Positions 1 to 64,000 of a DNA stretch of 64,000 nucleotides are shown here, piece after piece. This DNA comes from Natrinema salaciae. Lineage in GTDB: Archaea; Halobacteriota; Halobacteria; Halobacteriales; Natrialbaceae. Each line of letters starts with the position of its first letter. Within the stretch, counting starts at the first letter, position 1. The notes under the pieces were generated by a model. The model was given only the letters and a program-made list of their open reading frames with translations, was not told the origin of the DNA and did not search any database. Location: positions 616,835-680,834 of the forward strand of contig NZ_FOFD01000002.1 in NCBI RefSeq assembly GCF_900110865.1. The letters are read 5' to 3'. The position numbers and the translations under genes were made by a program.

Positions 1-267
1 TTTGATAATGACGCCTTCGTCCGTGACCTCCTGGACGGTGGCGACGAACAGCGGGGACTGCTTGAGTTTCTTGTTCTCGTGCGTGAGTCGCTCGAGCTTC
101 TGCTGGTACTTGTTGTTCTCGGCGTTGGCGTCGAGGAGCTTGTCGCGCATCTCCTCGTTTTGCGTCTCGAGGATCTCCAGCCGTTCCTCGAGCGCCTGGA
201 TTTTCTCCTGTTGGGACGCCTCGTCCTCGTCGTATGGGAGGTCGACGTCGTCCACGGTGTCGCTCAT
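1..267 (-). CDS. pan: Proteasome-activating nucleotidase PAN (N-terminal part)
   Basis: Only the first 89 codons lie in the window; the AAA+ ATPase core is cut off by the window edge. PAN is the hexameric ATPase that unfolds proteins and feeds them to the archaeal 20S proteasome in the cytoplasm. What is visible is an acidic N-terminus, a heptad-like coiled coil at about residues 18-62 with the run EERLEILETQNEEMRDKLL, and the start of the OB domain (SPLFVATVQEVTDEGVII). This order is typical of PAN. The ATG is at 265-267. The gene is divergent from the small winged-helix gene at 394, and the two share an AT-rich intergenic region of about 125 bases. Identification rests on the N-terminal pattern only. 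Confidence 0.88.
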   Translation of the reverse strand, partial: MSDTVDDVDLPYDEDEASQQEKIQALEERLEILETQNEEMRDKLLDANAENNKYQQKLERLTHENKKLKQSPLFVATVQEVTDEGVIIK

Positions 268-393
268 CACCCGACCTTTGGGCACTGGTTCATAAGAGAC
301 TTCGGGTAGGTGCACCTCCAAACGAAATATAACTGAAATGCATTAAATTGAATAGAAAATATTATTACCTCGTATTCGGAATGGGGAGATAGC
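268..393. promoter_or_regulatory. Divergent AT-rich promoter region, pan / winged-helix gene
   Basis: This is the AT-rich spacer between two divergent starts. It has several TATA-like stretches (ATATAAC near 328, TTAAATTGAAT near 344-354, AATATTATTA near 358-367). A GGGGAG purine run at 383-388 sits 5 bases before the ATG at 394, a plausible ribosome-binding site. Confidence 0.5.
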
Positions 394-663
394 ATGAGTG
401 CTTCAGAGTCGTTTCGACGGGAGACCAGCGAGCGGGGGACGTGGGACGACGTTCGTGACCTGCCTCCGAGCGCGAAACTCGTCGCGAAAGTTCTCGAGTA
501 CAACGACACGATGACCCAGCAACAGATCGCCGACGAGACGCTCCTGCCGTCCCGAACGGTCCGATACGCCCTCAACCGACTCGACGAGGAAAACGTCATC
601 GACTCGCGCTTTTCGTTCTCCGACGCCCGCAAGCGGCTGTACAGCCTCGAGATCGAATCGTAA
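394..663 (+). CDS. Small winged-helix (MarR-like) transcriptional regulator
   Basis: An 89-residue protein that is essentially one winged helix-turn-helix. The recognition region is QQQIADETLLPSRTVRYAL at about residues 45-63. It is followed by a wing-type beta hairpin (DEENVIDSRFSFSDARKRLY). No ligand domain is present, so it probably binds DNA as a small dimer. Its divergent position beside pan suggests it could act on that promoter or its own, but that is inference. The start is supported by a GGGGAG run just upstream. No specific target can be named from sequence. Confidence 0.8.
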   Translation: MSASESFRRETSERGTWDDVRDLPPSAKLVAKVLEYNDTMTQQQIADETLLPSRTVRYALNRLDEENVIDSRFSFSDARKRLYSLEIES

Positions 664-847
664 TAGACGTTCGGCCCCTCGTCACTGCGTTCTCCTCGCG
701 TGGGTTTTCTCCGCGTTCTCTCGGAAACGGCTTCCATTCGTTTCAGTCGAGAGTGCGGTTTCGAAGCGTGGCTAGTACTCGTCCGCGGAGAGTTCGCCGA
801 TCCGGTGTGCCTCGTTCGCGATCGACTCTACCGCCAAAGCCGGTCTC

Positions 848-2617
848 TCACCCATCGTTGTTCTGTTGCTCGGGAAGCCCCTCGATCAGCGGTTCCGTCG
901 AGAGCGCGAAATCGTCGATCAGGAACTCCGTGTCCTCGGCATACGTTGGGTTCGACCAGCCCAGGAGGTAGCCTTTGTTCCAGCCCTGGGGTTTGCTCGG
1001 ATCCTCGGGCGGGCTGAAAACGTAGTCGGTTCTCTCCGCAACCAGTTCGACCGCGGCTTCGTCCTCCCAGCGACGCCACCACTGCATGACGCCGTCGGCC
1101 TCACCCGGAGCCGAGCTCATCGTCAGCCGATGGACCGAATACATCCACCGACCCTGATCCCGGGCGGGGACGATGAAATCGTCGATTCCCTTGGTGTGGC
1201 TATACGACTGCCCGTCATCTCGCTCGGCCAGGCTCCCGGATACCGTCGCCCTCGCCGACCCGGGTTCCTCGTCGTGCGATGACCAGAGGTTGAACACCCC
1301 CGTGGGCCCGGTTCCGTGGATCGAGTAACCGTCCGTCCACACGGCGAGGAACTTGTCGTTGGTCGGGGATCCCCCACCACTCGCCTGCGAGTAGTTGTGT
1401 GGAACTCTGATCCAGAAACCAATCCAGATCTCGGGATAGCCAGTGGCGTCGTCGTTCATCCAGAACCGCTGTTCCGCCCAGGATTCGCCCGCGGGGTACC
1501 GAAACCGCAGCGACCGTCGTCCGCTCCGAGGCCGCCAGTCGCGACCCTCGGCGAACACGTCTTGCTCGCCGTTACTCCAGATGCTTCGCCCGCCGTCGGG
1601 CCACTCGTCCTGGACGACCGACGTCCGGTTATTCGACTGCCAGTAGAAGCCGTCCCTGTTCAGGTCCAACGAGAGCGTGTTCGCTTCGGCCATACTCCCG
1701 CTCTCGAAGTCGTCGAAAAACAGGGTCGGTTCCCGCAGCTCACCGGGCCCGTCGCCGCCCGTGCCATCTCCCGTGCCGGTCACCTGCACGGAGTCGACAC
1801 GGTAGGTCGTTTTCGGATCGGTGGTACGTGCCGTGATCACGATCCGCAGCGTGTCACCGGCGGCGACCGTCGCTTCGACCGTCTCACCCTCTCGGGACAC
1901 GTCGTCAGCGTACGTCGCAACGACCGTCTCGTTCCCGTCCAGCAGGTACGAGACAGTCAGCGTCTCACCGACTCGCCCGCACTCAGTATCCGCATCCGCA
2001 TCGTCACCGTCGTTGCGGGCGTTCCTCGCGAGAGTGACGACGTCGTCGTAGTCGGCGTCGCCGTTACAGTTGCGGTCGAACGCGTCCGCGTTGGCCGACA
2101 CCTCCTCACTCTCGAGGGCGTCGAACAGTGCGACGGCGTCGTCGAGATCGACGCTCCCGTCGCCGTCGACGTCCTCGAACCTGCCGTCGCCGTCCGGGTC
2201 CCTCGGCGGATCGGATCCGACGACGGCCGGTGGGCTGTCCGGGTCGTCCCGAAGCGGACCGCTGCCCCGCACCGTAACGGTCACGTCCACCGCATCGACG
2301 CTCGAGACGTCGATCGGTTCGGAGAGCCATCGTCCCTCGCCGTCGGTCTCCTCGGCGGTCAGGGCACCTGACCGGACGGCAAAGGACGGATGGGCGTCCG
2401 CCGATTCGATCTGCCAGGCGGTTTCGCCGTCGTGGACGGTAGTGCCGTCGGCCTGGTCGAACGGCTCCGCCCACGGCAGGGCGTCCGCGTCCCGGCTATC
2501 TCCGGCTCGGCCGGTCGCACCGGTTCCGAGACCGGTGCCCAATAGCATCGCGCTGACGCCCGCCCGTCCGAGGAACGACCGTCGATCGATCGCGTCGGCG
2601 CGTTCGTTCGGTTTCAT
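848..2617 (-). CDS. Tat-exported dockerin-containing lectin-fold protein, putative polysaccharide-active enzyme
   Basis: 589 residues. The N-terminus has a twin-arginine signal (DRRSFLGRAG, residues 11-20, then a hydrophobic stretch to about 36), so export by Tat is likely. Residues 45-120 look like a beta-rich domain. Residues 137-200 hold two EF-hand-like calcium loops (DPDGDGRFEDVDGDGSVDLD and NCNGDADYDD), each followed by a helix, the pattern of a dockerin. A beta-rich stretch follows at 216-281 (GETLTVSYLLDGNETVVATY). The C-terminal 290 residues (from DDFESGS) resemble the concanavalin-like jelly roll of polysaccharide lyases, rich in Trp and Tyr. The start overlaps the stop of the upstream cohesin-like gene (ATGA), so the two are co-transcribed. 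The substrate is unknown, and catalytic residues could not be assigned with confidence. Confidence 0.72.
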   Translation of the reverse strand: MKPNERADAIDRRSFLGRAGVSAMLLGTGLGTGATGRAGDSRDADALPWAEPFDQADGTTVHDGETAWQIESADAHPSFAVRSGALTAEETDGEGRWLSEPIDVSSVDAVDVTVTVRGSGPLRDDPDSPPAVVGSDPPRDPDGDGRFEDVDGDGSVDLDDAVALFDALESEEVSANADAFDRNCNGDADYDDVVTLARNARNDGDDADADTECGRVGETLTVSYLLDGNETVVATYADDVSREGETVEATVAAGDTLRIVITARTTDPKTTYRVDSVQVTGTGDGTGGDGPGELREPTLFFDDFESGSMAEANTLSLDLNRDGFYWQSNNRTSVVQDEWPDGGRSIWSNGEQDVFAEGRDWRPRSGRRSLRFRYPAGESWAEQRFWMNDDATGYPEIWIGFWIRVPHNYSQASGGGSPTNDKFLAVWTDGYSIHGTGPTGVFNLWSSHDEEPGSARATVSGSLAERDDGQSYSHTKGIDDFIVPARDQGRWMYSVHRLTMSSAPGEADGVMQWWRRWEDEAAVELVAERTDYVFSPPEDPSKPQGWNKGYLLGWSNPTYAEDTEFLIDDFALSTEPLIEGLPEQQNNDG

Positions 2618-3420
2618 CGTTCGGCCGCGCCGGTCGATTTCACGTCGACCTCGCCGTCAGTCGTCGAGACGTCACGCCGGTACCCGTCGTCGTCCTGGAA
2701 CCGCTCGCTCGTAAGCCGGAGCGAGGTCGTTCCGGGTTCGACGCCCTCGATCGTCAGCGTCGCGAGGCGAACGTCCGTGGTCCCCGGCTCGACGGTTTTC
2801 CCGACGTCGACGGCCTCGACCGTCACCGACGAGCCGTCGTCGGCCACACTGACGTTCGAGATGTCGTCGAAATCGCCGGCGAGAGTCGCGTTCTCGATAG
2901 TCGTGACGCCCGTGTCGACCCCGATCGTGCTCCGAAACCCGGACATTCCATCGGGCGCCGACTCGAGAGTGAGCGCAACGTCGTTGCGTTCCCCGGAGTC
3001 GATATCGGCCGATTCGACGGCGATCGCGGCCTCGCTCTCGCCCCCGTCATCGTTTCCGTCGTCGCCGCCGTCGTCCCCCCCGTCGCTGCCAGTCCCGGGA
3101 CCATCATCGCTGTCCTCACCGCCGTCACCGCTGGTGTCGTCCTCCCCGCCGTCGGTACCGGTATCGGTCGACTCGTTGTCCGTCGGCGAATCGTCGCTCG
3201 AGTCGTCGGGTTTCGGTGTGTCGTCCGCGTCAGTAGTCCCGTTCTCCGACGTGTCCCCGTCCGATGCGTTGGATTCTGCCGGTTGCGACGCCGTCGTAGT
3301 GGACGGTTCCGTCGATCCATCGTCCTGGGACAGTCCAAAACCCAGCATGCCGACGAAGACCGTCCCCGCAATCAGTACCGCTGCAACCCCTGCTACCGCT
3401 ACTTTCTCACCATACTTCAT
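2614..3420 (-). CDS. Membrane-anchored cohesin-like protein
   Basis: 268 residues from the chosen start. Residues 5-31 form one hydrophobic segment (VAVAGVAAVLIAGTVFVGML), which serves as signal or anchor. Residues about 35-130 are a low-complexity Ser/Thr/Asp/Gly linker typical of haloarchaeal surface stalks. Residues about 130-262 form a beta-sandwich with the cohesin pattern: VESADIDSGERNDVALTLES, then FRSTIGVDTGVTTIENATL, then VRLATLTIEGVEPGTTSLRL. It is translationally coupled (4-base overlap) to the dockerin-bearing gene downstream, so they may bind each other at the cell surface. An ATG eight codons earlier (3444) is possible, but a TATA-like TTAAAT at 3447-3452 lies just outside it and fits a leaderless start at 3420 better. 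The cohesin call is fold-pattern recognition, not a search result. Confidence 0.68.
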   Translation of the reverse strand: MKYGEKVAVAGVAAVLIAGTVFVGMLGFGLSQDDGSTEPSTTTASQPAESNASDGDTSENGTTDADDTPKPDDSSDDSPTDNESTDTGTDGGEDDTSGDGGEDSDDGPGTGSDGGDDGGDDGNDDGGESEAAIAVESADIDSGERNDVALTLESAPDGMSGFRSTIGVDTGVTTIENATLAGDFDDISNVSVADDGSSVTVEAVDVGKTVEPGTTDVRLATLTIEGVEPGTTSLRLTSERFQDDDGYRRDVSTTDGEVDVKSTGAAER

Positions 3421-3460
3421 GGCGGAAACAATTATCGTGTGCATTTAATAGTATTCGTAG

Positions 3461-3476
3461 ATGATATAATTATCAT
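3461..3476. promoter_or_regulatory. AT-rich inverted repeat upstream of the cohesin-like gene
   Basis: ATGATA-TAAT-TATCAT is a perfect 6-base inverted repeat around 4 bases. It lies about 10 bases beyond the TATA-like TTAAAT (3447-3452) of the minus-strand promoter, where BRE or activator sites sit. It may be an operator, or simply AT-rich promoter sequence. Confidence 0.35.
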
Positions 3477-3633
3477 ACTATTTCTATCGGAATACGTCGG
3501 TTCATACGCGCTGATCGGGGGGTGTCGCTGAAGTCGGCCGAAACAGGACTGTAGACTCAGCGCGGACTACCGGTGGTGGCCGCCACTCGAAAGCCGCTCG
3601 AGTCACCCAAAGACGAACGAACGGTGGGCGAAC

Positions 3634-5064
3634 TCAGACGGCGAGCGCGTCGAAAAGGATCGCGACGAGCACCGCGCCGAGGAAGGCGTTCGAGGCGTGG
3701 AACGACCGGAACGCGGCGGCCTCGGTCTGCTCGAAGTGGAGTCGAACGGCCGCCCAGAGGAAGATCCCGCCGAAGAGAACGACCGTCCCGGCGTACAGCG
3801 CGCCGAGGTCGGTGAGCAACGCCAGCGCGATCGAACTCACGAGCGTCGCGGCGATGTAGTAGAGGATGTGCTTTCGGGTGACGGTCTCGCCCCGAACGAC
3901 CGGCATCATGGGGAAGCCGCCGCGTGCGTAGTCCTCGCGGTAGGCCAGCGCGAGGTTGTAGAAGTGCGCCGGCGTCCAGAGGAAGATGACGCCCGCGAGC
4001 GCGAGTCCCGGCCAGCCGATCTCGTTCGTGACGGCGGCCCAGCCGATCAGCGCGGGCAGCGCGCCCGCAGCGCCACCGATGACCGTGTTCTGTACCGTGT
4101 TCGGCTTGAGGAGGAGCGTGTAGACGACGCTGTAAAACACGATCGCGGCCAGTCCGAGCGCCGCGGCGAGCCGGTTGATCGTCAGAAACGCGGCCAGCGA
4201 CGCTGCGGTCAGCGCGACGCCGAACATCAGGGCGTTTCGGACCGGGATCAGATCGACCGCCAGCGGCCGGTCGGCGGTTCGGGACATCTTCTGGTCGACG
4301 TCGCGCTCGAGGACGTGGTTGAACGTTCCGCTGGCACCGATCGCGAGGACGCCGCCGCCCAGCGTCGCGACGATGGTGGCGATCTCGAGCCCGGGGCCGG
4401 GGGCGGCGGCGAGGGCCATTCCCGCGGCGGCGACGAGACAGAGGAGCCACATCAGCCGCGGTTTCATCATCTTGAAGTACGCGAACGCGGTGAGTCGAGC
4501 CCGAGCGAGGCGACTCGTGGGGAGCGTCCGTTCGGGTGCGGTCGAGCCGCCCTCGAGTTCCTCGAGCGGTTCCGGCGAGTCGATGGCATCGTCCTCGCTC
4601 CCGGTCGCGATCTCGAGGTCCCACGCGAGCGCGATAACGACCCCCGTGAAGATCACGAGTCCGAGCGCGAGGTGGAGGCCGGGGACGATCGCGTCGGGTC
4701 CCATCGTCGCGGTGATGGCACCGACCCCGATCTGGACGGCGTAGAGCGCGGCGGCGACGACGAGCGTCGCCCGGACGCGACGCGATACGTCACCGAATAT
4801 CGCGCCGACTGCCGTCGTAGCGACGAGCAGGCCGACGACGACGGCGGCGATCCGGTGGCCCCACGCGATCGCGAGTTCGGTCTGGCTCAGCGGGTCGACC
4901 GGCGTGTGACAGGTCGGCCACGTCGAGCACGACGCGGCCGCGTTCGTCAGCGAGGTCGTCGCGCCGACGATCAAGAGCAGATAGACGCCCAGCGCGGTCG
5001 CTGCGAGCAGTGCGGAGAAGCGACGGCGCGTGCCGATCGGACGGGGAAACGACTCTGTTGACAC
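3634..5064 (-). CDS. ctaB: Haem O synthase (protohaem IX farnesyltransferase) with N-terminal CtaA/COX15-like half
   Basis: 476 residues and strongly hydrophobic. Residues 16-155 form a four-helix unit resembling half of haem A synthase (CtaA/COX15). It has a Cys pair (Cys46, Cys52) in an external loop and helix histidines His70 and His131 that could bind haem. Residues 155-185 are an acidic linker. Residues 190-476 are a UbiA prenyltransferase of the CtaB type, with the Asp-rich motif around Asn249-Asp257 (NHVLERDVDQK) and a second one near LAYREDYARGGFPMM. The C-terminal part farnesylates protohaem for terminal oxidases. The role of the N-terminal half is inferred only. The gene is divergent from the small zinc-finger gene at 5217. 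Confidence 0.88.
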   Translation of the reverse strand: MSTESFPRPIGTRRRFSALLAATALGVYLLLIVGATTSLTNAAASCSTWPTCHTPVDPLSQTELAIAWGHRIAAVVVGLLVATTAVGAIFGDVSRRVRATLVVAAALYAVQIGVGAITATMGPDAIVPGLHLALGLVIFTGVVIALAWDLEIATGSEDDAIDSPEPLEELEGGSTAPERTLPTSRLARARLTAFAYFKMMKPRLMWLLCLVAAAGMALAAAPGPGLEIATIVATLGGGVLAIGASGTFNHVLERDVDQKMSRTADRPLAVDLIPVRNALMFGVALTAASLAAFLTINRLAAALGLAAIVFYSVVYTLLLKPNTVQNTVIGGAAGALPALIGWAAVTNEIGWPGLALAGVIFLWTPAHFYNLALAYREDYARGGFPMMPVVRGETVTRKHILYYIAATLVSSIALALLTDLGALYAGTVVLFGGIFLWAAVRLHFEQTEAAAFRSFHASNAFLGAVLVAILFDALAV

Positions 5065-5216
5065 GGCTATTCTCGTCTACACCGTTTGACTCCGCATATT
5101 TAGGGCTCTCGCTTTTTCCCACCTGCAGCGGAATCGATTCGCTGCGGAGCGCGAGTCGGCGACGCGACCCGAGCGGCGACCAAAGAACAATCCGGTCGGT
5201 CGTCGTAGCCCCCACC

Positions 5217-5543
5217 GTGCCCGGCGAACCGCGCGGCCACACGCCTGCGATCGACGATACCGCGGCAACCGCGGCCGCCGTCGGAGCCCTCGAGGGCGAC
5301 GATCGCGACGACGAGCCGTCCGCTCGGTGTCCGTACTGCGACCGGCCGTTTCGGCGGGAGCGATACGAGCGGCTCCACCGCAGTCGCGAGCACGCCGATC
5401 GACTCTCCGACCGCGAGCGTGCGGCCGTCGAGCGGGTCGTCCGCGAGGAGCGCGCGGCGATGCGACGGTTCCGCCTGTACGCGCTCGGCGTCCTCGTCGC
5501 GCTGTATTTCGGACTGCTGATCACTGCCGCCTTCGTCGTCTGA
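5217..5543 (+). CDS. Small zinc-finger protein with C-terminal membrane helix
   Basis: 108 residues from a GTG start at 5217. No in-frame ATG gives a better start, and the longer frame upstream runs into the ctaB promoter. Residues 43-63 carry a C2H2-type finger (CPYCDRPFRRERYERLHRSREH). A charged helix follows, then one membrane segment at the extreme C-terminus (LYALGVLVALYFGLLITAAF). It is probably anchored in the membrane with the finger in the cytoplasm. It matches a small haloarchaeal family I know only as a domain of unknown function (DUF7410, from memory). Confidence 0.75.
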   Translation: MPGEPRGHTPAIDDTAATAAAVGALEGDDRDDEPSARCPYCDRPFRRERYERLHRSREHADRLSDRERAAVERVVREERAAMRRFRLYALGVLVALYFGLLITAAFVV

Positions 5544-5546
5544 CCC

Positions 5547-5858
5547 TCACATCCCCATGTCCGCTGCCGCGTCCGGGATCGGGAGGTCGTGGGGCGAGAC
5601 GCCGAGCAGCTCCCCGACGTGATCGAGCGCCATGTCGAATCCGTAGTAGCGCTCGAGTTCGTCGCCGTCCGCGCTCGGCCGCACTTTCAACATCGCGTAC
5701 CCCTCGCGGTTCTGCGCGACCGCGGCGGTTCGGCTCGCTGCGTTCCCGCCAGCGGTTTCGCGTTCGAGTTCGAACGTCAGTATCCGCTCCGTCTCGGTCT
5801 CCTCGTAGGTCGCCGCGAGCCCGTTTGCGTCCGCCGTCCGAGTCCGATCGTCAGTCAT
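5547..5858 (-). CDS. Conserved haloarchaeal protein (DUF7111-like)
   Basis: 103 residues, soluble and acidic, with no recognisable catalytic motif. The strongly conserved-looking C-terminal half reads YYGFDMALDHVGELLGVSPH followed by DLPIPDAAADMGM. It matches my memory of a small haloarchaeal family, DUF7111. It converges with the zinc-finger gene (3-base gap). Its start overlaps a possible ATG of the divergent metalloprotease gene by two bases, one reason I place that gene's start further downstream. Function unknown. Confidence 0.72.
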   Translation of the reverse strand: MTDDRTRTADANGLAATYEETETERILTFELERETAGGNAASRTAAVAQNREGYAMLKVRPSADGDELERYYGFDMALDHVGELLGVSPHDLPIPDAAADMGM

Positions 5859-5964
5859 GATCGGTACTCGCGGAGCGACCACCGGGAACCTGTCGGTTCC
5901 GGTCGAGGTGGCCGGAGCCGCGAACATCGATACCGATTTTTCGGTCCGCTTCGAGGATCGTCTC

Positions 5965-6891
5965 GTGAGCCGTTCGGAGCCAGCGCCGGCCCGTCGCCCG
6001 CTCGCGTCGTTTCGACTCACGCGAGCGGTCGCGCTGCAGTGGCTCGTCGTCTCCGCGGTAGGGTTTTTCGGCTTCGCGTACTGGCTCGGGCACGTCCTCG
6101 CGCGGATTCGGGGCACGTCGCTCGAGCCGATCGTGATCGCGCCGTCCTCGCCGCCGTCGGTGATCGGCTGGCTGGCGGTCTCCCTCGGGCTGCTCGTCTG
6201 CGTGGTCGTCCCCCACGAACTGCTTCACGGCGTGTTCATGGCGCGGTACGGCGATCGCCCGAACTACGGTCTCGGCGTCTCCTACCTCGTGCTCCCCTAC
6301 GCCTACGCCGAAACGAGCGGCGAGAGCTACACCCGGAACCAGCTGCTCGTCGCCCTGCTCGCGCCGTTCGTGGTGATCACGGCCGTCGGACTCGCCGCGA
6401 TGACCGTCGTCCCCTCACCCCTGCTGATCGTTCCGATGGCGGCGAACGCGGCCGGATCGATCGGCGACCTCTGGATGGCCGCCGTCCTCTGTCAGTACCC
6501 CGCCGACGTTCGCGTGGGCGACCCGCCGGGCGAGGTTCGAGGATTCGGGATCTACGGCACGGACGAGCGTCCGGTGAATCGCCTGCCCGGAACGGCGCTC
6601 CTGTCCCGATTCCTGACCGGCAGCGTCGGGACCCTCGCCGCGGTCGCGGCCTACGCGCTCCTCGCCGTCTTCCTCTCGCTCGCGTTCGGTTCCGGCGACG
6701 TCGTCCTCGGCGATCCCGAGCGGGGGTGGCTGCTCTTCCGTCACGACCACCGGCCCGGCGGCCGTGCGCTCCTCGAGATCGGCGACGGGCCGGTGCTCGC
6801 GGTCGCCGCCCTCGGCGGACTCGCGTGGACGGTCGTCGCGACCGCTCGTCGACGGCTCGAGCGCGCCGACGGGGAGGTCTCGAAACCGTGA
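5965..6891 (+). CDS. Membrane zincin-like protein (DUF3267 family)
   Basis: 308 residues from a GTG at 5965. It has several membrane helices and a HExxH-type zinc motif (PHELLHGVFMARYGDRPNYG, about residues 78-97) inside or next to a helix, as in integral-membrane metalloproteins of the DUF3267 group. A second acidic or His site (AGSIGDLWMAA) may complete metal binding. Whether it is an active protease cannot be told from sequence. An ATG at 5857 would add 36 residues of poor quality and collide with the divergent neighbour. An AT-rich GATTTTTCGG lies about 28 bases before the GTG, consistent with a leaderless start there. Confidence 0.75.
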   Translation: MSRSEPAPARRPLASFRLTRAVALQWLVVSAVGFFGFAYWLGHVLARIRGTSLEPIVIAPSSPPSVIGWLAVSLGLLVCVVVPHELLHGVFMARYGDRPNYGLGVSYLVLPYAYAETSGESYTRNQLLVALLAPFVVITAVGLAAMTVVPSPLLIVPMAANAAGSIGDLWMAAVLCQYPADVRVGDPPGEVRGFGIYGTDERPVNRLPGTALLSRFLTGSVGTLAAVAAYALLAVFLSLAFGSGDVVLGDPERGWLLFRHDHRPGGRALLEIGDGPVLAVAALGGLAWTVVATARRRLERADGEVSKP

Positions 6892-6930
6892 ACCGTAACG
6901 CTCGAGCGCACGCGGCGCGAGTGCCGGGCT

Positions 6931-7230
6931 ATGAGCAAATTCCTCCGCAGCGGTCGCCGACGGGACATCTGTTTCCTGCTCGCGGCCGCCGAGGACGGCG
7001 AAGCGCGCGGCCAACAGCTCAAGTCCCGCCTCGAGTCCCACTACGACGACCGGCTCGAGCCGAAATCGTTCTACGGCTCGCTGTCGGCGCTGGTGGACGC
7101 GGGCTTCGTCGAGAAACGGACCGAGGGCCTCCACGACGTCTACGCGTTGACCGACGGCGGGGAGCGACGAGTGCGCGAGCACTACGAGTGGGTTCGGGAC
7201 TGTCTCGGGACGGACGCCGACGAGACGTGA
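6931..7230 (+). CDS. PadR family transcriptional regulator
   Basis: 99 residues. The layout is the PadR winged helix: FLRSGRRRDICFLLAAAEDG, then the recognition part SFYGSLSALVDAGFVEKR and the wing GLHDVYALTDGGERRVREHY, with a short C-terminal helix for dimerisation. PadR proteins are usually repressors that answer to small hydrophobic compounds or stress. It begins 39 bases after the membrane zincin gene on the same strand, so the two may be co-transcribed. The target is unknown. Confidence 0.86.
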   Translation: MSKFLRSGRRRDICFLLAAAEDGEARGQQLKSRLESHYDDRLEPKSFYGSLSALVDAGFVEKRTEGLHDVYALTDGGERRVREHYEWVRDCLGTDADET

Positions 7231-7243
7231 TCAGCATCCCTCG

Positions 7244-7471
7244 CTACGCTCGTTCGAACCACTCGCTCACCTCGCGGACATCGTCGGGATCGGCTCGGTC
7301 GGCTTCGTCGATCGCCGTCCGAATCGCCCGGACCTGTCATCGCCCAACACCGTCCGGCGGTCGCCGAGTGACGGGCCACTGGCGAGCCGCTCGACGGTCT
7401 CGCTGAACGACTCGTCGCTCCGTTTCTCCGATTCGGTCGTAGACGTCGTCGAGCGGAATTTTCCGTGACAT
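7244..7471 (-). pseudogene. Decayed VapB/RelB-like antitoxin gene
   Basis: Read from an ATG at 7469-7471 the frame begins MSRKIPLDDVYD. The expected continuation, EKRSDESFSETVERLASGPS, lies in a second frame, and the C-terminal part AIRTAIDEADRADPDDVREV then SEWFERA and a stop (7244-7246) returns to the first. The three pieces in order make a normal antitoxin of about 75 residues of the type found in haloarchaeal VapBC-like pairs (DUF7557-like, from memory). Two compensating single-base changes, near 7430 and 7325, would restore it. No toxin gene is adjacent. A sequencing error is possible, but two in one small gene favours true decay. Confidence 0.72.
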
Positions 7472-7624
7472 CCGTGTCGACAACGGGAGCGCTGCACCGA
7501 AGTACTACGAGGGGACAGTGAGCGAGTCGATCGACGGGACACACGAGGAGACGAGGCACCGAAGAGCCCGCTTACTCGAGTCTGTCGATCCAGCGGTCTA
7601 CGAACGGCAGCGACGGCCGAGGCC

Positions 7625-8770
7625 CTATTCCTCGAGCAACTGGTCGCCGATCGTGTTCCGGAGCACTTCGCTGGTGCCCTCGTAGATCTCGTTGAGTTTG
7701 GCGTCGCGGTAGAACCGCTGGGCGGCGAAGTCCTTGGTGTAGCCGTAGCCGCCGTGGATCTGAATGCCCTCGTTCGCGACTTCGCGGCTCACCTCCGAGG
7801 CGTAGAGCTTGGCCTGGGAGGCGTCCTTGATGTAGTCCTCGCCGCGGATCTTCTTGTCCGCGGCCTTGTGCATGAGCATCTTCGCGGCCTGGATCTTCGT
7901 GTCCATGTCCGCGAGCTTGTGTTTGATCGACTGGAACTCGCCGATGGGCTGGCCGAACTGCTCGCGCTCGTTCGCGTAGTCGCGGGCCTCCTCGAAGGCC
8001 GCGCGAGCGATGCCGACGCCGCGGGCGGCGATGGTGATGCGGCCGCCGTTGAGCGTCTTCAGCGCGTGGACGAAGCCCGCGCCCTCTTCGCCGAGCCGTC
8101 GCGATTCCGGAATCCGGAGGTCGTCGAACCGGAGTTCCGCGGTCGGGCAGCCCTTGTCGCCGAGTTTGTCCTCCGTGCCTTCGACGATGAAGCCGTCGTC
8201 CTCCGCGGGCCGAACGACGAAGGAGGAGATCCCCTTGTTGCCGGCGTCGGGGTCGGTCTTCGCGAAGAGGGTGACCGTATCGGCCACCGAGCCGTTCGAA
8301 ATCCAGAGCTTGCCCCCGTTGATCACGTACTCGTCACCGTCCCGCTCCGCCGTGGTCTCCATCGCAGGGACGTCGCTGCCCGCACCCGCCTCCGAGAGCG
8401 CGAACGCGCCGATGTCCTCGCCGGCGGCCAGCGGCGTCAAGTACTCCTCCTTCTGGGACTCGTCGCCGAACTCGTAGAGCATGTTCCCCGCCAGCGAGGT
8501 GTGGGCGGCGACGATCGTTCCGAGTCCACCCGAGCCGCGGGCGATCTCCTCGAGCCCGATCGCGTAGGAGTGATAGTCGAGACCGGCACCGCCGTACTCC
8601 TCGGGGAACGGCATTCCCATCAGCCCCAGCTCCGCCATTTGGCTCACGAGATCCGCGGGGAACTCGTCGTCGTGGTCGATCTCCTCGGCGACGGGGACGA
8701 CCTCCTCGTCGACGAATTCCGAAACCATGTCACGAATCTGCTCCTGTTCGGCCGAGAGTGCAAAGTCCAT
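7625..8770 (-). CDS. acd: Acyl-CoA dehydrogenase
   Basis: 381 residues, the full family length. It has an N-terminal helical domain, the FAD/substrate loop FALSEAGAGSDVPAMETTAE, and the second signature QFGQPIGEFQSIKHKLADM. The catalytic base is probably Glu364 in NEIYEGTSEVLRNTI. It introduces the alpha-beta double bond of acyl-CoA with electrons passed to ETF. The gene is followed on the same strand by nothing close; an AMP-forming acyl-CoA ligase lies upstream at 8965-10617. Chain-length preference cannot be read from sequence. A second paralogue lies at 35136-36278. Confidence 0.93.
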   Translation of the reverse strand: MDFALSAEQEQIRDMVSEFVDEEVVPVAEEIDHDDEFPADLVSQMAELGLMGMPFPEEYGGAGLDYHSYAIGLEEIARGSGGLGTIVAAHTSLAGNMLYEFGDESQKEEYLTPLAAGEDIGAFALSEAGAGSDVPAMETTAERDGDEYVINGGKLWISNGSVADTVTLFAKTDPDAGNKGISSFVVRPAEDDGFIVEGTEDKLGDKGCPTAELRFDDLRIPESRRLGEEGAGFVHALKTLNGGRITIAARGVGIARAAFEEARDYANEREQFGQPIGEFQSIKHKLADMDTKIQAAKMLMHKAADKKIRGEDYIKDASQAKLYASEVSREVANEGIQIHGGYGYTKDFAAQRFYRDAKLNEIYEGTSEVLRNTIGDQLLEE

Positions 8771-8964
8771 ACGGCGGCATTAGGAATCGTGAACCTTTAC
8801 TGTTCTCTCTTTCGTCGGCCGTCTCGCCTGACGCTGACGAGTGCTACCTCTCGTCGGGTGAGTCTAGACGACGGTGACCCGTCGATGAGGAGATCCAACG
8901 GACGAGGCATCGACGACGGATTCGTCGGAGTTGGGATCGCTACGAAACCCGAGACGAGAGGGCC

Positions 8965-10617
8965 TCAGTCGCTATCGGGCGCCGACTCTTCCGGAACCTG
9001 TCCCTCGACGAGGGACTGATCGGCGTACTCCTCGCGGATGTCCTTCTTCGAGAACTTGCCCGTCGCCGTCTTGGGCACTTCCTTGATGAACTCGATTTCG
9101 TCCGGCAGCCACCACTTGGGGTACTCGTCGGCGAGCTGCTCGTTGATCTCGGAGACGAGCGCGTCCCGATCGGCGTCCGCCGCGGGGACGACGAACGCGA
9201 CCGGTCGCTCCTGCCAGCGCTCGTGCGGGACGCCGACGACGGCCGCCTCGGCGACGTCGTCGTGGGCCATGATCGCGTTCTCGAGTTCGACCGACGAGAT
9301 CCACTCGCCGCCGGATTTGATCACGTCCTTCTCTCGGTCGACGATCTTGATGTAGCCATCCTCGTCGACGGTGACGACGTCACCGGTCTTGAGCCAGCCG
9401 TCCTCGAAGTCCGCCTCGTTTGCCTCGGGGCGTTTGAAGTACTCCGTGGTCACCCACGGCCCGCGGATCCACAGCTCGCCGAACTCCTGCCCGTTCCAGG
9501 CGATCTCCTCGCCGTCGTTGTCGATGACCTTGAACTCGAGACCGGGCACCACGAGCCCCTGTTTGCCGCGCTTCTCGAGCTGGGTGTCGTAGTCCGCGTC
9601 CTCGAGATCGGATTTGAGATGGGATACGGACCCGATCGGGGACATCTCGGTCATCCCCCAGGCGTGTAAGACCTCGACGCCCTGGGTGTCGAACCACTCG
9701 ATCATCGATTTCGGTGCCGCCGAGCCGCCGACGATCACGGTATCGAGCGTCGAGAGGTCGACCTCGTTCTCCGAGCAGTACTCCATCAGGCCGAGCCAGA
9801 CGGTCGGAACGCCCGCGCTGATCGTCACGCCCTCGTTTTCGATGAGGTTCGCGATGTCTTCGGGCTCCGGCGAGGGGCCGGGGAAGACCTGTTTGGAGCC
9901 GCCCGCGGTCGCCGTGAACGGCATCCCCCAGGCGTTGACGTGGAACATCGGCACGACGGGCATGACGACGTCGTCGTCGGCCATCGGAATCCCCTGTGGC
10001 GTCAGGGTGGCCATCGTGTGGCTCCAGAGCATCTGCTGGGTGTATTCGACGCCCTTCGGGTTGCCGGTCGTTCCCGAGGTGTAACACATCCCCGCGGGCT
10101 GTTCCTCGTCGACGTCGGGCCAGTCGTAGTCGGTCTCGTGACCCTCGATGAACGACTCGTACGGCGTCGCCTCGAGGTCGTCGGCCGGCTGGCTGCCCAT
10201 GACGACGAAGTCGACGCCGTCGAACTCGTCGTCGGCGTCGGCGACCGCGCCCGCGAGTTTCGGTGCGAGCGACTGGTCGACGAAGATCAGTTCGTCGTCG
10301 GCGTTGTCGACGATGTACTGGATGTGTGCGTCCGGGAGTAACGGATTGATCGTGTGGAGTTGTGCGCCGATCGACGGGACGGCGAAGTACGTCTCGAAGT
10401 GGCGCGAGTGGTTCCAACAGAACGTCCCGACCCGGTCGCCGGTCTCGATCCCGTATTCGTCGAGCGCGTTCGCGAGGCGGCTCGTTCGGTCCTCGTACTC
10501 GGCGTACGTGTATCGCTGCATCCCGTCGTGGTTCCGGGAGACGATCTCCGTATCGGGGTACAGTTTGGTAGCACGCCACAAGAACGGTCGAAGTGTTTGG
10601 TCTGTTCCCGCTGGCAT
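8965..10617 (-). CDS. AMP-forming long-chain fatty acid-CoA ligase
   Basis: 550 residues, complete. It contains the AMP-binding P-loop YTSGTTGNPKG at residues 179-189, the core motifs HAWGMTEMSPIGSVS and YIKIVDREKDVIKSGGEWIS, and the C-terminal adenylation lysine in PKTATGKFSKKDIREEYA. It activates a carboxylic acid to the acyl-adenylate and then to acyl-CoA. Together with the two acyl-CoA dehydrogenases, the 3-hydroxyacyl-CoA dehydrogenase and the MaoC hydratase in this window it fits fatty-acid degradation. Upstream of the ATG (10615-10617) the minus strand has AT-rich AATACGTTATTTG about 26 bases away, consistent with a leaderless promoter. Confidence 0.92.
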   Translation of the reverse strand: MPAGTDQTLRPFLWRATKLYPDTEIVSRNHDGMQRYTYAEYEDRTSRLANALDEYGIETGDRVGTFCWNHSRHFETYFAVPSIGAQLHTINPLLPDAHIQYIVDNADDELIFVDQSLAPKLAGAVADADDEFDGVDFVVMGSQPADDLEATPYESFIEGHETDYDWPDVDEEQPAGMCYTSGTTGNPKGVEYTQQMLWSHTMATLTPQGIPMADDDVVMPVVPMFHVNAWGMPFTATAGGSKQVFPGPSPEPEDIANLIENEGVTISAGVPTVWLGLMEYCSENEVDLSTLDTVIVGGSAAPKSMIEWFDTQGVEVLHAWGMTEMSPIGSVSHLKSDLEDADYDTQLEKRGKQGLVVPGLEFKVIDNDGEEIAWNGQEFGELWIRGPWVTTEYFKRPEANEADFEDGWLKTGDVVTVDEDGYIKIVDREKDVIKSGGEWISSVELENAIMAHDDVAEAAVVGVPHERWQERPVAFVVPAADADRDALVSEINEQLADEYPKWWLPDEIEFIKEVPKTATGKFSKKDIREEYADQSLVEGQVPEESAPDSD

Positions 10618-10702
10618 CTCAATTATTTATCGGCACAAATAACGTATTAGTCTTTTCCTACGGCCGTCGACACGGCCCGCCTATGGCCGCGTCCGTCTCC
10701 CG

Positions 10703-11347
10703 TCATCGCGAGGCGACTCGCTCGAGCGCCGCGTCGATCGGTTCGTCACCGCCGAGGATTTCGAACGTCTCCCCGACGAGATCGTCGCGCTCGAGTGTGG
10801 CCACGAGCGTTCGAGCGACGTCTTCGCGGGGAATATCGCCGTCGGTTAGCTCGAGGCCGTCGCCCGCGGCGCGGATCTCGCCGGTTCCGGACTCGGTCGT
10901 CAGTTCGCCCGGCCGGACGATCGTGTGCGCGAGGTCGCTCTGTCGGAGGTACTCGTCGGCTTCGGCCTTGGCGATCAGGTAGTCCTCGAGGGCGTCGGGG
11001 CCGGCCTCGGGGTCGTCGGCTCCCATCGAACTGAGCATGACGAACCGATCGACGCCCGCCGCTTCCGCGGCGTCGATCAGCCGGATCGCGCCGTCGCGGT
11101 CGACGCCGTAGACGTCGTCGCCCCCGGAACCGGCGGCGAAGACGATCGCGTCACAGCCCTCCACGGCGTGGTCGACGTCCCCCGTCAAGTCGGCTACGAC
11201 CGGGTCCCCGCCCAGATCCGCCATCGCGTCGACCTGGGACTCGTCGCGAACCATCGCTCGAGCGATCCCCTCGCGCTCGCCGAGTAGTTCGGTGACGTGC
11301 TGTCCGACTCCTCCGTGCGATCCGGCGACGAGTACGGTTCGATTCAT
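10703..11347 (-). CDS. Atypical NAD(P)-binding short-chain dehydrogenase/reductase (NmrA/YwnB-like)
   Basis: 214 residues. It starts with a Rossmann fold glycine motif (VLVAGSHGGVGQHVTELL, residues 4-21) and continues DAIVFAAGSGGDDVYGVDRD and RFVMLSSMGADDPEAGPDAL, as in NAD(P)-binding proteins of the atypical SDR5/NmrA type. Such proteins often lack a classical YxxxK catalytic pair and act as redox sensors or reductases; none is obvious here. An ATG nine codons earlier (11374) is possible. It is divergent from the squalene synthase-like gene at 11506. Substrate unknown. Confidence 0.83.
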   Translation of the reverse strand: MNRTVLVAGSHGGVGQHVTELLGEREGIARAMVRDESQVDAMADLGGDPVVADLTGDVDHAVEGCDAIVFAAGSGGDDVYGVDRDGAIRLIDAAEAAGVDRFVMLSSMGADDPEAGPDALEDYLIAKAEADEYLRQSDLAHTIVRPGELTTESGTGEIRAAGDGLELTDGDIPREDVARTLVATLERDDLVGETFEILGGDEPIDAALERVASR

Positions 11348-11505
11348 CGGTTCGATTTCGTTCGGCCGCGACATACGAATTTCGTCGGAACGCGCCGGGC
11401 CAGTCGCTCCGGCCGGCCCCCTTCGGACTGCGTTCCGCATCGATCGGTAGATCGCGCCGCGACCGCGGCGTTTTTCCCGGATGGTCACCAAACTAACTCG
11501 AGTAG

Positions 11506-12552
11506 ATGACCACGGGCCAGCCCGAATCCACAACCGACACCGACCTCGAGTGGTGTTACGACGCGGTTCACGGCGTTTCGCGGACCTTTTCGATCACTAT
11601 CGATCGGCTCGAGGAGCCGATGGCGAGACACATCTGTCTCGGCTATCTCCTCTGTCGAATCGCAGACACGATCGAAGATGCGGGTCACATTCCACCGGAG
11701 ACGCAGACAGAGCTGCTCGCGACCTACGATCGATTACTCGATCCGGACGCCACGGAATCGGTCGCGACTTTCATGGACGACGTCGAGCCGTGGCTTCCCG
11801 AGGACCGAAACGACGACTGGGACGTCGTCGCAGAGACGCCACGGGTGCTGCGGACCTTCGAATCGCTCGACGAGGAGCCCCGCGAGATCATGCGCGAACC
11901 GGTCCGCGAACTCGTCGACGGTATGGCGATGTTCACCGATCGGTACGCCACGGAGGGCGGCTTGCGTCTCCAGACGATCGAGGAACTCGAGGAGTACTGC
12001 TGGTACGCCGCCGGCACCGTCGGCACCCTGATCACCGGACTGGTCGCCCGCGGCACCTCGCAGGACCGAGCGGTGGAGATGCGGGAGAACGCCCGCTCGT
12101 TCGCCCTCCTCCTGCAACTGGTCAACATCGCGAAAGACGTCGAAGCCGACTATCACGAGGAGAACAACGTCTACCTCCCCGCCGAATGGCTCGCGGCGGA
12201 GGACGTCGACGTCGAGGAAGTCACCGACGAGGCCCACCACGGTGGCGTCACGAACGTCATCAAGCGGGTGACAGGCCGCGCCGAAGGCTACCTCGACGGC
12301 GCCCAGCGCTACCTCGAAGTCGTGCCGGAACACAACGGCAACCGGCTCTCGGCGTGGGCGATCCCCTACCTGCTCGCGGTTGGGACCCTTCGGGAACTGC
12401 GCGAACGTCCCGAGGACGTCGTCCGCGAGGGCGACGTCAAAGTCTCTCGAGCGGAAGTGTACGCCCTCCTCCAGCAGTTCGAGGACGGCGTCTCTCGCTC
12501 GCGGCTCGAGGAACTCCGGCGCACGATGTCGGAGCAGCCGCTTCACCAGTGA
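11506..12552 (+). CDS. Squalene/phytoene synthase family protein (squalene synthase-like)
   Basis: 348 residues, all-alpha trans-prenyltransferase fold. It has the conserved SRTFSITIDRLEEPMARHIC opening, the first Asp-rich motif DTIED (Asp54-Asp58) and the second KDVEADYHEENNVYLP (Asp211-Asp215). These bind Mg2+ and the diphosphates of two prenyl donors for head-to-head condensation. The length and the CLGYLLCRIADTIED wording look closer to squalene synthase than to phytoene synthase (CrtB), but sequence alone leaves both open. Squalene is the precursor of haloarchaeal neutral lipids, phytoene of bacterioruberin. Confidence 0.86.
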   Translation: MTTGQPESTTDTDLEWCYDAVHGVSRTFSITIDRLEEPMARHICLGYLLCRIADTIEDAGHIPPETQTELLATYDRLLDPDATESVATFMDDVEPWLPEDRNDDWDVVAETPRVLRTFESLDEEPREIMREPVRELVDGMAMFTDRYATEGGLRLQTIEELEEYCWYAAGTVGTLITGLVARGTSQDRAVEMRENARSFALLLQLVNIAKDVEADYHEENNVYLPAEWLAAEDVDVEEVTDEAHHGGVTNVIKRVTGRAEGYLDGAQRYLEVVPEHNGNRLSAWAIPYLLAVGTLRELRERPEDVVREGDVKVSRAEVYALLQQFEDGVSRSRLEELRRTMSEQPLHQ

Positions 12553-12923
12553 GCGGCCGTCGTCGATTCTGAGTGTGGGTTCGGGTACGGCGACCCGGTC
12601 GCAGTACCGTTCTCGTGGCTCTCCGCCCCGGGTTGCTCGTCGCCACTGACATTGCTCTCGCCTCCAGCCGCTGCTCTCGCCTCCAGCCGTTGCTCTCGCC
12701 ACCAGTCGGCTTCCGTTGCTCGAGGGGGTGCGCGCATCGGCGAAAGACACAAAGCATATTTCACGTAGATGATGAGTAAGGGGAAACCGCAGCTCGTGAT
12801 CGACCGGCGGCAGGTTCCGGTCCAACGCAGTACCGGACTGCCGCAGTCGAGCGGTCCCGTCGACGACACCGGCTGATCGAGAGCGGCCCGACTCACCACG
12901 ATGATCGAGATCCCCGTCCATCC
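12553..12923. other. 371-base intergenic region without a gene
   Basis: No credible reading frame is present on either strand. It holds the 19-base direct repeats at 12633-12708. It also has an AT-richer stretch near 12750-12780 (AAGCATATTTCACGTAGATG) that may be a promoter for the HTTM gene. Confidence 0.5.
12633..12708. repeat. Four imperfect 19-base tandem repeats
   Basis: Units at 12633, 12652, 12671 and 12690. The middle two are nearly identical (TGCTCTCGCCTCCAGCCG plus one variable first base) and the outer two are degenerate. It is a small non-coding minisatellite between the squalene synthase-like and HTTM genes, with no inverted structure seen. Confidence 0.6.
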
Positions 12924-14537
12924 ATGAGTACCCGTTCGCTCCGCCCGAGAGTGGATTCGCTGCGAGCGCGCACGAGAGACGCGCTCGAGCGCCGGCTCGG
13001 CATCGACGCTCGAGCGCTGGCGGCGTTCCGCATCGCGGTCGGGCTCGTGTTGTTGTTCGATATCGGCCACCGGTCGCGGGACCTCCGCACGTTCTACACC
13101 GACGGCGGGGTGCTGCCGCGGGCGATGCTGGTGGACCAGTATCCGGCCGCCGAATACTCGATTCACGCCCTGTCGGGAGCGGCGTGGGTACAGGCGCTCC
13201 TGTTCGGCTGTGCGGCGGCGGCCGCCGCGGCGCTGCTCGTCGGCTACCGGACGCGGACGGCGACGGTTCTCTCGCTACTCTTGCTCGTCTCCGTGCAAGC
13301 CCGCAACCCGTTCCTGCTGAACGGGGCCGACAGGCTCCTCAGTCAGCTGTTGTTCCTCGCCATCTTCCTGCCGCTGGGACGTCGGTGGGCGATCGACGCG
13401 CTGGGCGACACCGGCGACGTCGAAGATGCCGCGCGCGAACCGGACCCCGAACGCCGGTCCGAACGCACTCCCCGGATCGTCACGCCGGCGACCGCAGCGA
13501 TGCTCGTCTCCGTCGTCGCCGTCTTCGTCAGCAACGCGCTCGGCAAGGCCGAGGGCGACACCTGGCACACCGGTGAGGCGCTCCACTACGCGCTCCGACT
13601 GGATCACATGACCGTGCTGCTCGGCGACCACCTCGTGAACTACCCGCTCCTCCTGACGGTCGGAACCTTCGCCTGGATGGGGCTGGTGACCGGCGCACCG
13701 CTCATGATACTGTTTGCCGGCCGTCTCCGGATCGCCTACGTCGCCGTATTCGTCGCGGCGGCCACCGGGATGGCGCTCTCGATGGCCGTCGGCCTCTTCC
13801 CCGCCGTCCTCGTCGGTTCGTTCCTCCTGTTTCTCCCGCCGCGGTTCTGGAACGCGCTCGAGCACACCCTCGCCGTTGCCGTCGGCCGGATCGACGGACT
13901 CGACCGCGGTGTGGCGGTGGTCCGAGACGCGACGACCAGGGTGCGACGACCGCGACCAGCGGGATCGGCACTGCCGACCCCGACCCAGCGACGGGTGCGA
14001 CAGTGCCGGTCGTTTCTCCTCGCCGCCCTGTTGATCGGCGTCGCTTGCTGGAACGTCGGCGTGCTCGGCGTTGCGGACCCGTTCGAACCGGTCGACGCGG
14101 TAGATCCGGCGGACCACGAGTGGAGCATGTTCGCCCCCGACCCCAGCACGAGCTACGGCTGGTACGTGGTCGAAGCCGAGATCGACGGCGAACCGAATCG
14201 CGACGTCCTCGGGGGAACGGAACGCCGTACCGACCGGCCGCCGGACGCCGCCGAGACCGTCCCCAGTTTCCGGTGGCGAAAGTACATGAACTCGCTGTCC
14301 GACAGCGACGAGCGCGCCGACCGGTTCGCTGCGTCCATGTGCGAACGGGCGCGCTCGCGGACCGATTCGTCCGTCGAGGCCGTCACCGTAACCTACACCG
14401 AGCAGCCGATCCGCCTCGAGGGCGAACGCGAAGCGCCGACGACGTATACGGTGGTCGACCGATCGTGTTCGGCCGACGACGCGATTGCCGACCGAAACCG
14501 TGAATCACGGCCGGCACTAACTGCCCGTACCCAATGA
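12924..14537 (+). CDS. HTTM-domain membrane protein (gamma-carboxylase-like)
   Basis: 537 residues with about eight membrane segments. The N-terminal half has the HTTM layout: LGIDARALAAFRIAVGLVLL, then DGGVLPRAMLVDQYP, a helix with ARNPFLLNGADRLLSQLLFL, and TWHTGEALHYALRLDHMTVL. HTTM proteins are relatives of vitamin K-dependent gamma-carboxylase; the prokaryotic substrates are unknown. The C-terminal part is a soluble domain (WSMFAPDPSTSYGWYVVEAE). The stop overlaps the start of the DCC-family gene (ATGA), the usual HTTM/DCC pairing, which suggests a shared redox or modification task in the membrane. Confidence 0.83.
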   Translation: MSTRSLRPRVDSLRARTRDALERRLGIDARALAAFRIAVGLVLLFDIGHRSRDLRTFYTDGGVLPRAMLVDQYPAAEYSIHALSGAAWVQALLFGCAAAAAAALLVGYRTRTATVLSLLLLVSVQARNPFLLNGADRLLSQLLFLAIFLPLGRRWAIDALGDTGDVEDAAREPDPERRSERTPRIVTPATAAMLVSVVAVFVSNALGKAEGDTWHTGEALHYALRLDHMTVLLGDHLVNYPLLLTVGTFAWMGLVTGAPLMILFAGRLRIAYVAVFVAAATGMALSMAVGLFPAVLVGSFLLFLPPRFWNALEHTLAVAVGRIDGLDRGVAVVRDATTRVRRPRPAGSALPTPTQRRVRQCRSFLLAALLIGVACWNVGVLGVADPFEPVDAVDPADHEWSMFAPDPSTSYGWYVVEAEIDGEPNRDVLGGTERRTDRPPDAAETVPSFRWRKYMNSLSDSDERADRFAASMCERARSRTDSSVEAVTVTYTEQPIRLEGEREAPTTYTVVDRSCSADDAIADRNRESRPALTARTQ

Positions 14538-14956
14538 ACTCGCCGGCCTCCGACGACGCTCCGATCGTCCTCTTCGACGGCGTCTGCAACCTCTGTAACG
14601 GGTTCGTCCAGTTTATCCTGCCCCGAGATACGGAGGGCCGGTTCCGCTTCGCCGCACTCCAGTCCGACGTCGGCGAGGCCCTGCTCGCCGAACGCGGCCT
14701 CCCGACCGACGAACTCGAGTCGGTCGTCCTGATCGAGGGCGACGACTACTACGTGAAGTCGGCCGCGGTCATCCGCATCGCGAGGCTCCTCGGCGGCGTC
14801 TACGCGCTGCTCGGCCCGTTTCGATTCCTGCCGCGCGGCCTCCGGGACTGGGCCTACGACGCCGTCGCCGCCCGCCGCTACCGCTGGTTCGGGAAGCGAG
14901 ACCAGTGTGCGATGCCGCCGCCCGACGTCGACGTCAGCTCGCGATTCCTCGAGTGA
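14534..14956 (+). CDS. DCC-family thiol-disulfide oxidoreductase-like protein (DUF393)
   Basis: 140 residues. It carries the family signature near the start, IVLFDGVCNLCNGFVQFIL, where Asp-x-x-Cys-x-x-Cys (residues 14-20) gives the DCC name, followed by a thioredoxin-like fold (FRFAALQSDVGEALLAERGL). A redox role is inferred from the CxxC pair. It is translationally coupled to the HTTM membrane protein by a 4-base overlap and converges with the membrane protein gene at 14968 (11-base gap). Confidence 0.88.
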   Translation: MNSPASDDAPIVLFDGVCNLCNGFVQFILPRDTEGRFRFAALQSDVGEALLAERGLPTDELESVVLIEGDDYYVKSAAVIRIARLLGGVYALLGPFRFLPRGLRDWAYDAVAARRYRWFGKRDQCAMPPPDVDVSSRFLE

Positions 14957-14967
14957 GTCGCCGGCGT

Positions 14968-16269
14968 TCAGCGCCGCGATCGGTCGGCCTCGAGAGCGAT
15001 GCGCCGCCCGAGCAAGGCGAGCGGGTAGCCGAACACGGCGACACTGGCGACCCACGGCAACAGCAAGAGACCGTACAGGCCGGGTCCGTAGCCGAACACG
15101 GAGACGGGAGCGACGGCCGCGATCGCGGCGATCGGCGTGAGGGCGGCGACGACGACGAGCGCGATCGGCGTCCGGCCGCGCTCGAACGCGTGTCCGATCG
15201 GTAGACAGAGCGCGGTCGCCAGTCCGAAACAGACCGGGAACGCGTACACCGGAAAGCCGGCGAGCAGGACGGAGACCCCCGCGGCAGTGACCGTCGCGAG
15301 CGCCGCCAGACCGACGAGCCCGCGGGTCTCGAGCCGATCACCCAGACGACGTGCCGTGCTCCCCAGCAGGGCGTATCCGACTCCGAGAGCGGCCAGTGCG
15401 ACGGCACCCGGCGCGAGACCGCCACCGGTGGCGACCACGCCGACGACCAGAAAGCCGCCGGCACCGACGGCCCCGACGGCGGCGATCAGCCGCTCGAGCC
15501 GCGCCGCGTCGAACGCCGCGCGCCCCCGGTCGATGTGACCGAATGCGACGCCCGTAAGCGCGATCAGTATCCCCGGGACGAACCCGCCCCTCGCGCCGTG
15601 ATCGAGCGCCGTCGGACCGGTCTCGAGGCCGATCGTCGCGTATCCGGTCGCGGTGCCGAGGACGCCGCCGTCGCCGTAGGTGACGTACGTCTGTCTGTCG
15701 ACGCCGTCCGCTCGCGTCCACGTCGCGGCGCTGCCGTCGACGGTCGCGCGGGCGGGGTCGTTCGTCACGGTCGTCCCCTCGGGCGTGTGGAGCGTCACCC
15801 GGTCGGCTTCCAGCCCGTAGCGGGCGTTCGACGTCCCGAGGGCGAAGTAGTCGACGATCCAGCTATCGCCGACACCCCGCCGAGCGACGTCGTCGACGGT
15901 GTAGTTCACCACGACCGTGTTACCCTCGAGCGTCGACTCGACGGTTCGGACGTCGCCGTCGGCGACGTGGTATCGCACCCAGGCGTCGTCGACCGCGGCC
16001 TCGAGCGCGGTCGCGTTCGTCCGATACCGCTCGGCGGCCGACGCGGTGACCGGAACGCGAGCGTGCCACCGCGAATCGCCGGCCTCGTCGACGTAGACGT
16101 CGAGCGTTCCGGGTTCGGTCGCGCCGTCGATACCGGCGTCGTCCCCGAGCCCGGAGCCACAGACGCCGCAGAGTTGCGACGGCGGCGGTGCACCGGCGAC
16201 GGTGGCGACGCCGATCACGCCGAGGAGCGTACAGAGGGCGACGACGACGGCGAGGCGAGTAATCCGCAT
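14968..16269 (-). CDS. Exported/membrane protein of unknown function
   Basis: 433 residues. It opens with a signal peptide (ITRLAVVVALCTLLGVIGVA), followed by a Cys-containing segment (QLCGVCGSGLGDD) just after the cleavage region, which resembles a short metal or disulfide motif. Residues about 45-230 are an extracellular beta-rich domain (VVNYTVDDVARRGVGDSWIV). The C-terminal 190 residues have six hydrophobic segments. I do not recognise a named family. The promoter region holds an AATTG/CAATT inverted repeat at 16301-16314. Confidence 0.72.
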   Translation of the reverse strand: MRITRLAVVVALCTLLGVIGVATVAGAPPPSQLCGVCGSGLGDDAGIDGATEPGTLDVYVDEAGDSRWHARVPVTASAAERYRTNATALEAAVDDAWVRYHVADGDVRTVESTLEGNTVVVNYTVDDVARRGVGDSWIVDYFALGTSNARYGLEADRVTLHTPEGTTVTNDPARATVDGSAATWTRADGVDRQTYVTYGDGGVLGTATGYATIGLETGPTALDHGARGGFVPGILIALTGVAFGHIDRGRAAFDAARLERLIAAVGAVGAGGFLVVGVVATGGGLAPGAVALAALGVGYALLGSTARRLGDRLETRGLVGLAALATVTAAGVSVLLAGFPVYAFPVCFGLATALCLPIGHAFERGRTPIALVVVAALTPIAAIAAVAPVSVFGYGPGLYGLLLLPWVASVAVFGYPLALLGRRIALEADRSRR

Positions 16270-16300
16270 CGTCGTCGACTACGGATGTCGGGCGGAAATA

Positions 16301-16314
16301 AATTGTGCTCAATT
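16301..16314. promoter_or_regulatory. Inverted repeat over the TATA-like region of the 16269 gene
   Basis: AATTG-TGCT-CAATT lies 32-45 bases upstream of the minus-strand ATG and overlaps the edge of a TATA-like AATTTATTT (16296-16304). It is a possible operator or simply AT-rich promoter sequence. Confidence 0.3.
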
Positions 16315-16367
16315 GAAACGACCGGCCGCGCTCGTTCCGACGGCTGCGATCGACGATCGGCAATCGG

Positions 16368-17222
16368 TTACTCGTACTCGTAGAATCCCTCGCCGGTCTT
16401 CTTCCCCAGATCGCCGGCCTCGACCTTCCGCTTGAGGAGGTAGGCGGGCTGGTATCTGTCCCCCAGCTCCTCGTGAAGCGTTTCCGAGGCGTGGAGACAG
16501 ACGTCCAGTCCGATGTGGTCCGCGAGCGTCAGCGGCCCCATAGGGACGTTCGTTCCGAGTTCCATCCCCGTGTCGATGTCCGCCTTCGAGGCGACGCCCT
16601 CGTCGTACGCGCGAATCCCCTCGTTGATCCACGGCATCAGGATGCGGTTGGTGACGAACCCCGGCTTGTCGTCGGCCTCCCACGTCGTCTTCCCGAGGTC
16701 CTCGGCGATCTCGTGGGCCAGCGCGGTCGCCGCGTCGGTCGTCTTCTCGCCGACGACCACCTCGACCCCCTCCATGATCGGGACCGGGTTCATGAAGTGG
16801 AGCCCGACCACGCGCTCGGGGGCCTCGAGATCGGACGCGATCGACGTGATGGAGATCGTGCTCGTATTCGTCGCGAGCAGGACGTCCTCGTCGGCGACCC
16901 GCTCGAGGTCGGCGAAGACCTCCTGTTTGACCCCCAGTTCCTCGAGCGCGGCCTCGACGACGAGGTCGCAGTCGCCGAGGTCGTCGAGCGTCGTCGTCCC
17001 CTCGATCCGGTCGCGGATCGTCGCCGGTTCCTCGTCGAGACTCCCTCGAGACTCGAGTCGTCCGAGACTGTCGTCGATGGTCTCGAAGCCGCTCTCGACG
17101 AACTCCCGCTCGATATCGCGCATGACCACGTCGTACCCGTTGGTCGCCGCGACCTGTGCGATGCCGCTTCCCATCGTTCCTGCACCGACGACGCCGATCC
17201 GATCGATCTGTTCGCGAACCAT
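16368..17222 (-). CDS. hbd: 3-hydroxyacyl-CoA dehydrogenase (3-hydroxybutyryl-CoA dehydrogenase type)
   Basis: 284 residues, the size of single-domain bacterial-type Hbd enzymes. The NAD-binding motif IGVVGAGTMGSGIAQVAA is at residues 9-26. The catalytic region is LATNTSTISITSIASDLEAP with HFMNPVPIMEGVEVVVGEKT, and the C-terminal dimer/substrate domain includes GFVTNRILMPWINEGIRAYD and AGDLGKKTGEGFYEYE. It oxidises 3-hydroxyacyl-CoA to 3-ketoacyl-CoA with NAD+, or the reverse. It fits beta-oxidation with the acyl-CoA dehydrogenases and MaoC protein here. Confidence 0.94.
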   Translation of the reverse strand: MVREQIDRIGVVGAGTMGSGIAQVAATNGYDVVMRDIEREFVESGFETIDDSLGRLESRGSLDEEPATIRDRIEGTTTLDDLGDCDLVVEAALEELGVKQEVFADLERVADEDVLLATNTSTISITSIASDLEAPERVVGLHFMNPVPIMEGVEVVVGEKTTDAATALAHEIAEDLGKTTWEADDKPGFVTNRILMPWINEGIRAYDEGVASKADIDTGMELGTNVPMGPLTLADHIGLDVCLHASETLHEELGDRYQPAYLLKRKVEAGDLGKKTGEGFYEYE

Positions 17223-17325
17223 ACTGTCGCTTCCGCGGTCGTCGCCGTAAGCGTGCTGGTCGATTCGGCGGCGAGGATAAGTTTCAAGACGAGAGGGTGT
17301 GAGCTATGGACAAGCGGTGAATCGC

Positions 17326-18087
17326 GTGAGCAAGAAAAACGTCGCCAGCGACGTGGGAACGGGGACGACGACCGAGAGCGACGACGAGGGGGGCCGTGTG
17401 ATCGATATCGGCATTACCGTCGACGTGAGCGACGACGGGGAGGCGGCCGTCGACGGCACTACTGTCGAACTCGCGTTCGACGAGGGCGAGACGGAACCGT
17501 TCGAGGCGGCCGCCGAGTCCGACGCCGAACTCGATGCGCCGGTCGATCCCGACGAGCAAGCGGTGCTCGAGGCCGCCGAGATCGATCCCGACGAGCAAGC
17601 GGTGCTCGAGGCCGCCGAGATCGATCCCGACGCGGTCGCCGACAAGGAGTACTCCTATCGGATGCTGCTGGATCGGGGCGTCGACGAAACGATCGCGGCC
17701 ACGCTCCGCCGGCGATTCTCCCTGCCCTGGTCGTTCGAGAGCGACGGCGACCTCGACCGGCGCTCGAACGAGGTGCGCGGGCTCGGCGACGCCGAACGGG
17801 AGTGGATCGCCGTCAGCGGCGACGAGGACTGGCAGACCTTCGAGTACGAGCATTCGGAACCCATCGCGGTCGGACGAGAGCGCCCCTCGGAGCGGCCGTA
17901 TCCCAGACCGACGCCGGTGACGGCGGTCACGGGGGTCGGCCCCGACGACGCCGACGCGCTGGCCGACGCCGGCATCCGCTCGGCGGAGCGGCTAGCGACG
18001 GTCGACGCGATGGCGGTCGCCAACGCCCTCGATTTGAACGTCCTGCACGTCCGGACGTGGCGACACAACGCGCGCGAACTGCTCTAA
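17326..18087 (+). CDS. Helix-hairpin-helix protein (DUF7409-like)
   Basis: 253 residues from the GTG at 17326; GTGs at 17299 and 17317 are alternatives. The N-terminal 110 residues are acidic and contain a perfect duplicated 13-residue unit (DPDEQAVLEAAEI twice, about residues 74-99). Residues about 105-130 form an RNA polymerase-alpha-like helical segment (YRMLLDRGVDETIAATLRRR). The C-terminal 50 residues are a helix-hairpin-helix DNA-binding motif (AVTGVGPDDADALADAGIRS then AERLATVDAMAVANALDL). A nucleic-acid role is therefore likely, but the exact function is unknown. Confidence 0.72.
   Translation: MSKKNVASDVGTGTTTESDDEGGRVIDIGITVDVSDDGEAAVDGTTVELAFDEGETEPFEAAAESDAELDAPVDPDEQAVLEAAEIDPDEQAVLEAAEIDPDAVADKEYSYRMLLDRGVDETIAATLRRRFSLPWSFESDGDLDRRSNEVRGLGDAEREWIAVSGDEDWQTFEYEHSEPIAVGRERPSERPYPRPTPVTAVTGVGPDDADALADAGIRSAERLATVDAMAVANALDLNVLHVRTWRHNARELL
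17545..17622. repeat. Perfect 39-base tandem duplication inside the helix-hairpin-helix gene
   Basis: Units 17545-17583 and 17584-17622 are identical and in frame, adding 13 residues. Perfect identity, including third codon positions, points to a recent slippage or unequal-crossover event. Confidence 0.9.
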
Positions 18088-18269
18088 CTGCTGCGTCGTC
18101 GCGCGGCTATCGACTCGAGCCGCCGTGCGTCCGGCCTCGACCGACGAACGAACCGGATCGAATCCCGGCCCGAACTGGAGATCCGTCGACTCGAGACGAC
18201 GATCCGTCCCCGATCCCATCCCAACTTACTACTTTTGTACGTAATTTCGATAATCAGGACCATCAGAGA

Positions 18270-18275
18270 TTTATA
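18270..18275 (+). promoter_or_regulatory. TATA box of the aldolase gene
   Basis: TTTATA ends 24 bases before the ATG at 18300. In haloarchaea transcription starts about 24-26 bases after the box centre, so the mRNA is likely leaderless. It is preceded by the AT-rich stretch TACGTAATTTCGATAATC at 18238-18255. Confidence 0.6.
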
Positions 18276-18299
18276 GCGACCCGTTGGACCGTCTTACAG

Positions 18300-19094
18300 A
18301 TGATTCCGATCGACGACTCTCCGATCGTTCGCGACGGCAAGTCACTGATTCTGGCGATGGACCACGGGCTCGAGCACGGTCCCGTCGACTTCGAGGAAGT
18401 ACCGGAGAAACTCGATCCGGCGACGGTCTTCGAGACGGCCACCCACGACGCCGTCACCTCGATGGCCGTCCAGAAGGGAATCGCGGAGGGGTACTACCCC
18501 AGCTACGAGGACGACGTCAACCTCCTCCTGAAGCTCAACGGCACGTCGAACATGTGGATGGGCGAACCCGACTCCGCGATCAACTGCTCGGTCGACTACG
18601 CGGCCGAGATCGGGGCCGACGCGGTCGGCTTTACCGTGTATAGTGGTTCGAACCACGAGGTCGAGATGTACGAGGAGTTCCGGCGGGTTCACGAGCAGGC
18701 CCGCGAGTACGACCTCCCCGTCGTCATGTGGTCGTACCCGCGCGGACAGGGACTGAAAAACGACACCAAGCCGAGCACGATCTCCTACGCGACCCGCATC
18801 GCCCTCGAGGTCGGTGCCGACATCGCGAAGGTCAAGTATCCCGGCAGCCCCGAGGCCATGGAACACGCCTGCGCGGCGGCAGGCGACATGATGGTCGTCA
18901 TGAGCGGCGGCTCCAAGACCTCCGACTACGACTTCCTCTCGACCGTCGAGGCCGCCGTCAACGCCGGCGCGAGCGGACTCGCGGTCGGCCGCAACGTCTG
19001 GCAGCGCGAGAATCCGACCCGAATTCTCGACGCGCTCGAGGAGGTCATCTACGAGGAGGCGACCGCCGACGCCGCGCTCGAGGCCACCGAATAG
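18300..19094 (+). CDS. fba: Class I fructose-bisphosphate aldolase (DhnA type)
   Basis: 264 residues. The true ATG is at 18300; a much longer open frame on this strand is only a fusion with shadow sequence. It has the archaeal-type class I aldolase pattern: SLILAMDHGLEHGPVDFEEV, GFTVYSGSNHEVEMYEEFRR, LPVVMWSYPRGQGLKNDTKP, the Schiff-base lysine region IAKVKYPGSPEAMEHA (Lys177 or Lys179), and the phosphate loop MSGGSKTSDYDFLSTVEAA. It splits fructose 1,6-bisphosphate or condenses the trioses. Fructose-bisphosphatase starts one base after its stop, so the operon runs in the gluconeogenic direction. Confidence 0.93.
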   Translation: MIPIDDSPIVRDGKSLILAMDHGLEHGPVDFEEVPEKLDPATVFETATHDAVTSMAVQKGIAEGYYPSYEDDVNLLLKLNGTSNMWMGEPDSAINCSVDYAAEIGADAVGFTVYSGSNHEVEMYEEFRRVHEQAREYDLPVVMWSYPRGQGLKNDTKPSTISYATRIALEVGADIAKVKYPGSPEAMEHACAAAGDMMVVMSGGSKTSDYDFLSTVEAAVNAGASGLAVGRNVWQRENPTRILDALEEVIYEEATADAALEATE

Positions 19095-19095
19095 G

Positions 19096-19965
19096 ATGAC
19101 GGTCTCCGACCCAGTCGTCGAGGCCGTCGTGGCGACGATCGGTCGCTCGGCGACCGAGATCCGACAGGGACTGATCGGCCGCCGCGGGACGGTCGCCGAG
19201 GAGAACCCGAGCGGCGAGACGCAGGCCGAAGCCGACGTCTGGGCCGACGAGGTGCTCGGCGATCGGATCGCCGGAATCGACGGCGTCGGCCAGTACGCCA
19301 GCGAGGAGCGCGCCACGGTCGTCGACTGCGGCGACGACCCCGCGTCGTCGGCGGCGTACGCCGTCGCCGTCGACCCCCTCGACGGCTCGTCGAACCTCAA
19401 ATCCAACAACACGATGGGGACGATCTTCGGCGTCTACGACGCCGCGCTCCCCGCTCGCGGTGACACGCTCGTCGCCGCGGGGTTCGTCCTCTACGGCCCG
19501 ATCACGACGATGGTGATCGCGACCGACGAGACCGTCACCGAGTACGAACTGTCCGGCGGCGAGCGGACGGTTATCGAACGCGATCTCACCCTCCCCGCGG
19601 ACCCGGTCGTCTACGGGTTCGGCGGTCGCGTCCCCGACTGGCCCGACGACTTCCGCGAGTACGCCCGCGAGATCGAGTCGGAGCTCAAGCTCCGCTACGG
19701 CGGCGCGCTGATCGGGGACGTCAATCAGGTGCTCACCTACGGCGGCACGTTCGGCTACCCCGCACTCGAGTCCCGGCCCGAGGGCAAGCTCCGGCTCCAG
19801 TTCGAGGGGAACCCGATCGGCTACGTCGTCGAGCGGGCCGGCGGGCGATCCTCGAACGGTACCCAGTCGCTGCTCGCCGTCGAGCCCGACGCCCTCCACG
19901 AGCGCACGCCGCTCCACGTCGGCACCGACGCGTTGATCGACCGGCTCGAGGCGACGCTCGCGTAG
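19096..19965 (+). CDS. fbp: Class I fructose-1,6-bisphosphatase
   Basis: 289 residues. The metal site YAVAVDPLDGSSNLKSNNTM (residues 88-107) is the class I FBPase signature, and the C-terminal part keeps the substrate pattern LKLRYGGALIGDVNQVLTYG. It hydrolyses fructose 1,6-bisphosphate to fructose 6-phosphate, the committed step of gluconeogenesis. It follows the aldolase gene with a one-base gap, so the two are certainly co-transcribed. Confidence 0.93.
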   Translation: MTVSDPVVEAVVATIGRSATEIRQGLIGRRGTVAEENPSGETQAEADVWADEVLGDRIAGIDGVGQYASEERATVVDCGDDPASSAAYAVAVDPLDGSSNLKSNNTMGTIFGVYDAALPARGDTLVAAGFVLYGPITTMVIATDETVTEYELSGGERTVIERDLTLPADPVVYGFGGRVPDWPDDFREYAREIESELKLRYGGALIGDVNQVLTYGGTFGYPALESRPEGKLRLQFEGNPIGYVVERAGGRSSNGTQSLLAVEPDALHERTPLHVGTDALIDRLEATLA

Positions 19966-20049
19966 CGGACGGCCACGGGCCGCAGGCCGCGAGTCGCGGG
20001 CTGCGTGACGCCGGGGACGTTCGAGTTCGGGTTCGGTTCCGGTTCGAGT

Positions 20050-20298
20050 TCAGTCGTCGCTCCCGCGGAACCAGGCGGCCGTCACGGTGACGTACAGCGC
20101 GACGCCGACGATCAGCGCGCCGTAAAAGACCCATCGCGGCCAGCTCGTCTCGAGGAACAGCAGCGTCAGGAAGAGGACCCACAGCGAGACCGCGACCAGG
20201 TCGAGGAGAAGCCGGATTCCACCGCTGACGACTGCTCCGACGGTGCGACGCGCGCGTCCGGCTTCGGTTCTCGTGGAACGGGTTCTGTCGTCGCTCAT
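20050..20298 (-). CDS. Small two-helix membrane protein
   Basis: 82 residues from the ATG at 20296-20298. An Arg-rich N-terminus is followed by two membrane segments (LLLDLVAVSLWVLFLTLLFL and VFYGALIVGVALYVTVTAAW). It lies 5 bases downstream of the protease-like gene on the same strand and is probably co-transcribed with it. I recall a haloarchaeal DUF of this shape (DUF8119-like) but no function. Confidence 0.7.
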   Translation of the reverse strand: MSDDRTRSTRTEAGRARRTVGAVVSGGIRLLLDLVAVSLWVLFLTLLFLETSWPRWVFYGALIVGVALYVTVTAAWFRGSDD

Positions 20299-20303
20299 TC
20301 GTC

Positions 20304-21476
20304 TCAGAAGTGATAGCCGTGTTTCTCGGTCAGTCGATAGGCGCCGACGCCCCAGACGTAGCTCTGTCCGGGCCACCAGGTGCGGGCGTTGTTGAATCCC
20401 GCGACGAGCACGTCCTCCTCTTCGCCCTGCGGGTCGCTGTGGTAGCTCACCGAGCCGCTGTCGCCGTCGGTCAGATCCATCTCGCCGCCCCAGCGGATCT
20501 GCCCGCGGCGGCAGAAGTCGTCGGTGAAGCAGGTGACTGCATCGATACCCTGAATTCTCCCCGTGGTATGGCCGCTCAGGGCACCGACCTTCTCGAGTTC
20601 CTCGCCGCGGGCGACGAGATCCGCGAGGCCGAACCGGGTGAACTGGCCGCAAACGCGGGGACTCGACGGCGCGTCGATCCTGCTCGCCGGTTCGACCCAA
20701 CTGTTTGGCTCGACGGCGGCGACGTCTTCGAGGGGATGATAGTGAACGACCGTCCCGAGTTCGAGCGGGTCGGTGTCCTGGCGCGGCAAGAACAGCGCGT
20801 CGTCGGTCGAGTCGTGTCTCTCCCCGAAGGCGTGGTCCGCCGTCACGAAGAACTGCCGCTGCCCGTCGGGATGGTACAGTGCGGGTCCGAGCGTCGCCAT
20901 ACTCGTCGGTGTTTCACAGGCCACGCCGCTCGGAACGGGGCCGTCCGAGGTGGCGTCGGCGAATCGCGGCTCTCGGGATTCGGGCCCTTCCTGAATCTCT
21001 TCGACGTCGATGATGGTCTCGGTATCGATATCGATCCCCTCGGCGACGTCGGTGACCATGTCGACCAGGGAGTGGCCGTCGCTCGAGACGCCGACGGAGA
21101 CGGTCGCCGTGCTGCTCTCGTAGTCACCGGGGATGACTGCGCTGCCGAGGTACCCCGTAAAGGCGACCCGAGCCAGCAGTTCGTTCAGTTCGAACGCCTT
21201 CGTGACGGCAGCGTACCACTCGGCGGGGACGTGTCGCGTTCGTTCTCGGATCGACCACGGATCGGCGGGATCGTCCCTAACGAGCGCGGTGACGACGGGG
21301 ACCTCGCCGTCGTCTGCCGCGAGGAAGTCGTCGACGCCGAGCCACTGGGCCATCCCGACGGCGAAGCCGCCGCTGACGAGGGTCCGAACGAACTCTCGCC
21401 GGTCCATCCCCGTCTCGACTCGATCGCGAAGCGTCGCGAGTCGCTGGACGACCCGCTCGGTCTGTGACTCCGACAT
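20304..21476 (-). CDS. Putative Tat-exported chymotrypsin-fold serine protease
   Basis: 390 residues from the ATG at 21474-21476. A twin-arginine signal is visible (DRREFVRTLVSGGFAVGMAQ, residues 25-44). The C-terminal half has a plausible trypsin-type triad in the right order and spacing: His215 in FFVTADHAFG, Asp251 in HYHPLEDVAAVEPN, and Ser340 in MDLTDGDSGSVSY. Cys186, Cys276, Cys316 and Cys322 could form disulfides. An N-terminal domain of about 150 residues (LARVAFTGYLGSAVIPGDYE) precedes it. The protease call rests on motifs; I know no experimental member. The longer upstream open frame has no support. Confidence 0.6.
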   Translation of the reverse strand: MSESQTERVVQRLATLRDRVETGMDRREFVRTLVSGGFAVGMAQWLGVDDFLAADDGEVPVVTALVRDDPADPWSIRERTRHVPAEWYAAVTKAFELNELLARVAFTGYLGSAVIPGDYESSTATVSVGVSSDGHSLVDMVTDVAEGIDIDTETIIDVEEIQEGPESREPRFADATSDGPVPSGVACETPTSMATLGPALYHPDGQRQFFVTADHAFGERHDSTDDALFLPRQDTDPLELGTVVHYHPLEDVAAVEPNSWVEPASRIDAPSSPRVCGQFTRFGLADLVARGEELEKVGALSGHTTGRIQGIDAVTCFTDDFCRRGQIRWGGEMDLTDGDSGSVSYHSDPQGEEEDVLVAGFNNARTWWPGQSYVWGVGAYRLTEKHGYHF

Positions 21477-21991
21477 ACGCCGACTCTGCTGTTCGATCGC
21501 TGTGCTCCCCGTTCCGCCAACGGCTCTGTATACGGACACGGGATCGTAACCGTCACAACCAACGGCAAAATGGACGAAAGCGGTTCTGCCTGCAACTGCC
21601 GTCGAAGATACCGGGGCCATCAGTTGACGGATTCGATACTCTTTCGTCAGCGGCCGCAACGACGGCACTCGCCCCACGAGATGGCCATTCCCGATAGCGA
21701 TACCCGACATAATGACTGCACGACTGAACGCGAGCCTTCGTGTCACGAGCCCGGTCAGTAGGAGCTGTCTCCGTGCTGGTGACCACGGAGGCAGAACGCA
21801 CTCTCGATCGGCTCGCGCCGCGCCCGCGACGAACCTCCTCATCCCTCGCGGCGAGCTCCAACGATCGGTTCGGCGCGACCCGTTCTCTCCTCTCCTCTGT
21901 GTGGTCGACGCTCGATGCCACCGTGGCTGACTGGCTCGAGCGGTCACGTCTCGGGGAAAACGGTATTTGATCGCCCGACAGAGGCAGTAGC
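21477..21991. other. 515-base intergenic region without a convincing gene
   Basis: It separates the divergent protease-like and acyl-CoA carboxylase genes. Short frames exist on both strands but all have poor composition and no family features. The segment just before 21992 (GGGGAAAACGGTATTTGATC) is AT-richer and may be the carboxylase promoter. Confidence 0.5.
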
Positions 21992-23788
21992 ATGCGAGTC
22001 CGTATTGCGGCCAGTGCCGACGACGACGAGGCTGCGGCGATTGCGGCCGCACTCGCCGATCACACCGGCGAGACGGTCGAGGTATATCTCGGTGACGATG
22101 GGGAGCCGACCGCCGTACACGAACTCGAGCGGAAGGCCGGCGGCGGGTCGAACGCCGGCGTCGGGGACGACCCGTCGGCGTCCGAGACCGGCGGGGACGA
22201 CCTCGAGCCGACGGCATGCGAGCAGCGATTGCGGGAGGAGATCGCCGACATCCTCGAGGGCGGCCCCAGGAAGTACAGGGACCAGCTGCCCGAGCAGGGG
22301 AAACTGTTCGTCCGGGATCGGCTCGAGCTGTGGTTTTCCGGCGCGGACAGCGAGTTACACTTCGAGGACGGCAAGTTCGCCGCGTTCGACGAGTGGCATC
22401 CGGACGGAACGAACCCCGACGAGGAGACCGACGACCGGCTCCCGGCGGACGGGCTCATCACGGCCGCGGCCACGTTCGAAGGGCGGGACGTCCACGTCAT
22501 GGCCAACGATTACACCGTCAAGCGGGGCAGCATGGCCGCCAAGGGCGTCGAGAAATTCCTGCGGATGCAACAGCGCGCGCTCAAAACCGGTCGACCGGTG
22601 TTCTACCTGATGGACTCGTCGGGCGGTCGGATCGATCAGCAGACCGGCTTCTTCGCCAATCGCGAGGGGATCGGGAAGTACTACTACAACCACTCGATGC
22701 TCTCCGGCCGGGTGCCCCAGATCTGCGTTCTCTACGGCCCCTCCATCGCCGGGGCCGCCTACACGCCGGTCTTCGCGGACTTCACGATCATGGTCGAGGG
22801 GATGTCCGCGATGGCGATCGCCTCGCCGCGGATGGTTCGGATGGTCACCGGCGAGGAGATCGACCTGCAGGAACTCGGGGGACCGCAGGTCCACATGCGC
22901 GAGTCGGGTTCGGCGGACCTGATCGCCGAGGACGAGGACCACGCCCGCGAACTCGTCGCGCAGTTGCTCACCTACCTGCCGGACAACGCGGACGAGAAAC
23001 CGCCGAAGCGGGACCCCAACGCGCCGGCGAACCCCCCCGCAGGGATCGACGCCGTCGTCCCCCAGCGACCCGATCGGGGGTACGACATGACCGACGTCAT
23101 CGATCGGATCGTCGACGAAGGGTCGTACTTCGAGTTACGGCCCGATTACGGGCGCGAGATCGTCACGGCGTACGCCCGGATCGGCGGCCGCCCGGTCGGT
23201 ATCGTCGCCAACCAGCCCGCCCACCGCGCCGGTGCGATCTTCCCCGACGCGGCCGAGAAGGCCGCCGAGTTCATCTGGAAGTCGGACGCGTTCAACATCC
23301 CCTTACTCTACCTCTGTGACACTCCCGGCTTCATGGCCGGCTCGCAGGTCGAGAAAGACGGCATCTTGGAGCAGGGCAAGAAGATGATCTACGCGACCTC
23401 GTCGGCCACGGTCCCGAAACAGACCGTCGTCGTCCGCAAGGCCTACGGCGCGGGCATCTACGCGATGGGCGGTCCCGCCTACGATCCCGAGAGCGTCATC
23501 GGGCTGCCGTCGGGCGAAATCGCCATCATGGGGCCGGAAGCGGCGATCAACGCCGTCTACGCGCGCAAGCTCGCCGAGATCGACGATCCCGACGAACGCG
23601 AACGGATGGAACGGGTGCTCCGGGAGGAGTACCGCGAAGATATCGACGTCCACCGGATGGCCAGCGAAGTCGTTATCGACGAGATCGTCCCGCCGAGCAC
23701 GCTGCGCGAGGAACTGGCCGCCCGCTTCGACTTCTACGCCGATATCGAGAAGTCCCTGCCGGACAAGAAACACGGAACGATTCTGTGA
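21992..23788 (+). CDS. Acyl-CoA (propionyl/methylmalonyl) carboxylase carboxyltransferase subunit, N-terminally extended
   Basis: 598 residues. Residues about 85-598 form the carboxyltransferase with both crotonase-like halves (GRPVFYLMDSSGGRIDQQTG, QICVLYGPSIAGAAYTPVFA, PLLYLCDTPGFMAGSQVEKD, VVRKAYGAGIYAMGGPAYDP). It transfers CO2 from carboxybiotin to an acyl-CoA. Residues 1-75 are an added acidic segment whose first 35 residues (DDDEAAAIAAALADHTGETV) resemble the separate small PccX/epsilon subunit of haloarchaeal and actinobacterial carboxylases. No biotin carboxylase gene is adjacent; it must be elsewhere. The acyl specificity is uncertain. Confidence 0.88.
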   Translation: MRVRIAASADDDEAAAIAAALADHTGETVEVYLGDDGEPTAVHELERKAGGGSNAGVGDDPSASETGGDDLEPTACEQRLREEIADILEGGPRKYRDQLPEQGKLFVRDRLELWFSGADSELHFEDGKFAAFDEWHPDGTNPDEETDDRLPADGLITAAATFEGRDVHVMANDYTVKRGSMAAKGVEKFLRMQQRALKTGRPVFYLMDSSGGRIDQQTGFFANREGIGKYYYNHSMLSGRVPQICVLYGPSIAGAAYTPVFADFTIMVEGMSAMAIASPRMVRMVTGEEIDLQELGGPQVHMRESGSADLIAEDEDHARELVAQLLTYLPDNADEKPPKRDPNAPANPPAGIDAVVPQRPDRGYDMTDVIDRIVDEGSYFELRPDYGREIVTAYARIGGRPVGIVANQPAHRAGAIFPDAAEKAAEFIWKSDAFNIPLLYLCDTPGFMAGSQVEKDGILEQGKKMIYATSSATVPKQTVVVRKAYGAGIYAMGGPAYDPESVIGLPSGEIAIMGPEAAINAVYARKLAEIDDPDERERMERVLREEYREDIDVHRMASEVVIDEIVPPSTLREELAARFDFYADIEKSLPDKKHGTIL

Positions 23789-23901
23789 GCGTCGCCCGCC
23801 GCTGTGCGCCGTGAGCTCCGCACGCTCGTTTGCTACTCGCCCGCAGCCAGTTACGACCCCTTAACGAGGACGACGTTTCCCATACGGCTGTCATAACAAT
23901 A

Positions 23902-23975
23902 CCCCGCCTGCTGGAACCGGAGCGTGCTCCCGGTGGCACGACGAGCGACGATCCGGTTCGATTCCGGCGGGGAGC
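23902..23975 (+). promoter_or_regulatory. Possible alternative RNA structures masking the Shine-Dalgarno site of the DUF5658-like gene
   Basis: The ribosome-binding run GGGGAG (23969-23974) sits just before the ATG at 23978. Upstream CCCCGCC (23902-23908) can pair perfectly with GGCGGGG (23966-23972), and GCTCCC (23926-23931) can pair with GGGAGC (23970-23975). GCTCC can instead pair with the closer GGAGC (23919-23923). These pairings are mutually exclusive. It is seen on paper only; no folding was run. Confidence 0.35.
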
Positions 23976-23977
23976 CT

Positions 23978-24328
23978 ATGAGTTCCGAGAACGCCACCCT
24001 CCATCATCGTCTCCCCGGCGACGTGACGGCCGTCGACCTCGAGCGGCTGTGCTGGATGCTCGTGGCCGTCGCCCTGCTGGCCGACGTCGTGACGACGTTC
24101 GTCGGCCTCCAGGTCGGACTGGCAGAATCGAACCCGGCCGCCCGCGGCGCGATCGAGGGCTACGGCGTGGCCGGGATGCTCGCCCTCAAGGCGTTCGCCG
24201 TCGGCATCGGCCTCGTCGGTCGACTCCTCCTCGAGCCGGAGTATCGACCGATCGTCCCGGTCGGACTCGCGGTCCCGTGGCTCGCCGCGGCGATCCTCAA
24301 CCTCTACACGATTTCGACGGTCGTCTAA
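23978..24328 (+). CDS. Small membrane protein (DUF5658-like)
   Basis: 116 residues from the ATG at 23978, preferred because of the GGGGAG run 4-9 bases upstream. It has three or four hydrophobic segments (LCWMLVAVALLADVVTTFVG, GMLALKAFAVGIGLVGRLLL, VGLAVPWLAAAILNLYTIST) with the typical motif ADVVTTFVGLQVGLAESNPAA of the haloarchaeal DUF5658 group. It converges with the PH-domain gene. Function unknown. Confidence 0.78.
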   Translation: MSSENATLHHRLPGDVTAVDLERLCWMLVAVALLADVVTTFVGLQVGLAESNPAARGAIEGYGVAGMLALKAFAVGIGLVGRLLLEPEYRPIVPVGLAVPWLAAAILNLYTISTVV

Positions 24329-24362
24329 CCGGGCCGGACGCGCTCGACCGCGACCGCGTCGA

Positions 24363-24998
24363 TTACGGACGCTCGAGGCGCTGTCGCCACGCTCGGACCT
24401 CGTCGAGGACCGTGTCCCACTGGTCGCGTCCGCCGGGGATTTCGGCCCCGGTCAGGCGCTCGCGCTCGGCCTCGAGCCGATCGCGAACTCGACCCGGGTC
24501 TTCGACGTTCCAGAACCTGATCTCGGTGCCGCTGGCGGTCTCGAGCGTGACGGTCCCGTAGCCGACGATCCGTCCGATCGGATCCTGTTCGACGGTCGTG
24601 TTCTGAATTCGCTCGAGGGAGACGGTTCGAACGGTCCGTCCGAAGACGCCGTGCCGCGTCGCGGCGACCGCGTTCGTGACGACGAACGCCGTCCGGGAGA
24701 CGCGGGCATACTGCCACAGCGCCGGTGCGACGGCGATCGGGAGGCCGACGGCGGCGAGGATCGGCAGCGCGTCGACGGCGATCGCGGCAACCAGGACTGT
24801 CGTTCCGACGAGCGCGAACGCGACCCACGGCAGCACGGTCTGGATTCGCGGCCCGCCCCGCCAGCGGATTCGTTCGTCTGCCGCAAGGGGGAGCCACGAC
24901 GGCTCGGACACGACCCCCTGCGCGGGCTGCCCGCCGTCTGGCTCTGTCGCAGTCTCGACCGATTCCGAGCCGCGCTCAGACGGACTGGTCCTCGTCAT
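24363..24998 (-). CDS. PH-domain (bPH2/YdbS-like) membrane protein
   Basis: 211 residues. An acidic N-terminus is followed by ADERIRWRGGPRIQTVLPWV, two membrane helices, and a bacterial PH domain of the YdbS/YdbT type (FVVTNAVAATRHGVFGRTVR, then VSLERIQNTTVEQDPIGRIV and YGTVTLETASGTEIRFWNVE). It is a paralogue of the gene immediately upstream (ADEEILWAGGPDRRTLIPAF), and their ends overlap by 23 bases, so they are co-expressed and may form a hetero-oligomer. Such proteins sit in the cytoplasmic membrane; their role is poorly known. Confidence 0.8.
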   Translation of the reverse strand: MTRTSPSERGSESVETATEPDGGQPAQGVVSEPSWLPLAADERIRWRGGPRIQTVLPWVAFALVGTTVLVAAIAVDALPILAAVGLPIAVAPALWQYARVSRTAFVVTNAVAATRHGVFGRTVRTVSLERIQNTTVEQDPIGRIVGYGTVTLETASGTEIRFWNVEDPGRVRDRLEAERERLTGAEIPGGRDQWDTVLDEVRAWRQRLERP

Positions 24999-25650
24999 AC
25001 TCGTAGGAGTGCCGATCGGTGGCCTCGCGGTCGGTCGGTTCGGTGGAGCGGTCGGCCGTCGGCCGATCGCCCTCGTCACGCGGCTGGCCGGTCGGTCCGT
25101 CCTCGACGGCCGCCCGAATCGCCCGGAGTTCGGTCAGGATCTCCTCGAGGACGTCGGCTTTCGTCCGATCGTCGGCGGACTCGCCGCGCTCGCGGTTGAT
25201 CCGTTCGCTGATCCGCTGCTGGAGATCCTTCGGGTCGGGTACCGAGTTGAACGCCATCTCGACGCCGGAGCCGCCGGCGGTGCTGACTTCGACGGTCCCA
25301 TAGCCGAAGTGGGTGCCCAGCGCGGTCTGACTGTACGAGATGTCCTGGACCTTCTCGTGTTCGATCCGCTTGACGTCCCGCGAGAGCACGCCGGTTTTCT
25401 TGTACAGGGCACGAGTCGTCACGACGTAGTGGGTGTTCGTCACGCGAAGATACTCGCTGACGACGATGACGAGCCCGATCAGGACGATCGAGAGCGGGAT
25501 CCCGATCGCGAACGCCGGAATGAGCGTTCGTCGATCCGGGCCGCCGGCCCAGAGGATCTCCTCGTCGGCGTCCAGCGAGAGCCACTCGAGGTCGGCGTCG
25601 GCGTCGATGTCAGTTTCGACGTCCGCGATATCGGTGCTCACGGCGATCAC
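24976..25650 (-). CDS. PH-domain (bPH2/YdbS-like) membrane protein
   Basis: 224 residues from the GTG at 25648-25650; another GTG at 25641 is possible. The layout is ADEEILWAGGPDRRTLIPAF, a two-helix membrane hairpin, then the PH domain (THYVVTTRALYKKTGVLSRD, VQDISYSQTALGTHFGYGTV). A charged C-terminal helix and disordered tail follow (RINRERGESADDRTKADVLE). The start overlaps the stop of the MaoC gene by four bases (GTGA). It is paralogous to the downstream gene. Confidence 0.82.
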   Translation of the reverse strand: MIAVSTDIADVETDIDADADLEWLSLDADEEILWAGGPDRRTLIPAFAIGIPLSIVLIGLVIVVSEYLRVTNTHYVVTTRALYKKTGVLSRDVKRIEHEKVQDISYSQTALGTHFGYGTVEVSTAGGSGVEMAFNSVPDPKDLQQRISERINRERGESADDRTKADVLEEILTELRAIRAAVEDGPTGQPRDEGDRPTADRSTEPTDREATDRHSYEYDEDQSV

Positions 25651-26165
25651 TCTCCGTCCCTTTCTTCGTCCCGACCCTCGCTCTCGGTCCCGTCTTCGTC
25701 CGCGGTCGCGTGCTCGCGTTTCAGCGAGAGGACGGTCCGGTCGAACTCGCAGACGAGCGGCTCGTCGGGGTCGTCGATCTTGAAGGCCTCGACGTGCATG
25801 GTGACGACCCCACGCTCGCCATCGCTGGTCTCGCGCTTGTCGGTGACCGTCGACTGGACGCGGATCGTATCGCCGTGGAAGACCGGGTTCGGATGTTCGA
25901 CGTCGTCGTACGAGAGGTTCGCGACGATCGTCCCGTCGGTCGTCTCCGGAATCGAGACGCCGACGGCCAGCGACATGGTGTAGAGGCCGTTGACCAGCCG
26001 CTTGCCGAACTCGGTGTCGGCCGCGAACGCGGAATCGAGGTGCAGCGGTTGCTGATTCATCGTCATGTCACAAAAGCGCTGATTGTCGCTCTCGGAGATC
26101 GTTCGTCGACGCTCGTGCTCGATGGTCTCGCCGACCTCGAACTCCTCGTAGTACAGTCCGGTCAT
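25647..26165 (-). CDS. MaoC-family hydratase
   Basis: 172 residues, single hot-dog domain. It has the MaoC pattern: YYEEFEVGETIEHERRRTIS, the catalytic region DMTMNQQPLHLDSAFAADTE with Asn and His in place of the classical Asp/His pair, FGKRLVNGLYTMSLAVGVSI, and PVFHGDTIRVQSTVTDKRET. Such enzymes hydrate enoyl-CoA or mesaconyl-type CoA esters. The substrate is unknown; the neighbouring lipid genes suggest acyl-CoA. The start at 26165 avoids 36 poor upstream residues. It heads an operon with two PH-domain membrane proteins. Confidence 0.85.
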   Translation of the reverse strand: MTGLYYEEFEVGETIEHERRRTISESDNQRFCDMTMNQQPLHLDSAFAADTEFGKRLVNGLYTMSLAVGVSIPETTDGTIVANLSYDDVEHPNPVFHGDTIRVQSTVTDKRETSDGERGVVTMHVEAFKIDDPDEPLVCEFDRTVLSLKREHATADEDGTESEGRDEERDGE

Positions 26166-26315
26166 GGCTGTCCTGTCACGCAGGCCCCATAAAAACGCGT
26201 CGTCCGCTCCGGCGAGAACGTCTCGATCCGTCGGAGACGAGTCGAAAACGGAGACGTTCACCGGAATAGTCATTATTCGTGAGGGAATACCGTCTCTCGA
26301 GTTGTCTGAAACCGT

Positions 26316-27239
26316 ATGGGTGGGATGAGAAGACGGATAGGTGCCGTTGCGATCTCGGTCATGGTACTTCTCGCTCTGTCGACCGCGACCGTCGCTCGGC
26401 CGGCTTCCGCTGGGGCAGCGTTCGAACCCCCGTCAGAGATCCGAACGGTGACCGCGGCCGAGACGCCGACCGAGATCGGTCACGCGGCGGCGGTCCGTTC
26501 GGCCGCCGGCGAGAATACGGGCCGTCTCAGCGGACGGGTGACTGACGAAGCGGGAAATCCCATTATGGACGCGACGATCACAGTCAACGGTACCGGGGGG
26601 AAGACGACGCCGAGTAGCGACGGATACTACAGACTGAAACTCCCCGAGGGAACGTACGAGGTCACCATCTCGGCGGACGGCTTCCAGCGGGAAACGGCGA
26701 CCGTGACCGTCACGTCCTCCGATTGGGCGCGCCTCGACGTCACGCTCTCGGTGCCGACGACCGCGGTGTTCGGAACGGTGCGAAACGAGACGGGAACCCC
26801 GATCGAGAACGCAACGGTGGCGATTCGCAGTGTCGGGGCCGAGACGGTGACGCGTTCCGACGGTGCGTACGAACTGGTCGTCCCGCGAGAGCGACACACG
26901 CTCGAGGTGAGCGCGGCAGGTTACGACAGCCAGCGCGTTGTGATCGAGACGGAGAATCGTCGGTCGCTCGAGCGAAACGTGACGCTCGCACTCGAGATCG
27001 ACGAGGAAGCGAACGGCACGACGAACGAATCTGTGACGAACGAGACACCGGACAGCGATACGGCGAACGAAACGGTCGCCGAAGACGAGTCCGGTGCCGA
27101 CTCGGAACAGCCGGCTGCTGGGAAGTCTCCGTTTCTATATCGACCGCTCGACCTGCTACTGTTTGCCAGTCTGTTCCTGGCTGTCCTGGTCACAGCCACA
27201 CTCGTGGGGTTGTACCGCGACCGTTCGTACCGGTCGTGA
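26316..27239 (+). CDS. Exported membrane-anchored protein with two carboxypeptidase regulatory-like domains
   Basis: 307 residues. A signal peptide at residues 5-30 (IGAVAISVMVLLALSTATVA) is followed by two tandem CarboxypepD_reg-like beta domains: GRLSGRVTDEAGNPIMDATI to about residue 145, then AVFGTVRNETGTPIENATVA to about 225. An Asn/Thr/Glu-rich stalk follows, with many N-glycosylation sequons. One C-terminal membrane helix (LDLLLFASLFLAVLVTATLV) and a short Arg-rich tail end the protein. It is a surface protein, possibly for adhesion or binding. An ATG three codons later (26325) is equally plausible. Confidence 0.78.
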   Translation: MGGMRRRIGAVAISVMVLLALSTATVARPASAGAAFEPPSEIRTVTAAETPTEIGHAAAVRSAAGENTGRLSGRVTDEAGNPIMDATITVNGTGGKTTPSSDGYYRLKLPEGTYEVTISADGFQRETATVTVTSSDWARLDVTLSVPTTAVFGTVRNETGTPIENATVAIRSVGAETVTRSDGAYELVVPRERHTLEVSAAGYDSQRVVIETENRRSLERNVTLALEIDEEANGTTNESVTNETPDSDTANETVAEDESGADSEQPAAGKSPFLYRPLDLLLFASLFLAVLVTATLVGLYRDRSYRS

Positions 27240-27506
27240 ACCGAACACGGTCTCCCGGTTCCCCGTGAGCAACGAGGGTCCGTTTCTGTCGGGATTCCGC
27301 TCGCCGATCGATCGCGATCATCGAACGGGGTACGATCGGGATACCGGTCGTCGTCCACTCCCCGACAGCAGCCAGACACCGACCCAATCCTCGCTATCGA
27401 AGGACGATTCTGAGTCGCGGCGTCCTGTACGCCCGGCTCTCCCGGAGAAAGTGCCGTGGGGCTGTGAAGAAGTCCCCGAGAAAGGTACCGTCGACCGCTT
27501 ATTACG

Positions 27507-28907
27507 TCACTCCACCATCTCCGTCTCCTCGCCGGCGTCCTGCTGGACCCAGATCGTCTTCGTGTTCACGAACTCGCGAATCCCGTGGCGTGAGAGTTCG
27601 CGACCGTAGCCCGAGTCCTTCACGCCGCCGAAGGGCAGTCGCGGATCGGACTTGACGAGTTCGTTGACGAACGCCAGTCCGGACTCGAACTGACGGGCGA
27701 CTCGCTCGCCGCGCTCTACGTTCTCGGTCCAGACGCTCGCGCCGAGGCCGAAGCGGGTGTCGTTGGCCTTCTCGATTGCGGCCGCCTCGTCCGGAACTCG
27801 GAAGACGGTCGCGACCGGACCGAACAGCTCCTCCCGATCTGCGGGTGCGTTTTCGGGAACGTCCGTGATCACCGTCGGCGGGTAGAACGCGCCGTCGCGG
27901 TCCATCGGTTCGCCGCCAAGTTCGATTTCGCCGCCCTGATCGACGGTTTCCTGGACCTGTTCGTGGAGGTCCGCCATGAGATCCTCGCGCGCCTGCGGGC
28001 CGATGTCGGTCTCCTCGTCCATCGGATCGCCGACGACCTGCTCGTCCATCGCCTCGGTGAACCGGTCGACGAACTCGTCGTAGACCTCGTCGACCACGAT
28101 GAACCGCTTCGCGGCGATACAGGACTGGCCGTTGTTGATGAGCCGCGCCTGCACCGCCGTCTCGACGGTCTGCTCCATCGGCGCGTCCTCGAGGACGACG
28201 AACGGGTCGCTCCCGCCCAACTCGAGGACGTTCTTCTTGAGTTGACTGCCAGCCGTCTCGGCGACCGATCGACCGGCCCCGTCGCTGCCGGTGATGGTGA
28301 CGGCCGAGATGCGATCGTCCTCGATCACCGCGTCGATCTCGCTGGAGCTGATCAGGAGGGAGGTGAACGCGCCCTCGGGGAAGCCGGCCCGCTCGAAGAC
28401 GGCTTCGATGGCCCGGGCGCAGCCGGGGACGTTCGAGGCGTGTTTCAACAGTCCGACGTTGCCGGCGGCGAGGGTGGGGGCCGCGAAGCGAAACACCTGC
28501 CAGAAGGGGAAGTTCCACGGCATGATCGCCAGCACCGGCCCGAGCGGCTGGTAGGCGACGACCGTCCGCGCGCTCTCGTCGCTGGCGATGACCTCGTCCT
28601 GCAGGTGTTCCGCGGCGGTTTCGGCGTAGTAGTCGCAGACCCACGCGCACTTCTCGACCTCGTCGTGCGCCTGGCCGATCGGTTTCCCCATCTCCTCGGT
28701 CATCAACTCCGCGTACGTCGCCTCGTTCTCCCGGAGGACGTCGGCCGCCCTCGCCAGCAGCCGCTGGCGCGTCTCGATCGGGGTGTCGCTCCACTCCTCG
28801 AAGGTCTCCGTCGCCCGCTCGAGGTGATCGTCTTGCTCCTCGTCCGTGGTCTCCTCGAAGCTGTCGACCACGTCGCCCGTCGCTGGATTGGTGCTCTCGA
28901 TGGACAT
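27507..28907 (-). CDS. gabD: NAD(P)-dependent succinate-semialdehyde dehydrogenase
   Basis: 466 residues, complete ALDH fold. The general base is Glu229 in [18 protein letters not shown] and the nucleophile Cys263 in [17 protein letters not shown]. The N-terminal nucleotide segment includes [20 protein letters not shown] and [15 protein letters not shown], wording typical of the GabD/YneI group. It oxidises succinate semialdehyde to succinate, though other small aldehydes are possible. It stands alone, 267 bases from its convergent neighbour. The spacer holds nothing recognisable. Confidence 0.88.
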
Positions 28908-29028
28908 GGCGTGATCGACGGCGACGAACTGCTTAGTACGCGGGGCTGCCTACCAAAGGGCACGGTCGATCCGTCACGATCGTTCGTTTCGCACAACCCC
29001 TATTGGCCTCGGCTCTCTAGTACCGACC

Positions 29029-29241
29029 ATGGCAATACACACGTATCACGACGATGCTCACCCGCCGCCCGAGCGGCGAAAGACCGTCCTCTTCTGTCCG
29101 GAATGCGGCCACGAAAGTCCGATTACCGGCGACTGGAACACCGACGTGTCCGGTGACGAGCGAGTGCTCGTCTGTACCGCGTGCGGCTCCGTCGTCGACC
29201 GTCGATCCCGACGTCGGACCGACGTCGTCGAAGCGACATAA
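29029..29241 (+). CDS. Small double zinc-ribbon protein
   Basis: 70 residues. Two CxxC knuckles (CPECGHESPITGDW at about residues 23-36 and CTACGSVVDRRSRRR at about 49-63) form one zinc ribbon. It is a typical haloarchaeal small zinc protein (DUF8106-like, from memory). It may bind nucleic acid or act as an adaptor; no neighbour hints at a role. It is divergent from the semialdehyde dehydrogenase. Confidence 0.78.
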   Translation: MAIHTYHDDAHPPPERRKTVLFCPECGHESPITGDWNTDVSGDERVLVCTACGSVVDRRSRRRTDVVEAT

Positions 29242-29433
29242 CGCGGGTACCAGGCTATTCTCGGTGGGTCGGATCGAGGCGTTCGTGGACCATGCGCATT
29301 CGCACCGGTCGACGGCCGTCCGCGAGCGCACGAACCGGCTGCGAGCGCACTACCGCGGGTTCTGTAGGAGTGCTGGAGCGAGCGCTGCGGGAGCACTATC
29401 GCGAGTGCTGCGGGAGTACCGCTGGGGGTCCCC

Positions 29434-29455
29434 CACCCCTCGTTCAGAGTGAAAA
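29434..29455 (-). repeat. ORB-like element, outlying copy beyond the 3' end of orc1
   Basis: On the minus strand this reads TTTTCACTCTGAACGAGGGG plus TG. It matches the copy at 30946-30967 in all 22 positions and in orientation. It lies 50 bases past the orc1 stop, 1.5 kb from the other copies. Confidence 0.75.
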
Positions 29456-29504
29456 CGCGCTCGAGCGACGTGGGGGTTTCGGATCGCCGGATCAGCGTCG
29501 CGGC

Positions 29505-30791
29505 TCAGGAAAAGGAACCCAGATTCGCGTCGCGGTTCGCCGTCGACGGGCCGTTTTCGCCGAGTCGATCGTACGTCGGTAGCTCCTCGAGCGCGGCGTC
29601 GCGGCGGACGGCTTTGACGATGTGTTTCGGGTCAGTGACGAGTCGATGCAGGAGGTAACTCCCCTGTGATCGACCGCCGCCGGTCTTCTCGGACTCGATA
29701 ACGCCGAGAAACGCCTGTTCTTTGAGCTGGCGATAGAGTCCGTTCTCGGTGATCGGATCGTTGGCGACCAGTTCGCAGATGCCGACGTAGCGCTCGTAGA
29801 TCTCGCGGGTCTTGTAGGTCTCACGATCACCGGTGATGATACGGCTCGCGAGCGCGTACAGCGCGAGTTTCGCGTGGACGGTCGCACCGCTGGTGAGCTC
29901 CTCGATTCGATTGATCTCGGCGACCTCCTGTGCCTGTTGGATGTGATCCTCGGAGACCGTCTCGCTCCCGGTGCGGCGGGCGAGCTCTCCGGCCTCCTTG
30001 AGGATCTCGATGGCCTTGCGGGCGTCACCGTGTTTCTTGGCCGCGAGGGCCGCACAGAGCTCGATCGTCCCGTCCTCGAGGACGTCGGGCTGGAACGCGT
30101 CTTCGCGGTTGCGCATGATCTCGCGGAGTTGGGAGGCGTCGTACGGGTGAAAGAACAGCTCCCGGTGCCCGAAGCTGCTGTCGATGCGCTCGTCGAGGGT
30201 CTCTCGATACTGGACCTTGTTACTGATCCCGATGACGCCGATGTAGGCGTCCGTCTTCTGTGCCTCGCGAGCGCGGGAGAGTTGCATCAGAATGTTGCTG
30301 TTGTCCAGTTTGTCGATCTCGTCCAGGATGACGATTACCGCGTCGAAGCAGTCCTCGAGAATGCCCCAGATGTGCTGGTAGTACTCCATCGTCCCGACGC
30401 CTCGAAGCGGGATGTTCTGTTCGTACCCGGTCTGTTCTTTCAGACTGAGCGCTAACTGGCGCGTGGCACGCGTCTCGGTGTTGGCTTCGGAACAGTCGAC
30501 GTAGAGAACGGCACAATCGATATCGTTACTCCGGGCGGCATCCTGGGCGCGAGTGGCGACGTGGCGAGAGATAAGACTCTTTCCGGTGCCGGTTTTGCCG
30601 TAGATCATCACGTTGTTCGGCGGGTCCCCGCGCGTGATCGCACCGACCTCGGCAGCGACGGATTGGATCTCGTCGTCCCGCCCGACGATTCGGTCCTCGT
30701 CGGGGACGTGGCCGACGTGGAGAAGTTCCTTCCGATTGAAGATGGGGTCGTGAGATTGGAAGAGCGGGTCCCCACCGGTCTGCTCAGCCAT
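29505..30791 (-). CDS. orc1: Orc1/Cdc6-type replication initiator
   Basis: 428 residues. AAA+ ATPase with Walker A GKTGTGKS (residues 65-72) and Walker B AVIVILDEIDKLDN (151-164). Sensor-1 lies in AYIGVIGISNKVQYRETLDE, sensor-2 near HGDARKAIEILKEAGELARR, and a C-terminal winged helix at about 320-415 (DRETYKTREIYERYVGICEL to SQGSYLLHRLVTDPKH) contacts DNA. The ATP-bound form binds origin recognition boxes and opens the origin. It borders the repeat-rich non-coding region 30792-31751, its likely target. A TATA box at 30814-30821 implies a leaderless mRNA. Confidence 0.95.
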   Translation of the reverse strand: MAEQTGGDPLFQSHDPIFNRKELLHVGHVPDEDRIVGRDDEIQSVAAEVGAITRGDPPNNVMIYGKTGTGKSLISRHVATRAQDAARSNDIDCAVLYVDCSEANTETRATRQLALSLKEQTGYEQNIPLRGVGTMEYYQHIWGILEDCFDAVIVILDEIDKLDNSNILMQLSRAREAQKTDAYIGVIGISNKVQYRETLDERIDSSFGHRELFFHPYDASQLREIMRNREDAFQPDVLEDGTIELCAALAAKKHGDARKAIEILKEAGELARRTGSETVSEDHIQQAQEVAEINRIEELTSGATVHAKLALYALASRIITGDRETYKTREIYERYVGICELVANDPITENGLYRQLKEQAFLGVIESEKTGGGRSQGSYLLHRLVTDPKHIVKAVRRDAALEELPTYDRLGENGPSTANRDANLGSFS

Positions 30792-30813
30792 GTTTCCGTT
30801 CTGGAAGACAGTC

Positions 30814-30821
30814 TTTATAAA
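30814..30821 (-). promoter_or_regulatory. TATA box of orc1
   Basis: TTTATAAA, centred about 26 bases before the ATG at 30789-30791, implies transcription starting at or next to the start codon. Confidence 0.6.
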
Positions 30822-30945
30822 TCTATGGAAGGTAGTTCAGACTGATAATCGAGCAATAGAGCGTCGAAAAGCGGAGTATCGTCCGTCTTCGTCCTGATCG
30901 ACCGATCTGCCGGATGCAGACTGAACTCGGCCTCGCAGTGCGACG

Positions 30946-30967
30946 CACCCCTCGTTCAGAGTGAAAA
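30946..30967 (-). repeat. ORB-like element
   Basis: Minus-strand core TCACTCTGAACGAGGGGTG preceded by TTT. It borders the AT-rich segment on the orc1 side and is inverted relative to the three copies on the far side. Confidence 0.8.
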
Positions 30968-30992
30968 CGCGGGGATGGACGGTTCGCCGAGA

Positions 30993-31040
30993 CGATTTAT
31001 TCACAGTATTGAATGTTTTGTCATCGGATTTTATTGCATC
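30993..31040. other. AT-rich segment, candidate duplex-unwinding element
   Basis: This stretch (CGATTTATTCACAGTATTGA, then ATGTTTTGTCATCGGATTTT and ATTGCATC) is about 65 percent A+T in a GC-rich genome. It lies between inverted ORB-like elements, where origins melt. Confidence 0.6.
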
Positions 31041-31045
31041 TTCGC

Positions 31046-31155
31046 GTTCACGGTAGTCGTTCTTTCGTGTTCACGTTAGCCGTTCTTTTGCGCTCACGGT
31101 GACCGTTCGAACGAAGTCGATCACGCGGTAGCCGTTTGAACGAAATCGGTCACTA
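31046..31155. repeat. Degenerate 23-base direct repeats in the origin
   Basis: Units start at 31046 (GTTCACGGTAGTCGTTCTTT), 31069 (GTTCACGTTAGCCGTTCTTT) and 31092 (GCTCACGGTGACCGTTCGAA), with a fourth looser copy near 31120-31143. The last part also contains a diverged pair, CGTTCGAACGAAGTCGATCAC and CGTTTGAACGAAATCGGTCAC. They adjoin the AT-rich segment and may be further initiator contacts. Confidence 0.65.
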
Positions 31156-31382
31156 GACGGGGCCGGTCGCTAGACGTCGGTACGTGACGAATGGTATCGA
31201 GTTGCGTTGGAGAACGCAACAAACGATATCGGGAAATCACGTCGGGAGAGTGTCAGTTCGGAAGGAATCGACGACTGCGTTCGATCGTCCGCTCTCAAGC
31301 GACCGCCCTCGAGCGTCCGCTCCCGAGCGCACTGAATGTCGTCTGTATGCCGATCCTGTTCGACCCACCCCGTCCGAACGGC

Positions 31383-31404
31383 TTTTCACTCTGAACGAGG
31401 GGTG
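31383..31404 (+). repeat. ORB-like element
   Basis: TTTTCACTCTGAACGAGGGG plus TG on the plus strand, then a further GGGG run (31404-31408). Same sequence as the copies on the orc1 side but in the opposite orientation. Confidence 0.8.
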
Positions 31405-31480
31405 GGGGTCCCGCCACGTCCTCGCTGAGCCGTCCATCGAAGAGACGGAGAACGAAGGGAAGTTAACCCGGCCAGTGTTG

Positions 31481-31610
31481 GCCGGAGTCCAGAACAGCCA
31501 GCGTCGGCCGGAGTCCAGAACAGCCAGCGTCGGCCGGAGTCCAGAACAGCCAGCGTCGGCCGGAGCCCAGAACAGCCAGCGTCGGCCGGAGCCCAGAACA
31601 GCCGGCTTCG
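31481..31610. repeat. Five 26-base tandem repeats within the origin
   Basis: Units start at 31481, 31507, 31533, 31559 and 31585. Each begins GCCGGAGTCCAGAACAGCCA, or GCCGGAGCCCAGAACAGCC in the last two. The first three are identical and the last one differs most. The period is not a multiple of three, so it is not coding. It lies between two ORB-like elements. Confidence 0.92.
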
Positions 31611-31645
31611 GTCAGAACCGAGACGGATTCGCGCCGTCGGGTTCC

Positions 31646-31667
31646 GTATCACTCTGAACGAGGGGTG
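31646..31667 (+). repeat. ORB-like element
   Basis: Core TCACTCTGAACGAGGGGTG, preceded by GTA instead of TTT. It is the most diverged of the five copies, but only in the 5' flank. Confidence 0.78.
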
Positions 31668-31729
31668 GGAACGACTCGCGTGCGACCGCCGATCTGAACG
31701 GAGTGGAACCGACCCCACGCCACCCTCCC

Positions 31730-31751
31730 CTTTCACTCTGAACGAGGGGTG
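31730..31751 (+). repeat. ORB-like element
   Basis: CTTTCACTCTGAACGAGGGG plus TG. It is the outermost copy on this side, 84 bases from its neighbour and in the same orientation. Confidence 0.8.
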
Positions 31752-31920
31752 TCCGTCGCCACGACGGCCTCCCGCCGTCGCCGACTCGAGCACTCGTCGG
31801 TGGAGGACGGCCCGCTCCGCGTGACGGTTCCCGATTCCCGCCGTTCGCGCGTCCCTCGAGCGACCGGGGACGTTCGCCGCCATACCGACGACTTTGATCC
31901 TGGACCGATAACACGACGAT

Positions 31921-32775
31921 ATGGTTCGCAGAAGCGTACTGTTCACGCCCGGTGACCGGCCCGAAATGTGTCGGAAGGCACCGACGACGGGGGCCGACGT
32001 TATCGTCTTCGATCTCGAGGACGCCGTCGCTCCACAGCGCAAGACGGAGGCCCGCGAGGCAGTTCGAGACGTACTGACCGATCCCGAGTTCGATCCCGAC
32101 TGCGAAGTGTGCGTTCGGGTCAACGCGACCGACCCGACCCGAGCAGCCGATCTCGAGGCGCTGTTCGAAGACGGGCCGATCGCGTCGCTCGAGAGCCTCA
32201 TGCTTCCGAAGGTCGGCTCGCCGGACGACGTTCGCGCGCTCGTCGACGACCTCGGCGCGGACGTCTCCCTGCCCGTCCTCGCGCTGCTCGAGAGCGCGGA
32301 CGGCGTGCTCGCGGCTCCCGAAATCGCGGCCGTGCCGGCGACCGACGCGTTGGTGTTCGGCGCGGAAGACCTCGCGGCGGACATCGGTGCGACCCGGACC
32401 GCAGCGGGGACCGAAGTACTCTACGCGCGAGAACGCGTCGTGCTCGCGGCGGCGGCGAACGATTGTCCGGCGATCGACACCATCGTGTCTGACTTCGAGG
32501 ACGAGGCTGCACTGCGCGAGGACGTCGATTTCGCGATCCAACTGGGGTACGACGGCAAACTCGCGATTCACCCTGCGCAGGTCGGGCCGATCAACGAGGC
32601 GTTCACCCCCTCGGCCGAGGAACGGGAGTGGGCCGACCGCGTCCTCGCAGCCAAACGCGAGGCCGATGCCGAGGGCCGCGGCGTGTTCGCGGTCGACGGC
32701 GAGATGATCGACGCACCGCTGATCGCACGCGCCGAACGGATCCGAAACCGTGCCGAGGCGGCGGACGAAAGGTGA
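31921..32775 (+). CDS. citE: CitE-like CoA ester lyase/thioesterase (HpcH/HpaI family)
   Basis: 284 residues, TIM-barrel of the citrate lyase beta type. It has SVLFTPGDRPEMCRKAPTTG, the metal-binding DVIVFDLEDAVAPQRKTEAR, the arginine strand CEVCVRVNATDPTRAADLEA, LPKVGSPDDVRAL, and GKLAIHPAQVGPINEAF. Family members cleave citramalyl-, malyl- or methylmalyl-CoA or hydrolyse malyl-CoA. In haloarchaea a CitE-like malyl-CoA thioesterase belongs to the methylaspartate cycle, in which glutamate also takes part. Glutamate dehydrogenase is the next gene, 108 bases downstream, but the exact reaction here is unproven. Confidence 0.87.
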   Translation: MVRRSVLFTPGDRPEMCRKAPTTGADVIVFDLEDAVAPQRKTEAREAVRDVLTDPEFDPDCEVCVRVNATDPTRAADLEALFEDGPIASLESLMLPKVGSPDDVRALVDDLGADVSLPVLALLESADGVLAAPEIAAVPATDALVFGAEDLAADIGATRTAAGTEVLYARERVVLAAAANDCPAIDTIVSDFEDEAALREDVDFAIQLGYDGKLAIHPAQVGPINEAFTPSAEEREWADRVLAAKREADAEGRGVFAVDGEMIDAPLIARAERIRNRAEAADER

Positions 32776-32853
32776 CCGAATGATCAGCATAAAAGGCGAT
32801 AGTAATAATTAAAATATATAGATCTACACTCACATGGCAGATATTCGCTACGC

Positions 32854-32858
32854 TTATA
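32854..32858 (+). promoter_or_regulatory. TATA box of the glutamate dehydrogenase gene
   Basis: TTATA in CGCTTATACATC ends 25 bases before the ATG at 32884. The mRNA is therefore leaderless or nearly so, and the gene has its own promoter separate from citE. Confidence 0.5.
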
Positions 32859-32883
32859 CATCGGGTGCCGGAATTACTCAGGT

Positions 32884-34140
32884 ATGAGCGACGATACCAA
32901 TCCGTTCGAGAGCCTCCAGTCACAGATCGAGGACGCTGCGAACTACCTCGACATCGGCGACGACGTGATCGAACGGCTCAAACACCCCGAGCGGGTCCTC
33001 GAGACGAACCTCACGATCGAACGTGACGACGGCGACCTCGAGCGGTTCAAAGCCTTCCGTTCCCAGTTCAACGGCGACCGCGGGCCGTACAAGGGCGGCA
33101 TTCGCTACCACCCGCAGGTCTCCCGGGACGAGGTCAAGGCGCTGTCGGGCTGGATGACCTACAAGACCGCGATCGTCGACATTCCCCTCGGCGGCGGCAA
33201 GGGCGGTATCGTCATCGATCCCGACGACTACTCCGAGAGCGAACTCGAGCGGCTCACCCGGTCGTTCGCGAGGGAGCTGCGGCCCATGATCGGCGAGGAC
33301 CGGGACGTCCCCGCCCCCGACGTGAACACGGGCCAGCGGGAGATGAACTGGATCAAGGACACCTACGAGACCCTCGAGAACACGACCGAACCGGGAGTCA
33401 TCACGGGGAAAGCGATCGATTCCGGCGGCAGCGCGGGCCGCGTCGAGGCGACCGGCCGCTCGACCGTCCTCGCCGCGCGCGAGGCCTTCGACTACCTCGA
33501 CAAGGATCTCGAGGGTGCAACCGTCGCCGTCCAGGGCTACGGGAACGCCGGCTGGATCGCCGCGAAGCTGATCGACGAGATGGGGGCGACCGTCGTCGCC
33601 GCCAGCGACTCGACGGGCGGCATCTACAACCCCGACGGCTTCGATCCGGTCGCCGCGAAAGACCACAAGATCGAGACCGGCAGCGTCGTCGGCTACGAGG
33701 AAAGCGAGGAGGAGCTCACCAACGAGGACGTGCTCACCCTCGACGTCGACCTGCTGATTCCGGCCGCGCTCGAGAACGCGGTCGACGCCGACCTCGCCGC
33801 CGACGTCGAGGCCGACGTCATCTCGGAGGCTGCCAACGGCCCGCTCACGCCCGCGGCCGACGAGGTGCTCGAGGGGAAAGACGTCTTCGTCATCCCGGAC
33901 ATCCTCGCGAACGCGGGCGGCGTCACCGTCTCGTACTTCGAGTGGGTCCAGAACCGCCAGCGGTTCTCCTGGTCCGAGGAGCGCGTCAACGAGGAACTCG
34001 AGACGATCATCGTCGACGCCTTCAACGCGCTGGTCGAGACCTACGAGGAACACGACCTCGAGAACCCCCGAACCGCTGCCTACGTCGTCGCGATCCAGCG
34101 CGTTGCGGACGCGTTCGAGGAAGCCGGCAGCTGGCCGTAA
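32884..34140 (+). CDS. gdh: Glutamate dehydrogenase (Glu/Leu/Phe/Val family)
   Basis: 418 residues, full length. The substrate lysine (Lys94) lies in [14 protein letters not shown] and the catalytic Lys106 in [38 protein letters not shown] supplies the catalytic Asp. The C-terminal Rossmann domain contains [20 protein letters not shown], and [20 protein letters not shown] closes the active site. It interconverts glutamate and 2-oxoglutarate plus ammonia. Cofactor preference (NAD or NADP) is not certain from sequence. It stands as a single transcription unit with its own TATA box. Confidence 0.94.
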
Positions 34141-34262
34141 CGCACACGCGATTCGATCACCGTTGAGTTGCTCGGTTCCCTCCCGTGTATTACGTCCTCC
34201 AGTGATGTTGATTGATCACATTCCAACAAACACTTACCAACTGAACCCCCATTCATAGGGGA

Positions 34263-35018
34263 ATGAATCGACGAACCGTCATCGGGGGGCTCGGCGCAGC
34301 GGGTCTGGCCAGCCTGTCGGGCTGTCTGGGACTGCTCGGACTGGACGAACACGAATCGTCGCCCGCGGGCGTCGAGGCCGCCGCTCGCGACGAGACCGGC
34401 TACGACCAGACGGCCATCGAGCCGCTCTCCATCGACCGCGACGTCGGGCCGACGGACGCGACCGTCACGGTCACGAACCACATGACCAAACACGAGAAGG
34501 CCGTCGATATGGGCCCGCTGGGAAGCCAGCGCGGTGCCATCTTCAACGTCCTGACGACGCCGCAGGTCAGTATCCTCGGCAAGGAGCTCAACCCCATCGA
34601 AGAGATGTCGACGCAGGAGCTCATGGATCTCGTCAGGGACAACTACGACGGGATCAGCAACATCTCCGAGGGCGAGGACACCGACGTTACGATCCTCGGG
34701 GAGTCGACGACCCAGACGCGGTTCACCGCCGACGCGGAGTTCGACGGTCGGGACGTCAACGTCGCCATCCACATCACCGAAGCCGTCGAGGCCGGCGAGG
34801 ACCTGCTCGTAACCATCGGTGTCTATCCCGACTACGTTGCGACGCAGGAAGAAGAGAACGTTCGGACGCTCACAGAAGCGGTGACCACCGACGTCGACGA
34901 GGACGCCTCGAGCGGCGACGCCGGGTCGGACGCCGACGGCGGGAACGAGAGCGACAATTCCACGACCAAGAGCACGGACGGGAGCGACAACGAGAGCGAC
35001 GACGGTATCCTCGGCTGA
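34263..35018 (+). CDS. Exported lipoprotein of unknown function (DUF6517-like)
   Basis: 251 residues. The N-terminus MNRRTVIGGLGAAGLASLSG followed by Cys21 combines a twin-arginine start with a lipobox (LSGC), so it is probably Tat-exported and lipid-anchored. The body is a compact domain with repeated beta strands (ATVTVTNHMTKHEKAVDM, FNVLTTPQVSILGKELNPIE, TRFTADAEFDGRDVNVAIHI). The last 45 residues are a Ser/Asp/Gly-rich tail. It matches a haloarchaeal lipoprotein family I recall as DUF6517. Function unknown. Confidence 0.8.
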   Translation: MNRRTVIGGLGAAGLASLSGCLGLLGLDEHESSPAGVEAAARDETGYDQTAIEPLSIDRDVGPTDATVTVTNHMTKHEKAVDMGPLGSQRGAIFNVLTTPQVSILGKELNPIEEMSTQELMDLVRDNYDGISNISEGEDTDVTILGESTTQTRFTADAEFDGRDVNVAIHITEAVEAGEDLLVTIGVYPDYVATQEEENVRTLTEAVTTDVDEDASSGDAGSDADGGNESDNSTTKSTDGSDNESDDGILG

Positions 35019-35135
35019 TCGGCCGCGTCGTGGCTCGATCGGCCGTGTCACAGCCGAAACCGGCCACACCAGCCGATGCGATGGTCGCCACTCGAGCCGA
35101 CGGCAGCACGATTCGAGACCGACCGTTCGACGGCT

Positions 35136-36278
35136 CTAGAGACCAAGCTCCCGACCGAGCACGAGGTGCTGAATTTCGCTGGTTCCCTCTCCGATCTCCA
35201 TCAGCTTCGCGTCCCGGTAGAACCGTTGCGGGGCGAAATCGGTCGTGTAGCCGTATCCACCCAGCACCTGCACGGCGTCCTCGGCGACCTCGCGGGCGGC
35301 CTCGCTGGCGTCGAGTTTCGCCAGGGCCGACTCCCTGGTCACGGGGTCTCCCTGATCGTACGTTCGAGCGGCCTTCCGAGTGAGCAACCGCGCGCGCTCG
35401 GTCTTCCGGTACATGTCGACGATCGTGTCACGGATCGCGTCGAACTCGGAGATCGGCTGGCCGAACTGCTCGCGTTCCGTGCTGTAGCGTTTCGCGTGCT
35501 CGTAGGCACCCTGCGCGAGGCCGGTCGAGAGCGCGGCGATCGAGATGCGCCCCCCGTCGAGGGTCGTTTTCGTCTGCTCCCAGCCGTCTCCCGCCGCACC
35601 CAGCAGGCGGTCCTCGGACAGGCGCACGTTCTCGAGCGAGATTTCACACGTCGGCGACGCGTTGAGCCCCATCTTGTCCCAGACCGTCGTCACCTCGAAG
35701 CCGTCGTCGTCGCGGGGATCGACGATGAACGTCGAGATCCCGTCGTAGCCCGCGTCGGGGTCCGTGACCGCCTTGACGAGGATCGACCCGGCCTCGGTGG
35801 CGTTCGTGATGAACTGCTTGGTCCCGTCGAGGACCCACTCGTCGCCGTCTTTCACTGCGGTGGTATCCATGTCCGACGCGTCGGAACCGCTCCCGGGCTC
35901 GGTCAGCGCCCATCCGCCGAGGTACTCGCCCTCGGCGAGCGGCCGGAGCCAGCGGTCCTTCTGGCTCTCGGAGCCGAACAGTTCGATGGGCTTCGAGGCG
36001 AGTGACGTGTGTGCGACGTAGGAGAGCCCGATCGCGCCGGAGACGCGGCCGAGTTCCTCGGCGACCAGTGCGTACATGAGCGTATCCCCGCCGAGTCCGC
36101 CGTACTCCTCGGCGATCGGAACGCCCATCATATCGAGATCGGCGAGCTGGTCGAAGATCTCCGCGGGAAACCGGTGTTCGTCTTCGATCTCCTGTGCGAT
36201 CGGTTCGATCTCCGTCTCGCAGAAGTCGCGGACGGTTTCCCTGATCATCCGGTGTTCGTCGGGTAGATCGACGGCCAT
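35136..36278 (-). CDS. acd: Acyl-CoA dehydrogenase
   Basis: 380 residues from the ATG at 36276-36278; the 15 codons before it are not supported. It has the family signatures GGWALTEPGSGSDASDMDTT and QFGQPISEFDAIRDTIVDMY, and the probable catalytic base Glu364 in LMEIGEGTSEIQHLVLGREL. It is a paralogue of the gene at 7625-8770 but clearly distinct (about half the residues match by eye). It is monocistronic and converges with the lipoprotein gene. Confidence 0.93.
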   Translation of the reverse strand: MAVDLPDEHRMIRETVRDFCETEIEPIAQEIEDEHRFPAEIFDQLADLDMMGVPIAEEYGGLGGDTLMYALVAEELGRVSGAIGLSYVAHTSLASKPIELFGSESQKDRWLRPLAEGEYLGGWALTEPGSGSDASDMDTTAVKDGDEWVLDGTKQFITNATEAGSILVKAVTDPDAGYDGISTFIVDPRDDDGFEVTTVWDKMGLNASPTCEISLENVRLSEDRLLGAAGDGWEQTKTTLDGGRISIAALSTGLAQGAYEHAKRYSTEREQFGQPISEFDAIRDTIVDMYRKTERARLLTRKAARTYDQGDPVTRESALAKLDASEAAREVAEDAVQVLGGYGYTTDFAPQRFYRDAKLMEIGEGTSEIQHLVLGRELGL

Positions 36279-36347
36279 ACGCAATACTTGCCGGGGTGCG
36301 GAATAAACGCACCGACGAGGCACGCCGGGGACGGACCGATCGCGTCG

Positions 36348-37598
36348 TTACCAGCCGTCGCGATCGTCGCGATCGTCGCGATCGTCGTCCGATTCACTCG
36401 AGTCGTTCCATCGATCTGGACCGCCCCACGAATCCGCCCCGCCGTCGTCTCCGCCGGAGGTGCCGTCGTCGCGCGTTTCGTCCGTCGAATCCCAGCCGTC
36501 GGAACCATCGCTATCCGAATCCCAGCCGTCGGAATCGTCGCTATCCGAATCCCAGCCGTCGGAATCGTCGCTACCCGAGTCCCAGCCGTCAGAGCCGTCG
36601 TCTCCTGAGCCCCAGCCGTCGGTTGGTCCGTTCGGTCCCCTTCGATCGTCGTCGGTATCGCCACCGCGGATCGCGGCTCGCTGGTCGGGGATCAGGTCGA
36701 GTTCCGCGTCCGTGTCGCCGAGCACCAACAGCGCGTAGTACCGGAGATACGTGACGAGCGGGACCTGCACCAGAAGCACCACGAAGATGATCAGCGGAAC
36801 GGCGAGGAGAACGACGATGATCCCGATGATCGGGATGAGAGCGATCAAGATGAGGGGGATCGCGAGGACCAGGAAGACGACGAGAAGGACGATCCCGAGC
36901 GCGAATGTGAGTACAAACTGAACGATCCAGACGAGAACGAGATAGGCGAGATACTCCTTCCAGTTTGCGGTCATCGTCGGCCAGAACCGCTTCCAGGCGG
37001 CGACGACGCCCAGATCCTCCTGCAGCATCGTCGGTGCGACGAAGACTGTCGTGAACCGGCTGATGACTGCGTAGACGAGGTACACCGGTATCCCGAGGAG
37101 TATCATCAGCCCGAATATCCCGAACGAGACGCTCCCGGTCAGGAGGTACGTCGCGAGAATGGGACCGCCGACGATGACGAGGGCGATCAGTCCGATCGCG
37201 ATACGGAAGCCGAAGAGGCTGACGCCGAGTCCGAAGTTGCGCTTCGTGTACCGGCGGATGTGAACCTCGCCCGAGCGTAGTGACTCGAGCAGCGTGAACT
37301 CGAACAGTGCGCTCAGCAGACCGAACACGAGGCCGATGGCCACGACGATGATCCCGACGACGATGAGTATCGGGAGCAGCTCACCGATGTCGACGCCCGC
37401 TCCGGGGTCGGTCTCCGGCCCGGGCGTCGGCTCGCCGCCGAAATCACCGCCACCGCCGGGGACCGTCGGGCTGCCGAATCCGATACCGCCGACGAAAAAG
37501 ACGATGATCGCCAGTTTGACCCACATCCCGAGACTGGCCGATGCCAGAAACGATCGCGTCACGTCGATCGCGTCACTCAGATCCTTGGTCGCAAACAT
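36348..37598 (-). CDS. DUF4013 membrane protein with repetitive Asp/Ser/Trp tail
   Basis: 416 residues. The first 310 or so have about six membrane segments with the DUF4013 wording (WKRFWPTMTANWKEYLAYLV and ESLRSGEVHIRRYTKRNFGL). The last 100 residues are an acidic tail built from SDGWDS units (period 10 residues), ending DDRDDRDDRDGW. The tail is encoded by 30-base tandem repeats (36487-36621). It probably hangs in the cytoplasm or outside the membrane as a flexible arm. No function is known to me. Confidence 0.78.
   Translation of the reverse strand: MFATKDLSDAIDVTRSFLASASLGMWVKLAIIVFFVGGIGFGSPTVPGGGGDFGGEPTPGPETDPGAGVDIGELLPILIVVGIIVVAIGLVFGLLSALFEFTLLESLRSGEVHIRRYTKRNFGLGVSLFGFRIAIGLIALVIVGGPILATYLLTGSVSFGIFGLMILLGIPVYLVYAVISRFTTVFVAPTMLQEDLGVVAAWKRFWPTMTANWKEYLAYLVLVWIVQFVLTFALGIVLLVVFLVLAIPLILIALIPIIGIIVVLLAVPLIIFVVLLVQVPLVTYLRYYALLVLGDTDAELDLIPDQRAAIRGGDTDDDRRGPNGPTDGWGSGDDGSDGWDSGSDDSDGWDSDSDDSDGWDSDSDGSDGWDSTDETRDDGTSGGDDGGADSWGGPDRWNDSSESDDDRDDRDDRDGW
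36487..36621. repeat. 30-base tandem repeats coding the tail of the DUF4013 protein
   Basis: About four and a half copies start at 36487, 36517, 36547, 36577 and 36607, sharing the core TCCCAGCCGTCGGAA. The period is in frame and each unit adds ten residues (SDxSDGWDSD), so copy number can change without breaking the gene. Confidence 0.88.
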
Positions 37599-37803
37599 TT
37601 TCTTCAGATAGATATTCTCTCCTGTTAATATTATCTATTCGGTGACCGGCCGGGGTCGGGGATCGGCGAATCCGGCATCGATACCGGATTCGGTTACCGA
37701 ACGCGATGGTTACTGGCGGCCGATACGTTCGCCCGGTACGATCGATACCTTCCTCCGACAACACTTCGAGGAGCATTTAACGACGACACGCGACAGTCTC
37801 CGT

Positions 37804-38613
37804 ATGGACATCCGCCGGCTCGCACGAGGATCCGTCGAGTGGAGCCGCATCGAGCGCGTCGCTCGCACGCTGGCGGAACGCTACGACCGTGAGTGCGTCC
37901 GCGTCGAGTTCCTCGAGGCCGACAACTGGCTCTCGACGCCGTGTGTCATCGATGACCAGTGGTTCGTCAAGATCGTCTCCCGACAGAACGCGCTGGTCCA
38001 CGCGGTCCTGACGACCGGCCGGAACGTCGGTGCGTTCTCCTCGGGCAGCGAGGGGTTTTTCGACCGGTTCGATACGCCCCGCGAGATGGTCGAACACGAG
38101 TACGACGCGACCGAACGGATGCGCGAAATCGGGATCAACGCGCCCCGACCGATCGACGCCTTCGAGGTCAACGGACTCGGCGTCCTCGTCCTCGAGTACC
38201 TCCCGGAGTTCGAGTCGCTCGACGACGTCTCCGACGACGCGGTGGCTCGACGAGCGCCGGAACTGTTCGGGATGCTCGCGACCTTGCACGAACACGGGCT
38301 CGCTCACGGCGACCTCCGGGCGGAGAACATCCTCCTCTGTGACGGCGAGTTCTACTTCATCGACGCGACCAGCGTTCACGACGACCGTGTCGACGAGACC
38401 ACCGCGTACGATCTGGCCTGCGCGCTGGCCGTCCTCGAGCCACGCATCGGTCCGCGGGAGGCCGTCGACGCGGCCGCGACCGCCTACGAGCCCACACACT
38501 TGCTCTCGGCACGGGAATTCCTCGACTTCGTCCGACTCCGACCCGACCACGAGTTCGACTCGACGACCCTGCGCAGCGAACTCGAGAAGGCGGCCGACCT
38601 TGGCGGACAGTGA
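37804..38613 (+). CDS. RIO/LPS-kinase-like atypical protein kinase
   Basis: 269 residues from the ATG at 37804. A TATA-like CATTTAA at 37774-37780 lies 24 bases upstream and supports this start over the longer frame. It has the ATP-binding lysine strand CVIDDQWFVKIVSRQNALVH, the hinge LGVLVLEYLPEFESLDDV, the catalytic loop LAHGDLRAENILLCDGEFYF and a DFG-equivalent FIDATSVHDD. This is the reduced fold of RIO and lipopolysaccharide kinases, without an activation loop or large C-lobe. The substrate is unknown. Confidence 0.82.
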   Translation: MDIRRLARGSVEWSRIERVARTLAERYDRECVRVEFLEADNWLSTPCVIDDQWFVKIVSRQNALVHAVLTTGRNVGAFSSGSEGFFDRFDTPREMVEHEYDATERMREIGINAPRPIDAFEVNGLGVLVLEYLPEFESLDDVSDDAVARRAPELFGMLATLHEHGLAHGDLRAENILLCDGEFYFIDATSVHDDRVDETTAYDLACALAVLEPRIGPREAVDAAATAYEPTHLLSAREFLDFVRLRPDHEFDSTTLRSELEKAADLGGQ

Positions 38614-38700
38614 CGGGAACCGACGGCGACCCGATCGGTCGCTATCGGACAAGCCACTGCAGGCACCACGCGCTTTCGCGAGCGAGCGCTACGCTTGCGT

Positions 38701-39222
38701 ATGTCCCCATCGTTCTCCGACGACGACGTCGGCAAACGTGTCGAAACCGCAAGCGGCGACCTCCTTGGGACCGTCAAACTGACCGAGGCGGACACGGCGT
38801 ACGTCGACGTGAACGACGACGCCAGGGAGACGATACGGGCGATCCTCGAATGGGAGACCGACGAGGACATCGTTCCGATGAACGCGAGCGCCGTAAGCGA
38901 GAGTACCGAGACGACGATCCGACTCGAGGACGACCGTTCGTCGCCGGACGAACCGGCCGCGGCAGGTACCGATTCCGTCATCGAGCGGACCGAGAGCACT
39001 GAGCAGCGAGACGACAGCGACGAGCAGCGGACCATGGGCCCACCGTCGGGGACACCCGACGAACCGGCCGCGGATGCGGAGGGACGAACGGGCGAGGGAC
39101 TCGAGCCATCGACGGAAGCGATGACTGAGTCAGGTGGGGAACGGCACCCGGATACCGAGCAGGCCCCGCCGGAGGGCGAGCGGACGGTCACGAAAGACCG
39201 TGGTGTGGAGGAGGATCGATAG
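38701..39222 (+). CDS. PRC-barrel-like protein with disordered tail
   Basis: 173 residues. Residues 5-65 form a small beta barrel resembling PRC domains (FSDDDVGKRVETASGDLLGT, TEADTAYVDVNDDARETIRA). The remaining 105 residues are a Glu/Ser/Thr/Pro-rich, probably disordered region. The start is the ATG at 38701; a TTG two codons earlier is possible. It follows the RIO-like kinase gene by 87 bases in the same direction. Function unknown; the tail could be a target for modification. Confidence 0.72.
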   Translation: MSPSFSDDDVGKRVETASGDLLGTVKLTEADTAYVDVNDDARETIRAILEWETDEDIVPMNASAVSESTETTIRLEDDRSSPDEPAAAGTDSVIERTESTEQRDDSDEQRTMGPPSGTPDEPAADAEGRTGEGLEPSTEAMTESGGERHPDTEQAPPEGERTVTKDRGVEEDR

Positions 39223-39268
39223 GACAACGCGGCCCACGTTCGTATTCGTACATACGTCGATCGGGCAG

Positions 39269-39298
39269 CTGTGTCGATGGACAAATCGAATGACACAG
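39269..39298. promoter_or_regulatory. Inverted repeat upstream of the aldehyde dehydrogenase gene
   Basis: CTGTGTC (39269-39275) and GACACAG (39292-39298) form perfect 7-base arms around 16 bases, about 80 bases before the ATG at 39377. It may be an operator or a terminator stem for the PRC-barrel gene. Confidence 0.3.
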
Positions 39299-39376
39299 TG
39301 TAACAACATCGGTAATTCACTCGAAATCTGTAAACGACCAGTATGATTTTTCACCGCTCCCGTCGTTCCCCCTCGT

Positions 39377-40939
39377 ATGAGCCAGCAAGCCACCGAACAG
39401 GTACACGGCCACTACATCGGCGGCGAGTGGACGACCAGCGCAGGCGATCGGCCGCAGTCCGGCGACGGGAGCGAAGATACGTTCGAGAGCGAGAACCCAG
39501 CCACCGGCGAGACGCTGGCGACGTTCCAGCGCGGGACGGAGGCGGACGTCGATGCGGCGCTCGAGGCCGCCGAGGACGCCTTCGAGGAGTGGCGCGACCT
39601 GTCCGCCATCGACCGCGCGGAGTACCTCTGGGACATCTATCACGAGCTTCGAGATCGCCACGAGGAACTCGGTGAGATCGTCTCGCAGGAGTGTGGCAAG
39701 GAGATCAGCGAGGGGAAAGCGGACGTGACCGAGGCCTGGCACATGGTCGAGTGGGCGGCGGGGAACGCGCGCCATCCCCACGGCGACGTGGTCCCCTCGG
39801 AGGTCCCGGGCAAGGACGCGTACATGCGGCGCAAACCCCGCGGCGTCGTCGGCTGTATCACGCCGTGGAACTTCCCGGTCGCGATCCCGTTCTGGCACAT
39901 GGCCATCGCCCTGGTCGAGGGCAACACCGTCGTCTGGAAACCGGCGGAGCAGACGCCGTGGTGCGCCCAGATCATCGCCGAGATGATGGACGACGCAGGC
40001 ATCCCCGACGGCGTCTTCAACATGGTACAGGGCTTCGGCGACGCCGGCGCGGCTATCACCGACGACGACCGGGTCGACACCGTCCTCTTTACGGGCTCCG
40101 CGGAGGTGGGTCACGAGATCGCCAGCAAGGTCGGCGGCCAACCCGGCAAACTCGCAGCATGCGAGATGGGCGGCAAGAACGGAATCGTCGTGACCGAAGA
40201 GGCGGATCTGGACATCGCGGTTCACTCCGCGGTGATGTCGAGCTTCAAGACGACCGGTCAGCGCTGCGTCTCGAGCGAGCGCCTGATCGTCCACGAGGAC
40301 GTCTACGACGAGTTCAAGGCTCGCTTCGTCGACATCGCCGAGGACGTCGCAGTCGGGGACCCGCTCGACGCGGAGACGTTCATGGGTCCAGCCATCGAGG
40401 CCGACCACATCGAGAAGATCCGTCAACACAACGAGCTCGCCCGCGATGAGGGCGCGAACGTGCTCGTCGACCGGTTCGAGCTCGGCGACGAGGAGATTCC
40501 GGACGGTCACGAGGGCGGTCACTGGGTCGGCCCGTTCGTCTACGAGATCGACTACGAGCCGGACCTCCGGTGTCTGAACGAGGAGTGTTTCGGTCCCCAC
40601 GTCGCCCTCCTCGAGTACTCGGGTGACATCGAAGAGGCGGTCGAGCTCCACAACGACACGCCGTACGGCCTCGCGGGCGCGATCATCTCCGAGGACTACC
40701 GCCAGATCAACTACTTCCGCGATCACGCCGAACTCGGACTCGCGTACGCGAACCTGCCGTGTATCGGCGCGGAGGTCCAGCTCCCCTTCGGCGGCGTCAA
40801 GAAGTCCGGCAACGGCTACCCCAGCGCTCGAGAAGCCATCGAGGCCGTCACCGAGCGCACCGCCTGGACGCTGAACAACTCCAAAGAGATCGAGATGGCA
40901 CAGGGGCTGTCGGCCGACATCAAGACCTCGAAGGACTGA
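39377..40939 (+). CDS. Aldehyde dehydrogenase family protein
   Basis: 520 residues, complete. The general base is Glu263 in LAACEMGGKNGIVVTEEADL and the nucleophile Cys297 in SSFKTTGQRCVSSERLIVHE. The cofactor region is GCITPWNFPVAIPFWHMAIA with VWKPAEQTPWCAQIIAEMMD. The sequence wording is close to the alpha-aminoadipic semialdehyde/antiquitin-like or piperideine-6-carboxylate groups, but substrate assignment is uncertain. It probably uses NAD(P)+. It has its own upstream region of 154 bases and is not in a tight operon. Confidence 0.9.
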   Translation: MSQQATEQVHGHYIGGEWTTSAGDRPQSGDGSEDTFESENPATGETLATFQRGTEADVDAALEAAEDAFEEWRDLSAIDRAEYLWDIYHELRDRHEELGEIVSQECGKEISEGKADVTEAWHMVEWAAGNARHPHGDVVPSEVPGKDAYMRRKPRGVVGCITPWNFPVAIPFWHMAIALVEGNTVVWKPAEQTPWCAQIIAEMMDDAGIPDGVFNMVQGFGDAGAAITDDDRVDTVLFTGSAEVGHEIASKVGGQPGKLAACEMGGKNGIVVTEEADLDIAVHSAVMSSFKTTGQRCVSSERLIVHEDVYDEFKARFVDIAEDVAVGDPLDAETFMGPAIEADHIEKIRQHNELARDEGANVLVDRFELGDEEIPDGHEGGHWVGPFVYEIDYEPDLRCLNEECFGPHVALLEYSGDIEEAVELHNDTPYGLAGAIISEDYRQINYFRDHAELGLAYANLPCIGAEVQLPFGGVKKSGNGYPSAREAIEAVTERTAWTLNNSKEIEMAQGLSADIKTSKD

Positions 40940-41009
40940 CGGCGGCCGACTCTCATTACTCACCGGCGAACGAATCGCTTATCCGCTGATTCGTGGAACA
41001 AAGACGTAC

Positions 41010-42200
41010 ATGAAGGCAGTCGTTCTCGCGGCGGGCCAGGGGACACGGATGCGACCGCTGTCGGAATCGGTCCCGAAACCGATGCTTCCGGTCGCCGATC
41101 GCCCGCTCGCGGCACACACCGTCGACGCAGCGATCGATGCCGGAGCGGACGAAATCGTCATCGTCATCGGCTACGAGGGCGAACGGGTCCGCGACTACTT
41201 CGGCACCGAACGCCGGGGGACCCCCGTCTCCTACGCCGTCCAGGAAGAACAGGCCGGGACCGCCGACGCCGTCAACGCCGCTCGAGACCACCTCGAGGGT
41301 CCCTTCGCCGTGCTAAACGGCGACAACCTCTACGACCAGGCCGCGATCGACCGGTTGTTCGACGCGTGCCCCGCCGTCTGCGCGATCGAAGTCGAAGAAC
41401 CGAGCAATTACGGCGTTCTCAGCACCGACGATAGCGGCGACGGCCACGTGACGGAAATCGTCGAGAAACCGGCCGAACCGCCGACGAACCTCGCCAACGC
41501 CGGCGCGTACGCCTTTCCGGCCGAGGCCCGCGAGTGGCTCGAGGTGCCCGCGAGCGAGCGCGGTGAACACGAGATTACCGACGTCGTCGCGCGGGTGATC
41601 GACGAGTACGAGATGACGCCGGTCACCCTCGACCGGTGGCTGGACGTCGGCCGCCCGTGGGAGTTGCTCGAGGCCAACGAGTGGAAACTCGCCGCGCTCG
41701 AGGGGCGACTCGACGGCGACGTGAGCGAGGACGCCACGCTCGAGGGGCCGGTGGTCGTCGAGGCGGGCGCGACGGTCGAACCCGGCGTCGTGATCGAAGG
41801 CCCGGCGCTCGTCCGCGAGGGTGCCGAGGTCGGGCCGAACGCCTACGTCCGCGGTGCGACGCTGATCGGTCCCGACGCGGAAGTCGGCCACAGCGTCGAG
41901 ATCAAAAACAGCGTCGTCTCGCGCGGGACGTCGGTCAGTCACCTCTCCTACGTTGGCGACAGCGTCCTCGGGCGGGACGTCAACGTCGGTGCGGGGACGA
42001 ACGTGGCGAACCTCCGGCACGACGACGCCGACATCAAATTCACCGTCAAAGGGGAGCGCGTCTCGACGGGGCGTCGGAAGTTCGGCGTCGTCGCCGGCGA
42101 CGAGGTCAAAACGGGTATCAACACGAGCCTCACACCCGGTCTGCGACTCGAGACCGGTGCGACCACCACACCCGGCGAAACCGTCGACCGGGACCGGTAA
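41010..42200 (+). CDS. glmU: Bifunctional sugar-1-phosphate nucleotidylyltransferase/acetyltransferase (GlmU-like)
   Basis: 396 residues. The N-terminal 230 residues are a nucleotidyltransferase with VVLAAGQGTRMRPLSESVPK at residues 4-23, FAVLNGDNLYD for the metal site, and EIVEKPAEPPTNLANAGAYA. The C-terminal part is a left-handed beta helix of hexapeptide repeats (EGPVVVEAGATVEPGVVIEG, LIGPDAEVGHSVEIKNSVVS) ending TGINTSLTPGLRLETGATTT. It likely makes UDP-GlcNAc or dTDP-sugar precursors for glycosylation. The exact sugar and the acetyltransferase activity are not certain from sequence. Confidence 0.9.
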   Translation: MKAVVLAAGQGTRMRPLSESVPKPMLPVADRPLAAHTVDAAIDAGADEIVIVIGYEGERVRDYFGTERRGTPVSYAVQEEQAGTADAVNAARDHLEGPFAVLNGDNLYDQAAIDRLFDACPAVCAIEVEEPSNYGVLSTDDSGDGHVTEIVEKPAEPPTNLANAGAYAFPAEAREWLEVPASERGEHEITDVVARVIDEYEMTPVTLDRWLDVGRPWELLEANEWKLAALEGRLDGDVSEDATLEGPVVVEAGATVEPGVVIEGPALVREGAEVGPNAYVRGATLIGPDAEVGHSVEIKNSVVSRGTSVSHLSYVGDSVLGRDVNVGAGTNVANLRHDDADIKFTVKGERVSTGRRKFGVVAGDEVKTGINTSLTPGLRLETGATTTPGETVDRDR

Positions 42201-42316
42201 CCGCCGACCCGGACCGATGCATCCGCGGCGGGTCGTCGAACGGAGAGACCGCCCGCTCGGCGAACGGAAACGGCGAAAGGTGAGACGAGGACGAGGAGAC
42301 GGGTGCGGGCGTGGTT

Positions 42317-42338
42317 GCTCGGTTCCCGGGAACCGAGC
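42317..42338. terminator. Perfect 22-base palindrome between convergent genes, candidate terminator
   Basis: Arms GCTCGGTTCCC and GGGAACCGAGC are perfect complements with no spacer, so a hairpin of at least 9 base pairs can form. It lies 117 bases past the glmU-like stop and 132 bases past the nitrilase stop, which run toward each other. It could also be a protein-binding palindrome. Confidence 0.45.
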
Positions 42339-42420
42339 GCGCGACGGGCCGGAGCGACGCGCAATGCCGGTTGAGACGTGAAAAGCGCCTGTGTCCCGGC
42401 AGCCGTACCAATGTGGTGCC

Positions 42421-42432
42421 AAAATAAAAAGT
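42421..42432 (-). terminator. T-rich tract after the nitrilase gene
   Basis: On the minus strand CTTTTTATTTTG lies 38 bases after the nitrilase stop. Short T-runs are the usual archaeal termination signal. Confidence 0.5.
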
Positions 42433-42469
42433 CAGCGGTCGGTGTCCACCGGGGGCCGCAGTCCCGCGG

Positions 42470-43324
42470 TCACAGCCGGCGATCCTGCAGCGCCGGGAAC
42501 TCGTCGCGGACGTCGGCGACCGTTCCCGGGTCGATCTCCGTCGTGACCAGCGCCGGCTCGTCGCCGCTCGAGGCGAGCGAGACGCCCCACGGATCGTAGA
42601 CGCTCGATCGACCGAGGAGGGTCGCGTCGTCGAACTCGCCGGCCCCGTTGATCGTCGCGACGTAGGCCTGGTTCTCGATCGCGCGAGCCCGCGAGAGGGT
42701 CTGCCAGTGTTCGATGCGCGGGTAGGGCCACGCGCTGGGGACGAGTACCAGATCGACCCCGTCGTCGACCAGTCGCCGATAGAGTTCCGGGAACCGCAGA
42801 TCGTAACAGGTCGTCACGCCGACGGTGAAGTCGCCGATCGTCGCGGTCTCGAGCCGTTCGCCGGCGACGAGGAGGTGGGACTCCGCAGATTCGTAGCCGA
42901 ACAGGTGGTGTTTCCGGTAGACCAGCCGGCGTTCGCCGTCGGCGTCGAACAGCGCGGCCGTGTTCGCCAGTCCCTCGTCGGCCGGCGTTTCGACAGCGTC
43001 GGTCGCCGCGAGGTCCTCGACGATGCTGCCGGCGAGGACCGCGATACCGTGGTCGGCCGCCGCGTCCCGGAGCCGCGTGAACGTCTCCCCTCCGAACGGC
43101 TCCGCGTTGCGCGCGTAGAGATCGAACGCGAAGTAGCCCACGTTGAACAGTTCGGGAAGCGCGACCAGGTCCGCGCCGCGGTCGGCGGCCCGCGAGACCG
43201 CTTCGAGCGCGCGATCGACGTTCGCCTCGACCGCGCCGGCCTCGACGCGAAGCTGTGCGAGCGCGAGCGTCAGGGAGTCGCCGCCGTCAGTGTCGGCGGC
43301 GTCGGTGTCGGTATCGATCGTCAT
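42470..43324 (-). CDS. Carbon-nitrogen hydrolase (nitrilase family)
   Basis: 284 residues. The catalytic triad is in place: Glu58 (LVALPELFNVGYFAF), Lys138 (RLVYRKHHLFGYE) and Cys173 (GVTTCYDLRFPELYRRLVDD). The arrangement and size fit amidases of the omega-amidase/NIT2 or Nit/beta-ureidopropionase side of the family, which cleave small amides. The N-terminal 17 residues are acidic and variable, so a later start is possible. It is followed closely by a T-rich terminator and lies near the SRPBCC gene (27-base gap), maybe one operon. Confidence 0.89.
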   Translation of the reverse strand: MTIDTDTDAADTDGGDSLTLALAQLRVEAGAVEANVDRALEAVSRAADRGADLVALPELFNVGYFAFDLYARNAEPFGGETFTRLRDAAADHGIAVLAGSIVEDLAATDAVETPADEGLANTAALFDADGERRLVYRKHHLFGYESAESHLLVAGERLETATIGDFTVGVTTCYDLRFPELYRRLVDDGVDLVLVPSAWPYPRIEHWQTLSRARAIENQAYVATINGAGEFDDATLLGRSSVYDPWGVSLASSGDEPALVTTEIDPGTVADVRDEFPALQDRRL

Positions 43325-43351
43325 GGTCCCACCGTGGCCGCCCCACCGTCC

Positions 43352-43786
43352 TTACTGTGTCGTCTGCAGATCCCGCTCGAGCGCGCGCCGGAGGTTCTCG
43401 AGCTCCGAGTCGAGGTTGCGCTTGAAGAACTTCTCGACGCCCGGCAGTTTGCCGTCGACGACGAAGTGGTTCTCGAGGCGAGCGCCGCCGTCGGTGTCGA
43501 CGATCTCGTGTTCGCCGGTCACTTTCAGGACCTTGGATTTCCCGACGAACTTGACGTACTCGGGGGGGTCGCGTGTGACGTCTTCCGTGTGTACAGTCAC
43601 CGTTTTCCGCACGAGAGGGATGGGAAGTTTTACCTGCCAGGTGACTCGCCGTCCGTCCGAACCGTCCACCGAGTACTCTTCGACGACGCTGATCGCCCGG
43701 GCGCGGTTCGCCGGATCGGCGATGAACTCCCAGACCCGCTCGGGCGACGCCGAGACGTCGAACGACCGGTCGACCCGTACAGTCAT
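43352..43786 (-). CDS. SRPBCC (START-like) family protein
   Basis: 144 residues from the ATG at 43784-43786. It has the polyketide cyclase/START layout: VRVDRSFDVSASPERVWEFI at the start, a beta sheet (RVTWQVKLPIPLVRKTVTVH), and a C-terminal helix (EKFFKRNLDSELENLRRALE) that closes a hydrophobic cavity. It binds a lipophilic ligand, but the ligand is unknown. It is the gene before the nitrilase on the same strand. Confidence 0.85.
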   Translation of the reverse strand: MTVRVDRSFDVSASPERVWEFIADPANRARAISVVEEYSVDGSDGRRVTWQVKLPIPLVRKTVTVHTEDVTRDPPEYVKFVGKSKVLKVTGEHEIVDTDGGARLENHFVVDGKLPGVEKFFKRNLDSELENLRRALERDLQTTQ

Positions 43787-43911
43787 GCCCGTACGTGCGC
43801 GATTGTCGGATAAAAAGACCGTGGACCAGCGGTCGCCATCGATTCGAGCGGTATCGATCGGGTCTCGGTTCGGCATCGAACGAGAGACGCGGGTCCGTTC
43901 GCTGCTGGCGG

Positions 43912-44136
43912 TCAACTGATCGTGACTTTCCAGGTCGTCGACCGGGCCCGCCCCCACTTCTCGATGTCGACTTCGTCCGCCTTCTCCGCGAGATGGGGGA
44001 GGCGAACGCCGACCTGTTTCGACGAGAGTCCGATCGCGTCCGCGATGTTTTTCGCCCGGAAGTATTGCTCGCCGCGGGCGGCGCTCTCGCGGAGGTACGA
44101 GAGGATCTGCTGCTCTTCGTCGGAGTAATCGGTCAT
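43912..44136 (-). CDS. Small winged-helix protein (DUF7123-like)
   Basis: 74 residues forming a single winged helix: SDEEQQILSYLRESAARGEQ, the recognition part AKNIADAIGLSSKQVGVRLP, and a wing (EVDIEKWGRARSTTWKVTIS). It is a common haloarchaeal small DNA-binding family (DUF7123, from memory) with no known target. It is separated from the SRPBCC gene by 125 bases and is possibly independent. Confidence 0.82.
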   Translation of the reverse strand: MTDYSDEEQQILSYLRESAARGEQYFRAKNIADAIGLSSKQVGVRLPHLAEKADEVDIEKWGRARSTTWKVTIS

Positions 44137-44248
44137 CGTCCGTGCGGCTCTCTAGGGTGTCGTCGGTCTTAACTCTTAACGGCCGATACGGCCCAGTTCG
44201 GTGCGGCCCGCCGGTCGTCCGCCGGTCGAATTCGAGCGCGGATCGTCG

Positions 44249-44434
44249 TCAGTACCAGTAGAGGTGGATGCCGACGACCGCCAGCGAACTGAAGAGAACG
44301 GCCGCAGCGAAGCCCCAGGCCGCCGTCACGTCCGGTGCACCGATCAACATTAGCAGTGCCCCGACCACCGCGAGCGCGCTCAGCACGAGCGCCAGTCCAA
44401 CGCCTTTGTCCGTCGATGCGGATTCCGTAGCCAT
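44249..44434 (-). CDS. Small two-helix membrane protein
   Basis: 61 residues. A charged N-terminus is followed by two membrane helices (VGLALVLSALAVVGALLMLI and AWGFAAAVLFSSLAVVGIHL), ending in YWY. The codon use and composition fit a real gene. It matches many similar haloarchaeal small membrane proteins with no assigned function. Confidence 0.68.
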   Translation of the reverse strand: MATESASTDKGVGLALVLSALAVVGALLMLIGAPDVTAAWGFAAAVLFSSLAVVGIHLYWY

Positions 44435-44619
44435 GGGCGGGCGTTGTGTGTGGGGTGTCTTAACTTCTCTCTTTCCTGAGCGAACTGCGGGACCGGACGA
44501 CCGGTGGCCACTCGAGCGGCCGGATGGGTGCAGGTGATACTCGAGCGGCCGCGATCGGCTCGACCAGTCGAAAAGCGGCGATCACTCGCTGGGACGCTAC
44601 GACGCTGGGACGCCGCCGG

Positions 44620-45651
44620 TCACTTGATCGTCGTGTGCTCGGACTCCTCGTTCAGCGCGAGGTTCGCCGCGATTTCCGCGTTCCGCATCGCGTACTGGGC
44701 GGTCTGCTGGAGGCTGACGAGCACCTCGCGGACCCGGAGCAGGTCCGCGTTGTCCATCTCCGGGAGCCCCGAGAGGATCTCCTGCTCGAGGTCGGAGATA
44801 TCGTGGAAGAGCGCCCGGACCTCGTTGGACTTGTCGTAATCGCGCTCGACGGCCGCCTCGACGGCCTTGGACGTGATCTCGTCGACTAACTCGTTCAGCT
44901 CCCGAATCTGGCGCATCACCGAACTGTCGACGTTCAGCGTGTGACCCTCGGTCTCGATGACGATTTCGGCGATATCCTCGCCGTTGTCGGCGGTCAGCTC
45001 CAGATTCTTCGCGATCGAGCGGTAGCCGATCAGCGGGAAGCCGCTGTTGAGGCCGACGGCTCGCGCGAGGTTCGGGTTCTGGTAGGCCGTAAAGATCAGG
45101 CGCAACAGGAGGACGAAGATCTTGTTGGCCTGTCGCTCCCGGTTCAGCGCGCGCTGGGCCAGATCGGGGTTGCCGTGGGCCAGCGCCTTGATCCCCTCGC
45201 CTCGCATCGTCTGGCCGGTCCGCTCGAGGCGCTCGAGCAGGTTGTCGAGCGTAAAGTCCTCGGGGTCGACCGAACACCGGATCGAGATGCTCTCGGGCGT
45301 CTCCTCGATGACGCCGAGGCCCATCAGCTGGGTCTCGGCCTGATAGACGGCGTTGATGTGGTCGGACTCGAGCGCGCCGTCCTCGCGCTCGATTCGAATG
45401 ATGCGCCGTCCGAGGACGTACTGGGCGACGATCGCGCGCTCGACCGCGTCGGCGTCGAGCTCGTCGGTGTGAATGATCGCTTCCGTTTCTTCCGAGCTCG
45501 CGGACTCGGGCATCACGGTCAGCGTGCCCTTGCCGCTAGTCCGCAGTGAGACTTCGTCTCCCTTCTCGACGGCGTGTTCGGACGCCCACTCCGCCGGGAG
45601 GGTCATCGCGAGCGTCGACGGGCCGAGTCGTTGCACTTTCCGCGTTTCCAT
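44620..45651 (-). CDS. phoU: PhoU-domain regulator with N-terminal AbrB-like DNA-binding domain
   Basis: 343 residues. Residues 1-48 form an AbrB/SpoVT swapped-hairpin domain (RKVQRLGPSTLAMTLPAEWA, GDEVSLRTSGKGTLTVMPES). Residues about 120-330 carry two PhoU three-helix bundles with metal-binding E/DxxxD patterns (NELVDEITSKAVEAAVERDY and RALFHDISDLEQEILSGLPE). Such archaeal proteins link phosphate signalling to transcription. It has its own AT-rich promoter with TTAAT near 45678-45682 about 27 bases before the ATG, so the mRNA is likely leaderless. No pst genes are adjacent. Confidence 0.88.
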   Translation of the reverse strand: METRKVQRLGPSTLAMTLPAEWASEHAVEKGDEVSLRTSGKGTLTVMPESASSEETEAIIHTDELDADAVERAIVAQYVLGRRIIRIEREDGALESDHINAVYQAETQLMGLGVIEETPESISIRCSVDPEDFTLDNLLERLERTGQTMRGEGIKALAHGNPDLAQRALNRERQANKIFVLLLRLIFTAYQNPNLARAVGLNSGFPLIGYRSIAKNLELTADNGEDIAEIVIETEGHTLNVDSSVMRQIRELNELVDEITSKAVEAAVERDYDKSNEVRALFHDISDLEQEILSGLPEMDNADLLRVREVLVSLQQTAQYAMRNAEIAANLALNEESEHTTIK

Positions 45652-45799
45652 GGGGGACCGTAGGATCGACCCGACCTTAATCTTGACTATATGGTCATTA
45701 TATCTGATCGAATCGTTATATGGTTGTCTTCGGTTCGGATCTACACTACTACCTTAAATATCTGGTCGCCGGATGGGGTCCCCTTAGACGGGACGGCGG

Positions 45800-46996
45800 C
45801 TACACGACGTTGACGAGACGGGTCGTGAACCGGCCCGTCCTGACCTGCAGCCAGCCGCGAAGCTCCTCGTCGATCTCCTCGTCGTCGGTGTCGACGCGCA
45901 GCGCGTCGATCTCGTCGAGTTTCTCTCCCGCGGCGACGACGGCGATCTCGTCGGCCCGGCGGATCACCTGCGGCGAGAGCTGGTGATTCCCGCGTCCGAA
46001 GATGAACCCCTGGCCGCCGATCGGTGAGACGACGATGGTGATCGGCTCGGCGAGGACCGAGAGGATCTCCGACTCGGCGGCGTCGCGGGCGAGCACCACC
46101 CCACGCTGCGAGCGGCGATCGGCCCCCGATCGCTCGGCCGCCCCGTCCGCGTCTGCGTCCTCCTCGGCGGAACCGGCGCGCCAGACGTCGACGCCCAGCG
46201 GCGACGGCTCGATCCCCAGTTCCTCCTCGATCGCTCCGACCGTGCTGCCGGGCCCGAAGACGTAGGTTCGCCCGGGCTCGACCTCCCGGGCGAATCCCGC
46301 GGCCAGCGAGTCGACGCTCCCGCTCGAGACCTGTTTGCCCGATTGGACCGCGGGCGCGACGGGGACGGGGACGACGGCTTCGAGCTGCGTTCGAACCTCC
46401 CCCTCTCGGTAGGCGTCCTCGTCGATATCGTTGACCTCGCGGCGTTCGACGCGATCGAATTCCGCGGCGATTCGGCCGGCGTCGGCCGGCGTCACGCCGA
46501 AGACCGACGAGTAGATCTTGACGCCGGCCGGGACGCCGAGCATCGGGGTCTCGTTCGCTCCCTCCTCGAGAACCTCGGCGACGTCGACCGCGGTCCCGTC
46601 GCCGCCGACGAAGAAGAGCAGGTCGACGTCGCGCTCGAGCAGCGCCCGGACGGCCGCGCGGGTATCGGCCGCCGTCGTGTCCGCCGTCGCGGGATCAGTA
46701 GCGCTCGCGGACGCGGTCGACTCGTGACGATCGCCCGTCTCGTCCGGGTCGTAGACGATGACCGGTTCGTAGCCGGCGTCTCGAGCCGCGCGTTCGCCCA
46801 TCGCGCCCGCGACCGTGTACACAGTGATATCGGGCGCACGTCGATGGAGTGATCGCAGGGCCTCGCGCGCCCGATCCGGTGCTCGCGGCTCGGCGCCGCG
46901 GCGGCGCGCCTCCGCGAGCTTCCCGTCGGTCCCCTTTAATCCGACCCGCCCGCCCATTCCCGCGATCGGGTTGACGACGACGCCGATGGACTCCAT
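45800..46996 (-). CDS. ATP-NAD kinase family protein
   Basis: 398 residues. An opening IGVVVNPIAGMGGRVGLKGT at residues 4-23 and the diacylglycerol/NAD kinase motif LLFFVGGDGTAVDVAEVLEE, with PMLGVPAGVKIYSSVFGVTP after it, mark the family. The C-terminal half includes TYVFGPGSTVGAIEEELGIE and PIGGQGFIFGRGNHQLSPQV. It corresponds to the archaeal ATP-NAD kinase group, longer than housekeeping NAD kinase, and its true substrate is uncertain. A disordered region (about 280-300) interrupts the domain. It is divergent from the 42-residue membrane gene at 47179. Confidence 0.86.
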   Translation of the reverse strand: MESIGVVVNPIAGMGGRVGLKGTDGKLAEARRRGAEPRAPDRAREALRSLHRRAPDITVYTVAGAMGERAARDAGYEPVIVYDPDETGDRHESTASASATDPATADTTAADTRAAVRALLERDVDLLFFVGGDGTAVDVAEVLEEGANETPMLGVPAGVKIYSSVFGVTPADAGRIAAEFDRVERREVNDIDEDAYREGEVRTQLEAVVPVPVAPAVQSGKQVSSGSVDSLAAGFAREVEPGRTYVFGPGSTVGAIEEELGIEPSPLGVDVWRAGSAEEDADADGAAERSGADRRSQRGVVLARDAAESEILSVLAEPITIVVSPIGGQGFIFGRGNHQLSPQVIRRADEIAVVAAGEKLDEIDALRVDTDDEEIDEELRGWLQVRTGRFTTRLVNVV

Positions 46997-47178
46997 AGCC
47001 GGCTATGTGGACGCCAGTCTCAAAGCCGTATCGCAGCCGTCCGTCGGTCTCGACGCGCGAGCGACGGCGCTGCTCGCACGGTCCGACGCCGACGAGCCCC
47101 GGTGACGAGACCGACGAGCAGCGGACGGATTCGCACGGTTTCTGAACAGTTAAGGGGGATGCGGACCGATCGCCGACT

Positions 47179-47307
47179 ATGACTGCACTGATCGACGCCG
47201 CCGTTCTCGCGACGGAATCGGAGCTGCCGATGCACATCGTCGGCTGGGTAACGCTGGCTCTGAGCCTGCTGGTCACGATCGCCTGGGTGGCCTACTTCTA
47301 CCGCTGA
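47179..47307 (+). CDS. 42-residue single-helix membrane protein
   Basis: A complete short gene from ATG 47179 to TGA 47305-47307. It begins MTALIDAAVLATESELPMHI and ends in one membrane helix (VGWVTLALSLLVTIAWVAYF) plus YR. A TTAAGG-like TATA element lies about 28 bases before the ATG (47150s), consistent with a leaderless mRNA. It converges with the CinA-like gene. I recall many unannotated haloarchaeal peptides of this kind. Function unknown. Confidence 0.6.
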   Translation: MTALIDAAVLATESELPMHIVGWVTLALSLLVTIAWVAYFYR

Positions 47308-47320
47308 CGGCGTCGCCGAC

Positions 47321-48004
47321 TCACGGGGAGTCGACCCGCTCGCGAAGCCACTCGGCCGCCGCCGTGACAGTCGCTTCGTCGGTCCCCTCGAGTTCGATCC
47401 GGACCGACTCGCCCGGGTAGCTCCCGACGGAGACGTCGAACCGCTCGCGGAGGTCGGCGATCCGCTCGAGGAGCGCGCTCTCCGGTTCGTCGGCGACGAC
47501 CGTGTCTCGATGCGTCGGCGTCCCGGTAAACTCCTCGGCGATCGACTCGAACATCGCTTTCATCTCCGTCGGGACGCCTGGGAGGACGTAGACGCTCTCG
47601 AGCGCCGCGCCGGGGGCGACGCCGGTCTCGTTGTGGAGCGCTCGCGCACCGGCCGGGAGGTCCGTCGTTCCCGACGCGAGGTCGTCGCGGGCGTAGCCGT
47701 CGTCCTCGAGCCAGGCGAGGGCTGCCGCGTGTTCCTCGACCGCGCGGCCGAGTGCGGCCGCGACGCCCTCCATGGTGACGTCGTCGTGGGTCGGACCGAG
47801 CCCGCCGGTGACGAGGACGGCGTCGTACTCGGCGCGGTACTCGTTGACGACGCGGGCGATGTCGGCGACGCGATCCGGGACGGTGGTGACGCGCTCGACG
47901 CTGACGCCGCGATCGGCGAGCCGTTCACAGAGCCACGTGGCGTTCGTATCCGTCGTTCGTCCCGCGAGCAGTTCGTCTCCGACCGTTACGACCGCGACGT
48001 TCAT
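47321..48004 (-). CDS. CinA-like molybdopterin-binding domain protein
   Basis: 227 residues from the ATG at 48002-48004. The N-terminal MoCF-like domain reads VVTVGDELLAGRTTDTNATW and DAVLVTGGLGPTHDDVTMEG, and the middle part VYVLPGVPTEMKAMFESIAE. The deamidase domain of full CinA is absent. Such proteins are linked to pyridine-nucleotide repair (ADP-ribose pyrophosphatase activity in some bacteria); the role in archaea is not settled. It is divergent from the winged-helix gene at 48179, with a shared regulatory region. Confidence 0.88.
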   Translation of the reverse strand: MNVAVVTVGDELLAGRTTDTNATWLCERLADRGVSVERVTTVPDRVADIARVVNEYRAEYDAVLVTGGLGPTHDDVTMEGVAAALGRAVEEHAAALAWLEDDGYARDDLASGTTDLPAGARALHNETGVAPGAALESVYVLPGVPTEMKAMFESIAEEFTGTPTHRDTVVADEPESALLERIADLRERFDVSVGSYPGESVRIELEGTDEATVTAAAEWLRERVDSP

Positions 48005-48116
48005 ACCGGTTCGTTCGCGCCCATCCCTCAAATGCGTCTCGTCCTCTTCACAGCCGTCCTCGCGTTCCCGATCGCACCCGTTCGATTGGAAGTCGCCATT
48101 ACCGTGGAGAACAGCC

Positions 48117-48124
48117 ATATAAAG
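48117..48124 (+). promoter_or_regulatory. TATA box of the winged-helix gene at 48179
   Basis: ATATAAAG. Its position predicts transcription near 48145-48150, giving a short leader of about 30 bases with a GGGAG ribosome-binding run at 48171-48175. Confidence 0.55.
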
Positions 48125-48142
48125 TATCGCTCCCGATAACCA

Positions 48143-48157
48143 CAAGATTCAATCTTG
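48143..48157. promoter_or_regulatory. 15-base palindrome, candidate operator
   Basis: CAAGATT-C-AATCTTG has perfect 7-base arms around one base. It covers the predicted transcription start of the winged-helix gene at 48179, the place for an autorepressor site. Confidence 0.55.
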
Positions 48158-48178
48158 ATAATTAGTAACGGGGAGAGT

Positions 48179-48535
48179 ATGTCTCGGAGTCGGACAGAAA
48201 CGAACGAGGCGGATTCGGCTGTGGTCCTCTCCGCTCTGGGGAGCAAATACAGCGCAGAGATCCTCTGCGCGGCGGGAACACCGAAATCGGCACAGGCACT
48301 GAGCGAAGATATCGAGATCCCGATCGCGACCTGCTACCGTCGAATCGAAGAACTCGTCGATGCCGGCCTGTTGACCTGCGAGGGGCGGCAGCTCTCGGAG
48401 GAGGGTCGACGAACGAACATCTATCGCCGAACGGTCGACGAGATCGAAATCGACTTTTCGGACGACACCCCCGTGTTCTCCCAAAAACACCGCACTGAGG
48501 CCAAGAACAGGCTACACGACAAACTCACGGACTGA
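48179..48535 (+). CDS. ArsR-like winged-helix transcriptional regulator
   Basis: 118 residues from the ATG at 48179; the GGGAG run 3-8 bases upstream favours it over an earlier start. One winged helix dominates: SALGSKYSAEILCAAGTPKS, the recognition helix IEIPIATCYRRIEELVDAGL, and the wing LLTCEGRQLSEEGRRTNIYR. The C-terminal 30 residues are a charged helix for dimerisation. It probably controls its own promoter through the palindrome at 48143-48157 and perhaps the divergent cinA-like gene. The signal it senses is unknown. Confidence 0.85.
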   Translation: MSRSRTETNEADSAVVLSALGSKYSAEILCAAGTPKSAQALSEDIEIPIATCYRRIEELVDAGLLTCEGRQLSEEGRRTNIYRRTVDEIEIDFSDDTPVFSQKHRTEAKNRLHDKLTD

Positions 48536-48684
48536 GGTCGAACCTCTCGAACCAGCCCTCCCTCGCGGTCCGCCGCCGTCGACGACGCGACACGGTGTCG
48601 GTGGCGGCGAATCCTAGCCGATTCGAATCGTAATGTTAGAACGTATACACTATTTATCCCCGTCGAGTCGCTTCGTCAGGACGC

Positions 48685-49830
48685 ATGTGGGAACTCGGTC
48701 CTGATGCGGACGAACCGGAGTGGCGAGCGGTCGAGACGCCGTTCTCGGCCGATCTCTTCGAAGTCGTGAACACCGTTGCCGGTCCCTACGCGATCGGCGA
48801 CGGCGGCGTCATCGTCGCCGATCGCGGCGACGGGTGGGACGTGATCGTCGACGACGGCCCCAACGTCAGGGACAACCAACTCCGCGGGCTGGACGTCACC
48901 GACGACGGCCGCCGAATCTGGTTCGCGGGCTCGAGCGGTGCGATCGGCTGTTACGACGTCGAGACGCGGCGGAAGTTCGACTATTCGTATCCGAAGGAGA
49001 AGACGAGCACCTGGGAGGGGCTCGCCGTCTCGGGAGAGGCGGGCGACGAGAAGGTCCTCATCGCGAACGGCTCCGGGGAACTCCTTCCCGTCACGATCCA
49101 CGGGTTCGACGCGGACTGGGGGGTCGCGAGCAAACCGAACCAGAAGGGGTCCAAGGTCGCCGGGCTCGCCGCCTCGCCGAACGGCTACGGCTACGCCGTC
49201 GACACGAGCGGGAACGCGTTCAAGACGACGCCGGACGACGGCTGGGAGGACATCGGGATCGTCAACTCGCAGGTAAAGTTCTACGACATCTGGGCGGGTG
49301 AAGACGAGCGCGTCTACGTCGCCGCTGGCGACGGCCGTCTCTACCGGTACGACGACTCGTATCGGAACTGGACCCCGATCGGCGTCGGTGAGAAGTCGCT
49401 GCGCGCCTTCGACAAGTACGGAGCACAGTTGGTTGCCCTCGGCGACGCCGGCGCCCTATACCAGCGTATCGACGGGGGAGAGCGATGGGAGAAACGCCAC
49501 ACGCCGACCGAGAGCGTTCTCAACGACGTCGCACTCGGCGATCCGGACGTCGCGGTCGGCAAGAACGGACTCGTCATCGAACGTCCACGCGGCGAGCCCC
49601 GCGACGCGGGGACGAGCCCGGACGGTGACAACTTCGACGGCCGAGGCGAGAATTTCGACCCCAACGAGACCGGTCGCCGGGAATCTACCGAAGAGGCGGG
49701 CGACGACGGCAGCACCGAGCCGGACCGACCGAACGAGTCCGGCGCTCCCGACCGGTCGGACCGGTCGGACTCCCCCTCCGAGTCCTCACCTTCCGCTGAC
49801 GGCGAACCGACGGACGGAACGGACGACTAG
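48685..49830 (+). CDS. Beta-propeller protein with disordered tail
   Basis: 381 residues without a signal peptide, so probably cytoplasmic. Residues 1-300 are a repeated beta-propeller-like sequence with blades of about 40-45 residues (GPYAIGDGGVIVADRGDGWD, RRIWFAGSSGAIGCYDVETR, LNDVALGDPDVAVGKNGLVI), recalling YCF48/photosynthesis-stability-type repeats. The last 75 residues are a Ser/Asp/Glu/Pro-rich tail. The gene at 49924 on the other strand is a clear paralogue that lacks the tail. Function unknown; a binding platform is the safest guess. Confidence 0.78.
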   Translation: MWELGPDADEPEWRAVETPFSADLFEVVNTVAGPYAIGDGGVIVADRGDGWDVIVDDGPNVRDNQLRGLDVTDDGRRIWFAGSSGAIGCYDVETRRKFDYSYPKEKTSTWEGLAVSGEAGDEKVLIANGSGELLPVTIHGFDADWGVASKPNQKGSKVAGLAASPNGYGYAVDTSGNAFKTTPDDGWEDIGIVNSQVKFYDIWAGEDERVYVAAGDGRLYRYDDSYRNWTPIGVGEKSLRAFDKYGAQLVALGDAGALYQRIDGGERWEKRHTPTESVLNDVALGDPDVAVGKNGLVIERPRGEPRDAGTSPDGDNFDGRGENFDPNETGRRESTEEAGDDGSTEPDRPNESGAPDRSDRSDSPSESSPSADGEPTDGTDD

Positions 49831-49923
49831 TCGCTTCCAGCGATGACCAGCGAGGGAACCCGAGAACCCCGCTCCGGTTCCCGCCGGCAGTTCGGGAGCC
49901 GCGACGCGTGCGTCGAGGGACGG

Positions 49924-50823
49924 TTACTCCGCCGTTCGCTCGAGCACGAGCCCGTTTTCGCCGACGGCGACGCTCGGTGAGCCGACGAGGACGCCGTGGA
50001 TCGTCCGCGTCCCGTTCCAGTCCGTCTCGCGCCACGATCCGCCCTCGCGAATCCGGAGAAGCCCGCTTTCGCCGCCGGCTATTCGCGTCCCTTCGGCGAC
50101 GTCGAGACACTCGATAGCGGCGTCGCCCACCGAGTATGGGGTCCAGCCGTCAGTTTCGTCCCGTTCGTAGAGCCGACCGTTCCCGCCGCCGACGACGAGG
50201 GTCGACTCACCCGCGGCGGCCGCGTAGAGACTGTCCTCCACGCCGGCGAGACCGATCCGTTCCCATCCCGTTTCGGTGGTCTCCCACACGGTTCCATCGT
50301 CGTCGACGCCGTATCCTCGCCCGTCACCGTCCGCCGCTAGCGCGGTGATCGCGGTCCCGTCAGCCGGGTTCGTCCGTCGGTCCCAGTTCGGCTCCGCGCC
50401 GGCGACAGTTCCCGGGAGGACGACGCCGTTCCCGTCGGCGAGCAGGAGTTTCTCGGACCCGCGGTCGCCGGCGACCGTGAGCGCGCGAACCGTGCCGTCC
50501 ATTCCGTCGGGGCCGGAGTGGTCGACCCGGTTGCCGGTCGGAAGATCGTAGTGGCCGACCGCACCGCCCGAGCCGGCGAACCAGATCCGCGTCGCGTCGT
50601 CGGTGGTCGCGACCGCGTGGAGCGACTCCCCACGGGCCGCCGGCCCGTCGTCGACGACGGTTCCCCAGGAGCCGTCTGGTGCCCGGCCGACGACGGTGCC
50701 GCCCTCGCCGACGGCACAGGGCCCGTTCGCCGTGTTCGTCACGTCGTAGACGGCTCCGTCGATCGGTGTCGAGCAGGTCGTCCACGTGAGATCGTCGTTC
50801 GTCTCCGCATCGAAGTCCCACAT
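49924..50823 (-). CDS. Beta-propeller protein, paralogue of the convergent neighbour
   Basis: 299 residues from the ATG at 50821-50823. It lines up end to end with the first 300 residues of the gene at 48685: GPCAVGEGGTVVGRAPDGSW, RIWFAGSGGAVGHYDLPTGN, and the closing GSPSVAVGENGLVLERTAE. No signal peptide or tail is present. The two genes point at each other with 93 bases between the stops, an inverted duplication. Function unknown. Confidence 0.78.
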   Translation of the reverse strand: MWDFDAETNDDLTWTTCSTPIDGAVYDVTNTANGPCAVGEGGTVVGRAPDGSWGTVVDDGPAARGESLHAVATTDDATRIWFAGSGGAVGHYDLPTGNRVDHSGPDGMDGTVRALTVAGDRGSEKLLLADGNGVVLPGTVAGAEPNWDRRTNPADGTAITALAADGDGRGYGVDDDGTVWETTETGWERIGLAGVEDSLYAAAAGESTLVVGGGNGRLYERDETDGWTPYSVGDAAIECLDVAEGTRIAGGESGLLRIREGGSWRETDWNGTRTIHGVLVGSPSVAVGENGLVLERTAE

Positions 50824-50962
50824 ACGATCAGTTGGGACCGCCCGTGCAAGAGTGTCGGTCATCGCTCGGAACGCCGAGGTATCCAGGGGAGACCCTGCGG
50901 GCCGGCCACCCGGAATCGTCCCGCGGGAGCCGTCGCCGCGGCGACGGACCGCTCCCTTCACC

Positions 50963-50968
50963 TTTAAG
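50963..50968 (+). promoter_or_regulatory. TATA box of the archaeosine operon
   Basis: TTTAAG in CCTTTAAGTATTG, 24 bases before the ATG at 50992, points to a leaderless queD-queE-queC mRNA. Confidence 0.5.
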
Positions 50969-50991
50969 TATTGTCTCGGGAATACTCGAGT

Positions 50992-51480
50992 ATGACTGAG
51001 AGCATCGGTGATCGAACGAACGAGCGAGAGGCCGACGGCGCTGCCGTCGACGAATCGGTCGTCGGAAGCCAGCGCGTCCTTCGCGTCGGACGCGACCGAC
51101 CGATCAGAATCAGCGCAGGGCATCGAATCCAGCACCACGACGGTAAGTGTTCGCGACCGCACGGCCACAACTACGAGGTCGCCGTCACCGTCGCAGGACA
51201 CCTGACCGAGGAGGGGTGGATCGCGGACAAAGGAGATATTACGGACGTAATATCCGAGTGGGACCACATGTTCCTGCTCGAGGCCGGCGATCCGCTCGTC
51301 GAGGCCTTCGAAGCGGCCGGGGACGACGACGGCGTCGTCGTCCTCCAGCACCCGCCGACGGCCGAGGTAATGAGCGTGATCCTGGAGCGGAAACTCGAGG
51401 CGACCCTGCCCGAGACCGTCACCGACGTCGCCGTGCAGGTCAGCGAGACGAGCGAACTCTGCGGGGGACGCGAGTTCTGA
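50992..51480 (+). CDS. queD: 6-carboxytetrahydropterin synthase
   Basis: 162 residues from the ATG at 50992. The active site is ISAGHRIQHHDGKCSRPHGH at residues 40-59, with zinc ligands His44/His48-type, His57 and His59 and catalytic Cys53, then DKGDITDVISEWDHMFLLEA and TAEVMSVILERKLEATLPET. It makes 6-carboxy-tetrahydropterin from dihydroneopterin triphosphate, the first committed step to preQ0. queE starts one base after its stop. In archaea the pathway leads to archaeosine at tRNA position 15. Confidence 0.93.
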   Translation: MTESIGDRTNEREADGAAVDESVVGSQRVLRVGRDRPIRISAGHRIQHHDGKCSRPHGHNYEVAVTVAGHLTEEGWIADKGDITDVISEWDHMFLLEAGDPLVEAFEAAGDDDGVVVLQHPPTAEVMSVILERKLEATLPETVTDVAVQVSETSELCGGREF

Positions 51481-51481
51481 G

Positions 51482-52297
51482 ATGCCGGTTTCAGATTCCG
51501 TCGACCTCGAGTCCGGGGCCGATTCGGACACCGCCGACGCCGAAGACGAGAGCGAAGCGACCCCCGTCGGGCTGCCGATCAACGAGCTGTTCTACTCGCT
51601 GCAGGGCGAGGGAACCCTCGCCGGCGTCCCGTCGGTGTTCGTCCGGACGAGCGGCTGCAACCTCCGGTGTTGGTTCTGTGACTCCTATCACACGTCCTGG
51701 GAGCCGACCCACGCCTGGCTGGGACTCGCGGAGATCGTCGCCGAGATCGAGTCCCACGACGCCGATCACGTGGTTCTCACCGGCGGTGAGCCGTTGCTCC
51801 ACGAGGAGAGCGTCGCCCTGCTCGAGGCGCTCGACGACCGCGGCTACCACACCACCGTCGAGACCAACGGGACGATCTACCGGGACGCGCCGATCGATCT
51901 CGCCTCGATCAGCCCGAAACTCGAGAGCAGTACGCCCACACCCGAGCGCGCGCCCGACGAAGACGACGTCGACGCGGACCGATGGGCGGAGCGCCACGAA
52001 CGCGAGCGCATCGACCTCGACGCGCTGTCGCGGCTGGTCGAGCGCTATACGTTCCAGCTCAAATTCGTCGTCACCGACGCCGGCGATATGCCGGAGATCC
52101 TCGCGTTACTCGAGGACCTCCGCGCGACCGCCGACGTCCCGGTGCGGGACGACGACGTCCTCCTGATGCCCGAGGGAGCGACCCGGGACCGCCTCGCCGA
52201 GACGCGCGCTCGGGTCGCCGACCTCGCGATGGAGCACGGCTTCCGCTACACGCCCCGACTGCACGTCGACCTCTGGAACGACGCACCCGAAACGTAA
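51482..52297 (+). CDS. queE: 7-carboxy-7-deazaguanine synthase
   Basis: 271 residues. A radical SAM enzyme with the cluster motif Cys59-x3-Cys63-x2-Cys66 in FVRTSGCNLRCWFCDSYHT. Around it are INELFYSLQGEGTLAGVPSV, ADHVVLTGGEPLLHEESVAL for SAM binding, and YHTTVETNGTIYRDAPIDLA. It contracts the pterin ring to 7-carboxy-7-deazaguanine. It is the middle gene of the queD-queE-queC operon. The first 30 residues are a variable acidic extension. Confidence 0.94.
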   Translation: MPVSDSVDLESGADSDTADAEDESEATPVGLPINELFYSLQGEGTLAGVPSVFVRTSGCNLRCWFCDSYHTSWEPTHAWLGLAEIVAEIESHDADHVVLTGGEPLLHEESVALLEALDDRGYHTTVETNGTIYRDAPIDLASISPKLESSTPTPERAPDEDDVDADRWAERHERERIDLDALSRLVERYTFQLKFVVTDAGDMPEILALLEDLRATADVPVRDDDVLLMPEGATRDRLAETRARVADLAMEHGFRYTPRLHVDLWNDAPET

Positions 52298-52318
52298 TCA
52301 CCGACAGTCGACTCTCCC

Positions 52319-53053
52319 ATGACTCATACGACCACCGATTCCGCGACCGACGAACAGCGTTCCAAGCGCGCCGTCGTCCTCCTCTCCGGCGGCATGGACA
52401 GCGCCACCGCGGCCGCCGAGGCCCGCGACCGAGGGTACGAAATCTACGCCCTGCACACCTCCTACGGCCAGCGAACGGCGGACCGCGAACTCGAGTGCGC
52501 CCGCCGACTCGCGGACGAGTTCGACGCGGCCGACTTCCTGCGGATCGAGACGGGCCACCTCTCGGCGATCGGGGCCTCGAGCCTCACCGACGACGCGCTG
52601 GCCGTGGACGACGCCGACCTCGAGAGCGACGAGATCCCCTCGTCGTACGTCCCGTTCCGGAACGCGAACCTGCTCTCGATGGCCGTCTCCTACGCCGAAG
52701 CCAACGACTGCGGGGCGGTCTTCATCGGCGCGCACAGCGAGGACTTCTCGGGGTATCCCGACTGCCGCCCCGCGTTCTTCGAGGCTTTCGAGCGAGTCGT
52801 CGACGTCGGCACGAAACCCGAGACCGAGATCTCGATCGAAGCGCCGTTCGTCGACTGGTCGAAGACCGACATCGCCGAGCACGGCGTCGACCTCGCGGTC
52901 CCCTACGAACACACCTGGAGTTGCTACCGCGAGAACCAGCCCGCCTGTGGCACCTGCGACGCCTGTGCGTTCCGCCTGCAGGCGTTCCAGAACGTCGGCG
53001 TCCGCGATCCGATCGAGTACGCCGAGCGGCCGTCGTACGTCGACGACGCGTAG
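52319..53053 (+). CDS. queC: 7-cyano-7-deazaguanine (preQ0) synthase
   Basis: 244 residues. An ATP pyrophosphatase P-loop is present (VVLLSGGMDSATAAAEARDR, residues 19-38), as is the C-terminal zinc site Cys202, Cys210, Cys213, Cys216 in WSCYRENQPACGTCDACAFR. It converts carboxydeazaguanine to the nitrile preQ0 with ATP and ammonia. It starts 21 bases after queE. The product is inserted into tRNA by archaeal TGT, whose gene is not in this window. Confidence 0.95.
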   Translation: MTHTTTDSATDEQRSKRAVVLLSGGMDSATAAAEARDRGYEIYALHTSYGQRTADRELECARRLADEFDAADFLRIETGHLSAIGASSLTDDALAVDDADLESDEIPSSYVPFRNANLLSMAVSYAEANDCGAVFIGAHSEDFSGYPDCRPAFFEAFERVVDVGTKPETEISIEAPFVDWSKTDIAEHGVDLAVPYEHTWSCYRENQPACGTCDACAFRLQAFQNVGVRDPIEYAERPSYVDDA

Positions 53054-53096
53054 AAGACGGAAACGTTCACGTCGAGTTGCGACGCACACAACGCTG

Positions 53097-53588
53097 ATGG
53101 GCGGCACACTGCTCGAGTGGTTTCGAGACGACGACGGAAGCTGGCAGGTCCCCGACGGGCGTCGCGGCGAGTTCGTCTCGCTCGCCGTTTCCCTCCCGGT
53201 GCTGGCCGTATTCCTCCATTTCGAGACGGAACTCCCTCGTCCCGCCGAACACCGGCTGGCGGCAGTCGTCGGCGTCTGGTGCGGGTTCCTGTACGCGACG
53301 TACTATCGAACGGCGTTCGTCGAGCGCGTTCCCGACTGGATTTCGGTCGGGCAGGTGGTCTCCCTTCTGGCCGGCGGGCTCGGCCTCACGATCCTCCGAC
53401 TCGTTCACGTCGCCGATCCCACGGTCGTGTTCGTCCTTACTGCCGGGGGAACGATCCTGTTGCTCTACCTCGTCAGGTGGTTCTCGCCGTTCCATCCCGG
53501 TCTCGAGCCGCCGCGGCGGGGCGTCGAACCGCCGCCGGCGAGAGACGTGGGCGCGAATTCGGGGGCGGACGCGAGCGGTGACCACTGA
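53097..53588 (+). CDS. Membrane protein of unknown function
   Basis: 163 residues from the ATG at 53097. It has four membrane segments (FVSLAVSLPVLAVFLHFETE, AAVVGVWCGFLYATYYRTAF, VGQVVSLLAGGLGLTILRLV, VVFVLTAGGTILLLYLVRWF) and a Pro/Arg-rich cytoplasmic tail. It lies 43 bases after queC on the same strand, so it may share the operon. No family is recognised. Confidence 0.7.
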   Translation: MGGTLLEWFRDDDGSWQVPDGRRGEFVSLAVSLPVLAVFLHFETELPRPAEHRLAAVVGVWCGFLYATYYRTAFVERVPDWISVGQVVSLLAGGLGLTILRLVHVADPTVVFVLTAGGTILLLYLVRWFSPFHPGLEPPRRGVEPPPARDVGANSGADASGDH

Positions 53589-53606
53589 CTGCCGCCGACG
53601 TCGCCA

Positions 53607-54995
53607 CTAGTTCGCCGACTCGTCGGCCGCGGTTCGCCGACGGAGCCACTCGAGGGAGAGCGCGCCGCTGGCGATACCGACGCCGACGGTGAATCCGGGG
53701 GTTCCCTCCGGTTCGTCCTCGTTGTCCGCGTCCGCCTCGTCGCTCATCGTCGCGTCCTCGGACCGGATCGCGAGGAGCGTGCCGTCCGCGCTTGCGTAGA
53801 GGGTTTCGTCGGCGACCGCGATCCGACTCGGTTGACCGTCGGTGGCGACGGACCACTCGCGACTCCCATCCACGTTATCGAAGGCGACCACGCCGCTCTC
53901 CCCGGACGATTTTTCGACGGTCGCGTACACGGATCCATCGTCGACGACCGGCGCGCCGAACGACGCCGCTCGCTCCGCCGACTCCCAGGCGCTGTCGCCG
54001 GTCTCTCTGTCGTAGCCGACGAGACGGACGGTACCGTCGTCGGAGTCCGTTTCGGCCACGGCGTACGCGCGAGCGTCGGTCAGCACGTCCAGCGAGTACG
54101 TGGGCAGCGTCGACAGTTCCTCACCCGTCGCCGCATCGAAGAACGTCGCGGTATCGGCTTTGACGGCCGCGACGACGCCGTCGGTAGCCAGCGGCGAACC
54201 GGAGAATACCTCGGTGGCCCAGTCGTCCTGTAGCACGTTCGTCCACCGCTCGTCGCCGGTTTCGACGTCCCGCGCGAACAGCTGCTTGTTGGCCACGGCA
54301 AACACGGCACTGTCGGCGACGGCGACCGGCCGCCTCGACAACCGGTCGCCGAACTCTCGCCCGTCGAACGTGACCGGCTCCGGCTCGAATTCCCACTGCT
54401 TCTCGCCCGAGTCCGCGTCGAGGGCGTACAGGACCGTGTCGACGATCGAGAACACCAGCCCCGACGCGACGGTCGGCGACAGGTTCGTCTCGTACCCGAG
54501 ATCGGTCTTCTGCCAGCGGATGTCGCCGGTCGCGGCGTCGAGGGCGGTCAGCGACGGACTCATCCGATCTCCGTTCACGTATACGGTGTCGTTCGCCACC
54601 GCCGGCGATCCCGACGCGGTCGCCTCTCCGTCCGAGCCGATCCCGCTCGTCCACTCGGGCGAGCCGTCGATGGCGTCGAGGGCGTGGATGCGTCCGTCGG
54701 CGGCGACGAGGTAAACCGTCCCGTCGACGACGGCGAACCGACCGCCGTGCTCGTACTCCCAGGCGACGGTTACCGGTGGGGCGGGTCCGGACGCCATCGG
54801 AACGGAAGCAGTGTTTCCCACGCCGCCACGAGCCGACGGCCATCCGCTCGAGTCGTCGACCATCGTCGAACTGACGGCTCGGTCGCGGGGAGCGTGCTGG
54901 TCGGCGGCGGCCCTTTCCGTCGTCGCGGTTAGTCCTCCGAACGTCACCGTTAGTCCGGCGGTTTTCAGAACCTGCCGCCTGTCGTGATCGATCAT
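53607..54995 (-). CDS. Tat-exported PQQ-like beta-propeller protein with PGF-CTERM-like tail
   Basis: 462 residues from the ATG at 54993-54995. A twin-arginine signal (DHDRRQVLKTAGLTVTFGGL) leads into a seven- or eight-bladed propeller of PQQ-type repeats (VDGTVYLVAADGRIHALDAI, VASGLVFSIVDTVLYALDAD, VADETLYASADGTLLAIRSE). The very end reads EGTPGFTVGVGIASGALSLE then WLRRR, the shape of a PGF-CTERM archaeosortase signal: short acidic stalk, Pro-Gly-Phe, one helix, basic tail. It is probably a lipid-anchored surface protein. Without a cofactor-specific motif I would not call it a PQQ dehydrogenase. Confidence 0.82.
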   Translation of the reverse strand: MIDHDRRQVLKTAGLTVTFGGLTATTERAAADQHAPRDRAVSSTMVDDSSGWPSARGGVGNTASVPMASGPAPPVTVAWEYEHGGRFAVVDGTVYLVAADGRIHALDAIDGSPEWTSGIGSDGEATASGSPAVANDTVYVNGDRMSPSLTALDAATGDIRWQKTDLGYETNLSPTVASGLVFSIVDTVLYALDADSGEKQWEFEPEPVTFDGREFGDRLSRRPVAVADSAVFAVANKQLFARDVETGDERWTNVLQDDWATEVFSGSPLATDGVVAAVKADTATFFDAATGEELSTLPTYSLDVLTDARAYAVAETDSDDGTVRLVGYDRETGDSAWESAERAASFGAPVVDDGSVYATVEKSSGESGVVAFDNVDGSREWSVATDGQPSRIAVADETLYASADGTLLAIRSEDATMSDEADADNEDEPEGTPGFTVGVGIASGALSLEWLRRRTAADESAN

Positions 54996-55189
54996 CGTAT
55001 CGACACCCAACGACCGATCGCTGTTACTTATCGGGCAGGTAGTATCGTTCGCCGCTGGAAACACGGCCTGGCGGACGGTTTCCTCGCTGCAACAGTTGCG
55101 TACGAACCGACCGTTCGCCGCGCTCGCCCCGGCACAAGCCGCGTTGCGCTCGAATCGGTCGCGACCGGTCGATCACCGCCCGTCCCGAC

Positions 55190-56416
55190 CTACCACGCCG
55201 CCTCGAGCACGGCCTCGATCTCCTCGACCGAAGGGGCCAGTCCGGGCGGCGCGTTCGCCATGAACGGATCGTCGAGGATCGCCGCCGCGACCGCGGTGAA
55301 CGCGTCCGGTTCCGGGCCGTCGACGTCCCGAAGCCGCGCGGGGAGCCCGAGCGCGTCGCGAATCTCGGCCACCGCCTCGACGACTGTGGCCTCCCGATCC
55401 GCGACGTTGTCGACGCCGAGCGCGTTCGCGAGCAGCCCCGCTCGCGCATCCACGTCGTCCCGTTCGAACAGGTACTCGAGGACGTGGGGCACGACGACCC
55501 CGTGTGCGGCCCCCTGCTGGACGTCGTACGTGCGCGTCAGCCCGTGGCCGAAGGCGTGGACGATCGAGGCCGTCGTCTCGCCTGGCCGCGAGATGCCGTA
55601 CTGGACGAGGACGACCCCCTCGAGGATCGTCTCGAACGTGCCGAGATCGCGGTCGCCGTCGCCGAACGCCCGGAGGGCGTCCCCGAGCTTCTCGAGGCCG
55701 TGTCTGGCCGTCGCGTCGGTGATCGGCGTCGCGTTGCTCGCGTAGAGGGTCTCTATTCCTTTGTCGAAGCCGTTCATCGCCGATCCCGCCAGCACCGATT
55801 CGGGGGTGGTCGCGACCAGCTCCGGATCGTAGAACGCGGCCACCGGCATCAGTCCGGGATCGGCGATCCCGCCGCCGATCTCCTCGTCGACCGGGCTCGA
55901 CTCGGGGGAGGCGGTGACGCCCGCCACCATCGAGAGGTCTGCGCCCGCGAGCGTGGTGGGGATCGCGACGATCGGCACCAGCCTCTCCTCGGGGACGGAA
56001 ATGGTGCCCGTCTCTTCCAACTCCCGGGCGGCCGCCGCCGGACCGAGGTCGGTCGCCGCGAGGACGCTGCTGCACTTGGCGACGTCGAGGCTGCTGCCGC
56101 CGCCGAGGCTCACGAGCGCGTCGGCGTCCACGGCCTCGAGCCGATCGCGGCCCTCGAAGGCCGTCTCGAGGCGTTTCTTCGGCGTCGTTTCGTCGAAGAC
56201 GCCGGCCAGCCGATCGCCGAGACCCGTTCGAACCGGATCGATCACGTCGGGCGTGTCGCCGACAGTCGAGCCGCAGACGACGAGCGCGCGCTCGAGACCC
56301 AGCGCCTCGAGTTCGGCGTCGAGGGCGTCGACGCAGCCGACGCCGAATCTGACGGTCGGCGGTTCGTACTCGAATCGGAACGACGGGTCGCGGTCGCTCG
56401 AGCGGAACGGCGTCAT
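55190..56416 (-). CDS. Iron-containing alcohol dehydrogenase
   Basis: 408 residues, group III ADH. The N-terminal NAD domain includes LVSLGGGSSLDVAKCSSVLA and PIVAIPTTLAGADLSMVAGV. The metal-binding half has IVHAFGHGLTRTYDVQQGAA and HGVVVPHVLEYLFERDDVDA, supplying the His ligands. It reduces aldehydes or oxidises alcohols; substrate unknown. It is the last of a run of minus-strand catabolic genes (VOC dioxygenase, ketopantoate reductase-like, this one). Confidence 0.89.
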   Translation of the reverse strand: MTPFRSSDRDPSFRFEYEPPTVRFGVGCVDALDAELEALGLERALVVCGSTVGDTPDVIDPVRTGLGDRLAGVFDETTPKKRLETAFEGRDRLEAVDADALVSLGGGSSLDVAKCSSVLAATDLGPAAAARELEETGTISVPEERLVPIVAIPTTLAGADLSMVAGVTASPESSPVDEEIGGGIADPGLMPVAAFYDPELVATTPESVLAGSAMNGFDKGIETLYASNATPITDATARHGLEKLGDALRAFGDGDRDLGTFETILEGVVLVQYGISRPGETTASIVHAFGHGLTRTYDVQQGAAHGVVVPHVLEYLFERDDVDARAGLLANALGVDNVADREATVVEAVAEIRDALGLPARLRDVDGPEPDAFTAVAAAILDDPFMANAPPGLAPSVEEIEAVLEAAW

Positions 56417-56498
56417 GGGAACCGATACGGGCCGATCGGTGGTAAAGGTGAGAGCAGCGGCCAGCCGCTCGCTGGCGTCGCCGGCGACCGTCGGGCCG

Positions 56499-57422
56499 CT
56501 AGCGATCGTTTCGGTCGGCCCACGGTCGCAGGATCGCGTGGATCGCCTCGTTCATCGGGGCCTCGACGCCGACGTCGGCCGCGTGTCGGACGACGGAGCC
56601 GTGCAGCGCGTCGAGTTCCAGTCGCTTGTCGTGGGTCAGGTCGTAGTGCAGCGACGAGTACATCTCCGGATCGAGGTCGCGCGCGAACGCGAGCCACTCG
56701 TCGACGGTATCTTCGGGGAGGTCGATGCCTTCGGCAGTGCCGACGGCACAGACTTCCGCCACGATCCGGCGGTACATCGCCCACGAGGCGTCGGTGTCGC
56801 GGATCTCGCCCACGGGGAGCCGGCTCGCGGCGGTCATCCCCGCCTGCGCGCAGATGAACGCGAACTTCCGCCAGAGCTCGACGCGGACGTCGTCGGCGAG
56901 CACCGCGTCGATCCCCTCGCACGCCGACAGCGCGTCGTCGAGCCGCTCGATTCGGTCGGTTCGCTCGCCGTCGAGTTCGCCGTAGACGAACCGGGCCGGA
57001 CCCCCGGTGTGCTCGACGACGCCGGGGTCGCCGATGGTCGAGAAGATGTACGCGACGCCGCCGACGACGTGGTCCTCGCCGATTTCGTCCCCGAGCCACC
57101 CCTCGTTGTCGACGCCGTTCTGGAACGAGACGACGGCCGTGCCCTCGCCGAGAAGGGACTCGAGATCCCTCGCGGCGGCTCGCGTGTCGTGGGCCTTCAC
57201 GCAAAAGAGGACGTAGTCGCACGGCCCGATCTCGGTCGGGTCGTCAGTCGCCGGCAGATCGACCGACGCGTCGCCGTCGACGCTCTCGAGGCGCAGTCCG
57301 TCCGACTCGAGGGCGGCGAGGTGATCCCCCCTCGCGACGAGGTGCACCTCGTGTCCCGCATCCGCGAGACGGGCCCCGAGATAGCCGCCGACGCCGCCGG
57401 CACCGAAGACAGCGAATTTCAT
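56499..57422 (-). CDS. panE: Ketopantoate reductase (2-dehydropantoate 2-reductase)
   Basis: 307 residues from the ATG at 57420-57422; a longer frame upstream is shadow. The NADPH motif is MKFAVFGAGGVGGYLGARLA at the start. VLFCVKAHDTRAAARDLESL, the catalytic lysine region VRVELWRKFAFICAQAGMTA, and a C-terminal helical domain follow. It reduces 2-dehydropantoate to pantoate for coenzyme A. Archaea have more than one family member, so a different keto acid is possible. It lies 82 bases before the iron ADH gene. Confidence 0.88.
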   Translation of the reverse strand: MKFAVFGAGGVGGYLGARLADAGHEVHLVARGDHLAALESDGLRLESVDGDASVDLPATDDPTEIGPCDYVLFCVKAHDTRAAARDLESLLGEGTAVVSFQNGVDNEGWLGDEIGEDHVVGGVAYIFSTIGDPGVVEHTGGPARFVYGELDGERTDRIERLDDALSACEGIDAVLADDVRVELWRKFAFICAQAGMTAASRLPVGEIRDTDASWAMYRRIVAEVCAVGTAEGIDLPEDTVDEWLAFARDLDPEMYSSLHYDLTHDKRLELDALHGSVVRHAADVGVEAPMNEAIHAILRPWADRNDR

Positions 57423-57478
57423 ACCCGGCGTACGGACAGACCGGGCAAAGGCGTTGTGGACGGCCGCGTTTCGGCGAG

Positions 57479-58441
57479 TCAGTTCCCGCTCGCGTCGACG
57501 GTCGGCCCGTCGAAATCGGGCAGTTGGGCCTCGATCGCCTCGCGTTCGGACTCGAGTCGCTCGGGAAGCGACAGCCGTTCGCCCAACTCGTCGAGCGGTT
57601 CGTCCGCCGTGAAGCCGGGCCCCGTCGTCGCCATCTCGAAGAGGACGCCGCCCGGTTCGCGGGTGTAGATCGACTGGAAGTACGTGCGATCGATGACCGC
57701 CGACGGCGCGAGCCCCGCGTCGGCGTAGGCCTCGCGCCACTGCTCTTGCTCCGCGACGCTCTCGGCTTCGAACGCCACGTGGTGGACCGTTCCGACCCCC
57801 ATCTGGCCGCGGCCGGCGTCGGTCTCGACCAGCTCGACGATCGAGCCTGGACCGCCGGTCGCGCTCCGGTAGCGGCGACGGCCGTCGGTCTCGCCCTCGA
57901 GTTCGTAGCCGAGGACGTCGGTCAGGATCGTCTCGGTCGGACCGACGTCGTCGACGGCCAGCGTCACGCTGTGGAACCCGCGAAGCTGGTGGTCGGTCGG
58001 AACGGGGCCGTCCGCCCACGGCGTCGCATCGTATTCTGCGTCGGCGGCCGCGACCAGCTCGAGTTCGATCCCGTCCGGGTCCGCGAATCGGAGGACGGTG
58101 TCGTCGAACCGCGTCTCCCGCTCGTAGTCGACGCCGTCGGACTCGAGGCGGTCGCGCCAGTAGTCGACCGAGCCCGCGGGGATCCCGTAGGCGGTCGTTT
58201 GCGTCTGCCCGGCACCGAACCGGCCCCGCCGCCCCCGATCGGTCCACGGGAAGAAGGTGATGTTCGTGCCGGGGGTTCCCTCCCCGTCGCCGAAGTAGAA
58301 GTGGTAGGTGCCCGTATCGTCGTGGTTGACGGTCTGCTTGACGAATCGCAGTCCGAGCGTGCCGACGTAGAAGTCGGCGTTCGCCTGGGGATCGCCGGCA
58401 ATCGCCGTCACGTGGTGCAGTCCGGGTGTGTCCGGTGACAT
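57479..58441 (-). CDS. VOC-family ring-cleaving dioxygenase
   Basis: 320 residues from the ATG at 58439-58441. It has two glyoxalase/VOC modules: LHHVTAIAGDPQANADFYVG to about residue 130, and LRGFHSVTLAVDDVGPTETI with TVHHVAFEAESVAEQEQWRE to about 270. His and Glu residues at the start and end of each module (HHV, FEMAT) give the usual two-His-one-Glu iron site. Such proteins are annotated as ring-cleaving dioxygenases; the true substrate is unknown. It lies 56 bases before the panE-like gene. Confidence 0.87.
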   Translation of the reverse strand: MSPDTPGLHHVTAIAGDPQANADFYVGTLGLRFVKQTVNHDDTGTYHFYFGDGEGTPGTNITFFPWTDRGRRGRFGAGQTQTTAYGIPAGSVDYWRDRLESDGVDYERETRFDDTVLRFADPDGIELELVAAADAEYDATPWADGPVPTDHQLRGFHSVTLAVDDVGPTETILTDVLGYELEGETDGRRRYRSATGGPGSIVELVETDAGRGQMGVGTVHHVAFEAESVAEQEQWREAYADAGLAPSAVIDRTYFQSIYTREPGGVLFEMATTGPGFTADEPLDELGERLSLPERLESEREAIEAQLPDFDGPTVDASGN

Positions 58442-58602
58442 TACCGCCTGTAGGGGCCCGACCCTTGAGTCGTTTGCTCGCACCCGCGTCACCGGGGGAC
58501 GCGGGGGTTACCACCCCCTCGGCCCGTGATCGACGTCGACGACCATCCCGCGACCTACGAGTCGACCCGAAGGATTAGGCCGGTTCCGGTGATAGCGCCG
58601 AT

Positions 58603-59352
58603 ATGGACACTCTCGAGGCGCTCCGAGCCGACTCCGGCGTCGTCGCGGTCGTCGGTGCCGGCGGGAAGAAGACGACGCTGTACGCGCTGGCTGCGCGGGC
58701 CGCCCGCGACCGCTCCTTGCGGGCGGTCGTGACGGCGACGGTCCGAATCCCCATCTTCGATAGACGCGTCGAGGAGGTCGTCGTGACCGAGGACCCGGTC
58801 GCGGCACTCGAGCGAGCGGCGGCGTGGCCCGTCGGTGTCGTCCCGGAGCGGGAGGGCGAGGACCGGTACGTGGGATACGAGACGGACGTGATCGACGAGC
58901 TCGCGGCGGCCGACGCCGCGGATCTGGTCCTCGTCAAGGCCGACGGGGCGCGGACGCGGGCGTTCAAGGCACCGAACGAGCGCGAACCGCAACTCCCCCG
59001 GTGCGTCGACACCGTGATCCCGATCGCGAGCGTCGAGGTCGTCGGGACGCCGCTCTCGGCCGAGCGCGTCCACCGACCGGAGCGAGTGGCGGCGATCACG
59101 GGGCTCGACGGCGGCGACACGATCCGGCCGGTCGACGTGGCCCGCGTGCTCGCGAGCGACCGCGGCGGGCTGAAGGACGTTCCGGACGGTGCCACGGTCG
59201 TTCCGTTGCTCAACAAAGTCGACGACGCCGAGCGACGGGCGGTCGCCGAGGAGATCGCGACGGAACTACTCGAGCGAGCGCCGAGCGTGCCTCGAGTGGT
59301 GCTGGCGCGGATGATCGCCGACGAGCCGGTGGTCGACGTCCTCGAGCGCTAG
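58603..59352 (+). CDS. yqeC: YqeC-like selenium/molybdenum hydroxylase accessory protein
   Basis: 249 residues. A P-loop-like start (VVAVVGAGGKKTTLYALAAR, residues 14-33) and VLVKADGARTRAFKAPNERE with RCVDTVIPIASVEVVGTPLS mark YqeC, a predicted nucleotide-binding protein. In bacteria it accompanies selenium-dependent molybdenum hydroxylases. Here it lies 4 bases from the convergent mobA gene and near a formate dehydrogenase, which fits a molybdenum-cofactor role. The molecular reaction is not established. Confidence 0.86.
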   Translation: MDTLEALRADSGVVAVVGAGGKKTTLYALAARAARDRSLRAVVTATVRIPIFDRRVEEVVVTEDPVAALERAAAWPVGVVPEREGEDRYVGYETDVIDELAAADAADLVLVKADGARTRAFKAPNEREPQLPRCVDTVIPIASVEVVGTPLSAERVHRPERVAAITGLDGGDTIRPVDVARVLASDRGGLKDVPDGATVVPLLNKVDDAERRAVAEEIATELLERAPSVPRVVLARMIADEPVVDVLER

Positions 59353-59356
59353 CGGG

Positions 59357-59995
59357 TCACTCCGTCTCGAGGCGCTCGGCTGCCCGCTCGAACTCCTCGC
59401 GAGTGTTGACGTTCTCGAAGGTGTCGAGCGACGCGTCGTCCCGAACGTCGTCCTCGTCGACGACGACGTAGTCGAGGTCCAGCAGGGGTTCGACGACCCG
59501 CCGCTCGTCGCGCTCCAGGGCGCGCTCGCAGGCGTCGATCATCGGCGCAGTCCGGTAGACGGCCTGTGTCGTCTGGAACCACTGGTCGTCGAGCCGCGGC
59601 ACCGCGGCGTCGTGGCCGGCCGCTCGCTCGAACAGCTGATCGACGAGGGCGGGATCGACGAAGGGCATGTCGCAGGCGACGACGAGCGCGTACTCCCCCG
59701 CGGCCGCTCGAAGCCCGGTCATGATGCCCGCCATCGGCCCGCGGTCGGGGATCGGATCGACCGCGAACGAGGCGACGGGCCCGCCCTCGAGCGCGTCCCT
59801 GATTGCGGGCACCTGCCCCTCTCGGCAGTTGACGACGACATCGCCGACGACGGAATCGATGCGGTCGACGACCCGGCGGATCATCGGCGTGCCGGCGAGG
59901 TCGGCGACGGCCTTATCATCGTCGCCGAAGCGGGTCGAGTGGCCGCCCGCGAGGACGACGCCCGTTCGCTCGTCGCGTCCGGTCTCGAGGGACAT
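59357..59995 (-). CDS. mobA: Molybdenum cofactor guanylyltransferase
   Basis: 212 residues from the ATG at 59993-59995. The nucleotide-binding signature TGVVLAGGHSTRFGDDDKAV is at residues 11-30, with the metal Asp in YALVVACDMPFVDPALVDQL and GGPVASFAVDPIPDRGPMAG. It joins GMP to molybdopterin to give the guanine dinucleotide cofactor used by DMSO reductase-family enzymes such as the formate dehydrogenase at 60844. The same neighbourhood holds yqeC. Confidence 0.9.
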   Translation of the reverse strand: MSLETGRDERTGVVLAGGHSTRFGDDDKAVADLAGTPMIRRVVDRIDSVVGDVVVNCREGQVPAIRDALEGGPVASFAVDPIPDRGPMAGIMTGLRAAAGEYALVVACDMPFVDPALVDQLFERAAGHDAAVPRLDDQWFQTTQAVYRTAPMIDACERALERDERRVVEPLLDLDYVVVDEDDVRDDASLDTFENVNTREEFERAAERLETE

Positions 59996-60094
59996 GATCG
60001 ACCGTTCGTGCAGCGACGGCAAAAGGGTCCGGACGCCGGACCGGGTCGAGGCTGGGAACCGAACCCGGTCGAGCCGACCGTCCGCTTCGGCCGC

Positions 60095-60649
60095 TCAGTC
60101 CGGGCGTCGCCAGAGCGCCCGATACAGCGTCCACAGGTCGCACTCGAACCGGTCGGCGAGCGATCGACAGCGCTCGAGGTAGGTCTCGTACGCCGGAGTC
60201 GACGGGGGGTCCGGGTACGGTCGGGAGAGGTCGCCGGCCTCCCGGAGTGTCGACCACTCGCGGGGACCGACGACGACGTACGCCTCGGGGTCGACGAACA
60301 TGAGGAACGCCGACGCGACGGGGACGTCGACCGCCTCGAGCGCGGTGAGACGGTCGATCCCGCCGGCCGCGTCGCTCGCGTCGACGGCGTCCGCGATGGC
60401 GCTCCGGACGGCCTCGAAATCGTTGGTCCGGAAGCGTTCCTCGGCGTCCCGTCGCTCGGCGTCGGGATACTCCCCGAGGAACCGCCGATAGTACCACCTG
60501 ACGACCCAGGCCGCGTCCCGGCGGCCGTACTCGCCCGTCTCGAACGCCGCCGGGAGCGTCTCGAGTTGCTCCCGCTCGACGGCGTACAGGGGCTCTTCCT
60601 CCCGATACTCGCTCGCCCGTGACTCGACGAGCGATCGCGTGAGCTCCAT
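60095..60649 (-). CDS. Uncharacterised helical protein, weakly HhH-GPD-like
   Basis: 184 residues from the ATG at 60647-60649, nearly all helix. The segment DRLTALEAVDVPVASAFLMF then VDPEAYVVVGPREWSTLREA recalls the helix-hairpin-helix and following helix of HhH-GPD DNA glycosylases (LxxVxVPxASAxL). The end (YLERCRSLADRFECDLWTLY) is also similar to OGG1-type relatives. The catalytic Lys/Asp pair is not evident, so function is open. It lies 99 bases before mobA on the same strand. Confidence 0.6.
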   Translation of the reverse strand: MELTRSLVESRASEYREEEPLYAVEREQLETLPAAFETGEYGRRDAAWVVRWYYRRFLGEYPDAERRDAEERFRTNDFEAVRSAIADAVDASDAAGGIDRLTALEAVDVPVASAFLMFVDPEAYVVVGPREWSTLREAGDLSRPYPDPPSTPAYETYLERCRSLADRFECDLWTLYRALWRRPD

Positions 60650-60843
60650 CGAAACACTAGTGTGCACCCACTGTCGTCAGCGTTTCCCCGCCGGCGGACG
60701 CTCGAGCCGGCAACGCAGACAATGCTGCGACCGGACCGCGCGACCGGTCGCTCACGGCTACATACTCCCCATGTGGTAGAAAACCTCATACACACACGGG
60801 TAGTGGACTCCGCCTAACGGGTGTGACACCTGAGGAACTATCC

Positions 60844-62985
60844 ATGTCCAACGATCAACGAGAGCCGGTCAAGACGATCTGTCCGTACTGTGGCGTCGGG
60901 TGTGGTATCAAAGTGCAACCGGGCGAGGAGCCCGGCGACGTCCGATTCATGCCGTGGGGGGAGGCACCGGTCAACGAGGGCCGTATCTGCATCAAGGGCG
61001 GGGCGGCGACGGAGGTGGTCGACCACGAAGACCGGCTCACCGACCCCCTGATCAAGGAGGACGGGGAATTCCGCGAGGCCTCCTGGGAGGAGGCCTACGA
61101 GTACGTCGTCGGCGAACTCGAGCGGATCCGCGAGGAGTACGGCCCGGACGCGATGGGCTTTTTCGGCTCCTCGAAGGTGATGAACGAGGAGAACTACCTC
61201 CTCCAGAAGCTGGCCCGCCGCTACGGCACCAACAACGTCGACAACTGCACGCGGATGTGCCACGCCTCGACGGTCTGGGCGCTGCGGACCAGCCTCGGCG
61301 CGGGGGCGATGACCAACAGCATGCGCGACCTCCGCGAGGCGGCCGACGTCTTCTGGATCCAGGGGGCGAACCCGGGCGAGCAACACCCCATCGCCAACAG
61401 CCAGTACTTCCGACAGGCCGTCCTCGAGGGAGCGACGGTCATTCAGGTCGATCCGCATGCCAACAAGACGACGCGGTCGTTCCAGATCGACGATACCGAC
61501 CGTCATCAGCACCTGCAGCTGAATCCGGGGACGGACATCCCGCTGTTGAATATCGTCCTCCAGACGATCCTCGAGAACCACGAGGAGAACCCCGACGAGG
61601 GGTGGATCGACGAGGAATTCGTCGAGGAACGGACCGAGGGATTCGACCACCTCGAAGAGACGCTCGAGGAGTTCGACGAGGAAGCGGCGGCCGAGGAGTG
61701 CGGCGTCCCCCTCGACGAGATCGAACTGGCGGCAGAGAAGTACGCGATGGCCGACAACGCGGCCATCTTCACCGGGATGGGGATGAGCCAGCACACCTGC
61801 GGCGTCGACAACGTCCAAAACGAGATCAACCTGGCGCTGATCACGGGCAACCTCGGGCGGCCCGGCACGGGTGTCAACCCGCTCCGTGGACAGAACAACG
61901 TGCAGGGGACGTGTGACGTCGGCGCGATGCCGAACGTGTTGCCCGGCTACCAGCTGGTGGACGACGACGCGGCCCGCGAGTCGGTCGAGGAGGTCTGGGG
62001 GTTCGAAATCCCGGCCGAACCCGGGCTCACGAACGTCGAGATCACCGCCGAAGCGGGCAACTCGATCACGGGACTCTACGTCATGGGCGAGAACCCCGTG
62101 ATGAGCGAGCCAGACGCCAACGCCGTCGCCGAACGGCTGAACGAACTCGAGTTCACGGTCGTCCAGGACATCTTCATGACGGAGACCGCGGAGTACGCCG
62201 ACGTCATCCTCCCGGCGACGACCTGGGCCGAGCGCGGCGGCACCGTCACGAACACCGACCGTCGGGTCCAGCGGATGCGCGGCGTGGAAAAAGTCCACGA
62301 GAACACCAAACACGACCGCGAGATCCTGAGCGAGCTCGGGAGTCGGCTGTTCGCCGACGGAAAGTTCGACTTCGAGGACCCCGAGGAGATCTTCGAGGAG
62401 CTCCGGCAGGTCTGCCCGAGCTACCACGGGATGACCTACGACCTGCTCGGCGAGGAGGGACTCCACTGGCCCTGCTACGAACTCGGCGACGAGGGCGACC
62501 CGTTCCTCTACGAGGACGAGTTCGACACCGAGAGCGGGCGCGGCCACATCGAGGGCGTCGCTCACCAGCCGCCCGCCGAGACGCCCGACGACGAATACCC
62601 GCTGATCCTCACGACGGCCCGACTCGAGGAACACTACAACACCGGAACGATGAGCACGCGATCGCCGACGCTCAACAGGCAGACGCCGGAGAACTTCGTC
62701 GACGTCCACCCCGCCGACGCCGACCGCTACGGGATCGAAGACGGGACGTACGTTCGGCTCCGCTCGAGACGGGGCGAGATCACGCTCGAGGCACACGTGA
62801 CCGAGGACACGAAGGAAGGCGTCGTCTGGACGACGCCGCACTTCGCCGCTGCCTCGGCGAACAAGCTCACGAACCACGTCCTCGACGAACGAGCGAAGAT
62901 CCCCGAGTACAAGGCCGCCGCCGCGGAGATCGACGTCGGTATCGAACCCCTCGGCGAGACTGCCGATCCAGCGGCCGACGACTGA
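60844..62985 (+). CDS. fdhF: Formate dehydrogenase-type molybdopterin oxidoreductase, Cys form
   Basis: 713 residues from the ATG at 60844; a GTG seven codons earlier is possible. The [4Fe-4S] ligands are Cys13, Cys16, Cys20 and Cys49 (ICPYCGVGCGIKVQPGEEPG). The Mo-binding and active residues are Cys139 and His140 in NCTRMCHASTVWALRTSLGA, so cysteine replaces the selenocysteine of some formate dehydrogenases. The N-terminal ferredoxin domains of the NAD-linked types are absent, as is any Tat signal, so it is probably cytoplasmic. It oxidises formate to CO2. mobA and yqeC nearby supply the cofactor; the electron-accepting partner is not in the window. Confidence 0.92.
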   Translation: MSNDQREPVKTICPYCGVGCGIKVQPGEEPGDVRFMPWGEAPVNEGRICIKGGAATEVVDHEDRLTDPLIKEDGEFREASWEEAYEYVVGELERIREEYGPDAMGFFGSSKVMNEENYLLQKLARRYGTNNVDNCTRMCHASTVWALRTSLGAGAMTNSMRDLREAADVFWIQGANPGEQHPIANSQYFRQAVLEGATVIQVDPHANKTTRSFQIDDTDRHQHLQLNPGTDIPLLNIVLQTILENHEENPDEGWIDEEFVEERTEGFDHLEETLEEFDEEAAAEECGVPLDEIELAAEKYAMADNAAIFTGMGMSQHTCGVDNVQNEINLALITGNLGRPGTGVNPLRGQNNVQGTCDVGAMPNVLPGYQLVDDDAARESVEEVWGFEIPAEPGLTNVEITAEAGNSITGLYVMGENPVMSEPDANAVAERLNELEFTVVQDIFMTETAEYADVILPATTWAERGGTVTNTDRRVQRMRGVEKVHENTKHDREILSELGSRLFADGKFDFEDPEEIFEELRQVCPSYHGMTYDLLGEEGLHWPCYELGDEGDPFLYEDEFDTESGRGHIEGVAHQPPAETPDDEYPLILTTARLEEHYNTGTMSTRSPTLNRQTPENFVDVHPADADRYGIEDGTYVRLRSRRGEITLEAHVTEDTKEGVVWTTPHFAAASANKLTNHVLDERAKIPEYKAAAAEIDVGIEPLGETADPAADD

Positions 62986-63470
62986 AGCGGGTCGCGTGGG
63001 GGCGGTTCGGTTGCCGTTTGGATGCCGAGTCGTCCGCCGACACTCCGACCAGCTCGATCCAGTGGTCGGCGCTCGACTCGGCGACGGCGAGTTCGACCAG
63101 CGGCCAGTCGAACCAGATCGCGACGCGAGGTCGCCGACACCGGTGCTCGAGGCGCTCCACGGTCGGTCGACACCAGCCGGAGACGGAGAATCGGGCCGAC
63201 GAACCCCTGTGCGGTCACAACTTCGTGATCGCCAGCGGCGCGACACGAACCAGTGGAACACGCACGTTCGGTCGGAATGCCTCGACGAAGCGGGCGACAC
63301 GCAGCGTGTCGAGTTCGTCGCAGAGGAAGACACGGGTGTCTCCCTCGATCAGCGACAGTGACCGTTCTATCGACGAACGGAACGAACGCCGAATCGTTTC
63401 GTCGAGCGGCGGCGGTGACGGCAACGTTTACAACGCCGTTCGTGGTCCGTTCCTCGAGGTGCGATAACTA
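62986..63470. other. 485-base region, possibly holding a broken gene
   Basis: No intact long gene fits. A minus-strand frame of 69 codons is described below. The last 45 bases before 63471 may hold the promoter of the alcohol dehydrogenase (AACGTTTACAACG near 63423-63435). Confidence 0.4.
63215..63424 (-). CDS. Hypothetical protein, possibly the N-terminal piece of a broken gene
   Basis: 69 residues, of which ERSLSLIEGDTRVFLCDELD and VARFVEAFRPNVRVPLVRVA look like real coding sequence. It ends at a TGA (63215-63217). The same frame stays open afterwards and again looks protein-like (VAIWFDWPLVELAVAESSAD, HWIELVGVSADDSA, down to about 63040). One in-frame stop may therefore interrupt a longer protein of about 130 residues. 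No family recognised, and a short free-standing gene cannot be excluded. Confidence 0.4.
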   Translation of the reverse strand: MPSPPPLDETIRRSFRSSIERSLSLIEGDTRVFLCDELDTLRVARFVEAFRPNVRVPLVRVAPLAITKL

Positions 63471-64000
63471 ATGTCAATGAACGCCGTCGTCTATCAGGAA
63501 CCGCACGATGTCGCAATCGAGGAAGTCGACGAACCCGAGATCGAACACGAGAACGACGTTATCGTCGACATCACGACGACGTGTATCTGTGGATCGGACC
63601 TCCACATGTACGAGGGACGAACCGCCGCCGAATCGGGAATCGTCTTCGGTCACGAGAACATGGGTATCGTGAGCGAGGTCGGCGACGCCGTCACGTCGCT
63701 CGAGGAGGGCGACCGCGTCGTGATGCCGTTCAACGTGGCCTGTGGCTTCTGTCGGAACTGTGAAAACGGCTACACCGGCTTCTGTACCAACGTCAATCCC
63801 GGCTTTGCCGGCGGAGCGTACGGATACGTCGCGATGGGGCCGTACAAGGGAGGCCAGGCCGAAAAACTCCGGGTCCCGTTCGCCGACTATAACGCGTTGA
63901 AGCTACCGGAGGGCGACGAGCACGAGGACGCGTTCGCACTGCTCGCGGACATCTTCCCGACGGGGTGGCACGGAACCCGCCTCGCGAACCTGCAACCCGG
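63471..64000 (+). CDS. Zinc alcohol dehydrogenase, glutathione-independent formaldehyde dehydrogenase-like (truncated by the window)
   Basis: About 177 codons from the ATG at 63471 (an ATG at 63477 is also possible); the C-terminal half is outside the window. The catalytic zinc ligands are Cys40 (TTTCICGSDLHMYEG) and His61-Glu62 (IVFGHENMGIVSEVGDAVTS). The structural zinc loop Cys91, Cys94, Cys97 and Cys105 lies in ACGFCRNCENGYTGFC. The extra insertion after it (NVNPGFAGGAYGYVAMGPYK) is typical of glutathione-independent formaldehyde dehydrogenases. With the formate dehydrogenase just upstream this suggests oxidation of formaldehyde through formate to CO2. Substrate is inferred. Confidence 0.88.
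   Translation, partial: MSMNAVVYQEPHDVAIEEVDEPEIEHENDVIVDITTTCICGSDLHMYEGRTAAESGIVFGHENMGIVSEVGDAVTSLEEGDRVVMPFNVACGFCRNCENGYTGFCTNVNPGFAGGAYGYVAMGPYKGGQAEKLRVPFADYNALKLPEGDEHEDAFALLADIFPTGWHGTRLANLQP

Follow-up and report, generated by a model that had tools for sequence, protein, structure and literature searches.

Cohesin-dockerin systems described in archaea and bacteria

Cohesin- and dockerin-bearing proteins have been described for Archaeoglobus fulgidus (Bayer 1999, as cited in PMC9012536). That paper reports, with reference to earlier work, that archaeal dockerin-cohesin bonds were verified and that the archaea known before were without scaffoldins. In ANME archaea, scaffoldin-like proteins were found that carry a dockerin and as many as five cohesins (PMC9012536). 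A Pfam-based survey from 2010 reported that archaeal genomes were all devoid of cellulosome components (PMC2838879). Recent papers on haloarchaeal cellulose (a survey; PMC10267330) and mannan (PMC10963439) name dockerins or enzymes, whereas the word "cohesin" is absent from both.

In this study, a window of 64,000 nt from Natrinema salaciae (GCF_900110865.1, NZ_FOFD01000002.1, positions 616,835-680,834; genome label G000) was analyzed. It contains two neighboring genes, which are a real cohesin anchor and a dockerin protein in translational coupling. Most likely they form a surface-docked enzyme unit.

Gene order and translational coupling of the pair

The pair is located at window positions 848-3420 on the minus strand, with P0002 upstream of P0001. 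P0002 (2614-3420, minus strand) encodes an anchored single-cohesin protein of 268 aa with orthologues in the genomes G143, G308, G138 and G282. A start at an in-frame ATG upstream, at position 3444, is also possible. P0001 (848-2617, minus strand) encodes an exported dockerin-bearing protein of 589 aa, and its full-length relatives (63% identical) occur only in G138 and G282. The stop codon of P0002 and the start codon of P0001 share 4 nt in an ATGA overlap (2614-2617, minus strand). A sequence-only reading had placed an ATGA-overlapping two-gene unit at exactly these positions, and the sequence bears it out. In the profile search of the 64-kb window, P0002 was the only cohesin gene and P0001 the only dockerin gene.

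The pair is adjoined by a 476-aa heme A synthase/protoheme farnesyltransferase-like gene (window 3634-5064, minus strand), which is a synteny marker shared with G143 and G308.

Membrane anchor, stalk and cohesin domain of P0002

P0002 contains a single strongly hydrophobic stretch (residues ~4-32). The N-terminal transmembrane helix was assigned to about residues 7-30 (3331-3402, minus strand) from 19-residue Kyte-Doolittle windows of at least 1.6 at starts 4-14, and is conserved in the G143 and G308 orthologues. It is followed by an acidic low-complexity stalk of 95 residues (33-127; 3040-3324, minus strand), which is rich in G, T and S and has a D+E content of 35%. The cohesin domain comprises residues ~131-262 (2635-3030, minus strand). 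Its AlphaFold model, built from an alignment of 45 sequences, has a pLDDT of 90.7 and 11 strands in a jelly-roll cohesin fold. In the Foldseek comparison with the PDB, the best 50 matches listed were all cohesins or cohesin-bearing chains. The top match was 6kgc (E 2.3e-11, TM 0.79), and the Archaeoglobus fulgidus cohesin 2xdh was among the top matches as well (E 1.2e-10). Both the cohesin-like domain and the long-stalk membrane anchor of the sequence-only reading are thus found in P0002.

The haloarchaeal cohesin profile matched P0002 with an E-value of 4e-52 in the window search, and none of 3,694 reversed ORFs matched the cohesin or dockerin profile at E < 1e-3. Single-sequence searches of P0001 and P0002 against Pfam, NCBIfam and PDB had almost no yield, and for P0002 no Pfam cohesin match was obtained. 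PF00963 was touched by 3 of 17 P0002 relatives (best E 0.0062). The best PDB sequence match of the broadened cohesin profile was the cohesin 5lxv_A (E 7e-4). The PDB matches of the first cohesin profile (sliding clamps and other non-cohesins) all had E > 0.05 and were judged to be chance.

Signal, interrupted sandwich and dockerin segment of P0001

P0001 begins with a Tat-type signal (DRRSFLGRAG..., with the motif RRSFLG; 2507-2587, minus strand), which scored 11.7 bits with TIGR01409, below the cut-off of 16.7 bits (NCBIfam). In the hydrophobicity scan no anchor stretch other than the signal was found. The signal is followed by a beta-sandwich in two halves, residues ~47-119 (2261-2479, minus strand; conserved in three relatives) and ~216-281 (1775-1972, minus strand; from the relatives' alignment and the model). 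The sandwich is split by the dockerin segment, and the flanking strands align in three relatives. Since its strands have low to medium model confidence and the Foldseek matches to CBM folds are weak, the CBM-like nature of the sandwich is only suggestive.

The dockerin segment covers residues 137-200 (2018-2209, minus strand) and was modeled with a pLDDT of 94-97. It contains two canonical 12-residue calcium loops, DVDGDGSVDLDD (residues 149-160) and DRNCNGDADYDD (residues 181-192), each followed by a helix, as is the case in type I dockerins. The order is loop-helix, linker-helix, loop-helix, with helices at 158-167, 171-180 (linker) and 190-201. No helix precedes loop 1 in the model, which is dockerin-like and unlike paired EF-hands. 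The dockerin profile matched P0001 with an E-value of 5e-33, and the best single-sequence PDB match was the dockerin chain 5lxv_B (E 0.0023). With PF00404 a score of 12.4 bits was reached, below the cut-off of 22.9, which is a detection threshold and not a structural criterion; most haloarchaeal relatives likewise fall short. The haloarchaeal dockerin profile also resembles EF-hand proteins, which was counted against docking.

The two-loop dockerin-like segment proposed from the letters alone is therefore borne out by the model (pLDDT ~95) and the two canonical loops, and structure prediction yielded a cohesin for P0002 and a dockerin segment for P0001. Profile searches, named there as a further check, had a divided outcome: the haloarchaeal profiles recognize both partners, and neither reaches its Pfam cut-off.

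Remote lyase similarity of the P0001 C-terminal domain

The C-terminal domain of P0001 (residues 295-583; 869-1735, minus strand) had no Pfam match and no PDB match by sequence or profile. In hhalign comparisons it scored 43.4 over 194 columns with haloarchaeal PF14099-like proteins (best of 40 column shuffles 21.1) and 36.7 with PL14-like proteins (best of 40 column shuffles 23.3). Neither PF21294 nor PF14099 matched in the G000 genome. Relatives of the domain, which are 65-67% identical, occur in only 2 of 391 genomes, and none was detected in the plasmid and phage collections. The AlphaFold model of the whole protein has a mean pLDDT of 50 and is poor outside the dockerin, so the Foldseek list of P0001 was not used for naming the enzyme. 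The polysaccharide-lyase-like fold suggested earlier is hence remotely supported by profile similarity, with no match to a family profile; "lyase-like" may be taken as a fair lead, not as an assignment.

Compared to Archaeoglobus fulgidus, which presumably has a single-cohesin protein and a partner bearing the dockerin, the likeness lies in an archaeal cohesin with a dockerin partner. The difference lies in the N-terminal membrane helix and acidic stalk of P0002 and in the possibly lyase-like P0001 with its dockerin inside a beta-sandwich.

Distribution of the pair among Halobacteria

Cohesins of the type with an N-terminal transmembrane helix were identified in five of 391 genomes, namely G000, its congeners G143 and G308 and the other-family genomes G138 and G282. 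The full-length P0001 enzyme occurs in three (G000, G138 and G282), all within these five (P ~1e-6, ignoring phylogeny). In G138 the enzyme is located ~383 kb away from the cohesin gene; the co-occurrence thus goes beyond linkage alone. In G282 the P0001-type enzyme is found on a different contig from the cohesin, and the gene directly after the cohesin encodes another enzyme, which shares the sandwich interrupted by a dockerin. Both G143 and G308 retain the cohesin in synteny, next to the heme A/ctaB gene. Neither genome has a P0001-type enzyme or a dockerin of the window class, and the full-length dockerins examined there belong to the GH class, which was counted against docking of the pair.

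In the trees, the dockerins of the window, G138 and G282 enzymes form one clade (support 0.955), and so do the cohesins of the same three (support 0.998). From linkage, co-occurrence and parallel trees we infer that P0002 and P0001 are matched partners. The arrangement in the relatives supports pairing in trans, and other clients of the anchor are possible. The earlier picture of a scaffold holding one enzyme agrees with the anchor; "one enzyme" may be too narrow, given the enzyme's position elsewhere in G138 and G282 and its absence from G143 and G308.

A cellulosome-like cluster and multi-cohesin proteins outside the window

Bacterial type I cellulosomes (Clostridium thermocellum, C. cellulolyticum) share with the system described here the cohesin fold, type I-like loops, dockerin enzymes and surface anchoring. 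The window unit differs from them in having one cohesin, no scaffoldin, and a membrane helix instead of SLH or sortase anchoring. The window unit as a cellulosome was rejected, having only one cohesin.

By profile search, G000 as a whole has 18 full-length dockerins and six to seven cohesins. A region of roughly 29 kb outside the window (G000:C3:141905-171128; L159, L160) contains 12 dockerin genes along with one gene each for a scaffoldin and an anchored cohesin. The scaffoldin (811 aa) has three cohesins (two strong, one weak), fn3 and PKD domains, and CBM_5_12 scored 24.0 bits (cut-off 26.2). The separate anchored cohesin protein has 237 aa. Among the cluster proteins, Pfam identified GH5, GH10, rhamnogalacturonan lyase 11 (RGL11) and a sortilin/BNR-type protein, and recognized no cohesin. 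Several dockerin-bearing polysaccharide enzymes and a multi-cohesin protein, as known from bacterial cellulosomes, are therefore present in this cluster and not in the window unit. At G000:C3:161580-162272, a dockerin sequence runs across two frames in an apparently broken or frameshifted gene. A further 575-aa protein (L160 521-2248; G000:C3:153521-155248) has a CBM-like N-terminal part, no Pfam match and no dockerin.

Multi-cohesin proteins were also found in two other genomes. At G344:C23:280717-307903 (L166, L167), an eight-cohesin protein with a GH5 domain is accompanied by a 258-aa anchored cohesin. At G265:C1:2391604-2399999 (L168), three genes stand in a row, for a five-cohesin scaffoldin with a dockerin, a GH5-like protein with cohesin and dockerin, and an anchored cohesin of 199 aa. 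The cohesins of the C3, G344 and G265 clusters are putative assignments by profile matches, mostly at 1e-18 or better. The G344 gene lengths (637, 610, 1755 start-adjusted, 258, 759, ..., 589, 741, 577, ..., 815) match those of Natronoglomus mannanivorans 2716-2726 (PMC10963439). The published list gives GH5/CBM6 for the eight-cohesin gene and "S-layer glycoprotein" for the anchored cohesin of 258 aa. In the open-licence literature, the candidate cellulosome-like cluster of G000 appears to have gone unrecognized by standard domain searches and published surveys. The likeness to ANME lies in archaeal multi-cohesin proteins (PMC9012536). ANME clients include ABC transporter binding proteins, whereas here polysaccharide enzymes and PhoX are found and one protein carries eight cohesins.

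In another genome, a protein with three cohesins and a dockerin is located amid several long dockerin proteins (G209:C1:141579-176284; L172, L173).

PhoX-type pairs and co-occurrence in haloarchaea

A search of genome contigs by conserved cohesin stretches yielded 28 cohesin loci (L069-L096), all of them from named haloarchaea. In 27 of 27 assessable loci (the 28th is truncated at the end of its contig and was left out), a PhoX-type gene with a cohesin and ending in a dockerin immediately precedes an anchored cohesin gene on the same strand. The gap ranges between -4 and 123 nt with a median of 34 (22 measurable cases). The G000 example on contig C7 (L061 5198-8511) is PhoX by Pfam (PF05787, E 3e-28). 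The Pfam test was limited to C7; for the remaining loci the assignment was made from the length and the start of the sequence, with L094 (1,145 aa) as a possible exception. With its own cohesin and dockerin and an anchored cohesin next to it, PhoX could be chained on the surface (G000:C7, L069-L096).

These pairs resemble the window pair in their adjacent same-strand genes, with an anchorless exported dockerin protein and a single-cohesin membrane protein. In the PhoX pairs the enzyme comes first, carries a cohesin too, and the anchor is C-terminal, whereas in the window pair the anchor gene comes first and has an N-terminal helix.

With the broadened profile, cohesins were detected in 155 of the 391 Halobacteria genomes; by genus, 48 of 86 have them. 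Counted with the cohesin and P0001 as queries (the latter matching mostly by its dockerin), 137 of the 391 genomes have both and 9 and 27 only a single one (Fisher P 3e-65, not phylogeny-corrected). The 27 genomes have a dockerin without a detected cohesin, which was counted against docking. The view that archaea have yielded cohesins and dockerins only apart from each other is incorrect, since A. fulgidus bears both (PMC9012536) and coupled pairs are common in haloarchaea (the 27 loci above). The coupled pair is not unique; the window pair is one variant among many haloarchaeal pairs.

Predicted specificity classes

In bacterial type I dockerins, loop positions 10-11 set specificity. At these positions the window dockerin has LD/YD, the PhoX dockerins YD/YD and the C3 cluster dockerins HA/FA. 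The C3 cohesins are placed apart from the P0002 cohesin in the tree. From these residues and groupings we infer three dockerin classes in G000, each with its own cohesins (window pair, PhoX pair and GH cluster), and three insulated cohesin-dockerin systems in one cell are predicted.

On balance it is probable that true cellulosome-like complexes are formed in haloarchaea from numerous dockerin enzymes, cohesins anchored in the membrane, and scaffoldins bearing several cohesins, as many as eight. This genome would run three insulated systems, the window pair being one, and they would have escaped notice because the Pfam cohesin model falls short.

Probable docking of P0001 to P0002 and other explanations

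The explanation regarded as likely is that P0002 anchors P0001 at the cell surface by cohesin-dockerin docking. P0002 would be the surface anchor, with its membrane helix, one cohesin and an acidic stalk reaching through the S-layer. P0001 would be exported via the Tat pathway without an anchor of its own, and its dockerin would bind the P0002 cohesin in a calcium-dependent manner, retaining the enzyme on the cell. Its lyase-like domain would act on surface polysaccharide. The pair would thereby be a single-cohesin relative of the wider haloarchaeal cohesin-dockerin system. This explanation builds on gene order and overlap, the cohesin fold, the dockerin segment, the anchorless enzyme, linkage and co-occurrence.

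The function of the C-terminal domain is the part for which another reading has the most weight. The pair could dock as described while this domain, as a jelly roll, serves carbohydrate binding or a structural role; the unit would then attach the cell to a glycan without degrading it. The domain has no family match or known catalytic residues and its model is of low confidence. The collinear profile similarity to lyase families over ~190 columns, well above the shuffled controls, argues against this, and such a tether is considered rather unlikely. Slightly less probable still is that P0002 serves as a general anchor in the membrane, used in trans mainly by other dockerin proteins (e.g., the C3 scaffoldin or GH enzymes), and that P0001 was acquired as a client later. 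This would fit the cohesin standing alone at the same site in G143 and G308, with GH-class dockerins in those examined, and the unlinked matching enzymes of G138 and G282. However, an anchored cohesin is already present within the C3 cluster, the tree separates the P0002 cohesin from those of C3, and the loop positions are not the same in the window and GH dockerins.

That the two proteins do not bind at all is improbable. In this case P0002 would carry an adhesion domain of cohesin fold, and the two-loop segment would be a calcium-stabilized or EF-hand-like insertion for folding or substrate contact. The Pfam cut-offs that were not reached, the EF-hand matches of the dockerin profile and the assignment of a haloarchaeal dockerin domain to substrate binding (PMC10963439) are in line with such an insertion, whereas without docking it would be difficult to account for the co-occurrence, the adjacency and the presence of multi-cohesin proteins among dockerin enzymes. 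Moreover, archaeal cohesin-dockerin binding is reported as verified in PMC9012536.

The window pair is a satellite of a larger set of haloarchaeal cohesin-dockerin systems that have stayed hidden and whose partners are predicted to bind. As a small unit, it is suited to binding and specificity tests. If these cohesins bind, aerobic halophilic archaea, previously thought to be without them, would have surface-tethered enzyme complexes. This would provide a source of salt-stable docking pairs and would recast the haloarchaeal breakdown of insoluble polymers and, through PhoX, the scavenging of phosphate.

Follow-up and report, generated by a model that had tools for sequence, protein, structure and literature searches.

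The results of this study indicated that the region adjoining orc1 in a 64,000-nucleotide stretch of DNA (the window; C2:616835-680834 in its own genome) is very probably an additional DNA replication origin paired with its own initiator gene. In all likelihood, it serves a Natrinema-like haloarchaeon as a second chromosomal origin in the form of a self-contained replicator-initiator module. The locus appears to be of a known kind, the haloarchaeal orc-linked origin, judging from the sequence features of that class: a full-length orc1/cdc6 gene adjoins it, and inverted repeats (ORBs, initiator-binding boxes) occupy the intergenic region next to this gene. In haloarchaeal origins, an orc gene adjoins an AT-rich region that is framed by inverted ORBs bearing G-strings, and every initiator specifically serves the origin to which it belongs (PMC3528665, PMC3936714, PMC4010727). 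What appears to be new here is a rule concerning position 9 of the box and signs that the initiator controls its own gene. The elements, their uniqueness, conservation and geometry, and their covariation with the initiator family were computed directly; the features are listed in Table 1.

Table 1 Elements of the orc1-linked locus, in window positions
Feature	Position	Strand	Remarks
Downstream ORB	29434-29452	-	52 bases past the end of orc1, just beyond the stop codon
orc1/cdc6 initiator gene	29505-30791	-	428 aa; TIGR02928, E 3.9e-117
TATA-box-like element of the orc1 promoter	30813-30820	-	conserved; context ATTTATAAAG (- strand)
G-string-less ORB-like site, TATCAGTCTGAACTACC	30831-30847	-	abuts the TATA box on its upstream side
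G-string-less ORB-like site, AGTTCAGTCTGCATCCGG	30910-30927	-	TTCAGTCTGCATCCGG from 30910; conserved in most orthologues
Proximal ORB	30946-30964	-	G-string faces orc1, not the AT-rich segment
AT-rich segment, candidate duplex-unwinding element	30980-31089		between the outward-facing ORBs
23-bp degenerate tandem repeat	31041-31108		beside the AT-rich segment
Distal ORB 1	31386-31404	+	exact core
26-bp GC-rich tandem repeat	31471-31611		between distal ORBs 1 and 2
Distal ORB 2	31649-31667	+	exact core
Distal ORB 3	31733-31751	+	exact core

The original prediction held that an identical 19-base core occurs five times near orc1. The core, TCACTCTGAACGAGGGGTG, was indeed found as five exact matches in the window, where shuffled sequences gave an expectation of 0 and where no other copy with up to three mismatches was present. 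Throughout the genome (4,857,017 bases in 11 contigs), the same five were the only copies with two or fewer mismatches, and thus the core is neither scattered nor a genome-wide repeat; one further similar site, with three mismatches, was located on another contig. The starts given for the two minus-strand copies (29434 and 30946) were correct, while those for the plus-strand copies (31383, 31646 and 31730) were 3 bases early because preceding bases had been included. All five ORBs terminate in GGGGTG, in agreement with the expectation that the run of G matches the haloarchaeal G-string, and positions 14-17 were mostly G among 133 boxes of orthologues. The copies on the orc1 side face opposite to those on the far side, as had been described, so that the G-strings point outward relative to the segment 30965-31385. 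No mention of the core or its half-site was found in the relevant literature.

An AT-rich segment between the facing copies had also been claimed, and the AT content of 60-base windows at this segment was 0.62 and 0.57 as compared to 0.34 for the window. Tandem repeats of 23, 14 and 26 bp are present between the ORBs, and these were not seen in the nearest relatives that were aligned. The bases between the boxes were unconserved, and the inter-ORB sequence diverges fast. A search of the region for Rfam families gave none.

The protein encoded by orc1 contains Cdc6 lid and winged-helix domains in addition, with Walker A at residues 65-72, Walker B at residues 155-161 and the winged-helix recognition helix TENGLYRQLKEQ at residues 348-359. 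It is related to the solved Cdc6/Orc1 structures of Sulfolobus and Aeropyrum (2qby and 2v1u). Natrinema species were the nearest named relatives according to this protein, which is intact and shows 93-96% identity in all 18 relatives carrying it within the genus.

Orthologous loci (L019-L055) were fetched from GTDB genomes in order to evaluate the conservation of the arrangement. Boxes with up to three mismatches were present upstream of orc and usually also downstream, and the outward-facing pair of distal and proximal boxes with an AT-rich segment between them was observed in 33 of the 35 upstream regions tested, although in a few orthologues with long segments the AT peak did not exceed that of random segments of equal length. 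The downstream ORB occupied a similar place in the same orientation in most orthologues. The neighbouring genes, with gdh and citE next to the origin and the aldehyde dehydrogenase gene and maoC at the opposite end, were conserved, if incompletely, as not each gene was kept in each genome. Genomes carrying the initiator made up approximately half of the Natrialbaceae examined. In Natronorubrum bangense, the same origin-orc locus was found both on the chromosome (L029; NZ_CP031305.1:288694-301974) and on a megaplasmid (L030; NZ_CP031306.1:55912-69192) with identical box positions and upstream sequence, a situation explained either by recent duplication of the locus or by an error of assembly.

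The pairing of box and initiator was evaluated in 125 Natrialbaceae genomes by comparing the occurrence of the core (up to two mismatches) with that of an Orc at least 85% identical. The core was present in all 60 genomes having such an Orc and in 15 of the 65 lacking it (Fisher, 9e-22, uncorrected for phylogeny, the genomes not being independent). Within the genus, the core was found in 19/19 genomes with the initiator and in 0/10 without it when the version of the box with G at position 9 (G9) was set aside. These counts support the proposed pairing, with the core apparently tracking this Orc family. Seven of the 15 core-positive genomes without the initiator carry a sister Orc (53-55% identical), each cluster of G9 boxes in Natrinema adjoins a sister orc, and two genomes (G076 and G077) hold both the A9-type and the G9-type systems. 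In boxes upstream of orc in the orc1 family, position 9 was A or C and never G (0/133), whereas all 68 boxes examined in the sister family had G there; the recognition helix also differs between the two families, being TENGLYRQLKEQ in the orc1 family and SEHRVYELLKEQ in the sister family. An outgroup 75% identical to the orc1 family has the same helix type together with A9. A single base at position 9 would thus tell which initiator goes with which box, a rule that is newly added here. Reading of position 9 by the helix is inferred from an alignment to Cdc6 structures, and the link between helix and base is a correlation. With the many orc genes of haloarchaea and the several origins on each chromosome, the question arises of how an initiator finds only its own origin; since the two sister families occur in the same genus, and sometimes in the same genome, with boxes differing at one position, specificity is directly testable in this system.

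Inverted pairs of a related box of the TCACGCTGAACGAGGGG type were observed in two genomes without an initiator of the orc1 family (G016:C1:2836522-2836660 and G017:C1:993337-993541), possibly a third version of the box with another initiator. Besides, a stop codon lies inside the sister orc genes of three genomes (G008, G055 and G100), and the orthologue of another (G043) gave a match of no more than 286 residues; these observations suggest that such modules decay from time to time.

The alignment of upstream regions uncovered two further ORB-like sites at the orc1 promoter, both between the proximal ORB and the start codon, by which the original prediction is extended. The 10-base block TATCAGTCTG of the site adjacent to the TATA box was invariant in 37 of 37 usable upstream regions (nine further loci in the opposite orientation were excluded from this scoring) and always stood 55 or 56 bases before the start codon; the mean information per column was 1.7 bits within the block as compared to 0.4 outside it. 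The other site was absent in Natrialba. A single copy each of TATCAGTCTGAACTACC and TTCAGTCTGCATCCGG was present in the 885-kb contig. In the sister family, a family-specific version of the box, TACACTCT, takes the corresponding position just upstream of the TATA box. The constant spacing of a conserved box that adjoins the TATA box points to autoregulation, and the simplest reading is that the initiator probably binds its own promoter. A limited literature search found no published report of such promoter binding, and no analysis of promoter sites was found in the portion of the text of PMC3528665 consulted. The full proposal, in which autoregulation acts through promoter ORBs without G-strings, two Orc families each have their own version of the box, and specificity depends largely on whether position 9 is A or G, together with a few recognition-helix residues (TENGLYRQL versus SEHRVYELL), is put forward tentatively, with slightly less than even confidence. 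The promoter boxes provide a concrete hypothesis for the control of initiator levels in archaea, comparable to the DnaA boxes at dnaA. In bacterial dnaA/oriC, the initiator gene likewise lies beside the origin and boxes of the initiator type are present at its own promoter, but the origin sequences and control proteins are unrelated, and the autoregulation at orc1 is deduced.

The locus is distinct from the standard oriC1. With NF001625, the model of the oriC1-type initiator, the Orc1 protein scored 281 bits, which is below the cut-off of 501 bits, while this cut-off was exceeded by a protein encoded on contig C3 (ca. 287-289 kb). The boxes at the C3 locus have the form GTTTCCACTCGAAACGAAGGGGTGG; those beside orc1 are not canonical ORBs of the TTTCCA...GAAACGAAGGGG type, as the half-sites differ and the spacing is off by one base relative to the C3 box. 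Initiator, ORB, location and neighbours thus all differ from those of oriC1 near 289 kb of C3. In seven relatives with large contigs, oriC1 and the orc1-linked locus were on the same contig, separated by 0.4 to 2.8 Mb according to the numbering with circularity ignored. Because the two share a contig in these relatives, the locus is taken to be an additional chromosomal origin. The oriC1-type initiator itself (C3:287118-288764) carries an acidic low-complexity insertion of ca. 135 aa within its AAA+ part, and long open frames in seven relatives suggest that this insertion is widespread in Natrialbaceae. An intein was considered as the identity of the insertion and rejected, the letters showing an acidic low-complexity stretch.

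Among known systems, Haloarcula hispanica oriC1-cdc6A has the same combination of orc/cdc6, an AT-rich region and outward ORBs with terminal G-strings, an architecture shown to be essential there (PMC3936714). In its layout, the locus can be likened to oriC2-cdc6E/oriC2D of the same species (PMC3936714), a second chromosomal origin that also has ORBs on both sides of orc. The downstream ORBs of oriC2D have been proposed to titrate the initiator (PMC3936714), and the downstream ORB at 29434-29452 may do the same, although there is one such box here as compared to eleven in oriC2D. Wu et al. (2012) predicted orc-linked secondary origins in haloarchaea including Natrialba magadii, Haloterrigena turkmenica and Halopiger xanaduensis (PMC3528665). 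As far as the consulted text of that paper allows a comparison, these predictions are of the same type and assume the same pairing of initiator and box, and orthologues of the locus are probably among them.

An inflection of the skew had been expected at ca. 31 kb of the window. When GC, AT, purine and keto skews were computed on the full contig C2 (3,408 bases as N), no slope change stood out at the locus, and the standard oriC1 of the same genome, serving as a positive control, likewise gave no inflection. Since oriC1 was equally negative, the skew speaks neither for nor against an origin. A skew inflection is not a defining feature in multi-origin archaea.

Taken together, the architecture, the linkage to orc1, the uniqueness of the boxes, the conservation in Natrialbaceae and the co-occurrence support the predicted orc1-linked origin with cognate ORBs, as far as sequence comparison can. 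That prediction was refined in three respects: the origin would be a second one and not oriC1, the core at 29434 is situated downstream of orc1 and does not belong to the inverted pair flanking the AT-rich segment, and two additional ORB-like sites lacking the G-string are present at the orc1 promoter. In the proposed mechanism, Orc1 would bind the five ORBs as a private recognition sequence and, once bound to the outward-facing ORBs on the proximal and distal sides, would open the AT-rich segment (ca. 30980-31089), where MCM would be loaded. Orc1 would probably also occupy the two promoter sites without G-strings and thereby control its own expression, with repression as the simplest mode, and the single downstream ORB might serve as a titration site. 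The origin could be a backup beside oriC1.

Not all orc-linked ORB origins are active, and some fail in plasmid replication assays or are dormant (PMC3528665, PMC4595724, PMC5350488). An origin with functional parts that stays silent during normal growth and is used solely upon loss of oriC1 or stalling of forks would be a special case of the second chromosomal origin favoured here. Haloferax mediterranei provides proven cases of dormant orc-linked origins (PMC4595724), and this possibility fits the fast divergence between the ORBs and a genome with at least a dozen Orc homologue matches and other ORB clusters. However, the published dormant oriC4 lies in a variable context, whereas the gene neighbours are conserved here, and this conservation and the presence of the locus in approximately half of the Natrialbaceae genomes suggest sustained use; we regard dormancy as possible but rather unlikely.

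It is improbable that the locus is no origin at all but an autoregulated transcription module of the orc family, with the boxes as operators and Orc1 solely as a regulator, like Sulfolobus Orc1-2, a published non-initiator regulator (PMC9738581). While the ORB-like sites abutting the TATA box would suit such a module, the outward pairs of G-string ORBs around an AT-rich segment, hundreds of bases off the promoter, fit an origin and not an operator, and no further copies of the core occur at other genes. Haloarchaeal secondary origins are thought to derive from integrated elements (PMC3528665, PMC4441112), and the intergenic region abounds in tandem repeats that were not observed in relatives, as might be expected of a decayed remnant of an integrated plasmid origin without present function. 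This explanation is very hard to reconcile with five cores that are identical though their flanks have diverged, with the intact and highly conserved Orc of the genus relatives, and with the conserved synteny.

Other loci of the genome may represent further origins besides the orc1-linked second origin. Two divergent orc homologues accompany five copies of AACACATCGATAGAGGGG at C5:123667-128036, and another orc with an inverted pair of TTACAAACGCGACGGGGGTG is located at C2:31834-33033, ca. 615 kb away; both are putative origins. When the primers of a published plasmid-replication test in Natrinema sp. J7 were compared with the genome, only those of ARS-4 matched, at a different orc on contig C4.
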